51,313 bases of DNA, taken from positions 1 through 51,313 of the forward strand of contig JAPLTV010000036.1 of assembly GCA_026397955.1 (NCBI GenBank), written 5' to 3'. A program made the translations under genes and the position numbers. Positions 1 to 51,313 of the stretch are shown piece by piece (within the stretch, counting starts at the first letter, position 1; every line of letters begins with the position of its first letter). Origin of the DNA: Verrucomicrobiota bacterium. GTDB taxonomy: Bacteria > Verrucomicrobiota > Verrucomicrobiia > Opitutales > UBA953. Below the pieces are notes generated by a model that worked only from the letters and a program-made list of their open reading frames with translations, searched no databases and was not told the origin of the DNA.

Positions 1-1
1 T

Positions 2-766
2 GACACCGTCGAAATCCCGGTCGAGGCGCCAGAGCACATTGATCCCGCGAAGGTGAAGGCCGCTGCCGACAAGACCGGCCTCGCCATCGGTTCCATCTGC
101 GCTTGCATGGGCCCGGGACGCGATTTCCGTGGCACACCCGAGGAACAGGCCACCGGCATGGCCTACTGCAAGGCGCTCGTGGATCAAGCCGCCATCATGG
201 GCTGCCCGCGCCTGATCGGCCCCATCTACTCCGTGGTCGGCAAGGCCGATGCCGTCGAACCCGAGCAGCAGAAGGTCGAGTTCGCGCTCGTTGTGAAGAA
301 CCTTAAGGTGCTTGCCGCCTACGCTGCTGCGAAAGGCATCACCCTCTGCATTGAGCCGTTGAACCGCTTCGAGACCGACTTCCTCAACACCACGGACAAG
401 GGCCTCGCGCTCATCAAGGCTGTCGGGGCGAAAAATGTCGTTCTGCACCTCGACACCTTCCACATGAACATCGAGGAGAAGAACCAGGCCGCTGCCATCC
501 TTAAGGCTGGCAAGCACCTCGGCCACTTCCACGCCTGTGGTACCGACCGCGGCACCCCCGGCGGAGACTCCCTCGACTGGAAGCCCATCGTCGCCGCCCT
601 CAAGAAGATCGGCTACAAGCAGGACGTCGTCATCGAGTCCTTCACCACCGACGTCAAGGTGATCGCCCGTGCCGCCGCCATCTGGCGCGCCATGGAGCCG
701 CACCGTGACGACATCGCCGTCAAGGGCCTGAAGAACCTGAACCGTTTCTTCGGTAAGCAGAAATAA
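2..766 (+). CDS. sugar isomerase/epimerase, TIM-barrel (5' truncated by window edge)
   Basis: The reading frame is open from base 2, so the true start lies upstream of the window. The protein belongs to the xylose-isomerase-like TIM-barrel superfamily and most resembles the D-tagatose/D-psicose 3-epimerase group, which interconverts ketoses at C3 using a divalent metal. The four expected metal ligands can be seen in order: Glu in IEPLNRF, Asp in HLDTFHMNIEE, His in GHFHACG and Glu in VIESF. The TFHMNIEE segment is characteristic of that group. It lies 19 bases before an exported DUF1080 protein and a ThuA-like protein, a set common in Verrucomicrobia and Planctomycetes sugar-catabolic loci. 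The exact substrate cannot be read from sequence; hydroxypyruvate isomerase-like activity is the main alternative. Confidence 0.85.
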   Translation, partial: DTVEIPVEAPEHIDPAKVKAAADKTGLAIGSICACMGPGRDFRGTPEEQATGMAYCKALVDQAAIMGCPRLIGPIYSVVGKADAVEPEQQKVEFALVVKNLKVLAAYAAAKGITLCIEPLNRFETDFLNTTDKGLALIKAVGAKNVVLHLDTFHMNIEEKNQAAAILKAGKHLGHFHACGTDRGTPGGDSLDWKPIVAALKKIGYKQDVVIESFTTDVKVIARAAAIWRAMEPHRDDIAVKGLKNLNRFFGKQK

Positions 767-785
767 GCCCGCACCTGTACCTCTC

Positions 786-1469
786 ATGAAGCTCCTCACT
801 CCCTTCCTCGCCCTCGCCGCGCTCTGCGCGTCGGTCTCCGCCGAGGACAAGAACCTGTTCAATGGCAAGGACCTCACCGGCTGGAAAGGCCTGGATTTCT
901 GGTCCGTCGAAGACGGTTGCATCACCGGCCGCACGACCAAGGAGAAGTCCACCAAGGGCAACACCTTCCTCGTCTGGGAAGGTGAAGTCGCCGACTTCGA
1001 GCTCTCCTTCCAGTATAAGATCATCGGCGGTAACTCCGGCGTCCAGTACCGCAGCAAGCTCGTCGACGAGAAGGGTTTCGTGATCGCCGGCTACCAGGGC
1101 GACTTCGAGGCGGGCAAGACCTACTCCGGCATCCTCTATGAAGAGAAGGGCCGCGGCATCCTCGCCAAGCGTGGCGAGAAGGTCGTCGTCAAGGAAGGCG
1201 CCGACGCCAAGAAGCCGAAGATCGAAGTCACTGGTTCGCTCGGCAAGACCGAGGAGATCCAGGCCAAGATTAAGGCCGAGGCTTGGAACGAATACCGCAT
1301 CGTCGCCAAGGGCGGCCACCTCCAGCACTTCATCAACGGCGTCCAGACGATCGACGTCACCGACGAGACCGCCATCGGCGCCAAGAAGGGCCTGCTCGCC
1401 CTTCAGCTCCACGCCGGCCCGCCCATGGTCGTCCAGTTCAAGGACATCGTCCTCAAGGAAATCAAATAA
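786..1469 (+). CDS. exported DUF1080 (3-keto-disaccharide hydrolase-type) protein
   Basis: This 227-residue protein starts with a signal peptide (about residues 1-19, ending near SVSA). It continues directly into a DUF1080 domain, recognisable by LFNGKDLTGWKG near the mature N-terminus, GNSGVQYRS in the middle and WNEYRIVAKGGHLQHFING toward the C-terminus. The fold is a concanavalin-like beta sandwich. Family members include 3-keto-glycoside hydrolases acting outside the cytoplasm, although many have no assigned activity. It is followed after 6 bases by the ThuA-like gene and preceded by an epimerase, so the three probably form one transcript for carbohydrate breakdown. The leader before the ATG is C/T-rich, with no Shine-Dalgarno motif. 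The family call is firm; the substrate is inferred only. Confidence 0.88.
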   Translation: MKLLTPFLALAALCASVSAEDKNLFNGKDLTGWKGLDFWSVEDGCITGRTTKEKSTKGNTFLVWEGEVADFELSFQYKIIGGNSGVQYRSKLVDEKGFVIAGYQGDFEAGKTYSGILYEEKGRGILAKRGEKVVVKEGADAKKPKIEVTGSLGKTEEIQAKIKAEAWNEYRIVAKGGHLQHFINGVQTIDVTDETAIGAKKGLLALQLHAGPPMVVQFKDIVLKEIK

Positions 1470-1475
1470 GACCTC

Positions 1476-2389
1476 ATGAAAAAATCCTTCCTCGGTCTTC
1501 TCCTCCTCTCGGCCGCGTTCCTCTCGGCCGCGGACAAGAAGAACGTCCTTCTTATCGCCGGCAAGCCGAGCCACGGCCCGGGCGAGCATGAGCATAACGC
1601 CGGCATCCAGCTGCTCGCCTCCGGCCTGAAGCAGGGCGCGGCCGACCTCGTGAACGTCGACGTCGCCCTCAACGGCGAATGGCCTTCTGACGAGCGCGTC
1701 GCCAAGGCCGACACGATCGTGATCTACTCCGATGGCGGTGGCGGCCACCCGGCCATCCCGCACCTTGATCAGCTCGCCAAGAAGATGGCCGCTGGTTGCG
1801 GCTTCGTCTGTCTCCACTACGCCGTCGAGCCCGCCTACGAAAGCGCCGGCTGGCTGAGCGTCGACGGCAAGCCCGTCAGCCCGCCTCCGGCTGGCCGTTC
1901 CTCCAAGGGCAAGGGCGCCCTCGAGTTCAAGGATTGGCTCGGCGGTTACTTCGAGTCCTTCTATTCCGTGAACCCGCACTGGGACGCCGACTTCAAGTCG
2001 CTGCCCGATCACCCGGTCAGCCGCGGCGTGAAGCCTTTCGGCCGCCGGTCCTCCAGGCCGTCGCTCCGATCTCGACCATGAGCCGCAAGGATGGCGCGCA
2101 TGAAGGCAATCCCGACGTCCGTAAGATGGTCGAGGAGAAGCAGCCTGCTGTCGTCGCTTGGGCCGTGAATCGCAAGGATGGCGGTCGTGGTTTCGGTTTC
2201 TGCGGTGGTCACTATCACGCCGGCTGGTCCATCGACAGCCAGCGCACCCTTGTCCTCAACGCGATCGTCTGGACCGCGAAGGCCGAAGTCCCTGCCGCCG
2301 GTATCGCCACGAAGTTCTCGGAAGAAGAACTCAAGGCGAACCTCGATAAGAAGACCCCCCGCAAGCCTGCGGCCCCGAAGAAGAAGTAA
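1476..2389 (+). pseudogene. ThuA-like exported protein, frameshifted with internal deletion
   Basis: The N-terminal part reads in one frame from 1476 and has a signal peptide (MKKSFLGLLLLSAAFLSA). It then shows the ThuA-like (class I glutamine amidotransferase-like) features VLLIAGKPSHGPGEHEH, YSDGGGGHP and CLHYAVE, up to HPVSRGVKPF at about 2039. That frame then runs into unrelated residues and stops at 2081. The rest of the family pattern resumes in another frame from about 2042 (VLQAVAPISTMSRKDGAHEG, then RGFGFCGGHYHAGW) and ends at 2389. Between the halves, a block of roughly 18-20 residues that normally contains a DEWY-type motif is missing. This is therefore a deletion that is not a multiple of three, not a one-base slip. 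It could be a real inactivating mutation or an assembly error. ThuA-like proteins of this group accompany DUF1080 proteins in sugar degradation. Confidence 0.82.
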
Positions 2390-2411
2390 GCGACCGTTAG
2401 GTCGTCTGATC

Positions 2412-2440
2412 AGGCCGGAGGTTCGCCTCCGGCCTTTTTC
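2412..2440 (+). terminator. rho-independent terminator after the ThuA-like gene
   Basis: A perfect 10-bp GC-rich stem (2412-2421 with 2426-2435) closes a TTCG tetraloop and is followed by a T run. It lies 23 bases after the stop of the ThuA-like frame and ends the sugar-catabolic transcript. Confidence 0.85.
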
Positions 2441-2498
2441 ATGCCCGGAAAAGATGCCGGTCATTTGACCTAGGGCGTCGCCCGGCAACCTTGGCGGC

Positions 2499-3194
2499 AT
2501 GTCCAAGCACATTGCGATCATCGGCGGCACCTCCGGCATCGGCCGCGCGACCGTCGCGCAGCTTCAGGCCGACGGCCATACGGTCCACGCCGCCTGTCGC
2601 TCGCCGGAGAAACTCGCCGACCTCGAGATCGTCGCGCAGCCGTTCGACGCCGCCGCGCCCGGAGCCCTGACGTGGCCCGAGCGCCTCGACGGGTTCGTGT
2701 ATTTCCCTGGCTCGATCTCCCTCAAGCCGTTCCACCGCCTGACCGCGGAGGATTTCCAGCGCGACCTTCAGGTGAACCTCTTTGGCGCCATCGCCGCGCT
2801 GCAGTCGGCGCTCCCGGCGCTCAAGGCCTCCGGTAACGCGTCCGTCGTACTCTTCTCCACCGTCGCCGTCGCGCAGGGCATGCCCATGCACGCCAGCATC
2901 GCCGCAGCCAAGGGGGCCGTCGAAGCGCTCGCCAAGAGCCTGGCCGCCGAGTGGGCGCCCGCGATTCGCGTCAATGTCATCGCGCCCTCGCTCACCGACA
3001 CGCCGCTCGCCGGCGCGCTGCTCAATTCGGACCTCAAGAAGGAAGCCGCCGCCAAACGTCACCCCTTACAGCAGGTCGGCCGTTCGGAAGATATCGCCAC
3101 GCTTGTTGCGCACCTGCTTTCCGGACACTCCCGTTTTATGACTGGTCAAGTCCTGCACGTGGACGGTGGCCTCTCGTCGGTACGTACGTTCTGA
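2499..3194 (+). CDS. SDR family oxidoreductase-like protein, catalytic Tyr replaced
   Basis: This 231-residue protein is a classical-length short-chain dehydrogenase/reductase. The nucleotide-binding GGTSGIG is at residues 9-15. The active-site Ser is in LFSTVA, the Lys is in AAAKGAVEAL, and IRVNVIAPSLTDTPLA and a C-terminal VDGGLSS are typical of 3-oxoacyl-ACP-reductase-like members. The usual YxxxK catalytic pair reads IxxxK here (HASIAAAKG), so the tyrosine is an isoleucine. An SDR subgroup with this HASxAAAKG form appears to exist, so this is probably a lineage feature and not a mutation. The redox activity is therefore uncertain; a non-catalytic or altered role is possible. It is a single-gene unit ending at a shared bidirectional terminator. 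Confidence 0.85.
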   Translation: MSKHIAIIGGTSGIGRATVAQLQADGHTVHAACRSPEKLADLEIVAQPFDAAAPGALTWPERLDGFVYFPGSISLKPFHRLTAEDFQRDLQVNLFGAIAALQSALPALKASGNASVVLFSTVAVAQGMPMHASIAAAKGAVEALAKSLAAEWAPAIRVNVIAPSLTDTPLAGALLNSDLKKEAAAKRHPLQQVGRSEDIATLVAHLLSGHSRFMTGQVLHVDGGLSSVRTF

Positions 3195-3206
3195 CAAAGG
3201 CACAAA

Positions 3207-3238
3207 AAACCCGGGCGCCTCGCGGGCCCGGGTTTCGG
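3207..3238. terminator. bidirectional terminator between SDR gene and pdhC
   Basis: The stem 3207-3216 pairs perfectly with 3226-3235 (AAACCCGGGC and its complement). An A run lies on the left side and Ts on the right, so it can serve both the plus-strand SDR gene and the minus-strand pdh operon. Confidence 0.8.
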
Positions 3239-3255
3239 AAGAGCTTTCGCTCCGT

Positions 3256-4536
3256 TTAGATGAGCATCAGCGCCGGTTCTTCGAGGAGCTGCTTGAGCGC
3301 CTGGAGGAATTGGGCGGCGTTGGCGCCGTCGACCACGCGGTGGTCGCCCGAGAGACCGATCACCATGCGATGGCCGATGACCAAGCGATCCTGGGCGTCG
3401 ACGACAGGCTTCTTGATGGTCGCACCGACGGAGAGGATCGCGGCGTTGGGCACGTTGATGATGCCGTAGAAGCCGGTGACGCCGAACATGCCGAGGTTGG
3501 TGACCGTGAAGGTCGAGCCGGACATCTCGTTCGGCGTGAGCTTCTTCGAGCGGGCCTTGCCGATGAGGGCCTTGGCCTCGACGGCGATGTCCTTAAGGGT
3601 CTTGGCATGCGCGTCGCGGATGACCGGGGTGACCAGGCCGTCTTCGAGGGCGACGCCGAAGGAGAGGTGCACCGCGCCGTGGGTACGGATGCTCGTGCCG
3701 GCCCAGGAGGCGTTGACCGCGGGGACGCGGCGGAGGGCTTCGGCGGAAGCCTTCAGGATGAAGTCGTTGACCGAGAGCTTGATCGCGTCGGCGCCGGTTT
3801 CGGCGAGGCGCTTGTTCAGGGATTCCCGCATGGCCATGAGCGGAGCGGCGTCGACTTCGACTTCGAGGTAGAAGTGGGGGACCGTGATCTTCGACTCCAG
3901 GAGTCGGCGGGCGATCGTCTGGCGCATGCCGCCCACAGGGACGTCGGCGTCAGGCTGGATGCCCTTGCCGTCGGCGGGCGGAGCGACTGCGACGTTGAGC
4001 GGGCCGGAAGGAGCGGAAGCGGCCGGAGCCGAAGCGGCAGCGGCGACATCGCGGCCGACGACACGGCCACCGGGACCAGAGCCGGCGAGCGCGGCGACAT
4101 TGAGCGCGGCTTTCTCTGCCATGCGCTTCGCGTAAGGCGAGGCCTTGGTGCGGGAAGCGTCGGACTGCGGTGAGACGGAGCCGGAAGCAGCCGGCGCGGC
4201 GGGCACGCAGCTCACTTCGGCTTTCTCGGGGATCGCCGGGACGGCGGTCTTCGGAGCCTTCGGGGCCGGAGCGGCGGTGGGCTCAGGGGCGGCTTCGCCT
4301 TTCTTACCGATGGCGCAGATGGGAGCGCCGACGGGCAACTGCTGGCCGGCGGGGGCGTAGATCTTAAGGATCGTGCCCGGCACCGTGCAGGAAAGTTCCA
4401 TCGTCGCCTTGTCGGTTTCGACTTCAGCCAGGATGTCGCCGAAGGCCACCACTTGGCCTTCCTTGATGTTCCATTTTACCAAAGTCCCCACCGACATCGT
4501 GTCGGAGAGCTTCGGCATATCGATAATTTCAGCCAT
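3256..4536 (-). CDS. pdhC: pyruvate dehydrogenase E2, dihydrolipoamide acetyltransferase
   Basis: This 426-residue E2 transfers the acetyl group from the lipoyl arm to CoA in the pyruvate dehydrogenase complex. An N-terminal lipoyl domain is present, with the lipoylated Lys43 in ETDKATME. An Ala/Pro-rich linker follows, then a peripheral subunit-binding domain (SPYAKRMAEK, GPGGRVVGRDV). The catalytic acetyltransferase domain ends in DHRVVDG. The open frame extends upstream to 4875, but that part overlaps the E1-beta gene and looks nothing like E2. The start at 4536 (MAEIIDMPKLSDTM) fits the family exactly. It is the last gene of a pdhA-pdhB-pdhC operon, with 28 bases between it and pdhB. No E3 (lipoamide dehydrogenase) gene is in the window. 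Confidence 0.95.
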   Translation of the reverse strand: MAEIIDMPKLSDTMSVGTLVKWNIKEGQVVAFGDILAEVETDKATMELSCTVPGTILKIYAPAGQQLPVGAPICAIGKKGEAAPEPTAAPAPKAPKTAVPAIPEKAEVSCVPAAPAASGSVSPQSDASRTKASPYAKRMAEKAALNVAALAGSGPGGRVVGRDVAAAASAPAASAPSGPLNVAVAPPADGKGIQPDADVPVGGMRQTIARRLLESKITVPHFYLEVEVDAAPLMAMRESLNKRLAETGADAIKLSVNDFILKASAEALRRVPAVNASWAGTSIRTHGAVHLSFGVALEDGLVTPVIRDAHAKTLKDIAVEAKALIGKARSKKLTPNEMSGSTFTVTNLGMFGVTGFYGIINVPNAAILSVGATIKKPVVDAQDRLVIGHRMVIGLSGDHRVVDGANAAQFLQALKQLLEEPALMLI

Positions 4537-4564
4537 CGGATTTGAAAAGTATGAGGGGTGAGGG

Positions 4565-5542
4565 TTAGGCGAGCACTTTGAGTGCTTCGGCAACGACGCG
4601 TTCGACGTTGGGCATCTGCAAGTCTTCCATGCGCTTGCAGTAGATCTGCGGAGCGTCGATCGAGGACACGCGGTGGATCGGGGCGTCGAGCTCGTCGAAC
4701 GCCTTCGACTGGATGAGGTAGGCGACCTGGGCGTCGACGCCGCAGAAAGGCTTGTTCTCTTCGACCAGCAGGGCGCGGTGCGTCTTGCGGACGGAGGCGA
4801 GGATGGTCTCCTCGTCGAGCGGGCGGATCGAGCGGAGGTCGACGACCTCGACGCTGACGCCGTGTTCCTTCTCAAGAATCTCCGCGGCCTTCAGGCTCGT
4901 GATTACGGCGCGGCCGTGGGCGACGATGGTGAGGTCAGTGCCCACGCGCTTCACGTCGGCGACGCCGAGCGGGACGATGTAGTCTTCATCCGGCACTTCG
5001 CCCTTATCATTATAAAGGATCGTGTTCTCCATCACGTAGACCGGGTCGTTGTCGCGGATGGCGGCTTTCATTAGGCCCTTGGCGTCATACGGGGTAGCCG
5101 GGCAGACGACCTTGATGCCTGGGTGGGAGGCAAGGATGGCCTCGGGCGTGTGGGAGTGGGTGGCGCCGACGTTGGTACCGCCGTTAGCCGGACCGCGGAT
5201 GACGATCGGGCAATTGATCAGGCCGCCGGACATGTAGCGGATGTTGCCGGCGTTGTTCACGATCTGGTCGAACGCGACGTACGAGAAGGACCAGAACATC
5301 AGCTCCATCACGGGACGGATGCCGAGCATCGAGGCGCCGATACCGAGGCCGATGAAGCCCGCTTCGGAGATCGGGGTGTCGACGATGCGCTTCGGACCGA
5401 ACTCCTTGAGGAGGCCCTCGGTCACCTTATAGGCGCCGTTGAACTGGGCGACTTCTTCGCCCATGATGACGACCTTGTCGTCGCGCTTGAGTTCTTCGCG
5501 CATCGCGGCGCGGAGCGCCTCGCGGTAGGAAATGACAGCCAT
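4565..5542 (-). CDS. pdhB: pyruvate dehydrogenase E1 component subunit beta
   Basis: This 325-residue protein has the normal length of the E1-beta subunit of the heterotetrameric pyruvate dehydrogenase. Typical features are an N-terminal ISYREALRAAMREEL, MGEEVAQFNGAYKVT (the thiamine-side glutamate region), the DTPISEAGFIGLGIGAS segment, and a transketolase C-terminal domain with VDLRSIRPLDEETI. With E1-alpha it decarboxylates pyruvate using thiamine diphosphate and acetylates the lipoyl group of E2. It lies between pdhA (21 bases upstream) and pdhC (28 bases downstream), all on the minus strand, so the three are almost certainly co-transcribed. Confidence 0.95.
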   Translation of the reverse strand: MAVISYREALRAAMREELKRDDKVVIMGEEVAQFNGAYKVTEGLLKEFGPKRIVDTPISEAGFIGLGIGASMLGIRPVMELMFWSFSYVAFDQIVNNAGNIRYMSGGLINCPIVIRGPANGGTNVGATHSHTPEAILASHPGIKVVCPATPYDAKGLMKAAIRDNDPVYVMENTILYNDKGEVPDEDYIVPLGVADVKRVGTDLTIVAHGRAVITSLKAAEILEKEHGVSVEVVDLRSIRPLDEETILASVRKTHRALLVEENKPFCGVDAQVAYLIQSKAFDELDAPIHRVSSIDAPQIYCKRMEDLQMPNVERVVAEALKVLA

Positions 5543-5563
5543 GACAGTGTGTGCGAAGAAGGG

Positions 5564-6670
5564 TTATTCGAAGATGATGGTGCCGCGGCTCGTGGTCTTC
5601 GGCCCGCGGTTGTCCTCTTCCCAGTAGATGTGCTTGGTGATATCGGCGACGGTGGGATCCGGCGATTCGTCGGCGAAGACGGCGGCCTTGTCGGCCTCGG
5701 CCATCGCGGCTTCATTGATCTGCAGGGAGAGTTCGGGGGTCAGGACTTTCTCGCGGAGGAGTTCCTGTTCGAAGGCGAGGACCGGGTCTTTCTTTTCGCG
5801 GTATTCCTTGATCTCTTCTTTGTCGCGGTAGGTCTTGTCCGGGTCAGCCATCGAGTGGCCGAAGTAGCGGTAGGTAAAGATCTCGAGGACGGTCGGCTTG
5901 GATTCTTCGTGGGCGCGCTTGAGGGCGATGGCCGTCTTGGCGCGGACTTCATAGACGTCGTGGCCGTTGATGACGTCCCAAGCCATGTTGTAGCCTTCGG
6001 CGCGCTTCGCGAGGCAGCCCGGGTGGGCGGTCGAGCGCTCCTGGGAGGTGCCCATCGAGTAGCCGTTGTTTTCGACGACGAAGATGACTGGGAGGTCCCA
6101 GAGAGAGGCCAGGTTGTAGGCTTCATGGACCGCGCCTTGGTTGACGGCGCCGTCGCCCATGTAGGCGAGGCAGCTGCCCTTGAGGCCCAGGTACTTAACG
6201 GCGTAGGCGAGGCCAGTGCCGAGGGGGGCTTGGCCGCCGACGATGCCGTGGCCGCCCCAGTAGTTCTTATCGGGGGCGAAGTAGTGCATCGAGCCGCCCT
6301 TACCTTGGGAGCAGCCGGTGACGCGGCCGGTCAGTTCGGCCATACATTCGTTCATGCCCATGCCGACCATCAGGCCGTGGCCATGGTCGCGGTAACCCGT
6401 GATGATATGGTCGTGCTTGCCAAGGAGGGAGATCGTGCCGGCGGCGACGGCCTCCTGCCCCACGTAAAGGTGGAGGAATCCGCCGATCTTACCCTGCTGG
6501 TAGATGCGGATGCAGCGCTGCTCGAAATGGCGGATACGAGCCATTTTGGTGTAAAGGGCGATCTTCTCGGCCTTTGACATAGATGCGTTGACCGGATCTT
6601 TGGCGTATTCCGAAGGACCGGCAGGGCGCTTCAGGGATTCCGGGTGGGTAAGGACAGCGGGCTTGGCCAC
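5564..6670 (-). CDS. pdhA: pyruvate dehydrogenase E1 component subunit alpha
   Basis: This 368-residue protein is the E1-alpha subunit. The thiamine diphosphate-binding motif reads GDGAVNQGAVHEAYNLA and continues to VENNGYSMGTSQERS. The substrate channel region YRDHGHGLMVGM and the phospho-loop-like YRYFGHSMADPDKTYR are as expected. It is the first gene of the pdhA-pdhB-pdhC operon and is read leftward from a 141-base divergent region shared with the HPr gene. The separate alpha/beta arrangement is the form also found in alphaproteobacteria, Gram-positives and mitochondria, not the single-chain AceE. The start at MAKPAVLTHPES leaves an N-terminal tail of about 30 residues before the conserved domain; an internal start at MSKAEKIAL is possible. 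Confidence 0.95.
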   Translation of the reverse strand: MAKPAVLTHPESLKRPAGPSEYAKDPVNASMSKAEKIALYTKMARIRHFEQRCIRIYQQGKIGGFLHLYVGQEAVAAGTISLLGKHDHIITGYRDHGHGLMVGMGMNECMAELTGRVTGCSQGKGGSMHYFAPDKNYWGGHGIVGGQAPLGTGLAYAVKYLGLKGSCLAYMGDGAVNQGAVHEAYNLASLWDLPVIFVVENNGYSMGTSQERSTAHPGCLAKRAEGYNMAWDVINGHDVYEVRAKTAIALKRAHEESKPTVLEIFTYRYFGHSMADPDKTYRDKEEIKEYREKKDPVLAFEQELLREKVLTPELSLQINEAAMAEADKAAVFADESPDPTVADITKHIYWEEDNRGPKTTSRGTIIFE

Positions 6671-6811
6671 GGTAGTTCGTTTGGATTGATTGGAGAGGTC
6701 TGGCGGGGAAGGTCAAGCGTCCCCTCCCTTCGGCTCAATTTGCCTTGACCCGCCTTGCCGCCAGCCTCCCTTTTCCTCTATCCTGCGTTCGTCTCAGGAC
6801 AGACCCCTTAT

Positions 6812-7099
6812 ATGGAAGAAACCCACGAGGCTTTGGCCCGCGAATTCACCGTTCAGAACCGGATGGGCATCCACACCCGCCCGGCCGCTCAGATTGTCCG
6901 TCTAGCTAACCGCTACCCGGACGTTGAAATCACCGTTTCTAAGGACGAGGAGTCCGTGAACGGTAAGAGCATCATGGGACTCATGATGCTGGCCGCCGGC
7001 CAAGGGTCGAAGCTCCGCTTCTCCGTCCGCGGCAAGGATGGCGCCACGCTCCTCGTTGAGATGGAGGCGCTGTTCGCTCGCAAGTTCGACGAGTCCTGA
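6812..7099 (+). CDS. HPr family phosphocarrier protein
   Basis: This is a 95-residue HPr. The phosphorylatable histidine is His21 in MGIHTRPA, and a serine at position 53 (VNGKSIMGLMML) matches the regulatory Ser46 site used by HPr kinase. The start at 6812 (MEETHEALAREF) was chosen because the open frame further upstream to 6755 adds residues unlike the family. No enzyme I or sugar permease gene is adjacent. Such lone HPr proteins in bacteria without sugar-transport PTS may act in regulation; that is an inference here. The downstream exported protein gene begins 12 bases later, so the two could be co-transcribed. Confidence 0.92.
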   Translation: MEETHEALAREFTVQNRMGIHTRPAAQIVRLANRYPDVEITVSKDEESVNGKSIMGLMMLAAGQGSKLRFSVRGKDGATLLVEMEALFARKFDES

Positions 7100-7111
7100 C
7101 CTTTACCCCCC

Positions 7112-8299
7112 ATGTACGCCTTCCTCGCCTCCCTGATCTTTGTCGCCGCCGGCGAGGTGGCGCCTCCTCCTCCCGCCATCCCGGATCCCGAGGCGGTGCG
7201 TTACCTCCGGTCCAACGAACTCGCCGAGTGGAACAGCGCCATGCGTATCACCGCGGCTGGCGAGACCCGCGCCAAGACCGGGCAGAGCATCTTAAAGACG
7301 CTCGGCGGCGCTGTCGCCGACAGTAAGGGCCCTAAGGTCGGTGGACTCACCGAGACGCCTGAGCAGGTCAAGGTCCGCGCCCAGAAGATGATCGACGAAG
7401 GTAATGCGCAGATCCAGCAGGCCTTGCCCTCGTTGGTTCGCCTGCGTGCCGCCGCGGCCGCCCGCGCCGCCGAGAAGACCAAGCCAGTCAGCTTTTCCGC
7501 CGCCATCGCGCCGGTCGCCTGGAATGTCGCCGTCACCCAGTCCGTCGTCCGTCTGCAGAAGCAGGCGCGCGATCTCGGTTACGCCAAGGTCCACTTCGTC
7601 GGCTCGATCAGCCTGCTCGGTGATGGTAAACTCAATCGTCCCGAAGAACTTTCCGCCGACATCCGCGCCGCCTGGACGAAGGCCGACGACAAGTCGCTCG
7701 CACCCGTCCCGGCCGAAGGCTACGCCTACGTGCCCGGAGCCGACAAAGGCGCCCCCGCTCTTTCCAAGGGCCTGAAGCCTGCCACCGCGCCCAAGCAAGT
7801 CGCGATCGTCTGGGCTGATTATTACGCCGTGACCGCCGAAGGCGCGCGCGGCTTGCTCTTCCTTCGTCTGGCGGACGCCCACAGCATGCAGCTCGTCGCT
7901 TCAGAGGTCGCCTTCACTGAACTGGGCGCCGCCGCCGCTCCGGCCGGTACCTGTCAGGTTTCACTGCGCGACGACCGCAGTTTCCTTCCGCGCCTTAGCG
8001 AAGGCGGCGACTGGACGCTCGGCTTCGACCGTGCGAGTAATCCGCTCGGCTCGGCCCTGCTGGCGCATCTTTCCATCACTCAGAGCAAGGTCGGCGTCGC
8101 CGCCGCTCCTTACGTCGTGATCGTCACCGGCGGCGGCCCCGCCAGCGCCGAAGGCATCCGCGCGAAGTGGCGCGCCGTCACGGACACGGCTCCGGCCGGT
8201 TCGATTGCCTTCCATGTCTCGAGTATCCCGACCGGTGGCGAAGCCGTCGATGTCGGTCAACTGACCTTGAAGATCGCGCTCCCGGCCGCCACGAAGTGA
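7112..8299 (+). CDS. exported protein of unknown function
   Basis: I do not recognise this 395-residue protein. Residues 1-14 are hydrophobic (MYAFLASLIFVAAG) and look like a short signal peptide or anchor, followed by a Pro-rich stretch (VAPPPPAIPDPEA). The next 150 residues are rich in Ala, Lys and Glu and likely helical. The second half has alternating beta-like segments (KQVAIVWADYYAV, RGLLFLRLAD, PYVVIVTGGGP). No enzyme motif is visible. It begins 12 bases after HPr with a C-rich leader and no Shine-Dalgarno motif. Its stop codon abuts that of the convergent peptide deformylase gene with no base between. Codon use matches the neighbours, so it is a real, resident gene. Confidence 0.75.
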   Translation: MYAFLASLIFVAAGEVAPPPPAIPDPEAVRYLRSNELAEWNSAMRITAAGETRAKTGQSILKTLGGAVADSKGPKVGGLTETPEQVKVRAQKMIDEGNAQIQQALPSLVRLRAAAAARAAEKTKPVSFSAAIAPVAWNVAVTQSVVRLQKQARDLGYAKVHFVGSISLLGDGKLNRPEELSADIRAAWTKADDKSLAPVPAEGYAYVPGADKGAPALSKGLKPATAPKQVAIVWADYYAVTAEGARGLLFLRLADAHSMQLVASEVAFTELGAAAAPAGTCQVSLRDDRSFLPRLSEGGDWTLGFDRASNPLGSALLAHLSITQSKVGVAAAPYVVIVTGGGPASAEGIRAKWRAVTDTAPAGSIAFHVSSIPTGGEAVDVGQLTLKIALPAATK

Positions 8300-8881
8300 T
8301 CAGCCCTGCGCCTTGCGCGCGGCCTTCATCTCGATCGTCGTCGCGCGCTTGAGCTTCTTCACCTTGGCCGCGGTCAGCAGCTGGTGCGGACGCGTCATGC
8401 GGTCGATGAACAGGACTCCCTGGCAATGGTCGTGCTCGTGCTGCACGCAGCGGGCGAGCAGGCCCGCACATTCGAGGACGTGAGGCGCGCCGTCGGCGTC
8501 GCGGTAGCGCACGATGGCCCGCTCCACGCGCTCGACGTCGCCGGTGATACCGGGGAAGGAGAGGCACCCCTCGGTGTAGGTATCAGGCTCGCCAGCCGGC
8601 ACGCTCACCGTCGCGTTGGCGAGGAGCATCGGCATGATCTCATCCGGCTGGCGGGGCTTGCCGTCGAGCAAGGGGAGGAAGTCCTCGTCGTGCACATTCA
8701 TGACGAACAGCTGCAAAGAGAGTCCGACCTGCGGCGCGGCCAAGCCGATGCCTTTGGCGGTCTTCATCGCGCTCAACATCGCGTCGCCCAATGAACGCAG
8801 GGCGGGGCCGAACTCCTTCACAGGATCGCCTTTGGCCCGCAGGATCGGGTCGCCGTAGGGGCGGATGGTGAATTCGGCCAT
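8300..8881 (-). CDS. def: peptide deformylase
   Basis: This 193-residue enzyme removes the N-formyl group from nascent proteins in the cytoplasm. All three family motifs are present: GIGLAAPQVG (motif 1), EGCLSFPG with the metal-binding Cys (motif 2), and QHEHDHCQG with the two His ligands and catalytic Glu (motif 3). The length is slightly above the usual 165-190, owing to a charged C-terminal tail rich in Lys, Arg and Ala. It is convergent with the exported unknown protein; the two stop codons share the palindrome TGATCA. A gene for a CII-like regulator lies upstream on the same strand. Confidence 0.95.
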   Translation of the reverse strand: MAEFTIRPYGDPILRAKGDPVKEFGPALRSLGDAMLSAMKTAKGIGLAAPQVGLSLQLFVMNVHDEDFLPLLDGKPRQPDEIMPMLLANATVSVPAGEPDTYTEGCLSFPGITGDVERVERAIVRYRDADGAPHVLECAGLLARCVQHEHDHCQGVLFIDRMTRPHQLLTAAKVKKLKRATTIEMKAARKAQG

Positions 8882-8925
8882 GGCTTCTGGTTACCTTTCT
8901 GCGGCGGGCGTGAAAGCGAAATCGC

Positions 8926-9456
8926 TCAGTCTTTCGGGCGGAAGTCGCCTTTTTCGCAGCGGCGGACGAAGGCTTCCGTGCGCTTGCGGATGCGATCCCA
9001 TTTCTCACGGAGTTCCTGGGTCTCGTCGGCCGTGATGCGGTGGTCTTCCATCGCGTCGGCCACGTCGGCGATGAGCAGGCCGAATTCGCGGACGAGGGCG
9101 TTGGCGGCTTTATCCAGATTGCCACCTGGGGCTTCGCCTTCGACCGGGGTGAATTGTCCGCCCGCGCGCTGGGCGAGCCAGTCGACGATGCGGGTGTCGC
9201 CGGTGAGGTCGATGAGCAGCGCGGTTCGGTGCAGCGGGTTGGGCTGGCCGCTGCCTTTCTCGGCCGGCTCGCGCCACTTGTAGAGCATCGAGGCGGAGAC
9301 GCCGAGGGACTTCGCGATCACGGCATGCTTGCCGGCTTCTTTCTCGCCCGCCTTGAGTAAGGCGTCCTGCAGAACGTGATGAGCTTCCTTGACTGGGGTG
9401 CGACGAGGGGCGGGCGGTTTCTTGGCCATGGCCGAGAATAGGTCGGGGGCGGCCAT
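8926..9456 (-). CDS. phage regulatory CII/CP76-like HTH protein
   Basis: This 176-residue protein resembles the phage CII-type regulator family (CP76). A helix-turn-helix is likely at about residues 45-63 (AVIAKSLGVSASMLYKWREP). It is followed by the family-like LTGDTRIVDWLAQRAGG segment and a helical C-terminal half. The family is defined by phage activators, but bacterial chromosomes carry resident versions and no prophage gene is visible around it. Its regulon is unknown. The start could also be MAKKPPAPRR at 9429; neither site has a clear ribosome-binding sequence. It lies 44 bases upstream of def on the same strand and may share a transcript. I am fairly confident of the DNA-binding nature and less so of the exact family. 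Confidence 0.65.
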   Translation of the reverse strand: MAAPDLFSAMAKKPPAPRRTPVKEAHHVLQDALLKAGEKEAGKHAVIAKSLGVSASMLYKWREPAEKGSGQPNPLHRTALLIDLTGDTRIVDWLAQRAGGQFTPVEGEAPGGNLDKAANALVREFGLLIADVADAMEDHRITADETQELREKWDRIRKRTEAFVRRCEKGDFRPKD

Positions 9457-9557
9457 TTTCGCAAGCGTGACGGAAAATTACAGGCTGAGGGTGTTTTTGT
9501 AAGGGGGCTATGCATGGAAAAGATTGGAATGCGGCCCGCAAGGGGTAGGTTGGCCCC

Positions 9558-10061
9558 ATGATGCTTTCAGCCGCCTCCCCTGAAGAGGTTTCCCTAGTCC
9601 TGCCGATCGGCTTACTCGTGTCCGGCCTGGTCCTGATCGGCGCGGAGTTCTTCCTCCCGACCGTCGTGCTCGGTTTCTTCGGCGCCGTCGTCTCCTTCGC
9701 CGGCATCTATCTATCGGCCGATGCGGGCGCGACGACGTGCGCGGTGTTCTGCGTCGTCTTCCTAGTCGTCCTCACGCTCGAGTTCTTCGCTTTCCGCCGC
9801 CTCCTGCCGCAGACCGCTATTGGTCGCTCGATGATCAACGTTAGCAGCAACGAAGGCGCCGCCGTACCGGCCGCCGCCGGTTACGCGGTCTATGTCGGCA
9901 AGGCTGGCAAGGCTGTCACGGTCCTCGCGCCTTCGGGTACCGTCGAGATCGACGGCACCTTGGTCGAAGCATTTTCCGTCGACGGTTTCGTCGAGCGTAA
10001 CGCCGCCGTCGTCGTCACCGAGGCCGGTTCCGGCCGCGTGACCGTCCGCCGCTCCCGCTGA
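9558..10061 (+). CDS. NfeD family membrane protein
   Basis: This 167-residue protein has two or three hydrophobic segments in its first 80 residues ([54 protein letters not shown]). A soluble beta-rich C-terminal domain follows with [20 protein letters not shown] and [13 protein letters not shown], the OB-fold typical of NfeD. The short form, lacking the protease domain, is the partner of flotillin-like proteins. The floA gene follows after 13 bases. Together they are thought to organise membrane microdomains and influence membrane fluidity. It is the first gene of a three-gene unit (nfeD, floA, small membrane protein). Confidence 0.85.
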
Positions 10062-10074
10062 ACTTTTCCCTCTC

Positions 10075-11091
10075 ATGCCTACCATGCCTACCATCATCAT
10101 CTGGATCGCAGCCGGCGCCCTGCTGCTGTTCGTCCTCTTCCTGCTCTCCTTCCTCGCCGTCTGGGTGCGCGCCCGCCTCGCCGGAGCTGAGGTCGGCCTC
10201 TTCGACCTCGTCGGCATGCGTCTGCGCAGCGTTCCCTACACCGTAATCGTCGACGCCAAGATCGCTGCCACCAAGGCTGGCCTCTCGGTCGACGTCGAGA
10301 AAATCGACGCCCACTACCTCGCCGGCGGCAACATCGTGCAGACGGTCCAGGCGCTCATCGCCGCCCAGAAGGCCGGCCTGCACCTCGACTGGAATCGCGC
10401 CTGCGCGATCGACATCGCCACCCGCGGCACGAACAAGTCCGTGCTGGAGGCCGTCCTCACCTCCGTCAGCCCGAAAGTCATCGACGTGCCTAATCCGGCC
10501 AGCGGCCGCACCACGATCGACGCCGTCGCCAAGGATGGCATCCAGGTGAAGGTGAAGGCCCGCGTGACCGTCCGTACCAACCTCGACCGTTTCGTCGGCG
10601 GCGCCCAGGAAGAGACCATCATCGCGCGCGTCGGCGAAGGCATCGTCACCACCATCGGTTCCTCCGAGAGCTATAAGATCGTCCTCGAGAACCCTGACCG
10701 TATTTCCAAGACCGTGCTTGAGCGCGGTCTCGACGCCAACACGGCGTATGAGATCATGTCGATCGACATCGCGGACGTCGACGTCGGCGACAACATCGGC
10801 GCCATGCTCCAGGAAGCCCAGGCCAACGCCAACAAGAACATGGCGCAGGCCCAGGCCGAAATCCGTCGCGCCGCCGCCGTCGCGCTCGAACAGGAGATGC
10901 GCGCCCGCGTCGAAGAGATGCGTGCCCGCGTCGTCGAAGCCGAGGCCCAGATTCCGCAGGCTCTCGCCGACGCGCTGCGTTCCGGCCGCATGGGTTACAT
11001 GGATTACCAGCGTCTCGAAAACCTCCGTTCCGATACCGAGATGCGCAAAGGCATCGCCGGTGACGGCCCGGCGCCTGGCGCCAAGGCGTAA
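10075..11091 (+). CDS. floA: flotillin-like protein FloA
   Basis: This 338-residue protein is of the FloA (UPF0365) type within the SPFH superfamily and is expected to scaffold membrane microdomains. An N-terminal membrane-inserted hydrophobic segment lies at about residues 5-28 ([22 protein letters not shown]). Signature regions are [40 protein letters not shown] and [11 protein letters not shown]. The Ala/Glu-rich coiled region [24 protein letters not shown] is followed by a C-terminal [12 protein letters not shown]. The length matches the family. The start at 10075 gives MPTMPTIII; a second ATG at 10084 is equally possible. The leader is pyrimidine-rich. It sits between nfeD and a small membrane protein. 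Confidence 0.93.
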
Positions 11092-11093
11092 GC

Positions 11094-11441
11094 ATGGAGC
11101 TGGCGCTCATCATCAAGGTCGGCATCGGCCTGGTCGCGTTCGTGGCCTGGCTGATCGGCAAGATCAAGGGTCCGGTCGAGCAGGCCCCGATGGCCGCAAC
11201 GCCGCCGCCCGTGACCCGTCGGACGCGTCGCGTGCGCAATGCGCCGCCGCCCCTCGCGCCGGAGCCGGAGGCCCCGGCCCCGGTCGTCGCGACCCATCTC
11301 GACGCCACGTCCCTCGTGGTCACTCGCCCCGCTCGTGCGCATACGCGTACGCAGTTTCGCGGCTCGGCCGCTCTCCGCCAGGCGCTGGTCGCCCGCGAGG
11401 TGCTCGGGCTACCGTTGTCGCTGCGGCCGCCGCGTTTCTGA
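11094..11441 (+). CDS. small membrane protein of the nfeD-floA unit, unknown function
   Basis: This 115-residue protein starts 2 bases after the floA stop, so translation is likely coupled. Residues 4-22 form a transmembrane helix (ALIIKVGIGLVAFVAWLIG). A Pro/Ala/Arg-rich, probably disordered region follows. A C-terminal segment (FRGSAALRQALVAREVLGLP) looks like a conserved amphipathic helix and could be a binding motif. I know no family name. Its position implies a role with FloA at the membrane, which is an inference. Its stop codon abuts that of the convergent ABC permease gene. Confidence 0.72.
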   Translation: MELALIIKVGIGLVAFVAWLIGKIKGPVEQAPMAATPPPVTRRTRRVRNAPPPLAPEPEAPAPVVATHLDATSLVVTRPARAHTRTQFRGSAALRQALVAREVLGLPLSLRPPRF

Positions 11442-12254
11442 TCAGCGTCGCGGCGCGAAGATTCGGGCGACGAGGTAGGGCAGCGCGCAGCAGAGCACGA
11501 TGCCGGCGCCTGACGGCACCGCGGGTGCGTAGTAAGAAAGATACAGGCCGCCGACGCCGCCGAGCAGCGCGCAACCCGCTCCCCAGGCCATCACCTGCAG
11601 CACAGTGCGGCCGAGCAGTACGCCCGTCGCGGCGGGGATGACGAAGAGCGCGGTCGTGAGCAGGGCGCCGACGAGGCGGACGCACGCGACCGAGCCCAGC
11701 GCGACGAGCATGAGCAGTACGACGCGCATGAGCGCGGGCCGGGCGCCGAGCAGCGCCGCGTATTCTTCGTCGAAGGAGGCCAGCTCAAGTTCCTTATGCA
11801 AGGCCCGCAGGCCGAAGAGCACGACTCCAGCGGTGACGCCGATGACTAGCAGGTCTTCGCCGCCGACGGAGACCACGCTGCCGAAGAGCAGCCCGGCGAA
11901 GTCGCGCCAGGAGTTGGCCTGCTGCATGAGCGCGATGCCCGCCGCGAACATCACCGACAACATCACGCCGACCGCGCTGTCTTCGCTTGTGCCTTTGCGC
12001 GAGGCTAGCCAGGCCGCGCCGGCCGCGGTGAGCAAGGCGGCGACGAGTGCGCCGAGGTAAGGGGAGAGGCCGAGGAGCAGCGCGCCGACCACGCCGGGCA
12101 GGATCGAGTGCGTGAGCGCAGTGCTCACGAAGGCCATGCGCCGGAGCACGACGTACGCGCCGAGGCAGGCGCAGGTCGTCCCGCTGAGCAGGACGGCGAG
12201 CAGGGCGCGCACGAAGAAAGGTTCCGACAGTGGCTGCAGGAGGAGATCAAGCAT
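11442..12254 (-). CDS. metal ABC transporter permease (ZnuB/MntB family)
   Basis: This 270-residue integral membrane protein of the ABC-3 family has seven to nine hydrophobic helices. The early VVLRRMAFVSTALTHSILPG segment is characteristic of Zn/Mn/Fe importers, as are the internal VGVMLSVMFAAGIAL and the C-terminal GLYLSYYAPAVPSGAGIVL. It forms the channel through which metal from the binding protein enters the cytoplasm. Its start overlaps the end of the ATPase gene by 8 bases, so all three transporter genes form one operon in the order binding protein, ATPase, permease. The metal cannot be told from the permease alone. Confidence 0.92.
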   Translation of the reverse strand: MLDLLLQPLSEPFFVRALLAVLLSGTTCACLGAYVVLRRMAFVSTALTHSILPGVVGALLLGLSPYLGALVAALLTAAGAAWLASRKGTSEDSAVGVMLSVMFAAGIALMQQANSWRDFAGLLFGSVVSVGGEDLLVIGVTAGVVLFGLRALHKELELASFDEEYAALLGARPALMRVVLLMLVALGSVACVRLVGALLTTALFVIPAATGVLLGRTVLQVMAWGAGCALLGGVGGLYLSYYAPAVPSGAGIVLCCALPYLVARIFAPRR

Positions 12255-13032
12255 GGCGGTGGTCGTGGCCGGAGCAGGCGTGGCGCGTCGAGACGGCCCC
12301 GTCGCGCATCTCGAGGATACGGTCGAAGCGGCCGAGGTCGGCGGGATCGTGCGTGGCCATCACGACGGTGAAGGTCGAGCCTTGCTCGAAGAGAAAACGG
12401 TCGATGATTTCGCGGCTCGGCTGGTCGAGGGCTGCGTAGGGCTCGTCGAGGAGGAGGATCTCCGCGCCTTGCACGACGGCCCGGGCGATGAGCGCGCGTT
12501 GCAGCTGGCCGCCGGACAGCGTGTGGACGGGTCGCTCCGCGAGTCCGGTCAGACCGAGGCGCGTCAGCGCGAGGTCGATGGCTTCGTCACCATGCCCGCA
12601 TTCCTCGAACCATCCGTGGTGGGCGTAGGTGCCCATCTGCACCAGGCGCCGAAGCTTGAGCGGGAAATATTCGGTGAGATGCGGCCGCTGGGCGAGGTAG
12701 GCGATGCGACTGCGGCCGAGGCGAGGGGCTTCGCCGGCGATGAGGGCTTCGCCTGAGCGGATCGGCGTGAGGCCGGCGAGCACGCGCAGGAGCGTGGATT
12801 TACCGGAGCCATTGGGGCCGATGAGCGCGGTCCGGCATCCGCAAGGTATCTCGAAGGTCGCGTCATGGAAGGCGACCGGGCCGTCGAGGCGGGCGGCGGC
12901 GGAGAGCTGCTTGGCCGAGACGGCGATGCCTGGGCATCCGCCCTTCTCCTTCTGCGCGTAGGGTATCGAGGGTAGGACGGCGAAGACCGCGTCGCCGAGG
13001 TGGCGAGAAAGCGAGGTGAGGATTCGGCTCAT
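12247..13032 (-). CDS. metal ABC transporter ATP-binding protein (ZnuC/MntA family)
   Basis: This 261-residue ATPase energises the importer. The Walker A motif GPNGSGKST is at residues 72-80, the signature LSGGQLQRA at 172-180, and Walker B LLLDEP at 193-198, followed by the H-loop in VVMATHDP. The start codon overlaps the stop of the binding-protein gene in an ATGA arrangement, which supports this start. It leaves an N-terminal extension of about 35 residues before the usual ATPase fold. Near the C-terminus DGAVSTRHACSGHDHRHA is His-rich and might bind metal, a feature seen in some zinc transporters. Confidence 0.92.
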   Translation of the reverse strand: MSRILTSLSRHLGDAVFAVLPSIPYAQKEKGGCPGIAVSAKQLSAAARLDGPVAFHDATFEIPCGCRTALIGPNGSGKSTLLRVLAGLTPIRSGEALIAGEAPRLGRSRIAYLAQRPHLTEYFPLKLRRLVQMGTYAHHGWFEECGHGDEAIDLALTRLGLTGLAERPVHTLSGGQLQRALIARAVVQGAEILLLDEPYAALDQPSREIIDRFLFEQGSTFTVVMATHDPADLGRFDRILEMRDGAVSTRHACSGHDHRHA

Positions 13033-13913
13033 TTTCGGAGGAGGGCCTGATGAAGCCGTTTGCCGTTGGTGAGCATCATCGAGGTCCAGGTGTCGCCGGG
13101 TTGTCCGGGCGGCTCGAGGTATTCGAAGGAGAGGGCGAGCGGGGGAGGGAGGCCGGCGTCTTCGGTCAGTCTCCGGGCGAAGGCATCATTCTGGCCTTCA
13201 TCCGTGACGATCACGCGGATTTTCTGTTTCCGAATCAAGGAGAGCAGTTCGGAGAAGTGGTGGGCGGAGGGGTCAGCCGATTCGGCGGAGCCTCCGGCAA
13301 GAATCGTCCCAGCAACCGTCAGCCCGTAGTGATGGGCAAATAAATCAAGGTTGGCGTGATGGGAGACGAGGGCGCGCTGCTCCGGATTAATCTCACCGAA
13401 GAGCTTACCCAGCACCGAATCGACCGATTCAATTTCCTTAAGATATTGTCTATAAGCGACTTGAGTTGATTCTTTGCCGCTGATTTCACCCAGCCTTCCC
13501 GCCAATGCCTTCACCATGTTTTTGACCATGGTGGGGTCGGTCCAGGCGTGAGGATTTGATGAGGGGTTCTGGGTCGCGTCAGAGGCGTTATATCGACTGA
13601 GCCAAAGGATGGTATCAGAACGCCCGTTGGCCTTACCCCAAGCGGCGAGCCAAGGTTCAAATTCCGGACTCATGGCGACGATCAAGGTCGCGCGGCGTAA
13701 GTCTTTCGCATGGCGGGGGCTGAGCTGGAAGCCGTGCGCCTCGCTGCGGGGCGGGATGATGCTTATCGACTCAAAACCATTACCACCAATGATTTGCACC
13801 CAATCGTGAATGACCGTAAAGCTTGAGACGACGACCGGTTTTTCTTGCGCGAGGGCCTGCCCGCCGAACCAGGGTGTCGCGGATAGGATCAAGGCTGTCA
13901 GGAGGCGAAGCAC
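13029..13913 (-). CDS. metal ABC transporter substrate-binding protein (ZnuA-like)
   Basis: This 294-residue periplasmic cluster A-I binding protein has a signal peptide (about residues 1-22, ending ALAQ). Metal ligands can be assigned: His in SEAHGFQ, His in VSHHANL, and an acidic ligand in VTDEGQN. NPHAWTDP is the usual conserved motif. There is no long His-rich loop of the classical ZnuA kind, so Zn, Mn or Fe all remain possible. It is the first gene of the importer operon and faces the pilus operon across a short divergent region with two perfect inverted repeats, which could be an operator for a metal-responsive repressor. Confidence 0.9.
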   Translation of the reverse strand: MLRLLTALILSATPWFGGQALAQEKPVVVSSFTVIHDWVQIIGGNGFESISIIPPRSEAHGFQLSPRHAKDLRRATLIVAMSPEFEPWLAAWGKANGRSDTILWLSRYNASDATQNPSSNPHAWTDPTMVKNMVKALAGRLGEISGKESTQVAYRQYLKEIESVDSVLGKLFGEINPEQRALVSHHANLDLFAHHYGLTVAGTILAGGSAESADPSAHHFSELLSLIRKQKIRVIVTDEGQNDAFARRLTEDAGLPPPLALSFEYLEPPGQPGDTWTSMMLTNGKRLHQALLRK

Positions 13914-13944
13914 GAAAAACGAGCCTCACAGCCTTTGGCTCCAG

Positions 13945-13973
13945 ATGCAAGAAGTTTGCATTTAACAATTGTT
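13945..13973. promoter_or_regulatory. two adjacent inverted repeats in the divergent metal-importer/pilus region
   Basis: ATGCAA-N5-TTGCAT (13945-13961) is followed two bases later by the perfect 10-bp palindrome AACAATTGTT (13964-13973). Both are AT-rich islands in GC-rich surroundings, and they sit just upstream of the metal-importer start. They could be operator sites for a Zur/Fur/MntR-type regulator or for the pilus operon; neither matches a consensus I can name. Confidence 0.4.
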
Positions 13974-14034
13974 CCAATCCTGCTGGTTTTTGCGTTTGCC
14001 TATGCCCTCCACTCGCAACAGATTTCCCCTCCCC

Positions 14035-14751
14035 ATGCCCCAAGCACGTGCTGTTTTTGCCAGCCTAATGGCTTATTGCCTGTCCGTATCCCTCGTTTCC
14101 GCTCAGGCGACCAAGGCGGAAGGCGCCACGGGCAAAAGCCCGGTCTCCGTGCGCTCCGTGCACTTCGACCCGGTCAAGATCGGCGGCCAGAAGAACGAAT
14201 GGATCCGCATGCAGGTCGAACTACAGGCCAATTTCAATCCCGAGACCAAGGTCGCGGCGGAAGACAAAGTCGGCAAGCGGGCCGCCAACAAGCAGTGGGT
14301 CGACAAGGTCAAGGTGACCGTCACCCAGATTTTTAAGCCGGTCGCCGCCAAGGATGCGGCCGAGTTCTCCTATTACCGCTCGTCGGCCACCGTGCTGACC
14401 ATGGAAATCGGCTCGCCGCGCTCCGTCTACTTCTACCTGCCTGGAGATATCGTGAAGCGTGACCGCCTCAAGATGCAGCCCGACTACTTCTACGTGCAGC
14501 TCGACGTCGGCGGCACCGAAGTCCCCCTCTTCAATGAAGCCGGTCGCCTGACCCCGGATATGCTCGCCGCCGTCCACAAGATGTTCGTCAGCAAGAAGGA
14601 TTTCGACGGTGCGCGCGAACAGGCCGACCGCGGCGTCAACGCCAACGCCGGCATGCTGCGCCCTCAGTTCATGGTGCCGTACGCCATCTTCGACACTTTG
14701 CCGCAGGGTTCGCCTTCCCCCGAGTTCATCCGGGAAGACAGCGCCCGCTAA
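14035..14751 (+). CDS. Amuc_1102 family pilus-like protein
   Basis: From 14035 this is a 238-residue exported protein with signal peptide MPQARAVFASLMAYCLSVSLVSAQ. The frame is open from 13969, so starts at 13969 or 14002 are possible, but the 14035 start gives the cleanest signal sequence. The mature part has SVHFDPVKIGGQKNEWIRMQ, VTQIFKPVAAK, YFYLPGDIVKRD and PYFIFDTLP-like segments (here PYAIFDTLPQG). It matches the Amuc_1102 protein of the Akkermansia pilus-like locus, whose fold is reported as immunoglobulin-like. It is the first of five genes in the same order as Amuc_1102 to Amuc_1098, followed after 24 bases by the PilM-like gene. The family assignment rests mainly on this conserved order and size. 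Confidence 0.8.
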   Translation: MPQARAVFASLMAYCLSVSLVSAQATKAEGATGKSPVSVRSVHFDPVKIGGQKNEWIRMQVELQANFNPETKVAAEDKVGKRAANKQWVDKVKVTVTQIFKPVAAKDAAEFSYYRSSATVLTMEIGSPRSVYFYLPGDIVKRDRLKMQPDYFYVQLDVGGTEVPLFNEAGRLTPDMLAAVHKMFVSKKDFDGAREQADRGVNANAGMLRPQFMVPYAIFDTLPQGSPSPEFIREDSAR

Positions 14752-14775
14752 TCCCCCTCCACCCCTCGTTTTCGT

Positions 14776-16506
14776 ATGAGCCAGAAGAAGGCCACCATCG
14801 TCAATCTCGCCGCATCGAACGTCTCGGTGTCCCAGTTCTCCGTCGAAGCGGGCAGCTTGGTACTCGAGCAGTTCTTCGTCGAAGAAATCGCCCCCGGCCT
14901 CACCGGCGACGACGAGTGGTTGAACGCGGCGATCGCCGCCCTGGCCAGCTTGGTCAATACGCATGAGCTCAAGGGCCGCGTCACCGTCATCGCCCCCGCT
15001 TTCCTTCTCCTGCAGAAGCCGCTCAAGGTGCCGCAGGTCGAGCGTGCACGTCAGGCTCAGATTGTCGCCTTCGAGGCCCAGAACGCCATTCCCTATCCGC
15101 TCAACGAAGTCATCTGGGACAGCCAGTTGATGGCCTCGGACGGCGTCGAAGCAGAAGTCCTTCTCTTCGCCCTGCGTACCGAGATTGCGGCCAAGATCGC
15201 GAACATGGTCACCTCGACCGGCCTGCGTCCGATGTCGATCCAGGCCGCCCCGCTGCTCGACAGCCAGGCCTTTCGCCTCGCCGGTGGTTCCGCCGCCGAG
15301 GAAGTCCTCATCATCAATGTCGGCGCCCGTTCGACCACGCTCAGTTTCGTCGGCCCCAGCGGCGTCAACATCCAGTCGGCCACCAACATTGGCGGCAACC
15401 TCCTCACGCAGGGCGTCTCCGATAACACCGGCCAGCCTTTCGCCGTCTCCGAAGCGATCAAGGTCGGTTACTTCTCCGGCGTCGTCCAGCTGACCGAGTC
15501 CGACCCGCAGGTCGCCATCCTCCAGGCCAACACGCAGACCTTCATCCGTCGCCTCGCGCAGGACATCAATCGCCGCCTGATCAATGTGCGCCGTGGCGCC
15601 AATGGCCGCCAGCCCGCCCGCATTCTCGTCACCGGTCGCGGCTCCCAGGTTCCCGGACTTTCCGAGCAGCTTTGCGAGACCCTGCGCCTTCCGGTCGAAG
15701 TCTTCGATCCCTCTTCGGTCATCACGCCGGGCGCCGGTATCAACCCTGAGCAGCTCGAGCGCGCCAAGTATCAGATCACCGAAGTGATCGGCGAAGCCGC
15801 TCGCCTGACCCTGCCGCAGCCGATCGGCGTCAACCTGATCCCGCGCGACATCGCTTCGCAGCAGGCCTTTGACGCGCGCAAGCCCCGTCTGGTCGTCGCC
15901 GCTCTGCTCGCTGCCGCCGCTCCTTTCTGCGTCTGGCTCGCCTTCGCTTCCGCCGAGGGCTGGAACAACGCCCAGGCCCAGACCATTCACGACCGCCAGC
16001 TCGAGCTTTCCGCCCGTCGCAACACGATCGAAGAGTCTCGCAAGAAGGCCGCCGAGATTTCCGCCAAGACCAAGGAGATCGAACAGGTCGTCCTCAACCG
16101 TTCCAACTGGCCGGCCTTCCTCGGCGACCTCCAGTCGCGCGTCGGCACCCTCAAGAACACCTGGATCGAAGAGATGCACGTGAAGTACGAGACCCTTCCC
16201 GTCGCTGCCGCCGTCGATGGCCAGCCGGCGCCTGCTCCGGTCGTGGTGACCAAGGTCGTCGTCTCCGTCCGCTTCCTCTTCGCCGAAGTCCCCTTCGATG
16301 TTAAGCAGTACCGCTCGCAGGCCGAGAAGGCCCACATCGGCCGCCTGCTCGATGTCGTCCGCAAGTCTCCCTATGTCACCGCCGTCCCGGAGAACGAGAT
16401 CATCGTCACCGACCAGACCATGAAGGCCGCCGACAATAAGACCGAGATTCGGATGACCCCTAAGGCCACCCTCACCCTCGTCATCCAAAAGGACAAGGCC
16501 CTCTAA
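14776..16506 (+). CDS. Amuc_1101 family PilM-like protein with PilN-like C-terminus
   Basis: This 576-residue protein has two parts. Residues 1-350 are PilM/FtsA-like (actin-fold ATPase). ASNVSVSQFSVEAG lies at the start, AQIVAFEAQNAIPYPLNEV is the classic PilM segment, and LIINVGARSTTLSF and LVTGRGSQVPGLSE form the phosphate-binding elements. IGVNLIPRD at about residue 355 is the PilN N-terminal motif. A transmembrane helix follows at about 371-392, then a coiled coil and a periplasmic PilN-like domain. It therefore fuses the cytoplasmic and inner-membrane parts of the pilus alignment complex. It is the second gene of the Amuc_1102-1098 type operon, 3 bases before the Amuc_1100-like gene. 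Confidence 0.88.
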   Translation: MSQKKATIVNLAASNVSVSQFSVEAGSLVLEQFFVEEIAPGLTGDDEWLNAAIAALASLVNTHELKGRVTVIAPAFLLLQKPLKVPQVERARQAQIVAFEAQNAIPYPLNEVIWDSQLMASDGVEAEVLLFALRTEIAAKIANMVTSTGLRPMSIQAAPLLDSQAFRLAGGSAAEEVLIINVGARSTTLSFVGPSGVNIQSATNIGGNLLTQGVSDNTGQPFAVSEAIKVGYFSGVVQLTESDPQVAILQANTQTFIRRLAQDINRRLINVRRGANGRQPARILVTGRGSQVPGLSEQLCETLRLPVEVFDPSSVITPGAGINPEQLERAKYQITEVIGEAARLTLPQPIGVNLIPRDIASQQAFDARKPRLVVAALLAAAAPFCVWLAFASAEGWNNAQAQTIHDRQLELSARRNTIEESRKKAAEISAKTKEIEQVVLNRSNWPAFLGDLQSRVGTLKNTWIEEMHVKYETLPVAAAVDGQPAPAPVVVTKVVVSVRFLFAEVPFDVKQYRSQAEKAHIGRLLDVVRKSPYVTAVPENEIIVTDQTMKAADNKTEIRMTPKATLTLVIQKDKAL

Positions 16507-16509
16507 GCC

Positions 16510-17613
16510 ATGCAGAATTTCAAGAAAAACCTCGGCTTCAATCTCGCACTCATCGCGATTGCTGGGCTGTTCCTCGCCGGCTGCGCTATGGCTTTCCTAG
16601 CCTACCGCGGAAGCACCGACTCAGCACTCAAGCTGGCTAAAGCCCGCAAGGAACAGGCCGCCCTGCTGAACGGGCACGCCTTCGTGCCGGGCGCCGCGGC
16701 CGTCTCGCTCAACGACGACAACGTCAAGAAGGCCGCCGACGACGTCAAGGACCTCGAGTCCCATCTCGCCTCGCTGATTGCCTTGGTCTCCGGCAATCCT
16801 GACCTCGCCATCAAAGGCAAGGCTTCAGCCAACTCCGCCGAACTCAGCGCTCTCTTGCGCGAATCCGTCGATGGCTGGCGCAAGCTCGCCGCCGACCAAG
16901 GCATCAAGTTGATGCCGAACGACCCGACCGCCTTCGGTTTTCATCGTTACATTCATAACCAAGGGACTTCGCCGAAGCGCGATTTCCAGAAGGTCGACCA
17001 GCAGCGCCAGATCATCGACTTCATCGTCCGTCAGCTCGCCGAATCCCGCCCAGCCGGCTCTCCCTTGCTCATCGAGTCCGTCGACCGCGAGCCCGTCGAG
17101 ACATTCGTCCTGATCCCCGAAAGCAAGCCCGGCGCCGGCACCTACGTCCCGGATGCGGATGGCTCTAAGAACGAAATCGACGAGTTCATTCCTTCCCGCA
17201 GCTTGGACCGCCGCGGCCTCATCGAATCCTTGTCCTTCCGCGTTCGTTTCGTCGGTTACACGCCGACCCTGCGCACGTTCGTGAACAAGATCCGCAACTC
17301 CGGCCGCCCGGTCGCCATCACGACCATCGACGTCGGCCTGGCCTCCAAGGAGGTCGAGAAGCTGCTTTCCATCAGCGCCGCTCCGTCCGCCTTACCTGGT
17401 GCCGCCGCTCCGGCCGCCGCTCCGGCCGTGCTCGGAGGTTTCTTCGGAGCCGAAGAGCCGGTCGCCACCAACGGCACCAAGCCTGCCACCCCTCAGGTGG
17501 ATCAGCGCGTCCTGGTGGTGCCGCGCAAGCTCTCCTCTTTCGTCGTGCAAATCGACTACCTTTCCATCCCAGAGAAGCCTGCGGCCGCCGCCGAAGGTGA
17601 ACCCAAGAAATAA
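16510..17613 (+). CDS. Amuc_1100 family pilus-like protein (PilO-like)
   Basis: This 367-residue protein has one N-terminal transmembrane helix (about residues 10-31, LGFNLALIAIAGLFLAGCAM). A coiled coil follows (KLAKARKEQAALL to DDVKDLESHLASLIAL), then a periplasmic alpha/beta domain (LIESLSFRVRFVGYTPTLRTF, GRPVAITTIDVGL) like PilO, and an Ala/Pro-rich tail. In Akkermansia the homologue Amuc_1100 is the outer-surface protein known to signal through host TLR2. This organism shows no other sign of being a gut symbiont, so the ancestral role is presumably in the pilus or secretin complex. Flanked by the PilM/N-like and Amuc_1099-like genes in the same operon. Confidence 0.87.
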   Translation: MQNFKKNLGFNLALIAIAGLFLAGCAMAFLAYRGSTDSALKLAKARKEQAALLNGHAFVPGAAAVSLNDDNVKKAADDVKDLESHLASLIALVSGNPDLAIKGKASANSAELSALLRESVDGWRKLAADQGIKLMPNDPTAFGFHRYIHNQGTSPKRDFQKVDQQRQIIDFIVRQLAESRPAGSPLLIESVDREPVETFVLIPESKPGAGTYVPDADGSKNEIDEFIPSRSLDRRGLIESLSFRVRFVGYTPTLRTFVNKIRNSGRPVAITTIDVGLASKEVEKLLSISAAPSALPGAAAPAAAPAVLGGFFGAEEPVATNGTKPATPQVDQRVLVVPRKLSSFVVQIDYLSIPEKPAAAAEGEPKK

Positions 17614-17625
17614 AGCATCCCGGTT

Positions 17626-18567
17626 ATGAATTCTCGCAAGGACATCATCCTCGTCATCCTCGGCGCGCTTCTGCTTGTCGCCGGTTCCGTGGTGTATCTG
17701 ACCCCCGGCCTGGTGGCGCCCGTCGTCCCGGATGCCGAAGCCCAGGCCGCCACCATCAAGCTGCTCAAGGATGCCGTCCCTCGGGGCGAAGCCTACCCTT
17801 CGACTCCCCGTGCCTCGTTGGAAGATAACGTGAAGGATTGGCCGACGCCGGAAGAGAATGATGACAACTGGGATTACGATCTCTTCACGACGATCGACGT
17901 CGTCTGGGATCCGGCGGTCAAGGATTACGTCCCCCGTAGCCGCAAGGCCGAGGAACTACCTCCTTTCGGTATCGCGCTGGTTTCCGCCGGCCATCCGACC
18001 TACACCTTCATGCTCGTCCAGTCCACGATGGGACCTGGCAAGAAAGAGGAAGATCGCCTCTTCACGCTGAAAAACGTGAAGACCAAGCAGTACCTCGACG
18101 ACTGTAAGCTGAACAAGCCCATCGCCGAGGCTCCTTACCTCACGCTCAAGTCCTACAAGGTCATCAAGGGCAAGGATGCCGACGGTATCCCGTTCACCCG
18201 CAACCTGTTGACCGTCGATGACCGCCAATTCGGCCAGATTGTCGAAATCGACGACGAGAAGCCGACCGAATTCACCGCTCGCACCGACATCATCATCAGT
18301 TCCACTTCCGACGCGACCTGGAGTCTTACGCTCCATGCCGTTGGGGATAAGTTTACCTATAATGGGGCCCATTATGTGGTCAAAGGCATTGACTTGCCTA
18401 ACAAGAGCGTGAGTTTTGACAAATCCTTCGCTCTTAACCCCAAGAAGCCGAAGAAACTGATCTCTGATCCGCAGACGCTCACCGTCCCGGCGCCTCCGCC
18501 TCCGGTCGTTAAGCCGAAGACCGCGACTCCCCCTCCCGCCACCAAGGCACCCACCCTTAAGAAATAA
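17626..18567 (+). CDS. Amuc_1099 family pilus-like system protein
   Basis: This 313-residue protein has a single N-terminal anchor (residues 7-27, IILVILGALLLVAGSVVYLTP). The periplasmic part has NWDYDLFTTIDVVWDP, VPRSRKAEELPPFGIAL, and a PilP-like C-terminal region before a Pro/Lys/Thr-rich tail. It lies between the Amuc_1100-like gene (12 bases) and the secretin (19 bases), exactly as Amuc_1099 in Akkermansia. A likely role is linking the inner-membrane complex to the secretin, as PilP does in type IV pili. That is an inference from position and topology, since sequence similarity to PilP is not obvious by eye. Confidence 0.85.
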   Translation: MNSRKDIILVILGALLLVAGSVVYLTPGLVAPVVPDAEAQAATIKLLKDAVPRGEAYPSTPRASLEDNVKDWPTPEENDDNWDYDLFTTIDVVWDPAVKDYVPRSRKAEELPPFGIALVSAGHPTYTFMLVQSTMGPGKKEEDRLFTLKNVKTKQYLDDCKLNKPIAEAPYLTLKSYKVIKGKDADGIPFTRNLLTVDDRQFGQIVEIDDEKPTEFTARTDIIISSTSDATWSLTLHAVGDKFTYNGAHYVVKGIDLPNKSVSFDKSFALNPKKPKKLISDPQTLTVPAPPPPVVKPKTATPPPATKAPTLKK

Positions 18568-18586
18568 TTTTCAACGCACCCACCCC

Positions 18587-21529
18587 ATGAAAAATCTCCA
18601 CCGTTCGCAGCTCGCTTGGGCAGCACTCGCTCTGGCCCTCGCCGCCGGCTCCCTCATCGCCCAAGACGGCGATGCCGCCGCGCGCAAGCCACAGCTCCTC
18701 GCTGAGGCGCTGAAGGCCCGCGATGAAGGCAACTTGCAGGCCGCCAAGGAAAAGTTCCAGGCGATCCTCGCCATCGACGCCAAGGATGTCGGCGCCACGG
18801 AAGGCCTCGCCTCCGTCGCCTCCGCCATCGCCGAAGCCGAAGCCGCCAAGAAGGCCGCCGACGCCGCCTCTGCCCCGAAGACCGACGCCCCAAAGACTGA
18901 GGCCCCTGCCGTCACGGCCGACGAAGCCGCCTCCAATGAGAAGCTCTTCGCCCAGGTCAGCAAAGTCATCGAAGACGCTCGCAAGAAGTCCGCCGCCGGC
19001 GACCACAAGGGCGCCCTCGAACAGCTGGACGCCGCCACCGGCGCCCTTGCCGCGAACACCGCGCCCGCCGCTCAGGGCCTGCGCGACTCCATCTCCCTCG
19101 CCAAGCAGGATGTCGGCGTCGCTCGCGATGCCGGCGGCCCCACCGCTGCCAAGGAAGAGGTCAATCGCCTCGCTCGCGCCAACGCCGACTCCATCGGCAA
19201 GCAGGGTGATGTCGTCTCTTCCGCCGAAAGCCTGATCCGTCAGGGAACCGCCGAATCCATCGACAAGGCCTTGAACGACCTCGATGCCGCCGACCGCAAC
19301 CTCGGCACCGCGAGCCTTTCCAACGCCGGTCTCAAGGAGCGCATTAAGGATGCCAAGGGCTCCGCTCTCGCCCGCCGCGCCCTCGTCGCCATCGAAGCCC
19401 GTGACATGATCAAGGCCACCGCCGTCATCGGCCAGTACGCCGAACTCAAGGGTAAGGATGATGCTAGCGTCGTCCGCCTCCAGAAGGAATTCGCCTCCAA
19501 GCGCAATGACCCGACTTACCGTAATGTCGACGAGCTCTCCCCGGGCCTCCGCATCAAGGACGACAAGGTAAACGAGCTGCTCGTCAAGGGCCGCGCCCGT
19601 TACCTCTACGGCGACTACCAGGGCGCCCTCGATTCCTACCGCGAAGTCCTCCAGTACCAGCCGAACAATTCCGAATCCAAGGCTTACCAGATCCGCATCC
19701 GCCAGATGCTGTCCGAAAATTCCGGTCAGTGGAACCGTGGCGTGACCAAGGGCAAGCTCCTCGAGCTCCTCGACGAGACCTGGAAGCTCCCGGAAGTCTT
19801 CAATCGCGAAAACGTGAAGGTCGACTCCGCCAACGGCAACGACCCGGTGATCGAGAAGATGAAGTCCATCCAGCTCCCCGAAGGCTTCATCGTCCGCGAC
19901 CAGCCGCTCGACCGCGCTCTCGCCCTCCTGCAGACGCAGGCCGCCTCCTACGACAAGGACCAGAAGGGCGTGAACATTGTCCTCATCGATACGGCTAACA
20001 AGAACCCCACGGTCAACCTGCAGCTCCGCGGCGTCTCCGTCTACCAGGCTCTTGATTACACCTGTAAGCGCGTCGGCTTCAGTTTCACCGTCGGCTCCGG
20101 CGGTATCGTCGAAGTCCGTGAAGATTCCGGCGACAGCCTCCTCGAGACCGAAATCTACCCCCTGTCCACGGCCGCCGTCCTTAAGATGACCGGTCTCAGC
20201 GCCGGTGGCACGGGCGCTCCAGCTGCTGGTGGTGCTGCGAGCAGCCCCTTTGGTGGCGCCGCTGCCGGCGGTGCCGGTGCCGGCGATGGCCAGCGTCCGG
20301 AAGAAGTCGCGATCAAGAACTTCCTCACCCGTTCGGGCGTGGCGTTCGAGCTCCCGTCTACCCTCTCGTATGACGGCACAAACCTCATCGTGTACCAGAG
20401 CCGTAAGAACCTGGACCGCGTGAAGAACATCATCCGCCGCTACTCCGACATCAAGCAGGTCCACATCGAAGCCAAGTTCATGGAAGTCGAACAGAAGATC
20501 CTGAACGAACTCGGCGTGAACTGGAGCCTCGCTCCGACCGGAGGCGGCACCGGCAACGTCAACGCTGCGACGAACCTCCGTTCGATCAACTCCGTCTTCG
20601 CGAGCAACAATGCCACCGTGCGCCAACTGAACGTGACCGGCAACCTTCCCATCCCGCAGCCTGCTCCGAACTTCCCGGGAGGTATCAACCTGGGTAACAC
20701 GAACTCCTCCTACTCGGGTACCGTCGGCATCATCGGAGCCGAGACCCTCGGCGTGGCCATCCGCGCCATCGAAGAGAACGCCGGCAGCGACCTGATGTCC
20801 TCCCCGAGCCTCACCGTCCTCGACGGTAAGACCGCGGTCATCAAGGTGGCCCAGCTCCTCCGCTACCCGCAGGCTTACGGAGACACCCAGTCCAACGTTG
20901 GTACCGCCTCCACGACCGGCACCGGTGGTTCTTCCACCTCCGTCGCGATCACCGCCGGTACGCCTCAGGACTTCACCATCCAGGAAGTCGGCGTGACCCT
21001 CGAAGTCACCCCGACCGTCGCGGCTGACGACTCGATCGCCCTCAACCTCAAGCCGAAGGTGACCGAGTTCGAAGGCTTCGTCGAATACGGCGGTACCTCG
21101 ATCGCTATCTCCGGCGCAGTGACCGTCTCCGTGCCCTCCGGCTTCTTCCAGCCGATCTTCAGCACCCGCGAAGTGACCACTGACGTCACCGTCTTCGACG
21201 GTGCCACGGTCGTCATCGGCGGCCTGACCCGCGAAGAAGTGAAGACCGTCGACGACAAGGTCCCGGTCCTCGGCTCCATCCCGCTCATCGGCGCAGCCTT
21301 CCGCTCCACCGGCAAGACCATCCAGAAGAAGAGCCTGATGGTGTTCGTCACCGCCAACCTCGTCTCTCCGGGCGGCGCCACCCTGCGCAGCACCCATCCG
21401 GGCATGCGTGCTGGTTCGACCTTCTCGAACCCCACGCTCATCTCCCCGGGCGGCGCAGTCTATCGCGAGCCGATCGAACTCGCTCCTCCCTCTGGTCCTG
21501 CCCCGGTCGTCGCCGAGCCGGCCAAGTAA
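18587..21529 (+). CDS. Amuc_1098 family type IV pilus-type outer-membrane secretin
   Basis: This 980-residue protein forms the outer-membrane ring. A signal peptide is at residues 1-25 (ending SLIAQ). A long Ala/Lys/Glu-rich helical region with TPR-like repeats follows (EALKARDEGNLQAAKEKFQ; YLYGDYQGALDSYREVLQYQPNN at about residue 340). Next come secretin N-domains (VNLQLRGVSVYQALDYTCK; FMEVEQKILNELGVNW) and the secretin core with SPSLTVLDGKTAVIKV and VFDGATVVIGGLTREE. It ends in VPVLGSIPLIGAAFRSTG and LMVFVTANLV. It is the last gene of the five-gene operon and is followed by a strong terminator. The size and TPR-bearing N-terminus match Amuc_1098. No pilin, PilB/T ATPase or prepilin peptidase is in the window. 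Confidence 0.93.
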   Translation: MKNLHRSQLAWAALALALAAGSLIAQDGDAAARKPQLLAEALKARDEGNLQAAKEKFQAILAIDAKDVGATEGLASVASAIAEAEAAKKAADAASAPKTDAPKTEAPAVTADEAASNEKLFAQVSKVIEDARKKSAAGDHKGALEQLDAATGALAANTAPAAQGLRDSISLAKQDVGVARDAGGPTAAKEEVNRLARANADSIGKQGDVVSSAESLIRQGTAESIDKALNDLDAADRNLGTASLSNAGLKERIKDAKGSALARRALVAIEARDMIKATAVIGQYAELKGKDDASVVRLQKEFASKRNDPTYRNVDELSPGLRIKDDKVNELLVKGRARYLYGDYQGALDSYREVLQYQPNNSESKAYQIRIRQMLSENSGQWNRGVTKGKLLELLDETWKLPEVFNRENVKVDSANGNDPVIEKMKSIQLPEGFIVRDQPLDRALALLQTQAASYDKDQKGVNIVLIDTANKNPTVNLQLRGVSVYQALDYTCKRVGFSFTVGSGGIVEVREDSGDSLLETEIYPLSTAAVLKMTGLSAGGTGAPAAGGAASSPFGGAAAGGAGAGDGQRPEEVAIKNFLTRSGVAFELPSTLSYDGTNLIVYQSRKNLDRVKNIIRRYSDIKQVHIEAKFMEVEQKILNELGVNWSLAPTGGGTGNVNAATNLRSINSVFASNNATVRQLNVTGNLPIPQPAPNFPGGINLGNTNSSYSGTVGIIGAETLGVAIRAIEENAGSDLMSSPSLTVLDGKTAVIKVAQLLRYPQAYGDTQSNVGTASTTGTGGSSTSVAITAGTPQDFTIQEVGVTLEVTPTVAADDSIALNLKPKVTEFEGFVEYGGTSIAISGAVTVSVPSGFFQPIFSTREVTTDVTVFDGATVVIGGLTREEVKTVDDKVPVLGSIPLIGAAFRSTGKTIQKKSLMVFVTANLVSPGGATLRSTHPGMRAGSTFSNPTLISPGGAVYREPIELAPPSGPAPVVAEPAK

Positions 21530-21554
21530 GCCAAGCCTCACGCTTCGCTGATAA

Positions 21555-21586
21555 CGGGCCCGCCATTCGGCGGGCCCGCTTTTTTC
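21555..21586 (+). terminator. terminator of the pilus-type operon
   Basis: A perfect 10-bp GC stem (21555-21564 with 21569-21578) closes a 4-base loop and is followed by CTTTTTT. It lies 25 bases after the secretin stop codon. Confidence 0.9.
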
Positions 21587-21621
21587 TCGATGGTCCGACC
21601 GGGTCGAGCGACACTCCCTTC

Positions 21622-22590
21622 ATGCGCTGGCTGCTGATCGACGGCTTCAATCTGGTCTTCCGGAGCCACTTCGCGATGGAGCGGTCCAACCTCCGTCGAC
21701 AGAGCGACCAATTCCCGACAGGCGCCTTGCACGGCTGGATGAAATCGCTCCAGGACCTGCGGGAAGGGGAGAAGCCGGACCGCTGCGCCGTCTTCTTCGA
21801 CCTCGGCGGCTCGGACCGCCACCTCGCGGTGCTGCCCGACTACAAGGGCCAGCGGGATGAGACGCCCGAGGAAATCGTCCAGCAGCTGCCGGAAATCAAG
21901 CGTCTCACCGCGTTGCTTGGCTTCCAGACCTTCGAACGACGCGGCGTCGAAGCCGACGACCTGATTGCCACCGCCGTGCGCATCCTCTCCGCGTCCGGCG
22001 ACGAGTGCGTGATCGTCAGCGCCGACAAGGACTTCGGCCAATGCGTCGGCGGTCCGGTCAGCCAGCTTGCTCCGCCGCCGACGGCGAACCCGGCGATGGG
22101 TTGGCGTCGCCTCGATGCGGCTGCGGTCACCGGAAAATTCGGCGTTCCGCCGGAGCGCATTGCCGACTACCTCGCGCTCGTCGGCGACACTTCCGATAAT
22201 ATCCCTGGACTGAAGGGCGTGGGACCGAAGACCGCCGTGAAATGGCTCACCGAGTATGGCGACCTCGAGGGCGTGCTGGCGGCGGCCGATACCATGCAGC
22301 CCGAGCGTTTTCGTGAGCAGGTGAAGGCCGAGGCGGAGCGCATTCGAAGTAACCTCAAGCTTGTCACCTTCCAGACCGATTTCGAATTTTCGCCCGGCCA
22401 GCCCGTCGCGGAAGACATCGCCGGGGTGGAAGCGTTCCTGGTCGAAATGGAGATGCATTCGACGCTCCGCCGTTACCAGTCCAAGCATGGGCGGGCTACG
22501 ACTGCGCCTGAACCATCGGCACCGCCGATCGAAGCGCCGAAGCCGAAGGCCAAGCCGCCAGCCGACGCGCAGCAGGGAGAGTTATTCTAG
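21622..22590 (+). CDS. stand-alone 5'-3' exonuclease (DNA polymerase I N-domain type)
   Basis: This 322-residue protein matches the 5'-3' exonuclease/flap endonuclease domain of DNA polymerase I without a polymerase. LLIDGFNLVFRSHFA at the N-terminus and VEADDLIATAV, VSADKDFGQCV and GDTSDNIPGLKGVGPKTA in the core carry the conserved metal-binding acidic residues and the helix-hairpin-helix. It should process flaps or RNA primers and act in DNA repair. The last 40 residues are Pro/Ala/Lys-rich and end in QQGELF, which resembles a sliding-clamp binding peptide (Q-x-x-L-F). That would fit a clamp-tethered nuclease but is an inference. It is a monocistronic unit between two terminators. Confidence 0.9.
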   Translation: MRWLLIDGFNLVFRSHFAMERSNLRRQSDQFPTGALHGWMKSLQDLREGEKPDRCAVFFDLGGSDRHLAVLPDYKGQRDETPEEIVQQLPEIKRLTALLGFQTFERRGVEADDLIATAVRILSASGDECVIVSADKDFGQCVGGPVSQLAPPPTANPAMGWRRLDAAAVTGKFGVPPERIADYLALVGDTSDNIPGLKGVGPKTAVKWLTEYGDLEGVLAAADTMQPERFREQVKAEAERIRSNLKLVTFQTDFEFSPGQPVAEDIAGVEAFLVEMEMHSTLRRYQSKHGRATTAPEPSAPPIEAPKPKAKPPADAQQGELF

Positions 22591-22598
22591 CCAACAAA

Positions 22599-22624
22599 AA
22601 GGCCCGCCGGTGAAGGCGGGCCTT
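22599..22624. terminator. bidirectional terminator between exonuclease and coiled-coil protein genes
   Basis: AAGGCCCGCC (22599-22608) pairs with GGCGGGCCTT (22615-22624) around a 6-base loop. An A run upstream on the plus strand serves as the U run for minus-strand transcription. Confidence 0.75.
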
Positions 22625-22647
22625 GTGGCGAAGACCAAGCGCGCGGC

Positions 22648-23496
22648 TTAGTTCTTCTTATCGGCCTTCTTCTCGAGCTTCGGCATCTCGACGACCGGAG
22701 CGGCGGCGGCAACCTGCTGCTGCTGGGCGCTGGCGACGATGCCCTGGATCTGGTTCACTTCTTCCTGGTTGAGCAGGATGACGAACTTCGATTCGAGGAC
22801 TTCGATTTCGTAATTGTGGGTGATCGAGTAGCCGACGCTTTCGGCCATCTCCTTGTTGCCCTTTTCGAGGAGATCGCGGGTCTGGTCGAGCTGCGTCTGG
22901 ATACGGGTTTTCTCTTCGTCGTTGGTGGAGCGCTTCAGCAGCTCGGTGAGCTGGAGGAAGGCGTCGCGGCGGGCTTGGAGGACTTTGGCGAACTGGTCGA
23001 ACTGGACGACGAGGTCGAGGCCGCGGATCTCGGCGGTCTGGAGGAGGCGACGGTCGCCACGGATGACGAGCTGCTCTTCTTTGAAGTCAGCGGCGGAGCG
23101 GGCCTTGGCGGCTTCTTCCTCGGAGATGACGGCGAAGAGACGGAGGGCGGTGTTGATGAAGGTCGACTGGCGGTTGGCCACGGCCGGGACGTTGAAGCCC
23201 CAGACCTTGGCGAAGACGGCGTCCTTCTCGTTGAAGTCCTTGATCTCGGCTTCGCCGACCTTGATCAGCGCGTCGCGTTCGACGGTGGTGAGGGCGACCT
23301 GGATGCGCTGCTGGAGCTGCTGGATGCGGCCGAAGTGCTGGCCGAGGGTCTGCAGTTCCTGCTGGAAGCGGGCGAGCGAGCCCTGGTTGGAGATCGTGAG
23401 GACGACGCGGGCCAGGTTCTGGCCGAGCGGGATGAGCTCGATGACCGGGCCTTTGGGGGCTTCGGCCGGAGCGGCGGTGGTTTCGGTGGCGGACAT
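22648..23496 (-). CDS. coiled-coil protein of unknown function, paralogue of the upstream gene (no signal peptide)
   Basis: I do not recognise a named family for this 282-residue protein. It is largely helical, with coiled-coil stretches (FQQELQTLGQHFGRIQQLQQ; LKRSTNDEEKTRIQTQLDQT). It ends with a Gln/Ala-rich segment (AQQQQVAAAAPV) and a Lys-rich tail. Its core aligns with the adjacent upstream protein: ALTTVERDALIKVGEAEIKD here matches ALTTPEKEARGHEIAAKSAK there, followed in both by a Gly-Phe near the same spacing, so the two are tandem paralogues. This copy has no signal peptide, but the N-terminus (PVIELIPLGQNLARVVLTIS) is moderately hydrophobic. The leader is strikingly C-rich. Both genes are probably one transcript, 32 bases apart. 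Confidence 0.75.
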   Translation of the reverse strand: MSATETTAAPAEAPKGPVIELIPLGQNLARVVLTISNQGSLARFQQELQTLGQHFGRIQQLQQRIQVALTTVERDALIKVGEAEIKDFNEKDAVFAKVWGFNVPAVANRQSTFINTALRLFAVISEEEAAKARSAADFKEEQLVIRGDRRLLQTAEIRGLDLVVQFDQFAKVLQARRDAFLQLTELLKRSTNDEEKTRIQTQLDQTRDLLEKGNKEMAESVGYSITHNYEIEVLESKFVILLNQEEVNQIQGIVASAQQQQVAAAAPVVEMPKLEKKADKKN

Positions 23497-23528
23497 GTTA
23501 GGGGCGGGGTGGGGGTGGGGTAAGGGGC

Positions 23529-24362
23529 TTACTTCTTATCAGCAGAGGTCGGGGCCTTGGCTTCGATGGCCTTCTTCTCTTCTTCCGTGATCTGGACGGA
23601 GAGCTTGGCTTCGGAGGGCAGGGTGATGGCTTCGGCGTTGAAATCGAAACCACGGGACTGCTTGAACTCACCGAGGCTCTTGGTGAGGTCGTCCTGGATT
23701 TCCTTGATGGCCTTCTCGACCTTCTTCTTGTCGTCGTCCTTGGTCAGCTTGGGCTGGAGGTCGATGAGCTGCTGGAGCTGGCTCTTGGCATCGGTGATGC
23801 GCTTGAGGGAGAGGCCGAAGGTCTCGACTTCGCCCTGGCCGGAGATGGTGTCGCGGATCTGGAACTTCTTTTCGCCGGTGGAGATGATCGTGTCGGCCTT
23901 GAAGTCCTTGGAGGCGGAGAGCTTGGTGAATTCTTCGTTCGAGATCGGGGTGGCGATCACGGCTTTGGTGGCGGCGAACTGGTAAGGACGCTCGATGCTG
24001 AAGCCGTTGTAGAGCTTGGTCATCGATTCATTGTCGCCCTTGAGCTTGGCGCTCTTGGCGGCGATCTCGTGGCCACGGGCTTCCTTTTCGGGGGTGGTGA
24101 GGGCGTTATCGAGGAAGACCTGGAGGCGCTTCAGCTCTTCGACCTGCTGGCTGAGGACCTGGATGTTCTTCTGGAAGTTGAGGCAATCGCCGATGCTCTT
24201 GCCGACCCAGACTTCGGCGAAGTACGCCTTCTGCTCGGCCTTGGCGCCGCCAGCGAGTTTGACCTCTGGAGCCGGAGCGGCGGCCTTGGTTTCGGCGGGC
24301 TTGGCTTCCTGAGCATTCAGGGAGACGCAGAGAGCAGCCAGGAGGAACGAGAACTTGTTCAT
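23529..24362 (-). CDS. exported coiled-coil protein of unknown function (paralogue pair)
   Basis: This 277-residue protein has a signal peptide (MNKFSFLLAALCVSLNAQ). A short Ala/Pro/Lys region follows, then a mainly helical body: NFQKNIQVLSQQVEELKRLQ, VFLDNALTTPEKEARGHEIA, LKRITDAKSQLQQLIDLQPK and KKKVEKAIKEIQDDLTKSLG. Lys and Glu content is high. It aligns over most of its length with the next gene downstream, including ALTTxE, a shared Gly-Phe near the middle and similar coiled-coil spacing. No enzymatic motif is visible. A role as a structural periplasmic or envelope protein is the simplest guess. The leader is pyrimidine-rich with no Shine-Dalgarno motif. Confidence 0.76.
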   Translation of the reverse strand: MNKFSFLLAALCVSLNAQEAKPAETKAAAPAPEVKLAGGAKAEQKAYFAEVWVGKSIGDCLNFQKNIQVLSQQVEELKRLQVFLDNALTTPEKEARGHEIAAKSAKLKGDNESMTKLYNGFSIERPYQFAATKAVIATPISNEEFTKLSASKDFKADTIISTGEKKFQIRDTISGQGEVETFGLSLKRITDAKSQLQQLIDLQPKLTKDDDKKKVEKAIKEIQDDLTKSLGEFKQSRGFDFNAEAITLPSEAKLSVQITEEEKKAIEAKAPTSADKK

Positions 24363-24430
24363 GGGAGTGGGGAGGGAGGATTGAACATAGGCAAAAGGTC
24401 CCTCTGGACTACCAAAAAATAGCGACTCCC

Positions 24431-25249
24431 TTACTTTTTCGGCTTCTGCAAGGATTGCTCGATAATCTTGGTCAAATCCACCTTTTCAGCGTCTTTCTGG
24501 AGCTGTTCGTCGGCCAAGACGGCCCGGACCTTTGGGTGATCGATGAATCCTGTTAAGTCATTGTTATTCAACAACTCACGTACTTTCTTATCTTCCCAGG
24601 CTTGGTAAAGGGTCGGGTGGGCGGCTAAGGCGCGAATCTCAGGCTGGGCCATGAGCCTACGCCGGGCCTCCGGGTCGGCCATCAGGCGCCGGGTCTGGCG
24701 GATGAGCGTCCGTTGCTTATCAGGAATCGGGGACCAGTCCTTCAGGTCTGCGGTGAAAGGGGTGCCGGCGAGGTCGTTCCGGATCTCGACCGTCCAGTGG
24801 TGTCGACTGTCCCCGGGTTTCTCAAAGAGGTCGTAGACCGAGGCCACGGTCGCCAGGACGGCGACGCAGATAAGGAAATAGAGCAGGCCCGTCCAGCAAC
24901 CCACCAGCGAACCCAAGATCGGGCTCTCGGCTTCCGTCTGGCCTTCAGGCTGGCGACCCAGTCGCCAGAAGAGCGCGTAGCAGGCCAGGCCGGTCAGGCA
25001 GGTCAGGATGACTACGCCGGTGAAGCCGCGCAACACCCAAGGGTAGGAGGTGCCTTGGAGGCAGGCATGCCCGAGGTCCGAGCCGAAGAGCCAGCCGACG
25101 AGCTGGCCGGTCGCGAGCGCCACGGGTCCAGCGAGCTGGCGCATGGGGCCACGACGATAGCCGCGCCAGGCTCCGCGGACCATCAGCAGCGCGAGGACGA
25201 CGAGAGCGACCCAGACGGTCACGGAGAGGGTGGGGACTTCGGCGGCCAT
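24431..25249 (-). CDS. CvpA-like membrane protein
   Basis: This 272-residue protein has four hydrophobic helices in its first 135 residues (VWVALVVLALLMVRGAW, PVALATGQLVGWLFG, GFTGVVILTCLTGLACYALFW, LVGCWTGLLYFLICVAVLA). RGAWRGYRRGPMRQLAG is the CvpA/colicin-V-production hallmark near the start. The C-terminal half is soluble, helical and charged, with repeated short segments (LMADPEARRRLMAQPEIRALA; LTGFIDHPKVRAVLADEQLQ). Its ATG overlaps the stop of the kinase gene by one base, so translation is coupled. CvpA proteins are linked to envelope homeostasis, but the exact job is unknown. Not all CvpA features are obvious, so the family call is moderate. Confidence 0.7.
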   Translation of the reverse strand: MAAEVPTLSVTVWVALVVLALLMVRGAWRGYRRGPMRQLAGPVALATGQLVGWLFGSDLGHACLQGTSYPWVLRGFTGVVILTCLTGLACYALFWRLGRQPEGQTEAESPILGSLVGCWTGLLYFLICVAVLATVASVYDLFEKPGDSRHHWTVEIRNDLAGTPFTADLKDWSPIPDKQRTLIRQTRRLMADPEARRRLMAQPEIRALAAHPTLYQAWEDKKVRELLNNNDLTGFIDHPKVRAVLADEQLQKDAEKVDLTKIIEQSLQKPKK

Positions 25250-26355
25250 CAGGATTCACCGAGCACCTTACGGATGGACGGTTCACGGGCTTCGATGCTC
25301 TCGGCCAACTGGAACTGCACCAGCGCGCGGCGCAGGTTATGGCCCGGGTAACGGACCTTGAAGTAGACGTCGCCGGCGAGATGGTCCGCAAGGAAGCGGA
25401 TGCCGAGCTCGAGCGGGATCAGGTGGATGCAGTCGAAGAGATGGCGGTGGTCGGCCTGGCTGAGGAAGTCCTTCGCATGGGCCTGATAACCCCTGTAAAT
25501 CATGCTGAAAAGCTCGAGGTCGAAGATGACGGAGCCGAGCTCGGAGGCATCTTCGCCGGCCGGATTGCACACGGAACGCATCGCGTCGCCGATATCATAA
25601 TGGACCAAGCCAGGTTGCACGGTGTCGAGGTCGACGATGCACGTCCCGCGGCCGGTGGACTCGTCGATCATGATGTTGCCGACCTTCGGATCGCCGTGCG
25701 TGGTGCGCAGTCCGAGGTCGCCGTGCGCCCGGGCATCCTCGAGCACGGAACAGCGCGTGCGGCGTGCTTCGACGAAGCGGACGGCACGCTTGGCCTCCTG
25801 TGAGGCGTTGAGGAGATCTTGACCGGCGGGCGTCGCGAGCGCCGCGTCCATCTTGGCGAGGTAGCCAGGCGTAACGTGGAAGCCGGGCAGCGCGTAGCCG
25901 AGCTTCTCGGCCGGCAGGTCGCTGACCATGCGATGGAAATGGCCGAGGACGATGCCCGCTTCATGGGCGTGCTCCGGGTTACGCACCTTCTCGTAGGCGT
26001 GCGCGCTGGCGATCTGCGAAATCGCGCGCCAGAGGTCGCCATCGACGTCCGTCACCCAGTCCTCGCCGGTCTTCGTCTGGATGATCTTCGGGAGCTGCCA
26101 GATGCGGTCCGCGCCTTCGGCCTCCGTCTCGAGCTTGGCGTGACAATGGTCCGTGAGCACGCGCATGTTCTGCATGATCACTTCCGGGTTCGGGAAGACC
26201 GACTTACGGATGCGCTGCACGATGAACCGTTGCTCCGAGAAGGTCGTCCGGAAGATCGCCAGGTAGGTGTCGTTGACGTTGCCCGAGCCGTAGGGCTCGA
26301 CGGTCACGAGCCTTCCCTGGACGTCGAATTGGCGGGCGATGAGGGCGGCTCGCAT
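25249..26355 (-). CDS. APH-type phosphotransferase, N-acetylhexosamine-kinase-like
   Basis: This 368-residue kinase of the aminoglycoside phosphotransferase/choline kinase fold has PYGSGNVNDTYL near the N-terminus as nucleotide loop. The catalytic loop is THGDPKVGNIM, with Asp222, and the metal-binding site is VDLDT at residues 241-245. The segment QPGLVHYDIGDAMRSVCNP after the DLDT matches the NahK-like subgroup, which phosphorylates sugars such as N-acetylhexosamines at C1. The sugar identity is inferred; antibiotic resistance is unlikely given this subgroup. Its stop and the start of the CvpA-like gene share a base, so they are one operon. Confidence 0.82.
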   Translation of the reverse strand: MRAALIARQFDVQGRLVTVEPYGSGNVNDTYLAIFRTTFSEQRFIVQRIRKSVFPNPEVIMQNMRVLTDHCHAKLETEAEGADRIWQLPKIIQTKTGEDWVTDVDGDLWRAISQIASAHAYEKVRNPEHAHEAGIVLGHFHRMVSDLPAEKLGYALPGFHVTPGYLAKMDAALATPAGQDLLNASQEAKRAVRFVEARRTRCSVLEDARAHGDLGLRTTHGDPKVGNIMIDESTGRGTCIVDLDTVQPGLVHYDIGDAMRSVCNPAGEDASELGSVIFDLELFSMIYRGYQAHAKDFLSQADHRHLFDCIHLIPLELGIRFLADHLAGDVYFKVRYPGHNLRRALVQFQLAESIEAREPSIRKVLGES

Positions 26356-26465
26356 GGGGCTTTCGGGCTAATTTGTGGTTAGTTTCTGGGCTGGCGAGGG
26401 CATTCCCACGTCGCCAAGGCTTGATTTCCGCCCCGGGCTCCTCATGTTCATCGTTCCTCTGCGAC

Positions 26466-26541
26466 GCCACCTTAGCTCAGCTGGTAGAGCATCTCATTCG
26501 TAATGAGAATGTCGCCGGTTCAAATCCGGCAGGTGGCTCCA
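26466..26541 (+). tRNA. tRNA-Thr (anticodon CGT)
   Basis: This 76-nt cloverleaf has an encoded CCA end. The acceptor stem GCCACCT pairs with AGGTGGC. The D-arm is GCTC/GAGC. The anticodon stem TCTCA/TGAGA encloses the loop TTCGTAA, giving CGT, which reads ACG (threonine). The T-arm GCCGG/CCGGC has TTCAAAT. All stems pair perfectly. Confidence 0.97.
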
Positions 26542-26605
26542 TCGCAGGGGACAATTTCCTAGCAGACCGTTTGCCCGCCCGGGCTTTCCCTCCAACCTTT
26601 CCGAC

Positions 26606-27565
26606 ATGAGTCGCGCCGACCATCCGCCCCGCAGCGGGGATCTTTCCCGTCGCTACGACCGGAATTTCCGGGCCGATGACGCGTACCGCGCCACGTTGCC
26701 GGACATGCAGAACAAGGACGCTTCCCTGATCCAGGGCGCCAATGTCCCGATTCAGCACGTCGGCATCTCCGGTTTCCGCCTGCCGATGCTCGTCGCCACC
26801 CGTGACGGCAAGCCGATCACGCTCGAGTGCACGGTCACCGGCTCGGTGTCCCTCGCGGCCGACCGCAAGGGCATCAATATGTCCCGCATCATGCGGACCT
26901 TCTACGAATTCAAGGACCGCGTACTCTCGCACGAACTCCTCGAAGAGGTGCTGGTCCGCTACAAGAAGGACCTCGATTGCAGCCGCGCCCGCATCATGGT
27001 CGAGCTGCGCTACCCGATCATGCAGAAGTCCCTGCGTTCGGGCCTCGAAGGCTGGCAGTATTACCGCGTCATTCTCGAAGGCACCATCGATGATCTCGAT
27101 CGCCTCCGCCGCTACGTCCATTTCGACTTCGTGTACTCCTCCGCCTGCCCTTGCTCCGCCGAGCTCGCTGAGCACGCCCGCGAAGAACGCTCCGCCTACG
27201 GCATCCCGCACTCGCAGCGCTCCAAGGTCCGCGTGGTCGCCGAGGTCTCGCCCGGTCGCTCCCTCTTCGTCGAGGACATGAAGGACCTCTGCCTCAAAGG
27301 CCTCCAGACCGAGACCCAGGTCATGGTGAAGCGCGAGGACGAGCAGGCCTTCGCCGAGCTCAACGGCGCTTATTCCAAGTTCGTCGAGGACGCCGCCCGC
27401 GTGGTCTACGAGCAGTTCGACGCCGATGCGCGCGTGCACGACTTCGTCATCGCCTGCTCGCACCTCGAGTCCCTCCATTCCCATGATGCCGTCTCGGTCA
27501 TCAACAAGGGCATGCCGAGCGGTCTTTCGGCGGATTTCAGCAATTTCAGAGACCTGATCTGCTAG
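26606..27565 (+). CDS. folE2: GTP cyclohydrolase FolE2 (GCYH-IB)
   Basis: This 319-residue protein is the alternative GTP cyclohydrolase I, which makes 7,8-dihydroneopterin triphosphate for folate and queuosine-type pathways. Recognisable segments are LPDMQN near the start, [30 protein letters not shown], the Cys-bearing [13 protein letters not shown], and [11 protein letters not shown]-like (here [18 protein letters not shown]) at the end. FolE2 can use metals other than zinc and in several bacteria replaces zinc-dependent FolE under zinc limitation. Here no FolE is visible in the window. It stands between two tRNA genes on the same strand and may be transcribed with tRNA-Thr. Confidence 0.93.
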
Positions 27566-27615
27566 TCTGCTGACGGCTTGCCTGCTTGGGGTGGCCGTCA
27601 TACGGTCACTTTCAT

Positions 27616-27694
27616 GAGGGGGTAGCTCAGCTGGATTCAGAGCAGCAGCCTTCTAAGCCGCCGGTCGCGGGTTCGAGTCCCGCCCTCCTCACCA
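27616..27694 (+). tRNA. tRNA-Arg (anticodon TCT), atypical
   Basis: This 79-nt tRNA has an encoded CCA. The acceptor stem GAGGGGG pairs with CCTCCTC (one G-U). The D-stem is GCTC/GAGC with an enlarged 11-base loop, two bases longer than usual for this tRNA. The anticodon loop CTTCTAA gives TCT, which reads AGA. The anticodon stem GCAGC/GCCGC has an internal A-C mismatch. The T-arm GCGGG/CCCGC with TTCGAGT is normal. The identity is clear, but the mismatch and D-loop are unusual. Confidence 0.88.
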
Positions 27695-27700
27695 CTTTCC

Positions 27701-27732
27701 TAGCCCGCCGCCCTTTTCGGGGAGGCGGGCTA
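27701..27732 (+). terminator. hairpin downstream of tRNA-Arg
   Basis: TAGCCCGCC (27701-27709) pairs with GGCGGGCTA (27724-27732), and the loop contains a further CCC/GGG pairing. It begins 6 bases after the tRNA CCA. No T run follows, so it is either an atypical terminator or a 3'-processing barrier. Confidence 0.55.
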
Positions 27733-27788
27733 ACCGTATCCGGATGTTCTGGGTTTGCGGCAGGCTGACCTAGCGACTACTCCCAGTC

Positions 27789-28682
27789 ATGCAAATCCAC
27801 GTCGCCCGGAATTCCGCTCAGCTCGGGATTTTCGCCCCCGAAGAAATCCAAGCCGGCCTGCAGTCGGGTCGCTTCCACGCCACCGACCTCGCCTGGCGCG
27901 ATGGCATGGCCGCCTGGACTCCTCTCGGCGACTGGCCGGAGTTCCGCCTCACCGGCGTGCCGGCTTCGCCCTCTTCGATGCCCGCGGAGCCGATGTCGGT
28001 CTCGACGATTCCATGGGAGCAGGGCAAGTCGCTCGGCTCGTTCTTCGCGACGCTCAAGGCCGCGATCGTGAACCCTACGACTCTCTCGACAGGGCGCTTC
28101 GCTTTCGGTGATTGGGTGGTCTTTTGTTACGTAGGCGTACTGATCTCATTGCCGTTCCAGCTAATCAACGTCGTCGCTTTCGGAGATAAGAACGCCCAGG
28201 TGGTCGAATGGCTCCGCAGTCTGAACATACCCGAGTTGAGCAAGGCTATAGCACAAATGGCGCAGGCCGAGCCGGCGCCGGCCTGGGCAACACTCTTCGG
28301 CGCCCTCGTGGGGATGGCTTTTACGCCGCTCATCTACGCCTTCCTCGCCTTGCTCCATTGGGTCGGCCAGCGAATCTTCCGCTTCCAGGTTTCCGTGGAA
28401 CGAACAGTATCTGCCGCTCTGCTCGCCACCGCAATCATGGCAGTGCTCATGGCGCCGTTGCAGTTGCTCGGCTTTAGCTTTACTGTGCAGATGGCGTTGG
28501 GCGCGGTGGTGCTCATCCCCGCCAGCGTGATCTATTACCGCGCCTTCGGCGCCGCGACGGGGGTCAGCCCATGGACCCAGTTCGGCATCTCCTGCTTCGT
28601 CTGGTTCGTCCTTTGCTGCTGTTGTTGCTTCACGCCGCTCATGCTGTTCGTCGGCGCGTTCTCCAGGGGGCTCACCCACTGA
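27789..28682 (+). CDS. GYF-2 domain membrane protein
   Basis: This 297-residue protein starts with a GYF-2/DUF4339 module (residues 1-52: MQIHVARNSAQLGIFAPEEI, then DLAWRDGMAAWTPLGDW), which usually binds peptides on the cytoplasmic side. After a Ser/Pro linker there are five or six hydrophobic helices (VVFCYVGVLISLPFQLINVV, ATLFGALVGMAFTPLIYAFL, SAALLATAIMAVLMAPLQLL, MALGAVVLIPASVIYY, FVWFVLCCCCCFTPLMLFVG), similar to YIP1-type proteins. Five consecutive cysteines lie in the last helix, an odd feature. The DUF2752 gene follows after 3 bases and the nuclease gene soon after, so the three form an operon. Function unknown. Confidence 0.82.
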   Translation: MQIHVARNSAQLGIFAPEEIQAGLQSGRFHATDLAWRDGMAAWTPLGDWPEFRLTGVPASPSSMPAEPMSVSTIPWEQGKSLGSFFATLKAAIVNPTTLSTGRFAFGDWVVFCYVGVLISLPFQLINVVAFGDKNAQVVEWLRSLNIPELSKAIAQMAQAEPAPAWATLFGALVGMAFTPLIYAFLALLHWVGQRIFRFQVSVERTVSAALLATAIMAVLMAPLQLLGFSFTVQMALGAVVLIPASVIYYRAFGAATGVSPWTQFGISCFVWFVLCCCCCFTPLMLFVGAFSRGLTH

Positions 28683-28685
28683 TCG

Positions 28686-29108
28686 GTGCTTCGGCTAATC
28701 CGTAGACCTGCCTATCCGGGCGAGCTTAATCACGAGCTCGTCTGGCCGGCGGCGTTTCTCGGCGGCGCGGTGTTCGCCTGGGGATGGTTCCTGTCTGGTT
28801 TACAGCTACCGCAGTGCGTCTTCATGCGCCTGACGGGTCTGCCGTGCCTTGGCTGTGGCGGGACACGCTGCGCCCGCAATCTGGTTAATCTCGATCTGGG
28901 ACAGGCGTTCTTATTCCATCCGGGCTTCTTCCTCGTCGTGATGTTGGCCGCGCTCTGGACGGTTTACTCGGCGATCTTCTGGCTCCGTCGCGATCCGCTT
29001 CGGCTACGTCTGGTCGTCGACCCCGCCTATTCGCGTCGCCTGCGCATCGCCTTCGTGGGTCTGCTGGTCGTCCACTGGGCTTGGCAGTGCTATTACCTGA
29101 CGCGCTGA
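28686..29108 (+). CDS. DUF2752 membrane protein
   Basis: This is a 140-residue protein with a GTG start at 28686. The DUF2752 hallmark is complete: CVFMRLTGLPCLGCGGTR, with three cysteines. It is followed by helices FHPGFFLVVMLAALWTVYSA and RIAFVGLLVVHWAWQC. One further helix precedes the motif (WPAAFLGGAVFAWGWFLSG). The family is common in Bacteroidetes, Planctomycetes and Verrucomicrobia and often accompanies GYF/Yip1-like or TM2 proteins, as here. No function is known. The upstream GYF gene ends 3 bases earlier; the nuclease gene starts 1 base after its stop. Confidence 0.85.
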   Translation: MLRLIRRPAYPGELNHELVWPAAFLGGAVFAWGWFLSGLQLPQCVFMRLTGLPCLGCGGTRCARNLVNLDLGQAFLFHPGFFLVVMLAALWTVYSAIFWLRRDPLRLRLVVDPAYSRRLRIAFVGLLVVHWAWQCYYLTR

Positions 29109-29109
29109 C

Positions 29110-30057
29110 ATGATCCGGAACCTGCTGCGTTTCCTCGGCTGGGTCTGCCTGCTCGTCCTGCTCTCGTCCGGGGTGCTGGGACTGGTCTATGTCCTTTCCG
29201 AACGCCCGCAGAAGATCGCCATCGAGCAGCGCGTGCTGAACGCCGTCGACACGGTGCGCGAAGATGGCACGACGCCGCGCAAGGTCGTCGACGCGCTCGA
29301 TCGCTTCGCCGACGGCACCGAAGCGGTGAAGGGCGATATCGTCCCGTCGCCGGCGCCGGACAAGGACGCGACGGCACCTTACGGCGATCCGGCCGACCGC
29401 CTCGGCCTGAAGCACCTCGTCAATCGGGGGTACTCGGTCGGCTTCGATGACGCGCTACCTTCCCCCCGCTGGTCTTCTTATCGCGTGTTTCCCTATAAGG
29501 ACGTCCACCTCGAGCGTCCTTCTTCGTTCAAGTCCGATGCGCGGACGGCTTCCCGCGTGACGACTTCCGAATACGTGCGCTCCGGCTACGATCGCGGACA
29601 CCTTTCGCCGAACTACGCGATCTCGGTCTGCTACGGCGAGGAGGCCCAGAAGGAGACGTTCCTGCTCAGCAATATTGTCCCGCAGTTGCACGCGCTGAAT
29701 GCCGGTCTTTGGAAGGACATGGAACAGCGGATCATGAAGCGCTACGTCGAACGCTACGGCACGGTCTGGGTGCAGGTCGGTCCGGTCTTCACGGCCACGC
29801 CGGAGAAGAAGGTGGGCCGGATCCCGGTGCCCTCATCGTTCTGGATGGTGATCTCGGAATACGAAGAATCCGCCCACGGTATCCGCGCGATTGCCTACCT
29901 CGTGCCACACGAGGAGAAGTGGCGCGACGCCGAGCTGACGCGCTATGTCGTGAGTATCCGCCGTATCGAGGAACTGACCGGGCTGGATTTCTTCCCGAAG
30001 CTGCCGAAGGCGACGCAGGATCGGCTCGAATCAACGCCCGCGCCGCGCGCCTGGTGA
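29110..30057 (+). CDS. DNA/RNA non-specific endonuclease (DRGH family)
   Basis: This 315-residue protein has an N-terminal membrane or signal anchor (about residues 11-28, VCLLVLLSSGVLGLVYVL). The nuclease domain has YVRSGYDRGHLSPNYAISVC with the catalytic His164 in DRGH, then LLSNIVPQLHALNAGLW, where the Asn is the expected magnesium ligand, and WVQVGPVFTA. It cleaves DNA and RNA and, given the anchor, probably works outside the cytoplasm, for example to obtain nutrients or degrade free DNA. The 3' end overlaps the convergent prmB gene by 27 bases. No immunity gene or toxin-delivery domain is visible, so a toxin role is not supported. Confidence 0.9.
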   Translation: MIRNLLRFLGWVCLLVLLSSGVLGLVYVLSERPQKIAIEQRVLNAVDTVREDGTTPRKVVDALDRFADGTEAVKGDIVPSPAPDKDATAPYGDPADRLGLKHLVNRGYSVGFDDALPSPRWSSYRVFPYKDVHLERPSSFKSDARTASRVTTSEYVRSGYDRGHLSPNYAISVCYGEEAQKETFLLSNIVPQLHALNAGLWKDMEQRIMKRYVERYGTVWVQVGPVFTATPEKKVGRIPVPSSFWMVISEYEESAHGIRAIAYLVPHEEKWRDAELTRYVVSIRRIEELTGLDFFPKLPKATQDRLESTPAPRAW

Positions 30058-30981
30058 CGGCAGTTCGCGGCGAAGGTCCGAAGCGTGAATCAGGCAAACG
30101 CAGTCGGCCCCGTCCGCCGTCGGCAGCCACATGATCGGAAGCTTCGGCCAGGCCTGATGCATCACCTTCTGGAGTCCGCCGACCTCAATGACGAGGATAC
30201 CGTGCGGCTTCAGCGTCTCGCGGGCCTGGGTGAGTAATTTGCGGATGACATCGAGGCCGTCCTTGCCCGAGACCAGCGAGCCCTTCGGCTCCTTCTTGAA
30301 TTCAGCCGGCAGGCGGCGATAGATACCTTCCGGTTCGTAGGGCGGGTTGCTGAGAATCAGGTCGAACTGATTGCCCTTGAGCAAAGCCGTCATGGTGTCC
30401 GTCTCGTGTAGCGTCACGCTCTTGGTGAGCTTATGATCGGCGACATTCAGGGCGGCGACTTCGAGCGCTGGCGCCGAGAGGTCGGTCGCATGGACGTGCG
30501 CCTTCGGAAAGCGCTTCGCGAGTAGGATGGCGAGGCAGCCTGAGCCCGTGCAGATGTCGGCCACGTCGGTCACCTGGGTGACGGGTGGCAGCCACTGTGG
30601 GATGGCCTCGGGGATGAGCTCGACGAAATACGAGCGCGGGATGATGACGCGTTCGTCGATGCGGAAGCGCAGGCCGCCCAGCCACGCTTCGCCGACGAGG
30701 TAGCCGGTGGGCACGCGGTCGAAGACGCGCCGTTCCACCAGCGAGAGGAAGGAGGCCTTCTCCTTGGCCGTCAGGGCGCGCTTGAAGCAGGAAGGGAGTT
30801 TCTCCCAGGCCAGGCCGGTGGCGTGCCCCAAGAGGGTCAGGGATTCTTCCTCGGCGTTCACGAAGCCTTGGCCATGCGCGATGCCGGCCGACTTGAACAG
30901 CCGGTTGGCGAAGCGTAAACAATCACCGCCCGTTTTAAGGCGGGCGGTGGCTGCAGGGGTCGGGCGCTGCGGGGCGCTCAT
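30031..30981 (-). CDS. prmB: N5-glutamine methyltransferase PrmB-type (50S L3)
   Basis: This 316-residue enzyme methylates a glutamine, by homology in ribosomal protein L3. The N-terminal helical domain contains VFDRVPTGYLVGEAWLGGL, which together with RFRIDERVIIPRS is the PrmB form and not the PrmC form. The SAM-binding site is DICTGSGCLAILLAKRF, and the catalytic NPPY is at residues 212-215. It lies at the end of the accB-accC series, 18 bases after accC, and its last 27 bases overlap the convergent nuclease gene. PrmC (release factor methylation) is the only close alternative. Confidence 0.85.
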   Translation of the reverse strand: MSAPQRPTPAATARLKTGGDCLRFANRLFKSAGIAHGQGFVNAEEESLTLLGHATGLAWEKLPSCFKRALTAKEKASFLSLVERRVFDRVPTGYLVGEAWLGGLRFRIDERVIIPRSYFVELIPEAIPQWLPPVTQVTDVADICTGSGCLAILLAKRFPKAHVHATDLSAPALEVAALNVADHKLTKSVTLHETDTMTALLKGNQFDLILSNPPYEPEGIYRRLPAEFKKEPKGSLVSGKDGLDVIRKLLTQARETLKPHGILVIEVGGLQKVMHQAWPKLPIMWLPTADGADCVCLIHASDLRRELPSPGARRGR

Positions 30982-30999
30982 CGTCGGCGGCGGGGCCGC

Positions 31000-32376
<1,377 letters not shown>

Positions 32377-32392
32377 GCTCGGGTGTTCGCGC

Positions 32393-32866
32393 TCAGCTGA
32401 CCTTCACGCGGAAGAGAGGCTGGCCGAATTCGACCGAGGTGCCGTTGGCGACCAGGCACTCGACCACCGTACCGGAGATTTCCGACTGGATCTCGTTCAT
32501 GACCTTCATGGCTTCGATAATGCAGACGACGGTGTCGGCCTTGATCGGGGAGCCTACGGTGACGAAGGGAGGGTTCTCAGGGGAAGGGGTGCAGTAGTAG
32601 GTGCCGACCATCGGCGACGTGACCAGCTTGATGCTGGGGTCCGCGGCGGCGGGGGCAGCCGGGGCGGGGGCAGCGGCCATATGGGCCGGAGCCGCAGCCA
32701 CGGGGGCGGGGGCGGCGGCCACAGGGGCGGCCTGGGCTGCGATCGGGGCACGACCGGGGAGGTCGCGCTTGATGCGCAGCTTGAAGTCCTGGTCCTGGAT
32801 CTCGAACTCGGAAAGGTCCGACTTCTTCATCAAATCCACGACTTGTTTAATCTTAATTAGGTCCAA
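32393..32866 (-). CDS. accB: acetyl-CoA carboxylase, biotin carboxyl carrier protein
   Basis: This 157-residue BCCP has an N-terminal helical section ([20 protein letters not shown]), an Ala/Pro-rich flexible linker (about residues 44-76), and a biotinyl domain. The biotinylated lysine is Lys121 in [10 protein letters not shown]. The thumb-like insertion [13 protein letters not shown] is as in bacterial AccB. It is cotranscribed with accC. The 65-base region upstream separates it from the AsmA-like gene and may hold a promoter; I see no clear terminator there. Confidence 0.95.
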
Positions 32867-32931
32867 GGTATTGTCCTCCGTGAGGGGGTGTCCCTCTCTG
32901 ATACAGGGTGTCAGGGGGGTAAATCAACCCC

Positions 32932-35658
32932 TCATTCCTGAATTCCGTCGGGAATCTTTCCTAACTTGCTGTCCTTCTGATACTTAATGATATCTTTCAG
33001 GGTCGGAATCGCACTGGTATCCGGCTTCGAAATAGGCCCTTTTAGCTTTATTTTCGTTAAGCTGATGAGGGCGCGATTGAGGTTGAGAAGGTCCAGCGGG
33101 TTGAACCCGCCTTTGCGGGGCAGGGAGAAGTCCCCTTCGAAGTTCAGGGTCGAGGCCTGGAGGTCGATTTCACCTACCAGGTCTAGGCGGGCTTGGGGGC
33201 CGGTGATGGCCAGGTCAGGGAAGTAAGCCCTCCCGCCCACGCAGCCGAAGGTGCCCTTAGCATAGCTGAGTTCGTAGGTTGTAGCGCCCACGCCGACCGC
33301 TTCCAGCACCTTGGAGATATCCCCGAGCAGACGCACCGTCTTGAGGTCTGGGTTCGTGAGCGAGTAGTGGCCAAGCCCCTTGAGCAGGCGGGGCTTTTCA
33401 AGGTCGAGATGCCCCGTGAAGTCGAGGTCCAGTTTGCCGGCCGAGGTCACCTTGGCGGCGGAAGGCGCCGGCGAGGCATCCTTCGGCTTGGGTGCGCCTA
33501 GGTCGTTCAGCAGCTGGCCGATCTGAGCGGGGTCGCAGCCTTTGAGTCCGAGCGAGAGCTTGGTCTCGTGCAGCGGGTCGCCGTCCAGCGCGAGCTGGGC
33601 TTCGCCGTCGGCGAGCCCGAGCTTCGCACGCACGCGCATGCCGCCATCAACGTTCTCAGTGTTCGCCTGCAGGGATTTTCCGGAGACACCCCAGGCGGAG
33701 AAAGCGCCGGCGCATTCAATCGAGGTCTTGATGTCCGGACCTTTCGCGCCCGGCGTGAGCAACAAGGTCAACCGGTGGTCGATGGGAAGCGAGAGCCCGC
33801 GGAGGGCTTCGCCGAAATCCTTGCCGGCGCAACGTGCGGCGATCCAGGGCTGCAGATTGCCTTCGGCGCGCACGATGGGGCCGGCTAGCGCGAGCGGCTT
33901 AGACCAATCCCATGTCGCTGACCCGTCGAGGCTGCCGTCGGCTTCGGAGTCGCCGCCACCCAGTCGATGCAGGCCGATATAAGTCTGCTTCGGGTCGGCA
34001 TCGACCGAGATCTCGACGTGGCGGAAAGGTGCCCCCATGAAGTCGAAGCGATTAAGAAGGACGCGCCCTTTGGTCACGCTGGTCAGCGCGCCCCAATGGC
34101 TTTCGACGTCGATGATCGCATAGGGGTTCTCGCGGATGAGCAACATCCGCCAGAGGGACACCCACCATTCGCCGAGCACGCGGTCGAGGCTCGCGGGTGC
34201 GAGTTCCCCGTTCAGGTGCAGCGTGAACGCGCCGCCGGCCTTGACTTCACAGTCGGCCGACCCGGTGATCGAGGCGAGGCGCAGGTCGCGGAGCCGTAGC
34301 GGGGCTTCGGCGCGGGAAGGATTGAAGTCGAAGCGCGTACGCAGGGGTAGGGCCTTGTCCGGCGAGATCGCCTCCGCCGAAAGACCGAGGCCACGGAAGC
34401 CCGAGAGCGCGATTTCGCCGGAGGCTTGGCGGAGCTCGCCCTTCGCCGAAAGGTTTGTCGCGACGTCGCGTAGCAGGACTTCGCCCCGCAGGTCGACGCC
34501 AGCGGCGTGAAGGAGTCGGCCGACCTCAGGCTGCGCGCTGATTTCTTCGCCGGCAAGGTGGGCGTGGCCGATCGTGACCGTCACGGCGCCGTCCTGGGCG
34601 AGGGTGGCTGAACCGCCGGCCGTCGAACCATCGGAAAGGATATCGAAGGCGATTCGGTGGCCGCCACCTGGGACGGGTCGTGCGTCCAGCTTCACGCGAC
34701 GGAGCTCGAGGCCGGCGACTTTAGCCTGGGCAAGCGTCAGTTCGGCGACCATATCCTCGCGTCGGCCTTTACCACGCGCATGCACGTCGAGCCGCTCTGC
34801 GGATACGCTCTGCCAAGCGATCTCCTGCGCGCCGCCGTCGAGACGCCAGTCGTTGATCCGCCCATCGGCTGCGACCTTGATCGTGCCGCGGAGATTGAGC
34901 CCGCGGACTTGGATGAGTCCGAGGCCGCCGCCGGCCCAGTCGTTACCGAGCACGGCCAGCACGGAGAGTTCCGCGCTGCCGTCGCTGCTGCCTTGGCAGC
35001 GGAGCGAGACGGAGGCCCCGCCGGATTGTTCCGCTACGTCGATCGCTGTCTCGATGGCGGTGAACGCGTCAGCCAGTCGGCGGGCGAGGGGAGCCTGCGC
35101 TTTGATATCTTTCTCGCCACGAAGGAGTCCGGTCGGCACTTCGCCGGAAAGATGGCAGGTAATCTTGCCGCCACGCGCTTGGATCGACCGGAGGTTGAGC
35201 CAGCGGCCTTCCTTGGTGACGTCGAGGGTTAGAGTATCGATCAGCGGCCGGCGGACGCCGCCGCGGGCGACAGACGCCGGGCACCAGAGACGCGCGCCTG
35301 AGAGGCGTACCTGCGTCGGCTCGATCTGGCCGGCCATGAGGAGCGCGGGATTGAGCGCGATCTCCACGCGCACCGCGGTGAAGACGTCGCCCGTCATGCC
35401 GTCGACGCCGAGTGTCAGGTCGTCGGCTGCTAGCGTCAGGTCGGGCAACATCCAGTAATTCCGTGCCTGCAGTCGCAGCCCCTGTTCAGCGAGTTGCGCC
35501 GAGATACGTTCCGTCAGGAAGTCCGGCAGCTTTGTCGGATGGTCGAGGTTGGCGACCCAGCAGAGTGTCAGCTGGACCGGAAGCAACAGGAGCAGGCAGG
35601 TGTTCGTCAGTCCGCGCAGGAACTTGCGGAAAGGGGAACTTGCCGGCTTCGGTTTCAT
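32932..35658 (-). CDS. large AsmA-like envelope protein
   Basis: This 908-residue protein has one N-terminal membrane anchor (about residues 15-34, NTCLLLLLPVQLTLCWVAN). The rest is a long periplasmic body rich in beta repeats (patterns such as LRDLRLASITGSADCEVKAG and LRGTIKVAADGRINDWRLDG). The C-terminal 200 residues have an AsmA/TamB-like section with LDLDFTGHLDLEKPRLL, FPDLAITGPQARLDLVGEID and a Pro-rich end. Such proteins form hydrophobic grooves thought to carry phospholipids between the membranes. The start overlaps the stop of the DUF4340 gene by 4 bases (ATGA), tying it to the Gld-type transporter operon. The family name is moderately sure; no specific symbol is justified. Confidence 0.75.
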   Translation of the reverse strand: MKPKPASSPFRKFLRGLTNTCLLLLLPVQLTLCWVANLDHPTKLPDFLTERISAQLAEQGLRLQARNYWMLPDLTLAADDLTLGVDGMTGDVFTAVRVEIALNPALLMAGQIEPTQVRLSGARLWCPASVARGGVRRPLIDTLTLDVTKEGRWLNLRSIQARGGKITCHLSGEVPTGLLRGEKDIKAQAPLARRLADAFTAIETAIDVAEQSGGASVSLRCQGSSDGSAELSVLAVLGNDWAGGGLGLIQVRGLNLRGTIKVAADGRINDWRLDGGAQEIAWQSVSAERLDVHARGKGRREDMVAELTLAQAKVAGLELRRVKLDARPVPGGGHRIAFDILSDGSTAGGSATLAQDGAVTVTIGHAHLAGEEISAQPEVGRLLHAAGVDLRGEVLLRDVATNLSAKGELRQASGEIALSGFRGLGLSAEAISPDKALPLRTRFDFNPSRAEAPLRLRDLRLASITGSADCEVKAGGAFTLHLNGELAPASLDRVLGEWWVSLWRMLLIRENPYAIIDVESHWGALTSVTKGRVLLNRFDFMGAPFRHVEISVDADPKQTYIGLHRLGGGDSEADGSLDGSATWDWSKPLALAGPIVRAEGNLQPWIAARCAGKDFGEALRGLSLPIDHRLTLLLTPGAKGPDIKTSIECAGAFSAWGVSGKSLQANTENVDGGMRVRAKLGLADGEAQLALDGDPLHETKLSLGLKGCDPAQIGQLLNDLGAPKPKDASPAPSAAKVTSAGKLDLDFTGHLDLEKPRLLKGLGHYSLTNPDLKTVRLLGDISKVLEAVGVGATTYELSYAKGTFGCVGGRAYFPDLAITGPQARLDLVGEIDLQASTLNFEGDFSLPRKGGFNPLDLLNLNRALISLTKIKLKGPISKPDTSAIPTLKDIIKYQKDSKLGKIPDGIQE

Positions 35659-37490
35659 CTGCCGGGGTCGGCCAGGAGCGGGATCAGGATCTCGGCGAGG
35701 GCGGCTTCGAGGATGAAGTCGTCATCATCGGCTTCGTCGCGCATCAGGAGCGAGCGCGTGCTGAACGGGGCCGAGCAGAGGTAGGTCCGGAAGGTCTCGC
35801 TGGCGGCGCCGCCGCCGGTGGCCGCTTGGTCGGTCACGCGGATCTCGAATTTCCAGCCGCCCGAACCGACGTCACGACCCGGGAATTCTGCCGCGCGCAC
35901 TTCGGCGAGGCCGACCGCCAGGCGGCGAGAACTGGCGGGGTCGAGTCGGCCGGAGCCGGCCCAGTTGCCATCGGGTCCGAGGCGCGCTTCGCCGAGGACC
36001 TTGCCGTCGCCGCGGGCGGTGAGGCGCAGGCCGCTGACGCGGGCTCCCTGGGGGAGTTCCGCCAGGGAGCGCTTCCGCCAGGCTTGCGGTTCGACGTTCT
36101 GGTGGCCGCCGTTGAGCAAGGAGACGTCGCAGATTGCCGCGAGCGGTGAACCCTTGGCATGCACGACGCGTGTGCCGGCGCCTCTATCCGGATCGTCCGT
36201 GAAGGTGAGCAGGATGCGGTCGGTACCGAACTCGAGTTCCAACGTCTGGATCGACGCGGTGCCGGGATTTGTGAGTGCCATCACGGCGGGCACGCTCATA
36301 CCGCCGACGGATTTGCGGCGGGTCGCGCGGAGTTGGGCGACCGCGTCAAGGAACCTTCCGACGATTTTGGCGTCGGCCTCGCGTCGCTTGGTGGCCGTGG
36401 ATCCGGGCGCGACCGGGATTTCCCAGCGGGCCTCCGCGGCGGCGCCTTCCAATCGATGTAACGTGATGGTCCGGCCGCCGGCGGCGATGGTGAAGCCGGT
36501 GACGAGCGCCGGATCGAAGTCGGCGGGCCGGGAAGCGGCGAGCGTCTCGCGGGCGGCGAACCAGTCGGCGAGCAGGCGGGCTTCGACGAGGAAGACCGAA
36601 TTATTTTCCTCGAGCCGCGCGCAGAGCATCGTGGGCTGGCCCGGCGCCGCCTTGCCGACGAGCAGTACCTGGCGACGACCATTACCTTCAAGCGACAGGC
36701 GGAGCACGGGTGCGGTTAGTCCGGTGACGTCGTCGGCAAGGGCGACGAACTTGCTTGCGCGCAGGTTCGTGAGGTCGGCGACGGCGCGGGCGGTGGCGTC
36801 CGCATCGGCGAGCGCGTCATAAGGTGTCTCAAAGCGCCATTCGGGAAGTTGGACGCGCCGACCGATGCGCGGGCGGGCTTCGGAGGTGAGGGCGGTCACG
36901 ACTTCGCCGTCCTTGCTGCGATGGCGGACGGAGACCGCGCGGGCTTCGAAGTCGGCGATCTCGAAGATCTTGTCGACGCGGTAGCTCTCTGGCTTGGTGG
37001 CCAGGGCCGCGGCCATCGCCTCGGGCAGCGGAATGATGCGCTTACCGTCGTCGGTGAGCAGGAAGTGATGGCGGGTCGAGGGTTGCACGCCGATCTTTGC
37101 TTCGATGGTGGCGCCGGTTTCAGCGGTCACCTTGAGGGTCCAGCGCGGCGCTTCGAGGCCGTAGTCCTTCAGGCCGGAGCCGTTGGCTTTGGCTTCGGCC
37201 GCATCGAACCCGGTTTCGGCGCTGACGAAACGGAGTTCGTCGAGCAAGCGCTGCACGGTCCAGATGTTGGCCGGCCAGTCGAACGGCTCGGTCAGACGCC
37301 AGCCGGTATTGCGCTTTTCGAGCACGATGCGCTCAGGTCCTTCGCTCAGGATCAGCTTCGTAGGTGTCGAGGGGAAGAGCTGCGTCTGGCCGATGGCGGT
37401 CGGCTGATGGCCGGACGTGGCTCTCCAGACGAGCCCGAAGGCAATCAGGTTGGCGACCAGCAAGATGACGGTGGTGCGGGAGATCCGCAT
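35655..37490 (-). CDS. DUF4340 domain protein
   Basis: From 37490 this is a 611-residue protein. The N-terminal hydrophobic segment (residues 5-22, RTTVILLVANLIAFGLVW) is followed by DUF4340-like repeats: KLILSEGPERIVLEKRNTGW, LKDYGLEAPRWTLKV and EWRFETPYDALADADAT. The open frame extends upstream to 37706, but that part overlaps the GldG-like gene in another frame. MRISRTTVILL lies 7 bases after the GldG stop and is clearly the real start. DUF4340 proteins typically sit next to GldG-like proteins in an ABC transporter cluster in many phyla, as here. Their function is not known. It overlaps the AsmA gene by 4 bases. Confidence 0.85.
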   Translation of the reverse strand: MRISRTTVILLVANLIAFGLVWRATSGHQPTAIGQTQLFPSTPTKLILSEGPERIVLEKRNTGWRLTEPFDWPANIWTVQRLLDELRFVSAETGFDAAEAKANGSGLKDYGLEAPRWTLKVTAETGATIEAKIGVQPSTRHHFLLTDDGKRIIPLPEAMAAALATKPESYRVDKIFEIADFEARAVSVRHRSKDGEVVTALTSEARPRIGRRVQLPEWRFETPYDALADADATARAVADLTNLRASKFVALADDVTGLTAPVLRLSLEGNGRRQVLLVGKAAPGQPTMLCARLEENNSVFLVEARLLADWFAARETLAASRPADFDPALVTGFTIAAGGRTITLHRLEGAAAEARWEIPVAPGSTATKRREADAKIVGRFLDAVAQLRATRRKSVGGMSVPAVMALTNPGTASIQTLELEFGTDRILLTFTDDPDRGAGTRVVHAKGSPLAAICDVSLLNGGHQNVEPQAWRKRSLAELPQGARVSGLRLTARGDGKVLGEARLGPDGNWAGSGRLDPASSRRLAVGLAEVRAAEFPGRDVGSGGWKFEIRVTDQAATGGGAASETFRTYLCSAPFSTRSLLMRDEADDDDFILEAALAEILIPLLADPGR

Positions 37491-37497
37491 GTGCACG

Positions 37498-39006
37498 TCA
37501 ACTTCTGCGACGCCACACGGAAACCGCAAGCCCGACTGCGAGGATGGCCAGCGGAAGCAGGGAGAAGCGGAGGGCCAGGGCCCAGAAGTCAGACGCCGTG
37601 GCGTTGAGCTGGTATTCGCCTTCAGAGCGGGCCGGCAGGGAGATCGCCCGGTCGCGGTCGGTGAGCCAGGCGGCGCACTGCGTGACGAAGGCCCGGTTGC
37701 CGCCACGGTTCAGGCGTTGATTGGCGGCAATCTGGGAGGTGCCGATGACGACGAGTCGGCCGCCGGCGCCGCCCACGCCCTTGCGGATACCGGTGGCGCG
37801 TTCGGCCGCGGCGGCGAGGCAGACGGGCCCGGCCTGGTCGCGGTCAGGGTCGAATTTCACTGGTCGGCGGACGAGGTCGGTCTCGCCCCAGGCGGCATCG
37901 GAGGAAAAGACGAGCTGCCAGACTCCGAGCGTGCTGTCGGGGGCGCTGCCTTCGTCGAAGCGCGCGGGCCGGATGCGCGAGGCGACGAGCGGGAGGTTCT
38001 GTTCCTTGAGGACCTTGGTGAGCGCGTGGTCCTTTTCCTCGAGGCGGATCAAGGCGATGTCGCCGTCGGTGGTGCGACGGGCCGGGTCAGGCTCCTGGAG
38101 TTCGGCGTCGGGCGAGAAGATCGCCCAGTCTACCAGCGTCGGCTCAAGGCCATGCTCGCGCCCCGGGTCGAGCATCGCGAGGACGCGGCCGTTGCGTTCG
38201 TAAAGGTAGTTCTTCAGGCGGGCGTTCTCGGAGGCCGAGAAGGGCGTGGCCGGTCCGGCAATGAACACCATCGCCGCATCGCGAGGCACTTCGGCGACTG
38301 TGGCGAGGTTCAGCTGGCGGACCTCGAAGTTGCGGTTGCGCAGCTGACGCGACAGCAGGGACATCCCGCGCTCAGGCATCGCGTCTTCGACGCCGAGTTC
38401 GCCGTGGCCCGTGGTCACGTAGCAGATGGCGGGTTTGTCTTCAGTCACCTCGATCAGGGCCGACGTCACGACTTCTTCTCCACGGAAGCCGCCTTCCTTG
38501 GTCACGAGCTCGTTAAGGGTGACGTACTTGGCGCGCGAGCCGCAGCTTAGGATGAGCGCGATGGAAGCATCAGGGGCGCCATGACGTGCGGCCAGTTCGG
38601 AGAGTAGGGGGGCATTACGTCCGCCGCCGGCGAGCTCGATGGCAAACCACGCGGGTCCACTGCGCCCGGATTCCACGACATAAGAATCAAGCAGCTTGAG
38701 TAGGCGGGAGCGGATGGCCTGCGCCCGTTCGCTGGTGTCGTTGGTGACCAGCACGGCCTTCACCCAGCCTTGGTTGCGGCCCACGCCGACCGGGCTGCGA
38801 CGGCCCGCGGCCCGCACGGTCTCGGTGGATTCAGTCGCGAGCGAATGCCGGCGGTCCGCCGTGATGTCGTGGCGCAGGCGGAACTCAGGCAGCGAGGCGA
38901 GGAAGTTGACGACGACCGCGAGCGCAATCGCGAGGAGGGCTTGGGCCAGGCGGTTGAGCCGGCGGATAGGCCGGACGGAACCGAAGTCATCGCGGATGGG
39001 AGCCAT
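37498..39006 (-). CDS. GldG family protein of ABC transporter complex
   Basis: This 502-residue protein has an N-terminal helix (about 22-41, AQALLAIALAVVVNFLASLP) and a C-terminal helix (about 478-497, FSLLPLAILAVGLAVSVWRR). A large periplasmic domain lies between them. Its segments FRLRHDITADRRHSLATEST and YVTTGHGELGVEDAMPERGM are characteristic of the GldG/IFT52-like family, as is VFIAGPATPFSASENARLKN. In Flavobacteria GldA-GldF-GldG is an ABC transporter needed for gliding, but the same trio is common in non-gliding bacteria. It starts 1 base after the GldF-like permease and is followed 7 bases later by DUF4340. Confidence 0.88.
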   Translation of the reverse strand: MAPIRDDFGSVRPIRRLNRLAQALLAIALAVVVNFLASLPEFRLRHDITADRRHSLATESTETVRAAGRRSPVGVGRNQGWVKAVLVTNDTSERAQAIRSRLLKLLDSYVVESGRSGPAWFAIELAGGGRNAPLLSELAARHGAPDASIALILSCGSRAKYVTLNELVTKEGGFRGEEVVTSALIEVTEDKPAICYVTTGHGELGVEDAMPERGMSLLSRQLRNRNFEVRQLNLATVAEVPRDAAMVFIAGPATPFSASENARLKNYLYERNGRVLAMLDPGREHGLEPTLVDWAIFSPDAELQEPDPARRTTDGDIALIRLEEKDHALTKVLKEQNLPLVASRIRPARFDEGSAPDSTLGVWQLVFSSDAAWGETDLVRRPVKFDPDRDQAGPVCLAAAAERATGIRKGVGGAGGRLVVIGTSQIAANQRLNRGGNRAFVTQCAAWLTDRDRAISLPARSEGEYQLNATASDFWALALRFSLLPLAILAVGLAVSVWRRRS

Positions 39007-39007
39007 G

Positions 39008-39769
39008 TTACTCTTGTCCCTCCACGGATAATACCGCCAGGCCGAGGCAGAGCAGGGTGCCCGTGCCGTAAAGGATGATCGGCCGGGAATCCAAGATGCC
39101 AGCAGCGAAATCCTGCAGGTGGCCGAAGGTGCGCAGGTGCGCGGCGGGTTCCCGCAGCCAGCCGAGCCATTCCCAACTTTCGATGGGCAGGGATTCCATC
39201 GCTCCGCCCGCGGCGGTCATGGCCAGCAGGCTGATGAAGGCGAGTAGCGCCGCGAGCGCCGATGAGCGCGTGACGCAACTGCAGAGGATGCCGATGGCGA
39301 CGTGCAGTAGGCCGCTGATGGCAATGAAGCAGAGCCCGCCCCAGAGGATCGAGGGGTCGCCGAGGCGTGTGTCGCCGGGCGTGCCGAGGCGCTGGACGGT
39401 GAGGAACGGGAAGAGTGTGAACAGCAGCCAGAAGACGACCCACACGATCCAGGTCGACAGGAACTTCGCCCATACGACCGCGGTGGCGCTCGCCGGCGTG
39501 GTGAGCAGCGCGGCCAAGGTGCCGGAGCGGCGCTCTTCGGCGAAGGTGCGCATGGTGAGCAGCGGCAGCACGCACAGCAGCGGGAGCCAGAAGAACCAGA
39601 GCGTGGACTCGACAGGCGTGCGGTCGCTCGGCGCGCGGCTTCCCTCGACGAGCGCGAAGAAATGGATGCCGCCCATGAGCGCCAGGAACAGTCCGCCCGC
39701 GGCCCAAGTGTTCCAGGAGAGCGCGGCGGAACGCAGTTCGTGTGCGAGCAATGTGCGGAAGTGGCGCAT
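39008..39769 (-). CDS. ABC transporter permease (GldF-like)
   Basis: This 253-residue membrane protein has about six helices. It begins MRHFRTLLAHELRSAALSWN, and TMRTFAEERRSGTLAALLTT is the hallmark of ABC-2 type permeases (the EERRxGTLE motif). It pairs with the ATPase upstream, whose stop overlaps this start by one base, and with the GldG-like protein downstream. The substrate is unknown. It is part of the compact minus-strand series reaching from here to accC and prmB. Confidence 0.88.
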   Translation of the reverse strand: MRHFRTLLAHELRSAALSWNTWAAGGLFLALMGGIHFFALVEGSRAPSDRTPVESTLWFFWLPLLCVLPLLTMRTFAEERRSGTLAALLTTPASATAVVWAKFLSTWIVWVVFWLLFTLFPFLTVQRLGTPGDTRLGDPSILWGGLCFIAISGLLHVAIGILCSCVTRSSALAALLAFISLLAMTAAGGAMESLPIESWEWLGWLREPAAHLRTFGHLQDFAAGILDSRPIILYGTGTLLCLGLAVLSVEGQE

Positions 39770-40755
39770 CAGGGACGGCGGGCTTCTCCCGGGGTGCGCC
39801 GCGTCGCGGCAAGGAAGATGTCTTCGAGCCCGAAGCGGTCTTCGGCGATCTCGCGCAGGCTGATGCCGGCGGCGATCAACGCGCCGGCGAGCGTCTCGCG
39901 GGCGGGCGATCCCGTGGGCAGGCTGATGCGGAAGGAGTTCCAGCCGTCGGCGGAGGGCAGGGCGGCGACGGTGGCCGCCGCTTCAATCGTCCGACAGGCC
40001 GCGAGCAGCGTGCCTTCGTCGGCGCGCGTGACGATGGTGAAGCTGACTTCCGGCAGGAGCTCGCGACGGAGGTCTTCCGTGCGACCTTGGGCGACGAGCC
40101 GTCCGCGGTTGATGATGACGACCTTGTCGCACACCTGCTCGACCTCGTGGAGGATGTGGCTCGAGATGAGCACGGCCATCTTGCCGCGCAGTGAGCGGAT
40201 GAGGTCGCGGATACCGAGGATCTGATGGGGATCCAGTCCGATGGTCGGTTCGTCGAGGATCACGACCTTCGGTTCGGCGAGGAGGGCGTCCGCGATACCG
40301 ACGCGCTGGCGGAAGCCTTTCGAAAGTTGTCCGATGAGCCGGCCGGAGGCGCGGCGGGTGAGGTCGCAGTCATCCATGACCTTGCGGACGCGCTCGCCCA
40401 CGCGCGAGGGGTCGACGTCCTTGAGTCGGGCGCGGAGCGTGAGGTACTCCTCGACGCGCAGGTCTTCGGGCAGGGGATTATTCTCTGGCATGTAGGCCAG
40501 GTGGCGCTTCGCGCCAGCCGGGTCGAGGGCTACCGAGACGCCCCAGATCGAGGCGCGGCCAGACGTGCCCGACATCGTACCCGAAAGGATCCGCATCGTA
40601 GTCGACTTGCCGGCGCCGTTCGGGCCCAAGAAGCCGACGATCTCACCCGGCGCCACGGAGAAGGTCAGGTCTTCCACCGCGGTCAGGGAACCGTAGCGCT
40701 TGGTCAACTTCTCCGCCACGACGGCGGCTTCCGGGAGAGGCGCTGCTTCGTTCAT
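39769..40755 (-). CDS. ABC transporter ATP-binding protein (GldA-like)
   Basis: From 40755 this is a 328-residue ATPase. Walker A is GPNGAGKSTTMRIL, the signature is LSKGFRQRVGIADALL, and Walker B is VVILDEPTIGLDPHQI, followed by ISSHILHEVEQVCD. These match the GldA/NatA-like group with an ABC-2 permease. The C-terminal 90 residues after the ATPase core (PEVSFTIVTRADEGTLLAAC) are an accessory domain found in this group. The frame is open to 40821, but MNEAAPLPEAAVVAEKL is the natural start, as the upstream 22 residues are atypical. It is the first gene of the operon. Confidence 0.9.
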   Translation of the reverse strand: MNEAAPLPEAAVVAEKLTKRYGSLTAVEDLTFSVAPGEIVGFLGPNGAGKSTTMRILSGTMSGTSGRASIWGVSVALDPAGAKRHLAYMPENNPLPEDLRVEEYLTLRARLKDVDPSRVGERVRKVMDDCDLTRRASGRLIGQLSKGFRQRVGIADALLAEPKVVILDEPTIGLDPHQILGIRDLIRSLRGKMAVLISSHILHEVEQVCDKVVIINRGRLVAQGRTEDLRRELLPEVSFTIVTRADEGTLLAACRTIEAAATVAALPSADGWNSFRISLPTGSPARETLAGALIAAGISLREIAEDRFGLEDIFLAATRRTPGEARRP

Positions 40756-40917
40756 GTGTCGGGCTCCGGGAGGATGGGTTACGACTCGTCGGCACCATGC
40801 GAACGGGTCACTGAAAGACACGCTGAACGACCTTTATTGGCAAGGAGAATAGAGGTCCGCGGCCGAGGTCCCGCTTGCGATTTGTCATCCGTCAGGCGGT
40901 AATGATGACACCCCGCC

Positions 40918-43440
40918 ATGAGCCTCCGTTTCGCTGCCCCCTTGACCCTGCTGGCTTTCGCTTCCGTCCTTCTGGCGGATCCGTTACCGGGCACGTCCGT
41001 CCGCCAAGCCGGCGAAGACGTCGACTCCGCAACGGTCCGTACGCGACCCGGTCTCGCCCCGAGCGCGACGTTGCTCTTCAACGGCTGGGGCGTGACCCCG
41101 GCCGGTTCGCATGTGCCCAGCGGCGACATGGCTTTGCGCATGGTGATCGCCCCGGATAAGAAAGCGGTCCTGGCCGTGAGCGCGGGTTATAATAAGCAGG
41201 GAGTGACGGTCGTCACGCTCGACGAGCCGCGCACCTCGGAGTTTCTCTCGCTGAAGGAATCCTTTAACGGGCTGGCGTTCAGCCCCGATGGTAGCCGCTT
41301 CTACGTCAGTGGCGGCGACACGGGCGTGATCCACGTCTTCGATTACAAGGACGGCAAGGCGACCTACGCCCGCGAGGTGAAGCCCAACCCGGAAGGCCGC
41401 GCTGTCTTCCTCGCCGGCATCGCGGTGCACCCGACGACGGGCGTCGTCTACGTCTGTAATGAAGGCGGCCACGAGCTCTGGAAGCTCGCGCCGGACACCC
41501 TCCTGCTCGAGAAGTCTGTCGCGGTCGGCCAGCATCCTCACTCGGTCGCCCTCGGCGGCGACGGCAAGCACCTTTACGTCACGAACTGGGGCAGTCGCAG
41601 CGTCAGTATCGTCGACCTCGCCAAGCACCAGCGCGTCCGCGACATCACGGTCGGCATCCGTCCGAACGACATGGCACTCGCCCCCGATGGACGCCTCTTC
41701 GTGGCCTGTTCCGGCGACAACTCCGTCCACGTCATCCAGACGGGCAAACTCGAGAAGGCCGGCGAAGCCGCCGGCCCGACCCGCCGCCTCTGGGAAGGTG
41801 CCCGCGAAGTCATCGCGACCTCGCTCTACCCTCAGTCGCCTGAAGGTAGCACGCCCTGCGGCCTCGCCATCTCGCCCGACGGCAAGACGCTCTTCGTCGC
41901 CAATGCCGACAATAACTCGGTGATGGTCGCGGACATCTCCGGCAACCTCATGGAAGAAGCCCAGGACCGCGGCGAGAAGATCGCCTTGGTCAACGGCTTC
42001 ATCCCGACGGGTTGGTACCCGACGGCGGTCGCCGTCACGCCCGACAACAAGTTCCTCCTCGTCGCCAACGGCAAGGGGCTCACGTCACGCGCGAGCTTCC
42101 CGGCCCTGAGCCCGAAGCCGAACAAGCTGCACAATGGCCTGACCTTCGACCACCCCGGCAAGACCTTCGAAGGGTCGATCTCATTCGTCGCCCAGCCCGA
42201 CACGAAGCAGATGGTGGCCTACACGAGACAGGTGCGCCTCAACTCCCCTTATAATCCCTCGCAGCTGCGCGCCGCCTCGCTGCCCAGCGATTCGATCATC
42301 CCGTCCAAGGTCGGCGAGCCCTGCCCAATCAAGCACGTGCTCTACATCATCAAGGAGAACCGTACCTATGACCAGGTCCTCGGCGACATGAAGGACGCTG
42401 CCGGCAAGCCCATCGGCAACGGCGATCCGAAGCTCACGATGTACGGCGAGAAGGTCACCCCGAACCATCACCAGCTCGCCCGCGATTACGCCCTCCTCGA
42501 TAATCTCTACTGCAACAGCGAGGTCAGCGTCGACGGCCACAGCTGGACCGATGCCGCGATGGCCACCGACTTCAACCAGCGCTCCTGGATCATGTCTTAC
42601 TCCGCCCACGGCAAGCTCTTCGGCAACGACGAGATGGAGACGCCGGCCAACGGCTATCTCTGGGACCTCTGCAAGCGCCATGGGGTGAGCTACCGTAATT
42701 ACGGCGAAGGCGCCCAGCGCGTGCCTTCGGAAAATCGCGGCACCTGGAAGCGTTCCGCCCGCAACAAGAGTTCGCGTGACATGGACCTCGTGCAGAACTG
42801 GATCGACGACCTGCATGCGGCCGAGAAGGCCGGCGACCTGCCGCGCTTCACGATCATGTCGCTCGGTGAGGATCATACCACCGGCACGACGCCTGGGTCC
42901 TTCACGCCGGAAGCCTGCGTGGGCAGCAATGACCTGGGCCTCGGCCGCATCGTCGAAGCAGCCAGTCGCAGTAAGTATTGGAAGGAGATGGCGATTTTCG
43001 TCATCGAGGACGACACCCAGAACGGCCCCGACCATGTCGATGCCCATCGCACCGTCGGCTACGTCATCAGCCCTTGGTGCAAGCGCGGCGTCGTCGATAG
43101 CACGCTCTACACGCAGGCCAGCATGATCCGCACGATCGAGCTCATCCTTGGTCTGCCGCCGCTCACGCAGTATGACGCCGGCGCGACCCCGATGTTCAGC
43201 CTCTTCGCCAAGGAAGCCGTGCTCACCCCTTATTCGCCGCTGATGCCGCAGGTCGACCTCCAGGCGAAGAACACCAAGAAGAGCGCCTTCTGGGAGCGCT
43301 CCGAGAAGATGAACTTCGTCGAGTATGACCGCGCGCCCGAGGACGAGCTCAACCGCATCCTTTGGGCCGTCGCCCGTCCGGGCGAGCCGTACCCGACCCC
43401 GATCCACCGCGCGATCTTCACGCAGCCGTTGGAGAAGTGA
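40918..43440 (+). CDS. exported YncE beta-propeller / phosphoesterase fusion
   Basis: This 840-residue protein has a signal peptide (residues 1-20, ending VLLA). A beta-propeller with YVTN/YncE-type repeats covers roughly residues 60-420: FSPDGSRFYVSGGDTGVIHV, GDGKHLYVTNWGSRSVSIVD, SPDGKTLFVANADNNSVMVA. A phosphoesterase domain then starts at KHVLYIIKENRTYDQVLGDM (residue 472) with SVDGHSWTD, SLGEDHTTGT and IEDDTQNGPDHVDAHRT. The second domain belongs to the acid phosphatase/phospholipase C superfamily. Such fusions are often annotated as bifunctional YncE/alkaline phosphatase family proteins and may release phosphate outside the cytoplasm. It is a single-gene unit with its own terminator. 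Confidence 0.92.
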   Translation: MSLRFAAPLTLLAFASVLLADPLPGTSVRQAGEDVDSATVRTRPGLAPSATLLFNGWGVTPAGSHVPSGDMALRMVIAPDKKAVLAVSAGYNKQGVTVVTLDEPRTSEFLSLKESFNGLAFSPDGSRFYVSGGDTGVIHVFDYKDGKATYAREVKPNPEGRAVFLAGIAVHPTTGVVYVCNEGGHELWKLAPDTLLLEKSVAVGQHPHSVALGGDGKHLYVTNWGSRSVSIVDLAKHQRVRDITVGIRPNDMALAPDGRLFVACSGDNSVHVIQTGKLEKAGEAAGPTRRLWEGAREVIATSLYPQSPEGSTPCGLAISPDGKTLFVANADNNSVMVADISGNLMEEAQDRGEKIALVNGFIPTGWYPTAVAVTPDNKFLLVANGKGLTSRASFPALSPKPNKLHNGLTFDHPGKTFEGSISFVAQPDTKQMVAYTRQVRLNSPYNPSQLRAASLPSDSIIPSKVGEPCPIKHVLYIIKENRTYDQVLGDMKDAAGKPIGNGDPKLTMYGEKVTPNHHQLARDYALLDNLYCNSEVSVDGHSWTDAAMATDFNQRSWIMSYSAHGKLFGNDEMETPANGYLWDLCKRHGVSYRNYGEGAQRVPSENRGTWKRSARNKSSRDMDLVQNWIDDLHAAEKAGDLPRFTIMSLGEDHTTGTTPGSFTPEACVGSNDLGLGRIVEAASRSKYWKEMAIFVIEDDTQNGPDHVDAHRTVGYVISPWCKRGVVDSTLYTQASMIRTIELILGLPPLTQYDAGATPMFSLFAKEAVLTPYSPLMPQVDLQAKNTKKSAFWERSEKMNFVEYDRAPEDELNRILWAVARPGEPYPTPIHRAIFTQPLEK

Positions 43441-43459
43441 CCGTTGTTTGTAGTCACGA

Positions 43460-43488
43460 AAAAGCCCCGGCTCATGCCGGGGCTTTTC
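43460..43488 (+). terminator. terminator after the phosphoesterase gene
   Basis: AAAAGCCCCGGC (43460-43471) pairs with GCCGGGGCTTTT (43476-43487) around a TCAT loop, 19 bases after the stop codon. The A run on the left lets it also end minus-strand transcription from the YfgM-like gene. Confidence 0.9.
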
Positions 43489-43507
43489 TTTTCCTATCTC
43501 TCGCGGA

Positions 43508-44221
43508 TTACTTCGCGACCGGAGCGACGAGTGAAGGCTCGGACTGCACGAGCGTCTTCTTGTCAGCCTCCCAGACGTGTCCAGGGTTAAGCTTCTTGTC
43601 CATCGCGTTGAGCCACTTCGTGGCTTCGGCGGTGTCGCCCTTGGCGACGGCGAGGTTGGCGAGCGTCAGCATGGCGAAGCCCCGGAGGGTCGAGGGGGCG
43701 CTCACGTCGTCGGCGACGGTGGCGATGGCCTTGTCTGCGCCGGCTTCACCCGCTTCGAGACGACAGAGGGCGGCGTAGAGGCGGGCACGCGTGCCGAGGG
43801 CGGAGATGGCCGGCGCCTTGCCGGCGAGGCCGGTCAGGCGGGAAGCTTCGTCGTAAGCCTTGGCGGCGTCGACCAGCTTGCCGGCCTTCTTGAGGTCATC
43901 GGCCACGTCGGTGATGGCGACGGCGGCGAGGGCTTCGCCCGGATGGCGCGAGGCGAAGGCGCGGCGGGCGGCTTCGTCCTGACAGGCGGTGAATTCTTCG
44001 CCGAGGGCTTCGCGGCGTCCTTCGTTCCAAAAGAAGGTGGCGAGGAAGGCGAGGATGCCGACGACGACACCGAAGGTTCCTTTGACGATGATGTCCTTGT
44101 TGCGCTCCCAGAAGAGCCAGAGGCGGTCTTCGGTGTCCGCGTTCACGAAATCCTCATCGACGACAACGAGATTACGGTCGTCTCCGGCCGGGGGCTGCTT
44201 GTTGGAACTATCTTCAGGCAT
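43508..44221 (-). CDS. YfgM-like tetratricopeptide membrane protein
   Basis: This 237-residue protein has a charged cytoplasmic N-terminus (DLLVVVDEDF-type; here NLVVVDEDFVNADTEDRLW), one transmembrane helix (about 48-67, GTFGVVVGILAFLATFFWN), and a helical periplasmic part with TPR-like features: DLKKAGKLVDAAKAYDEASR, ARLYAALCRLEAG and GDTAEATKWLNAMDKKLN. Topology and repeat order resemble YfgM, an ancillary protein of the Sec translocon and periplasmic chaperone network. The similarity is structural, not motif-based, so a general TPR-anchor protein is an alternative. It is a single-gene unit, divergent from the phosphohexomutase. Confidence 0.7.
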   Translation of the reverse strand: MPEDSSNKQPPAGDDRNLVVVDEDFVNADTEDRLWLFWERNKDIIVKGTFGVVVGILAFLATFFWNEGRREALGEEFTACQDEAARRAFASRHPGEALAAVAITDVADDLKKAGKLVDAAKAYDEASRLTGLAGKAPAISALGTRARLYAALCRLEAGEAGADKAIATVADDVSAPSTLRGFAMLTLANLAVAKGDTAEATKWLNAMDKKLNPGHVWEADKKTLVQSEPSLVAPVAK

Positions 44222-44307
44222 GGGGGGTCAACCCTTGGCAAAGGACCGTTTGTGTCAACCCCCGCCTCCCCCGCTACGGGCTTGTCCCCGCCCCCGGGAG
44301 GGTAAGT

Positions 44308-46248
44308 ATGGGTGGACTCATGAGCGCTTCCGCCGCCGTTCTTTCAATTCTTCAAGCCGCCCACGGCAAGGGGCAGATTTCCGCCTCCAGCCTCGCCAAC
44401 GCCGGGGATTGGCTCCGCTCCGGGGCCCTGCCGGCTAAGGCCATCGACTCCCTGAAGGATCTCAGTGACCGCGGGGCTTGGGCGGAGATCGAGGACCGTT
44501 TCTATAAGGGCATCGCCTTCGGCACGGGCGGCATGCGTGGCCGTACCGTCGGCCGGGTCTCGGCCGCCAACGAGCTCGACCCCCAGGGCTTGCCGGTCCG
44601 CGCCGCCATTGGCTCCGCCTGCCTCAATGACATCAATGTCCTCCGCGCGGTCATCGGACTCTGGAAGCATGTCTCCGCGACCCAGCCGGGAGCCCGTCTC
44701 GTCGTCGCGCACGATGTCCGCCATTTCTCCCGCCACTTCGCCGAACTCATCGCCGGCGCCTGGAGCGAACTCGGCGGCGAAGCCTATCTCTTCGTCGGCG
44801 CCCGTTCGACCCCGCAGCTGAGCTTCACGGTCCGCCATCTCGGCGCCCATGCGGGCGTGGTCATCACCGCGAGCCATAATCCTTCTCATGACAACGGTTT
44901 CAAGTGCTGTCTCGGTGACGGCGGCCAGGTGCTGCCTCCGCATGACGCCGCGATCGTCGCCGAAGTTGGCAAGCTCGGGCCCGCCGACGTCGCTCCTTAT
45001 CTCGAGACGGATCTCAGCCGCGTGCTGACGGTCCCGGCTTCCGCCGAAGATGCCTACCTCGCCCGCCTTGCCGGCGTCGTCCTCGATCCCGAGGTAATCT
45101 CGCGCCACACGCCTAAGGTCGTCTTTACGAACGTCCATGGTACCGGCGACGTCATGGTCGTGCCGGCCCTCCGTCGCGTCGGCATCGATCCGCACCTCGT
45201 CGAAGAACAGCGCGAGCACGACGGCCGCTTCCCGACCGTGGCTTCGCCGAACCCGGAGAACGCCAGCACGTTCGCGTTAGCCCTGAAGCTCGCCGACGAG
45301 ATCGGCGCCGACCTCATCCTCGCGACCGACCCTGATTCCGACCGCGTCGGCGTGGCCTGTCCGCTGCCCGCCGGCGGTCATCGCCTCCTCAACGGCAATG
45401 AAGTCGCCGCGTTGCTGACCGAGTTCCGGATCTCCTCCCTGAAGGATGCCGGCATCCTGCCCGAAGCCGGTTCGTCGAACGCGGCCGTGGTGAAATCCTT
45501 GGTCACGACCCCGCTCGTCGCCGCAATCTGCGCTCGCCATGGCATCCGCTGCGTCGAGACGCTCGTTGGCTTCAAGTGGATCGCCCGTAAGCTTGAGAAC
45601 TGGAGCCGCCGCCTGACCGAAGGCGCCGGTGCCGAAGCCGCCGTGCTCCCGCTCCGTCGCCGCGCCCCGCTCGCCCTGCGCCACTCCACGCTCTTCCTGC
45701 TCGGGGCCGAAGAGAGCTACGGCTACCTCGCGGATGACGCCGTCCGGGATAAGGATGCCAACGCGACGGTGGTCATGCTCTGCGAGTTCGCCGCGCTCCT
45801 CCGTTCGCGCGGCCGCACGCTGCTTGACGCGCTTGACGTCCTGCATCTCAGCTACGGAGCCCACCACGAGGACCTCCTGAATCTTTCGTTCGAAGGCGCG
45901 GAGGGCGCCGCGTGCATCCGTCGTATCGTCGCTTCCTGGCGCGCGACGCCGCCCTCCGTCATCGACGGCTCCAAGGTCGTGCGCGTTACGGATTACGAGC
46001 GCGACAAGGTGCTCGACGCTGAAGGCGAACGCGTGCCGCCCGAGGAATTCATCCTCGCCGAGCTGGCCGACGGCCGCCGCATCGCCGTCCGCGCTTCCGG
46101 CACGGAGCCCAAGGCGAAGTTCTATTCGTTCACGAAGGCCGAGGTCGCCGACGCCGACGACCTGACCGCCGCCCGCGAACGAGCCCGCAAGTCCGCCCTC
46201 GCGCTTCGCGCCTGGCTTGAAGCCGACGCCAAGCGTCGCGCCAAATAA
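44308..46248 (+). CDS. phosphohexomutase (phosphoglucomutase/phosphomannomutase family)
   Basis: This 646-residue member of the alpha-D-phosphohexomutase superfamily moves phosphate between C1 and C6 of hexoses. The phosphoserine is Ser189 in TASHNPSHDNGFK. The metal site is DPDSDR at residues 341-346, the sugar-binding loop contains GAEESYGYL, and the phosphate-binding loop is RASGTEPKAKFY. The length is above the 450-580 typical of ManB/Pgm because of an N-terminal extension (residues 1-70). The annotated start gives MGGLMSASAAV; MSASAAV at 44320 is also possible. The small lipoprotein gene starts 7 bases after the stop. Glucose versus mannose specificity cannot be told. Confidence 0.92.
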   Translation: MGGLMSASAAVLSILQAAHGKGQISASSLANAGDWLRSGALPAKAIDSLKDLSDRGAWAEIEDRFYKGIAFGTGGMRGRTVGRVSAANELDPQGLPVRAAIGSACLNDINVLRAVIGLWKHVSATQPGARLVVAHDVRHFSRHFAELIAGAWSELGGEAYLFVGARSTPQLSFTVRHLGAHAGVVITASHNPSHDNGFKCCLGDGGQVLPPHDAAIVAEVGKLGPADVAPYLETDLSRVLTVPASAEDAYLARLAGVVLDPEVISRHTPKVVFTNVHGTGDVMVVPALRRVGIDPHLVEEQREHDGRFPTVASPNPENASTFALALKLADEIGADLILATDPDSDRVGVACPLPAGGHRLLNGNEVAALLTEFRISSLKDAGILPEAGSSNAAVVKSLVTTPLVAAICARHGIRCVETLVGFKWIARKLENWSRRLTEGAGAEAAVLPLRRRAPLALRHSTLFLLGAEESYGYLADDAVRDKDANATVVMLCEFAALLRSRGRTLLDALDVLHLSYGAHHEDLLNLSFEGAEGAACIRRIVASWRATPPSVIDGSKVVRVTDYERDKVLDAEGERVPPEEFILAELADGRRIAVRASGTEPKAKFYSFTKAEVADADDLTAARERARKSALALRAWLEADAKRRAK

Positions 46249-46255
46249 TCTTATC

Positions 46256-46486
46256 ATGAAGACCCTATCCTTGCTCTCCCTCGTCCTGCTCGCCGGCTGT
46301 GCCAGTCCGCTGGGCGACCGTTCGTTCGTCACCGAGAAGACGCCCGCCGCCGCGGCCATGTCGGGCCAGGCAGCTGGCCAAGGCTCGCTCGAAGATCGCG
46401 TCCGCTCCGCCAATGAGAAGAACGACCAGCGCCTGCTGAAGGGCGACTGGCGCGCGGCCAAGCCGGCCGTGGGTCCTCAGCCGTAA
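46256..46486 (+). CDS. small lipoprotein
   Basis: This 76-residue protein starts at the ATG at 46256. The lipobox LAGC, with the lipidated Cys15, follows a short hydrophobic signal (MKTLSLLSLVLLAGC). The mature 62 residues are polar, rich in Ala, Lys and Gln, with no recognisable domain. It starts 7 bases after the mutase stop and is likely cotranscribed. It is probably anchored to a membrane from the periplasmic side; function unknown. Confidence 0.8.
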   Translation: MKTLSLLSLVLLAGCASPLGDRSFVTEKTPAAAAMSGQAAGQGSLEDRVRSANEKNDQRLLKGDWRAAKPAVGPQP

Positions 46487-46489
46487 GAC

Positions 46490-47392
46490 CTACTTAGTCT
46501 TGGGCTTCACCGGTAACTTGATGCCCATCTGGGCGTCGAGGTAGGCCGCGAGCTGGTCGACCAAGGCCGCGGCGAACTTCCGCCGGCTGGCGTCGGTGTC
46601 GCGTACGCCCTTGGAGTTGCTCTCGATCTGCAGCCCCGCGAAGCCGGTGCCGGGTGCGGTGTGGGTGCGGACGTTGTACCCACCGTTGAAATAGGGTTCG
46701 CCGGGGACGGGCTTGCCGAGGCTCGGCGTCGAAGGGAAGCCGGCCTTCTCCATCAGGGCTCCGAAACTCTGCGGGCCATGCAGCAGCGCGGGGTAGGCGG
46801 AAGGATTCTTGAGCGCGAAGAACTGCAGGGTGCCCTTCTTGATGAACTCCGCCCTGGATAGGTCGGCGTCCGCCAGACCGAACTCCTCGCGGTTATGTCC
46901 GTAGCCCAGTTCGAGGCGCGCATCAGCGTGCCCGTGGCCATGCAGGTCGATGTAGAAACCTTTGCCGTGCTTCGCGACGACCGCCTTCTGCGCGGTCTGG
47001 ATGAAGCCCTGGAAATCCTTCCAGGACTGTTCCGTTAGCGGATTTCCGGCGGCGCCTTCGACAATCTCGCGATTGCAGTCGATCTTGCGGCGCGTGACGC
47101 GGCAGATGATCACGTGCGGGTGTTGGCCGGTGCGCGCGACGAACTCGTCGTCGATGGCCCGGGCGAGCTCCTGGGTATTGGTGTCGAAGGCGAAGGTGCC
47201 TTTCTCGCGATCCGGAAGTTCGTCGGGCTTGTCGCGGCCGCCGTGCGGGGCCGAGAGCACGAAGGGAAGACTGCCGGCGATATACTCGACGTATTGTTTA
47301 CGACCGAAGGTGGTCTTGCCGGGCTCAGGCGCCTCAGCTGCGCGCAGGACGACGGAGGCTGTGAGCAGGCAGACGCAGAGGAGGCGGGGCAT
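46490..47392 (-). CDS. exported N-formylglutamate amidohydrolase-like protein
   Basis: This 300-residue protein has a signal peptide (MPRLLCVCLLTASVVLRAAE). The N-formylglutamate amidohydrolase-like domain has FVLSAPHGGRD, VTRRKIDCNRE and YIDLHGHGH, providing the His/Asp metal site, and LQIESNSKGVRD near the end. The canonical enzyme is cytoplasmic and works in histidine breakdown. The export signal and the lack of other hut genes suggest a different substrate, perhaps an amide in the cell wall or a secreted metabolite. It is the last gene of the ribB-ribH-nusB-ftsY-aroB series, 45 bases after aroB, and ends 3 bases from the convergent lipoprotein gene. Confidence 0.85.
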   Translation of the reverse strand: MPRLLCVCLLTASVVLRAAEAPEPGKTTFGRKQYVEYIAGSLPFVLSAPHGGRDKPDELPDREKGTFAFDTNTQELARAIDDEFVARTGQHPHVIICRVTRRKIDCNREIVEGAAGNPLTEQSWKDFQGFIQTAQKAVVAKHGKGFYIDLHGHGHADARLELGYGHNREEFGLADADLSRAEFIKKGTLQFFALKNPSAYPALLHGPQSFGALMEKAGFPSTPSLGKPVPGEPYFNGGYNVRTHTAPGTGFAGLQIESNSKGVRDTDASRRKFAAALVDQLAAYLDAQMGIKLPVKPKTK

Positions 47393-47437
47393 GCCGTATC
47401 CAAAGCCAACCGACCCGGCGGGTCAAGCGGACGGAAA

Positions 47438-48535
47438 TCAACGAACGGCCCCGCCGGCGAGCAGCGCGCGGACCGCGGCTTCTTCCGGCACGGAATCCGC
47501 GGTGCTCGCGGCGCCGATGCCATCCTGCAGGACGAAGCGCAGCTTGCCGCCGCGCACCTTCTTGTCGCGACGCATCGCGGCGAGCATGGGCTCGAGGGGT
47601 AGCGGCGTACGCAGCGCGGTGGGCAAGGCGTGCGACTGCAGCGCGGCCGCGACCTGTTCGGCTTGGGCGGCCGTGCAATGCTTCAACTCGGCCGAAAGGC
47701 GGGCGGCCATCACGAGCCCAATCGCGACGGCTTCGCCGTGCAGGTAGGTGCCGTAGCCCGCGGTAGCTTCGATCGCGTGCCCGAAGGTATGTCCGAGGTT
47801 GAGGAGCGCCCGGCCGCCTTGGGCGCTGGTCTCGCGTTCGTCACCGGCCACGACGGCGGCCTTGATCTCGACGCAGCGGCGGATGACGCGCGGCAGTAAT
47901 GCATGGTTCCAGTTAAGCGGCGAATTCTGTTCGAGCAGGCCGAAGAGGTCGGCGTCGGCAATGATGCCGTGCTTGATGACCTCGGCCATGCCCGCGGCGA
48001 ACTCACGCGGAGGCAGGGTGGCTAGCAGGTCGGTGTCGGCGAAGACGGCCGTGGGCTGGTGGAAGTTGCCGACGAGGTTCTTACCCGCGGCGAGATTGAT
48101 GCCGGTCTTGCCGCCGACGGAGCTATCGACCATCGCGAGCAGCGTTGTTGGGATCTGGTAGAAATCGACGCCGCGCTGGTAGGAAGCGGCCGCGAAACCG
48201 GCGAGGTCGCCGACGACGCCACCCCCGAGCGCGAAGACCGCGCCATCTCGAGCCACGCCGTTGGCGGCGAGGAAATCCCAGACGCGCGCGAGTTCGGCGG
48301 CCGACTTGGCGGTCTCGCCGTCCGAAGCCGTCGCGAGCACGGGCATGAGGCGGGCGAGCTGTGCGGCGAAGCCGGATTGGGCGGCCGCGACGCCGGGCGA
48401 GGTGATCGCCACGCACTTCTGGCCGGAGGCCACTCGACGTTCAGCCACGGCCAAGGCTTCCTGGCACATCCCGGCCCCGATGCGGACGGGGTAGGAGCGC
48501 TGGCCTAGTTCGACGGTAACGGTCTCGGCCGACAT
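47438..48535 (-). CDS. aroB: 3-dehydroquinate synthase
   Basis: This 365-residue enzyme makes 3-dehydroquinate from DAHP, the second step of the shikimate pathway. The NAD-binding and active-site segments are all present: ALGGGVVGDLAGFAAASYQR, QIPTTLLAMVDSSVGGKTGI, MAEVIKHGIIAD with the metal-binding Glu and catalytic residues, and LLNLGHTFGHAIEA with the metal-binding His residues. The length is normal. It lies 42 bases after ftsY. Confidence 0.96.
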   Translation of the reverse strand: MSAETVTVELGQRSYPVRIGAGMCQEALAVAERRVASGQKCVAITSPGVAAAQSGFAAQLARLMPVLATASDGETAKSAAELARVWDFLAANGVARDGAVFALGGGVVGDLAGFAAASYQRGVDFYQIPTTLLAMVDSSVGGKTGINLAAGKNLVGNFHQPTAVFADTDLLATLPPREFAAGMAEVIKHGIIADADLFGLLEQNSPLNWNHALLPRVIRRCVEIKAAVVAGDERETSAQGGRALLNLGHTFGHAIEATAGYGTYLHGEAVAIGLVMAARLSAELKHCTAAQAEQVAAALQSHALPTALRTPLPLEPMLAAMRRDKKVRGGKLRFVLQDGIGAASTADSVPEEAAVRALLAGGAVR

Positions 48536-48577
48536 GGGTTCACGCTGGGGCGAGGCGCCCTCGCTGGCAAGACAACC

Positions 48578-49480
48578 TCACTCGGCCAGGCCGACGATCG
48601 AGCGGGCATAGGCTCGCGCATCGAAGGGCTGGAGGTCAGCCGGTTGCTCGCCGACGCCGATGAAGCGGACCGGGACGCCGAGTTCGCGGACCACTGCGAC
48701 AAGCGCGCCACCGCGGGCGGTGCCGTCGAGTTTGGTCACGATTAGGCCGGTGAGGCCGACGGCCTCATGGAAGATGCGGGCCTGTTCAATCGAGTTCGCG
48801 CCGAGTGAACCGTCGATGACGAGCCACTTCTCGTGCGGTGCACCAGGGTGCGCCTTGGTCGTCACGCGGACGACCTTGCGTAATTCTTCCAGGAGGTGGG
48901 CCTTGGTGTGCAGGCGGCCCGCGGTATCGAGGATGACGACGTCCACTCCGCGCGCGACGCCGGCCTTGGCCGCATCGAAGGCCACGGCGGCAGGATCGGC
49001 GCCGGCGGCACCGCCGATGACTTCGACGCCCAGCCGGTCGGCCCAGGCGGAAAGTTGTTCGCCCGCGGCGGCACGGAAAGTATCACACGCGCCGAGCAGG
49101 CAGGTCTTACCATCTTCGCGCCAGCGCCAGGCGAGCTTCGCGGCGGTGGTCGTCTTGCCGGCGCCGTTGACGCCGAGGAGCATGATCACGTGGGGCTTGG
49201 AGAAGGCGGGCGCGGCGATGGTCTCGCCGCCGAGCGCTCGCACAATACTTTCGGCCGCGGCTTCGGCTGGCGAGGTCTTGCGCAGCGCGGCTTCCGACTT
49301 CCAAGCCGAGCGCGCGGCTTCGACGACTTCGTCGGCGGTGGCCGGACCGAAGTCGGCGGTGATCAGTCGCTCACGTAGTTGCTCGGCCGACTCGGCGTCC
49401 ATCGGACGGGCCAGTAGGTTGGCCACGGCCTCAGCCGTGCGGCTCAGGCCGGACTTCAGACGTTCGAAGAAGCCCGCCAT
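48578..49480 (-). CDS. ftsY: signal recognition particle receptor FtsY
   Basis: This 300-residue GTPase docks the SRP-ribosome complex at the membrane. The NG domain is complete: G1 GVNGAGKT at residues 103-110, DTFRAAAGEQLSAWADRLG, DTAGRLHTKAHLLEELRK (G3), TKLDGTARGG (G4) and FIGVGEQPADLQPF (G5). The acidic A domain of E. coli FtsY is absent, as in many bacteria, and the protein begins almost directly with the N domain (FFERLKSGLSRTAEAV). It starts 4 bases after the nusB stop, so the two are probably co-translated. Confidence 0.96.
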   Translation of the reverse strand: MAGFFERLKSGLSRTAEAVANLLARPMDAESAEQLRERLITADFGPATADEVVEAARSAWKSEAALRKTSPAEAAAESIVRALGGETIAAPAFSKPHVIMLLGVNGAGKTTTAAKLAWRWREDGKTCLLGACDTFRAAAGEQLSAWADRLGVEVIGGAAGADPAAVAFDAAKAGVARGVDVVILDTAGRLHTKAHLLEELRKVVRVTTKAHPGAPHEKWLVIDGSLGANSIEQARIFHEAVGLTGLIVTKLDGTARGGALVAVVRELGVPVRFIGVGEQPADLQPFDARAYARSIVGLAE

Positions 49481-49484
49481 CGGT

Positions 49485-50267
49485 TCAGCCGCCTTCGGCT
49501 TTGCGTGGGTCGCGACCCAATTCTTCCTTATAGCTGTCGAGGATACCGTTCACAAAGCGCTTGGATTCCTCGGTCGAGAACTCCTTCGCGATGTCGACGG
49601 CCTCGTTGATGCTGACGACCGGCGGGATGTCCGTGCGGCGCATCAGCTCGAAGATGGCGATGCGCAGGATCGCGAGGTCGACGCGCGCGATGCGGCCGAA
49701 GGCCCAGTTCTTGGCATACTTGCCGATGATCTCGTCAATGAGCGCGAGGTCGCGGATGACACCTTGGATCAGTTCCTCGGCGAAGGCGTAGTATTCGCGG
49801 GGCTGCGGACGTTCGGAGAAGAAGTCGAAGAGGCCCGTGACCATGTCGGCATGGCGTTGGACTTCCCAGGAGCAGAGGAACTGCATGGCGGCCACGCGGC
49901 CGTCATGGCGACGGTTGCGCTTCGCGGGCGGCGCGGCGGGGTCCGGTATGATCGGCTCATCGGGAGCGACGATGGCGATTTCGATGCCGGCCGGGATGTT
50001 GTGGCGGCGGAAGGCGTCGACGGTCTTCGGGCTGGAACCGATGATCTCAATCAGGCGGCGATGGCTGCGGATCTCCTCGCGGAGCGCCGTCCGGGGTTCC
50101 TCAACCTGCGAAGGGAGCGGGAAGGGGCCGGAGATACGGGCGCCGGTGCCGGCGACGCTGGCGATGATGTCGGCCGCGGTCTGGTCCGCCATGCGGTAGT
50201 CGACGCCCTTAATCCGGATACGGATTTTGGCGCGCGCGGAGGCGGAAATGGGAGAGTCGTTATCCAT
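49485..50267 (-). CDS. nusB: S10 (NusE)-like domain fused to NusB antitermination factor
   Basis: This 260-residue protein is nearly twice the usual NusB length (130-160). Residues 118-258 are a normal NusB: DGRVAAMQFLCSWEVQ at the start, VDLAILRIAIFELMRRTDIP and VSINEAVDIAKEFSTEESKR, ending FVNGILD. Residues 14-100 match ribosomal protein S10/NusE: KIRIRIKGVDYRMADQT, TGARISGPFPLPS, EEIRSHRRLIEI, SPKTVDAFRRHNIPAG. The S10 segment between PLP and EIR, the ribosome-inserting loop, is about 10 residues shorter than in E. coli S10. A Pro/Ala-rich linker (101-117) joins the two. NusB and S10 form the heterodimer that binds boxA RNA for antitermination, so this is a natural single-chain version. 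The one frame is unbroken. It lies 3 bases after ribH and 4 before ftsY. Confidence 0.9.
   Translation of the reverse strand: MDNDSPISASARAKIRIRIKGVDYRMADQTAADIIASVAGTGARISGPFPLPSQVEEPRTALREEIRSHRRLIEIIGSSPKTVDAFRRHNIPAGIEIAIVAPDEPIIPDPAAPPAKRNRRHDGRVAAMQFLCSWEVQRHADMVTGLFDFFSERPQPREYYAFAEELIQGVIRDLALIDEIIGKYAKNWAFGRIARVDLAILRIAIFELMRRTDIPPVVSINEAVDIAKEFSTEESKRFVNGILDSYKEELGRDPRKAEGG
49968..50228 (-). other. S10/NusE-like domain coding segment within nusB
   Basis: This marks codons 14-100 of the fused gene. Alignment by eye with E. coli S10 gives roughly 30 identities over about 87 positions: IRIR, DQ, TGA, GP.PLP, EIR.H.RL and KTVDA are all shared. The loop inserted into the 30S head is reduced to about 10 residues. 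Confidence 0.85.
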
Positions 50268-50270
50268 CGG

Positions 50271-50807
50271 TCAGTTCTGGGCGAAAGGTTCCTGGCCGCC
50301 GCGCTTGCGCTCCTCTTCCTCGACCTGGTCGAGGCGTTCGCCGAGCGTGATGCGGTGGCGAGCCATGGTGAGGGCGGCGTGTGCGAACTCGGTACCACGG
50401 TCGAGCGTACCCTGGCAACGGGCGACAGCCTGCTCGCGGTTGTTGGTGACGACGATACCGTTGATCACCGGGACTTCGGAGCGGATGGCCGCATCCTGCA
50501 GGGCCTGGGCGGTCGAGTGGGCGATGATCTCGTGGTGCGGGGTGTCGCCGGCGATGACGACGCCGAGAGCGATGATGCAGTCGTAGTCGCCCGTCATGGC
50601 CGACATGTAAGCGGCGAAGGGGATCTCGCCGGAGCCGGGGACGGCGAGCTCGACGATGGAGCCGGCGGGGACGCCCGCAGCCCGGAGGCCTTTGATGGCG
50701 TTCTGCTTCAGGGCCTGGACCAGTTCCGTATTATAGCCTGCCGACACGATGGCGAAGCGAAGTTCGGCGCCGTCGATGGCGTCAGGAGTGGGCTTGTCTA
50801 GGCTCAT
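50271..50807 (-). CDS. ribH: 6,7-dimethyl-8-ribityllumazine synthase
   Basis: This 178-residue enzyme joins the ribityl-aminouracil and dihydroxybutanone phosphate to make lumazine, the penultimate step of riboflavin synthesis. Features are RFAIVSAGYNTELVQAL, VPGSGEIPFAA, ALGVVIAGDTPHHEIIAHST with the catalytic His91, and PVINGIVVTNNREQAVAR. The frame continues upstream to 50855, but MSLDKPTPDAIDG at 50807 is the better start. It lies 69 bases downstream of the ribB-type gene and 3 bases before nusB, the common ribH-nusB pairing. The C-terminus has an extra charged tail (EEEERKRGGQEP). Confidence 0.94.
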   Translation of the reverse strand: MSLDKPTPDAIDGAELRFAIVSAGYNTELVQALKQNAIKGLRAAGVPAGSIVELAVPGSGEIPFAAYMSAMTGDYDCIIALGVVIAGDTPHHEIIAHSTAQALQDAAIRSEVPVINGIVVTNNREQAVARCQGTLDRGTEFAHAALTMARHRITLGERLDQVEEEERKRGGQEPFAQN

Positions 50808-50876
50808 GGCAGAAGAACAGATGGCCGATGGAGTCGGTTCCGAACCCCTCTGCAAGCGGAAACGGCCAAAAACCGT

Positions 50877-51313
50877 TTAGAACGGAACCTGCTCGACGAT
50901 CTCAAGGGCGTAACCACCAAGCCCCACGACCTTGCGCGGGTTGTTCGTGATGAGCCGAATGCGACGGAGTCCAAGATGCGAAAGGATCTGGGCGCCGATA
51001 CCGTAGTCGCGCGCGTCCATGGCGCCGAGGCGGATGCCGGATTGGTCGGCCTGCACGCCGCCGAAAGGCTGGGTGACGTGGACGATCACGCCGCGGCCGG
51101 CCTTGGCGACGGCTTCGAAGCTGCAGGCGAGCGAGGCTCCCGCGCCGAAGGCGCTGCCACGGAAGAGGTCGCCGAGCATGTTCTCGCGCTGGACGCGCAC
51201 GAGCGTGGGCTTCTCGTCCGGCGGGCCGTGGGTGAAGACGAGGTGCTGGCGGCCGTCCGGCAACGAGCGGTATACGCGCAGGGGGAACTCGCCCCTCGCC
51301 GATTGGAAGGGGC
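50877..51313 (-). CDS. RibBA-type protein, degenerate GTP cyclohydrolase II domain (5' truncated by window edge)
   Basis: The last 146 codons of a gene are present; the frame is open to the window edge, so no start is called. The visible part aligns with the GTP cyclohydrolase II domain that follows DHBP synthase in RibBA. GEFPLRVYRS and VRVQRENMLGDLF lie at its start, and MDARDYGIGAQILSHLGLRR, ITNNPRKVVGLGGYALEIVE near its end. The zinc-binding cysteines, normally spaced as CDCG plus an upstream Cys after the Gly-Asp-x-Phe, are missing (GSAFGAGASLACSFEAV has only one Cys). The RGxGI catalytic segment is also gone. This domain is therefore probably inactive, as in so-called RibBX proteins, leaving the upstream DHBP synthase part, outside the window, as the likely active enzyme. 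It heads the ribH-nusB-ftsY-aroB series. Confidence 0.85.
   Translation of the reverse strand, partial: PFQSARGEFPLRVYRSLPDGRQHLVFTHGPPDEKPTLVRVQRENMLGDLFRGSAFGAGASLACSFEAVAKAGRGVIVHVTQPFGGVQADQSGIRLGAMDARDYGIGAQILSHLGLRRIRLITNNPRKVVGLGGYALEIVEQVPF

Follow-up and report, generated by a model that had tools for sequence, protein, structure and literature searches.

Ribosomal protein S10 serves twice, as a component of the ribosome and as NusE. In E. coli, the NusB:NusE pair binds boxA RNA and is thought to contact RNA polymerase via NusG (PMC4642336, PMC5725501). The contacts between the two proteins are reported to involve H15, R16, D19, and V26 of NusE and Y18, L22, E75, and E81 of NusB (PMC8341153; E. 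coli numbering is used here for residues of both proteins). The NusE surface that binds NusG-CTD and RNA polymerase is described as lying opposite NusB (PMC4642336), and NusB-bound S10 is reported to be barred from the ribosome (PMC10931766). The S10 loop contacts 16S helix 31, and antitermination is reported to proceed without it (PMC8249722, citing Luo 2008). Free NusE is reported to be very unstable, and a loop-deleted variant has been used instead (PMC4642336). Work in E. coli also connects Nus factors with the folding of rRNA and the assembly of ribosomes (PMC5725501).

The fused gene and its genome

In the window, which is the whole stretch of 51,313 nucleotides that was analyzed, an open reading frame with an ATG start encodes 260 residues without an internal stop. 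The features of this locus are as follows:

49485..50267, minus strand: fused gene of 260 amino acids comprising an S10-like domain, a linker, and NusB (ORF and Pfam)
49971..50222, minus strand: S10/NusE-like domain, residues 16-99 (Pfam PF00338, rpsJ alignment, AlphaFold)
49899..49970, minus strand: inter-domain stretch, residues 100-123 (between the two Pfam matches)
49530..49898, minus strand: NusB domain, residues 124-246 (Pfam PF01029)
50271..50807, minus strand: ribH (lumazine synthase), upstream neighbor (TIGR00114, above cut-off)
48578..49480, minus strand: ftsY, downstream neighbor (TIGR00064, above cut-off)
50877..51311, minus strand: 3' part of a ribBA-like gene that leaves the window (NF006803, E = 4e-27, partial, below cut-off)

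The fusion gene sits between ribH and ftsY, with a 3-base gap from the ribH stop to its start codon. The ribBA-like gene lies farther upstream; ribBA encodes butanone-phosphate synthase/GTP cyclohydrolase II. In E. coli, ribE (lumazine synthase) is likewise located immediately before nusB.

The Pfam Ribosomal_S10 model matches residues 16-99 with 45.7 bits (cut-off 21.2; E = 8e-12), and the Pfam NusB model matches residues 124-246 with 110.8 bits (cut-off 23.1; E = 8e-32). The NCBIfam nusB equivalog TIGR01951 also scores above its cut-off (129.6 vs. 88.35), and the other nusB equivalog, NF001223, falls under its own (88.2 vs. 131). Both bacterial rpsJ equivalogs match the fusion with E values of 1e-17 and 1e-15 but remain below their cut-offs (NF001861, 64.2 against 85; TIGR01049, 57.5 against 72.75). 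The expected halves of the fusion are also matched by S10, loop-deleted S10, and NusB chains from the PDB.

The AlphaFold model of the window protein, built from 57 sequences, has a mean pLDDT of 85.3 and a pTM of 0.84. The predicted S10 half comprises strands at residues 14-21, 44-57, 66-76, and 95-100 and helices at residues 24-41 and 80-87, and the NusB part consists of seven helices. Residues 100-123 are rich in Pro and Ala, followed by KRNRR, and are predicted to be mostly unstructured up to residue 118. Foldseek retrieved 3w1y_C (target TM 0.86) and 3d3b_J with the S10 half, and 3imq_A (0.89) and 3d3b_A with the NusB half. The initial annotation had claimed an S10-like domain and a full NusB in one unbroken frame; the reading frame and the Pfam matches confirm this, and the S10 half both exceeds the Ribosomal_S10 threshold and folds as S10 in the prediction (AlphaFold, Foldseek). 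With profiles above cut-off and the corresponding folds, the window protein belongs to the NusB family and its S10 half to the uS10 domain family. The fusion lacks the full ribosomal loop and the equivalog score of rpsJ, and a separate rpsJ exists.

By our reading, a pTM of about 0.55 would be expected for two loose domains of such size, and the value of 0.84 thus suggests that the model sets the S10 domain firmly on NusB. On the basis of this one AlphaFold model and of residue patterns, the S10 domain is predicted to dock on its own NusB in cis. The model of a relative, computed from a shallow alignment of 21 close sequences (pLDDT 55, pTM 0.38), lends no support. We regard the fusion as probably a covalent NusB:NusE heterodimer with a built-in, non-ribosomal NusE.

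Two S10 matches were found in the source genome (G000; 126 contigs, 93.6% complete): the fusion, with 43.6 bits, and a normal rpsJ, which scores 123.3 bits and lies on contig C38 between frames read by eye as fusA and rplC. A lack of any other rpsJ, which according to the initial annotation would have made the fusion the ribosomal S10, is thus not the case here. The fusion is also the only NusB match and hence the sole NusB detected in this genome, which also encodes NusG, NusA, and two proteins of the inositol-phosphatase (SuhB) family. For a second NusG-like protein (L188; contig C86, 10463-10879), the best-scoring family is RfaH (TIGR01955, E = 3e-25), although below its cut-off, and the genome may possess a specialized NusG paralog beside the NusE-like fusion.

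Kept and altered residues in the two halves

The initial annotation described the loop reaching into the 30S head as cut to about 10 residues. It is indeed shortened, by 9-10 residues in most species and by 10 in the window protein, but 14 residues remain between P43 and R68, a stretch of 24 residues in E. coli. Among 35 of the 37 fused sequences (L061 and L062 were excluded from the counts over this set), this stretch has 14 residues in 28, 15 in six, and 7 in one, that of genome G019. The deleted residues correspond to E. coli positions 50/51 to 59, and 17 residues are missing in G019.

As a reference, 29 rpsJ sequences from the genus and the order were aligned, giving 65 positions with at least 90% conservation; in 12 fusion S10 domains, 25 of the 65 are kept, 11 are weakened, and 29 are lost. 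The losses include the 9-10 loop residues and the A29-K30-R31 stretch, and D14, R16, D19, Q20, G38, P39, R68, H70, and R72 are among the residues kept. R16 and D19 are unchanged in all 12 aligned domains, and R16, D19, and Q20 are kept in all 35 fused sequences counted; the docking residues R16 and D19 are in line with the suggested fit of the sequence to the NusB:NusE complex. Of the other contacts, V26 is relaxed in the fusion domains, and H15 lacks conservation even among the rpsJ sequences of the genus and order. The fusion S10 domain shares a mean of 47% identity with genus rpsJ over ungapped columns.

These losses bear on a possible role as a ribosome-assembly factor, in which the S10 domain would visit the nascent 30S subunit in place of S10. 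E. coli Nus factors are tied to rRNA folding and ribosome assembly (PMC5725501), but the fusion lacks some of the loop known to touch 16S h31 (PMC8249722), residues 29-31 are lost as well, and S10 bound to NusB is reported to be barred from the ribosome (PMC10931766), making this role very improbable.

For the NusB half, 55 unfused NusB rows (52 distinct after removal of three repeats) were compared with 37 fused rows (33 distinct sequences). In the 55 rows, 39 columns are at least 95% invariant, of which 33 are fully kept in the 37 fused proteins; with the 52 distinct rows, the corresponding numbers are 40 and 34. Tyr18 is by far the strongest exception. This position is Tyr in 52/52 distinct unfused NusB proteins, and in the 37 fused proteins it is Cys in 25 (including the window protein), Tyr in 11, and Val in one, i.e., changed in 26. 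The next exception, I104, is kept in 31 of the 37. Along the tree, the Tyr18 position changes twice, in G019 and, separately, in the window protein's clade, suggesting that this residue of the NusE pocket is the one invariant broadly released after fusion, in two events. The release would be compatible with an interface held together by the tether or with one disfavoring free S10. For exclusion of free S10 the support is indirect: the Tyr18 change speaks for it, and the retention of NusB-binding residues in genus rpsJ (R16 in all rows, D19 in all except L013) speaks against it. The E81 position is Asp in all 37 fused proteins. NusB E75 was considered as an interface signal and rejected, as its column also varies in unfused proteins (14 changes on the tree).

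The S10 domain could also be pictured as a separate arm for NusG or RNA polymerase, with ribosomal S10 filling the NusB groove. The inter-domain stretch is about 20 residues long, and the NusE face for NusG-CTD and RNA polymerase is reported to point away from NusB (PMC4642336), both of which would suit such an arm. We consider it distinctly improbable, since the NusB-facing helix residues are among those kept, the groove residue Tyr18 changed after fusion, and a pTM of 0.84 is high for two loose domains. These observations are instead in line with the covalent heterodimer.

Selection was estimated from 24 fused sequences (276 pairs, of which those with 0.05 < dS < 1.5 were kept). The median dN/dS is 0.34 in the S10 domain (270 pairs), 0.25 in the linker (215 pairs), and 0.14 in NusB (275 pairs). 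In close pairs, dN of the S10 domain is far below dS, for example 0.015 vs. 0.574. The S10 domain is under purifying selection that is looser than that on NusB and on ribosomal S10.

Distribution and evolutionary history

The fusion was found in 38 of the 55 genomes of the genus, a member of the freshwater-lake Opitutales. Both parts lie in one frame without a stop in 36 of them; the 38 also include G019, with a diverged fused form and an even shorter loop, and G025, in which the fusion is divided over two contig ends. Nine genomes carry a bare NusB at the same locus (G062, G074, G018, G073, G006, G071, G066, G061, and G057). In the remaining eight (G005, G008, G020, G022, G031, G035, G036, and G068; 62-91% complete), no nusB was detected, and the Pfam model was also negative. 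A separate rpsJ was also detected in 31 of the 38 fused genomes, and the seven in which none was detected are 61-85% complete.

A contig search kept the best 80 of 547 relatives, of which 24 (L103-L126) cover the S10 and NusB parts alike; these 24 come from the same lineage. Named relatives are Opitutales genomes from lake metagenomes, such as UBA953, UBA957, BS8, and BS10. UBA953 is also mentioned for a Lake Erie data set (PMC12697132). In the order sample (373 genomes), no S10 and NusB in one open frame were seen outside the genus among the matches listed, the lowest query starts there being 58 (G253, with an internal stop) and 85-88 (G339, G118, and G247). In the phylum sample (387 genomes), G000 and G019 alone have two S10 matches; 369 genomes have one, and 16 have none. 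No fusion was thus seen beyond the genus among the matches listed for the order sample or in the phylum sample. Among 109 loci around nusB, some of them overlapping, S10-like sequence is present in 24, all fused, and in none of the other 85, which include the G025 fragment at a contig end (L133) and several loci that stop near the gene. As 24/24 S10-bearing loci are fused, no separate or decayed S10 copy stands beside an unfused nusB in this set.

The open frame in 36 genomes rules out a chance arrangement. The same architecture with the same neighbors in many species rules out an assembly artefact or a joining by frameshift, and this constancy likewise led us to reject a mobile element. A scan of viral contigs gave 22 pattern matches and no relative, and none of 78 plasmid records or 28 phage records had one place covering 80% of the fusion protein.

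To place the fused and bare forms, RibH, NusB, and FtsY from 65 loci were used for phylogenetic analysis (FastTree and IQ-TREE). Fused and bare members of the genus form a single clade (FastTree 0.98; IQ-TREE UFBoot 82). Eight bare genomes are sister to eight fused ones (UFBoot 100), G062 represents a second bare lineage with weak placement (UFBoot 38), and G019 appears as the first branch (UFBoot 62). The trees favor one gain and two losses, although in simple counts three separate gains are equally costly. Apart from G019, the fused S10 domains form one group (support 1.0), and their loop deletions lie at a common site; from this we infer a single gain, with G019 as its least certain member. 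The S10 domain tree itself is weak, with a long fusion branch, and places the G019 domain apart from the rest of the fusion domains. This placement, and the higher identity of the G019 domain to E. coli S10 (0.44) than to genus rpsJ (0.38) or to other rpsJ of the order, sit poorly with the idea that rpsJ of the lineage itself gave rise to the fusion in one gain. In 11 of 12 fusion domains, genus rpsJ exceeds other rpsJ of the order in mean identity, by a few points only, and in one the two are level; the S10 copy was perhaps derived from the lineage's own rpsJ.

G019 (L072, 1663-2409) combines the deepest placement, weakly supported, with the shortest loop and its own Tyr18 to Val change in NusB. 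The eight bare-NusB species of the main loss clade (L064-L071) have small assemblies of 1.2-1.5 Mb (66-96% complete), which hints at loss of the S10 half in the course of genome reduction. The two losses, the main one in this small-genome clade, suggest that the benefit of the fusion depends on lifestyle, and the S10 half appears dispensable over evolution, as it was lost in two lineages.

Such losses would be expected if the fused S10 were an eroding passenger, with NusB still using free ribosomal S10. The S10 half has also diverged much more quickly than rpsJ (mean identity 0.61 across 12 fusion domains vs. 0.94 across genus rpsJ), a strongly diverged form is retained in G019, and genus rpsJ keeps the docking residues. 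Erosion is nevertheless unlikely: the frame is open in 36 genomes besides the G019 form, dN is well under dS between near relatives, R16 and D19 are intact in 12/12 domains, and NusB Tyr18 is altered only in fused proteins.

Proposed function and relation to known systems

As a covalent NusB:NusE heterodimer, the fusion may have arisen and may act as follows. A copy of S10 would have been joined in front of nusB in one lake Opitutales genus, most likely once. The S10 part would then have shed part of the 30S-head loop together with other ribosomal constraints and retained the helix residues that dock on NusB. Folded back onto its own NusB, the S10 domain would form a pair that binds boxA RNA in rRNA leaders and reaches RNA polymerase through NusG, like NusB:NusE. 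Both halves would be supplied 1:1 from one gene, and ribosomal S10 would be left to ribosomes. This function is drawn from homology and residue patterns; by analogy with the E. coli system, we infer boxA and NusG binding, an antitermination or rRNA-folding role, and independence from free S10.

A search was performed for boxA and 16S leaders. With the Rfam family, 16S was found in 0/13 genus genomes (17 searched), a weak result, as 5/14 control genomes were also missed. With a universal 16S primer pattern, it was found in 0/33 genus genomes (39 searched), and assemblies of only 8 or 10 contigs were no exception. As no 16S sites were found in the genus, its rrn leaders were unreadable for boxA. 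The only 16S leader obtained is from G329, a member of the order outside the family with a bare NusB, in which a boxA-like AGCTCTTTGAAA lies upstream of 16S; at that looseness, four matches were found in the G329 locus against 2.98 expected, i.e., chance level. The motif TGYTCTTTR has no occurrence in the window.

It is possible, and proposed here tentatively, that antitermination has been uncoupled from the ribosomal S10 pool by a private NusE within NusB, with the interface drifting as Tyr18 was lost. If true, rRNA transcription would neither compete with ribosome assembly for S10 nor sense the S10 level. A lineage that splits the two jobs of S10 would make it testable whether S10 sharing is a regulatory link or an accident, and the bare-NusB sister species in the same genus provide natural controls. 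The fusion also offers a single-chain, 1:1 NusB-NusE for structural work.

No description of a natural S10-NusB fusion was found among the open-access papers listed, in agreement with the initial statement that none was known. The fusion is a genuine variant of the NusB:NusE system that spans the lineage and is undescribed within the reach of these papers.

Compared with the NusB:NusE pairs of E. coli and Aquifex, the fusion has the same two folds, keeps R16 and D19, and occurs in a genome with NusG, NusA, and SuhB-family proteins. Unlike these pairs, it is one polypeptide, its S10 copy is separate from the ribosomal one, its loop is shortened, and NusB Tyr18 is changed in most members. It resembles the engineered loop-deleted S10 (NusE-delta; 3d3b, 2kvq, and 2mew, chains from crystal and NMR work) in being an S10 without the full ribosomal loop, paired with NusB. 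The engineered variant loses more, however, with 82 residues in 2mew vs. 103 in E. coli S10, whereas the fused S10 is natural, covalently joined, and in most species shortened by just 9-10 residues. With rpsJ/uS10, it shares a homologous fold and the moderate identity to genus rpsJ given above, but differs in the cut loop, in 29 of 65 rpsJ-conserved positions, and in the attached NusB.
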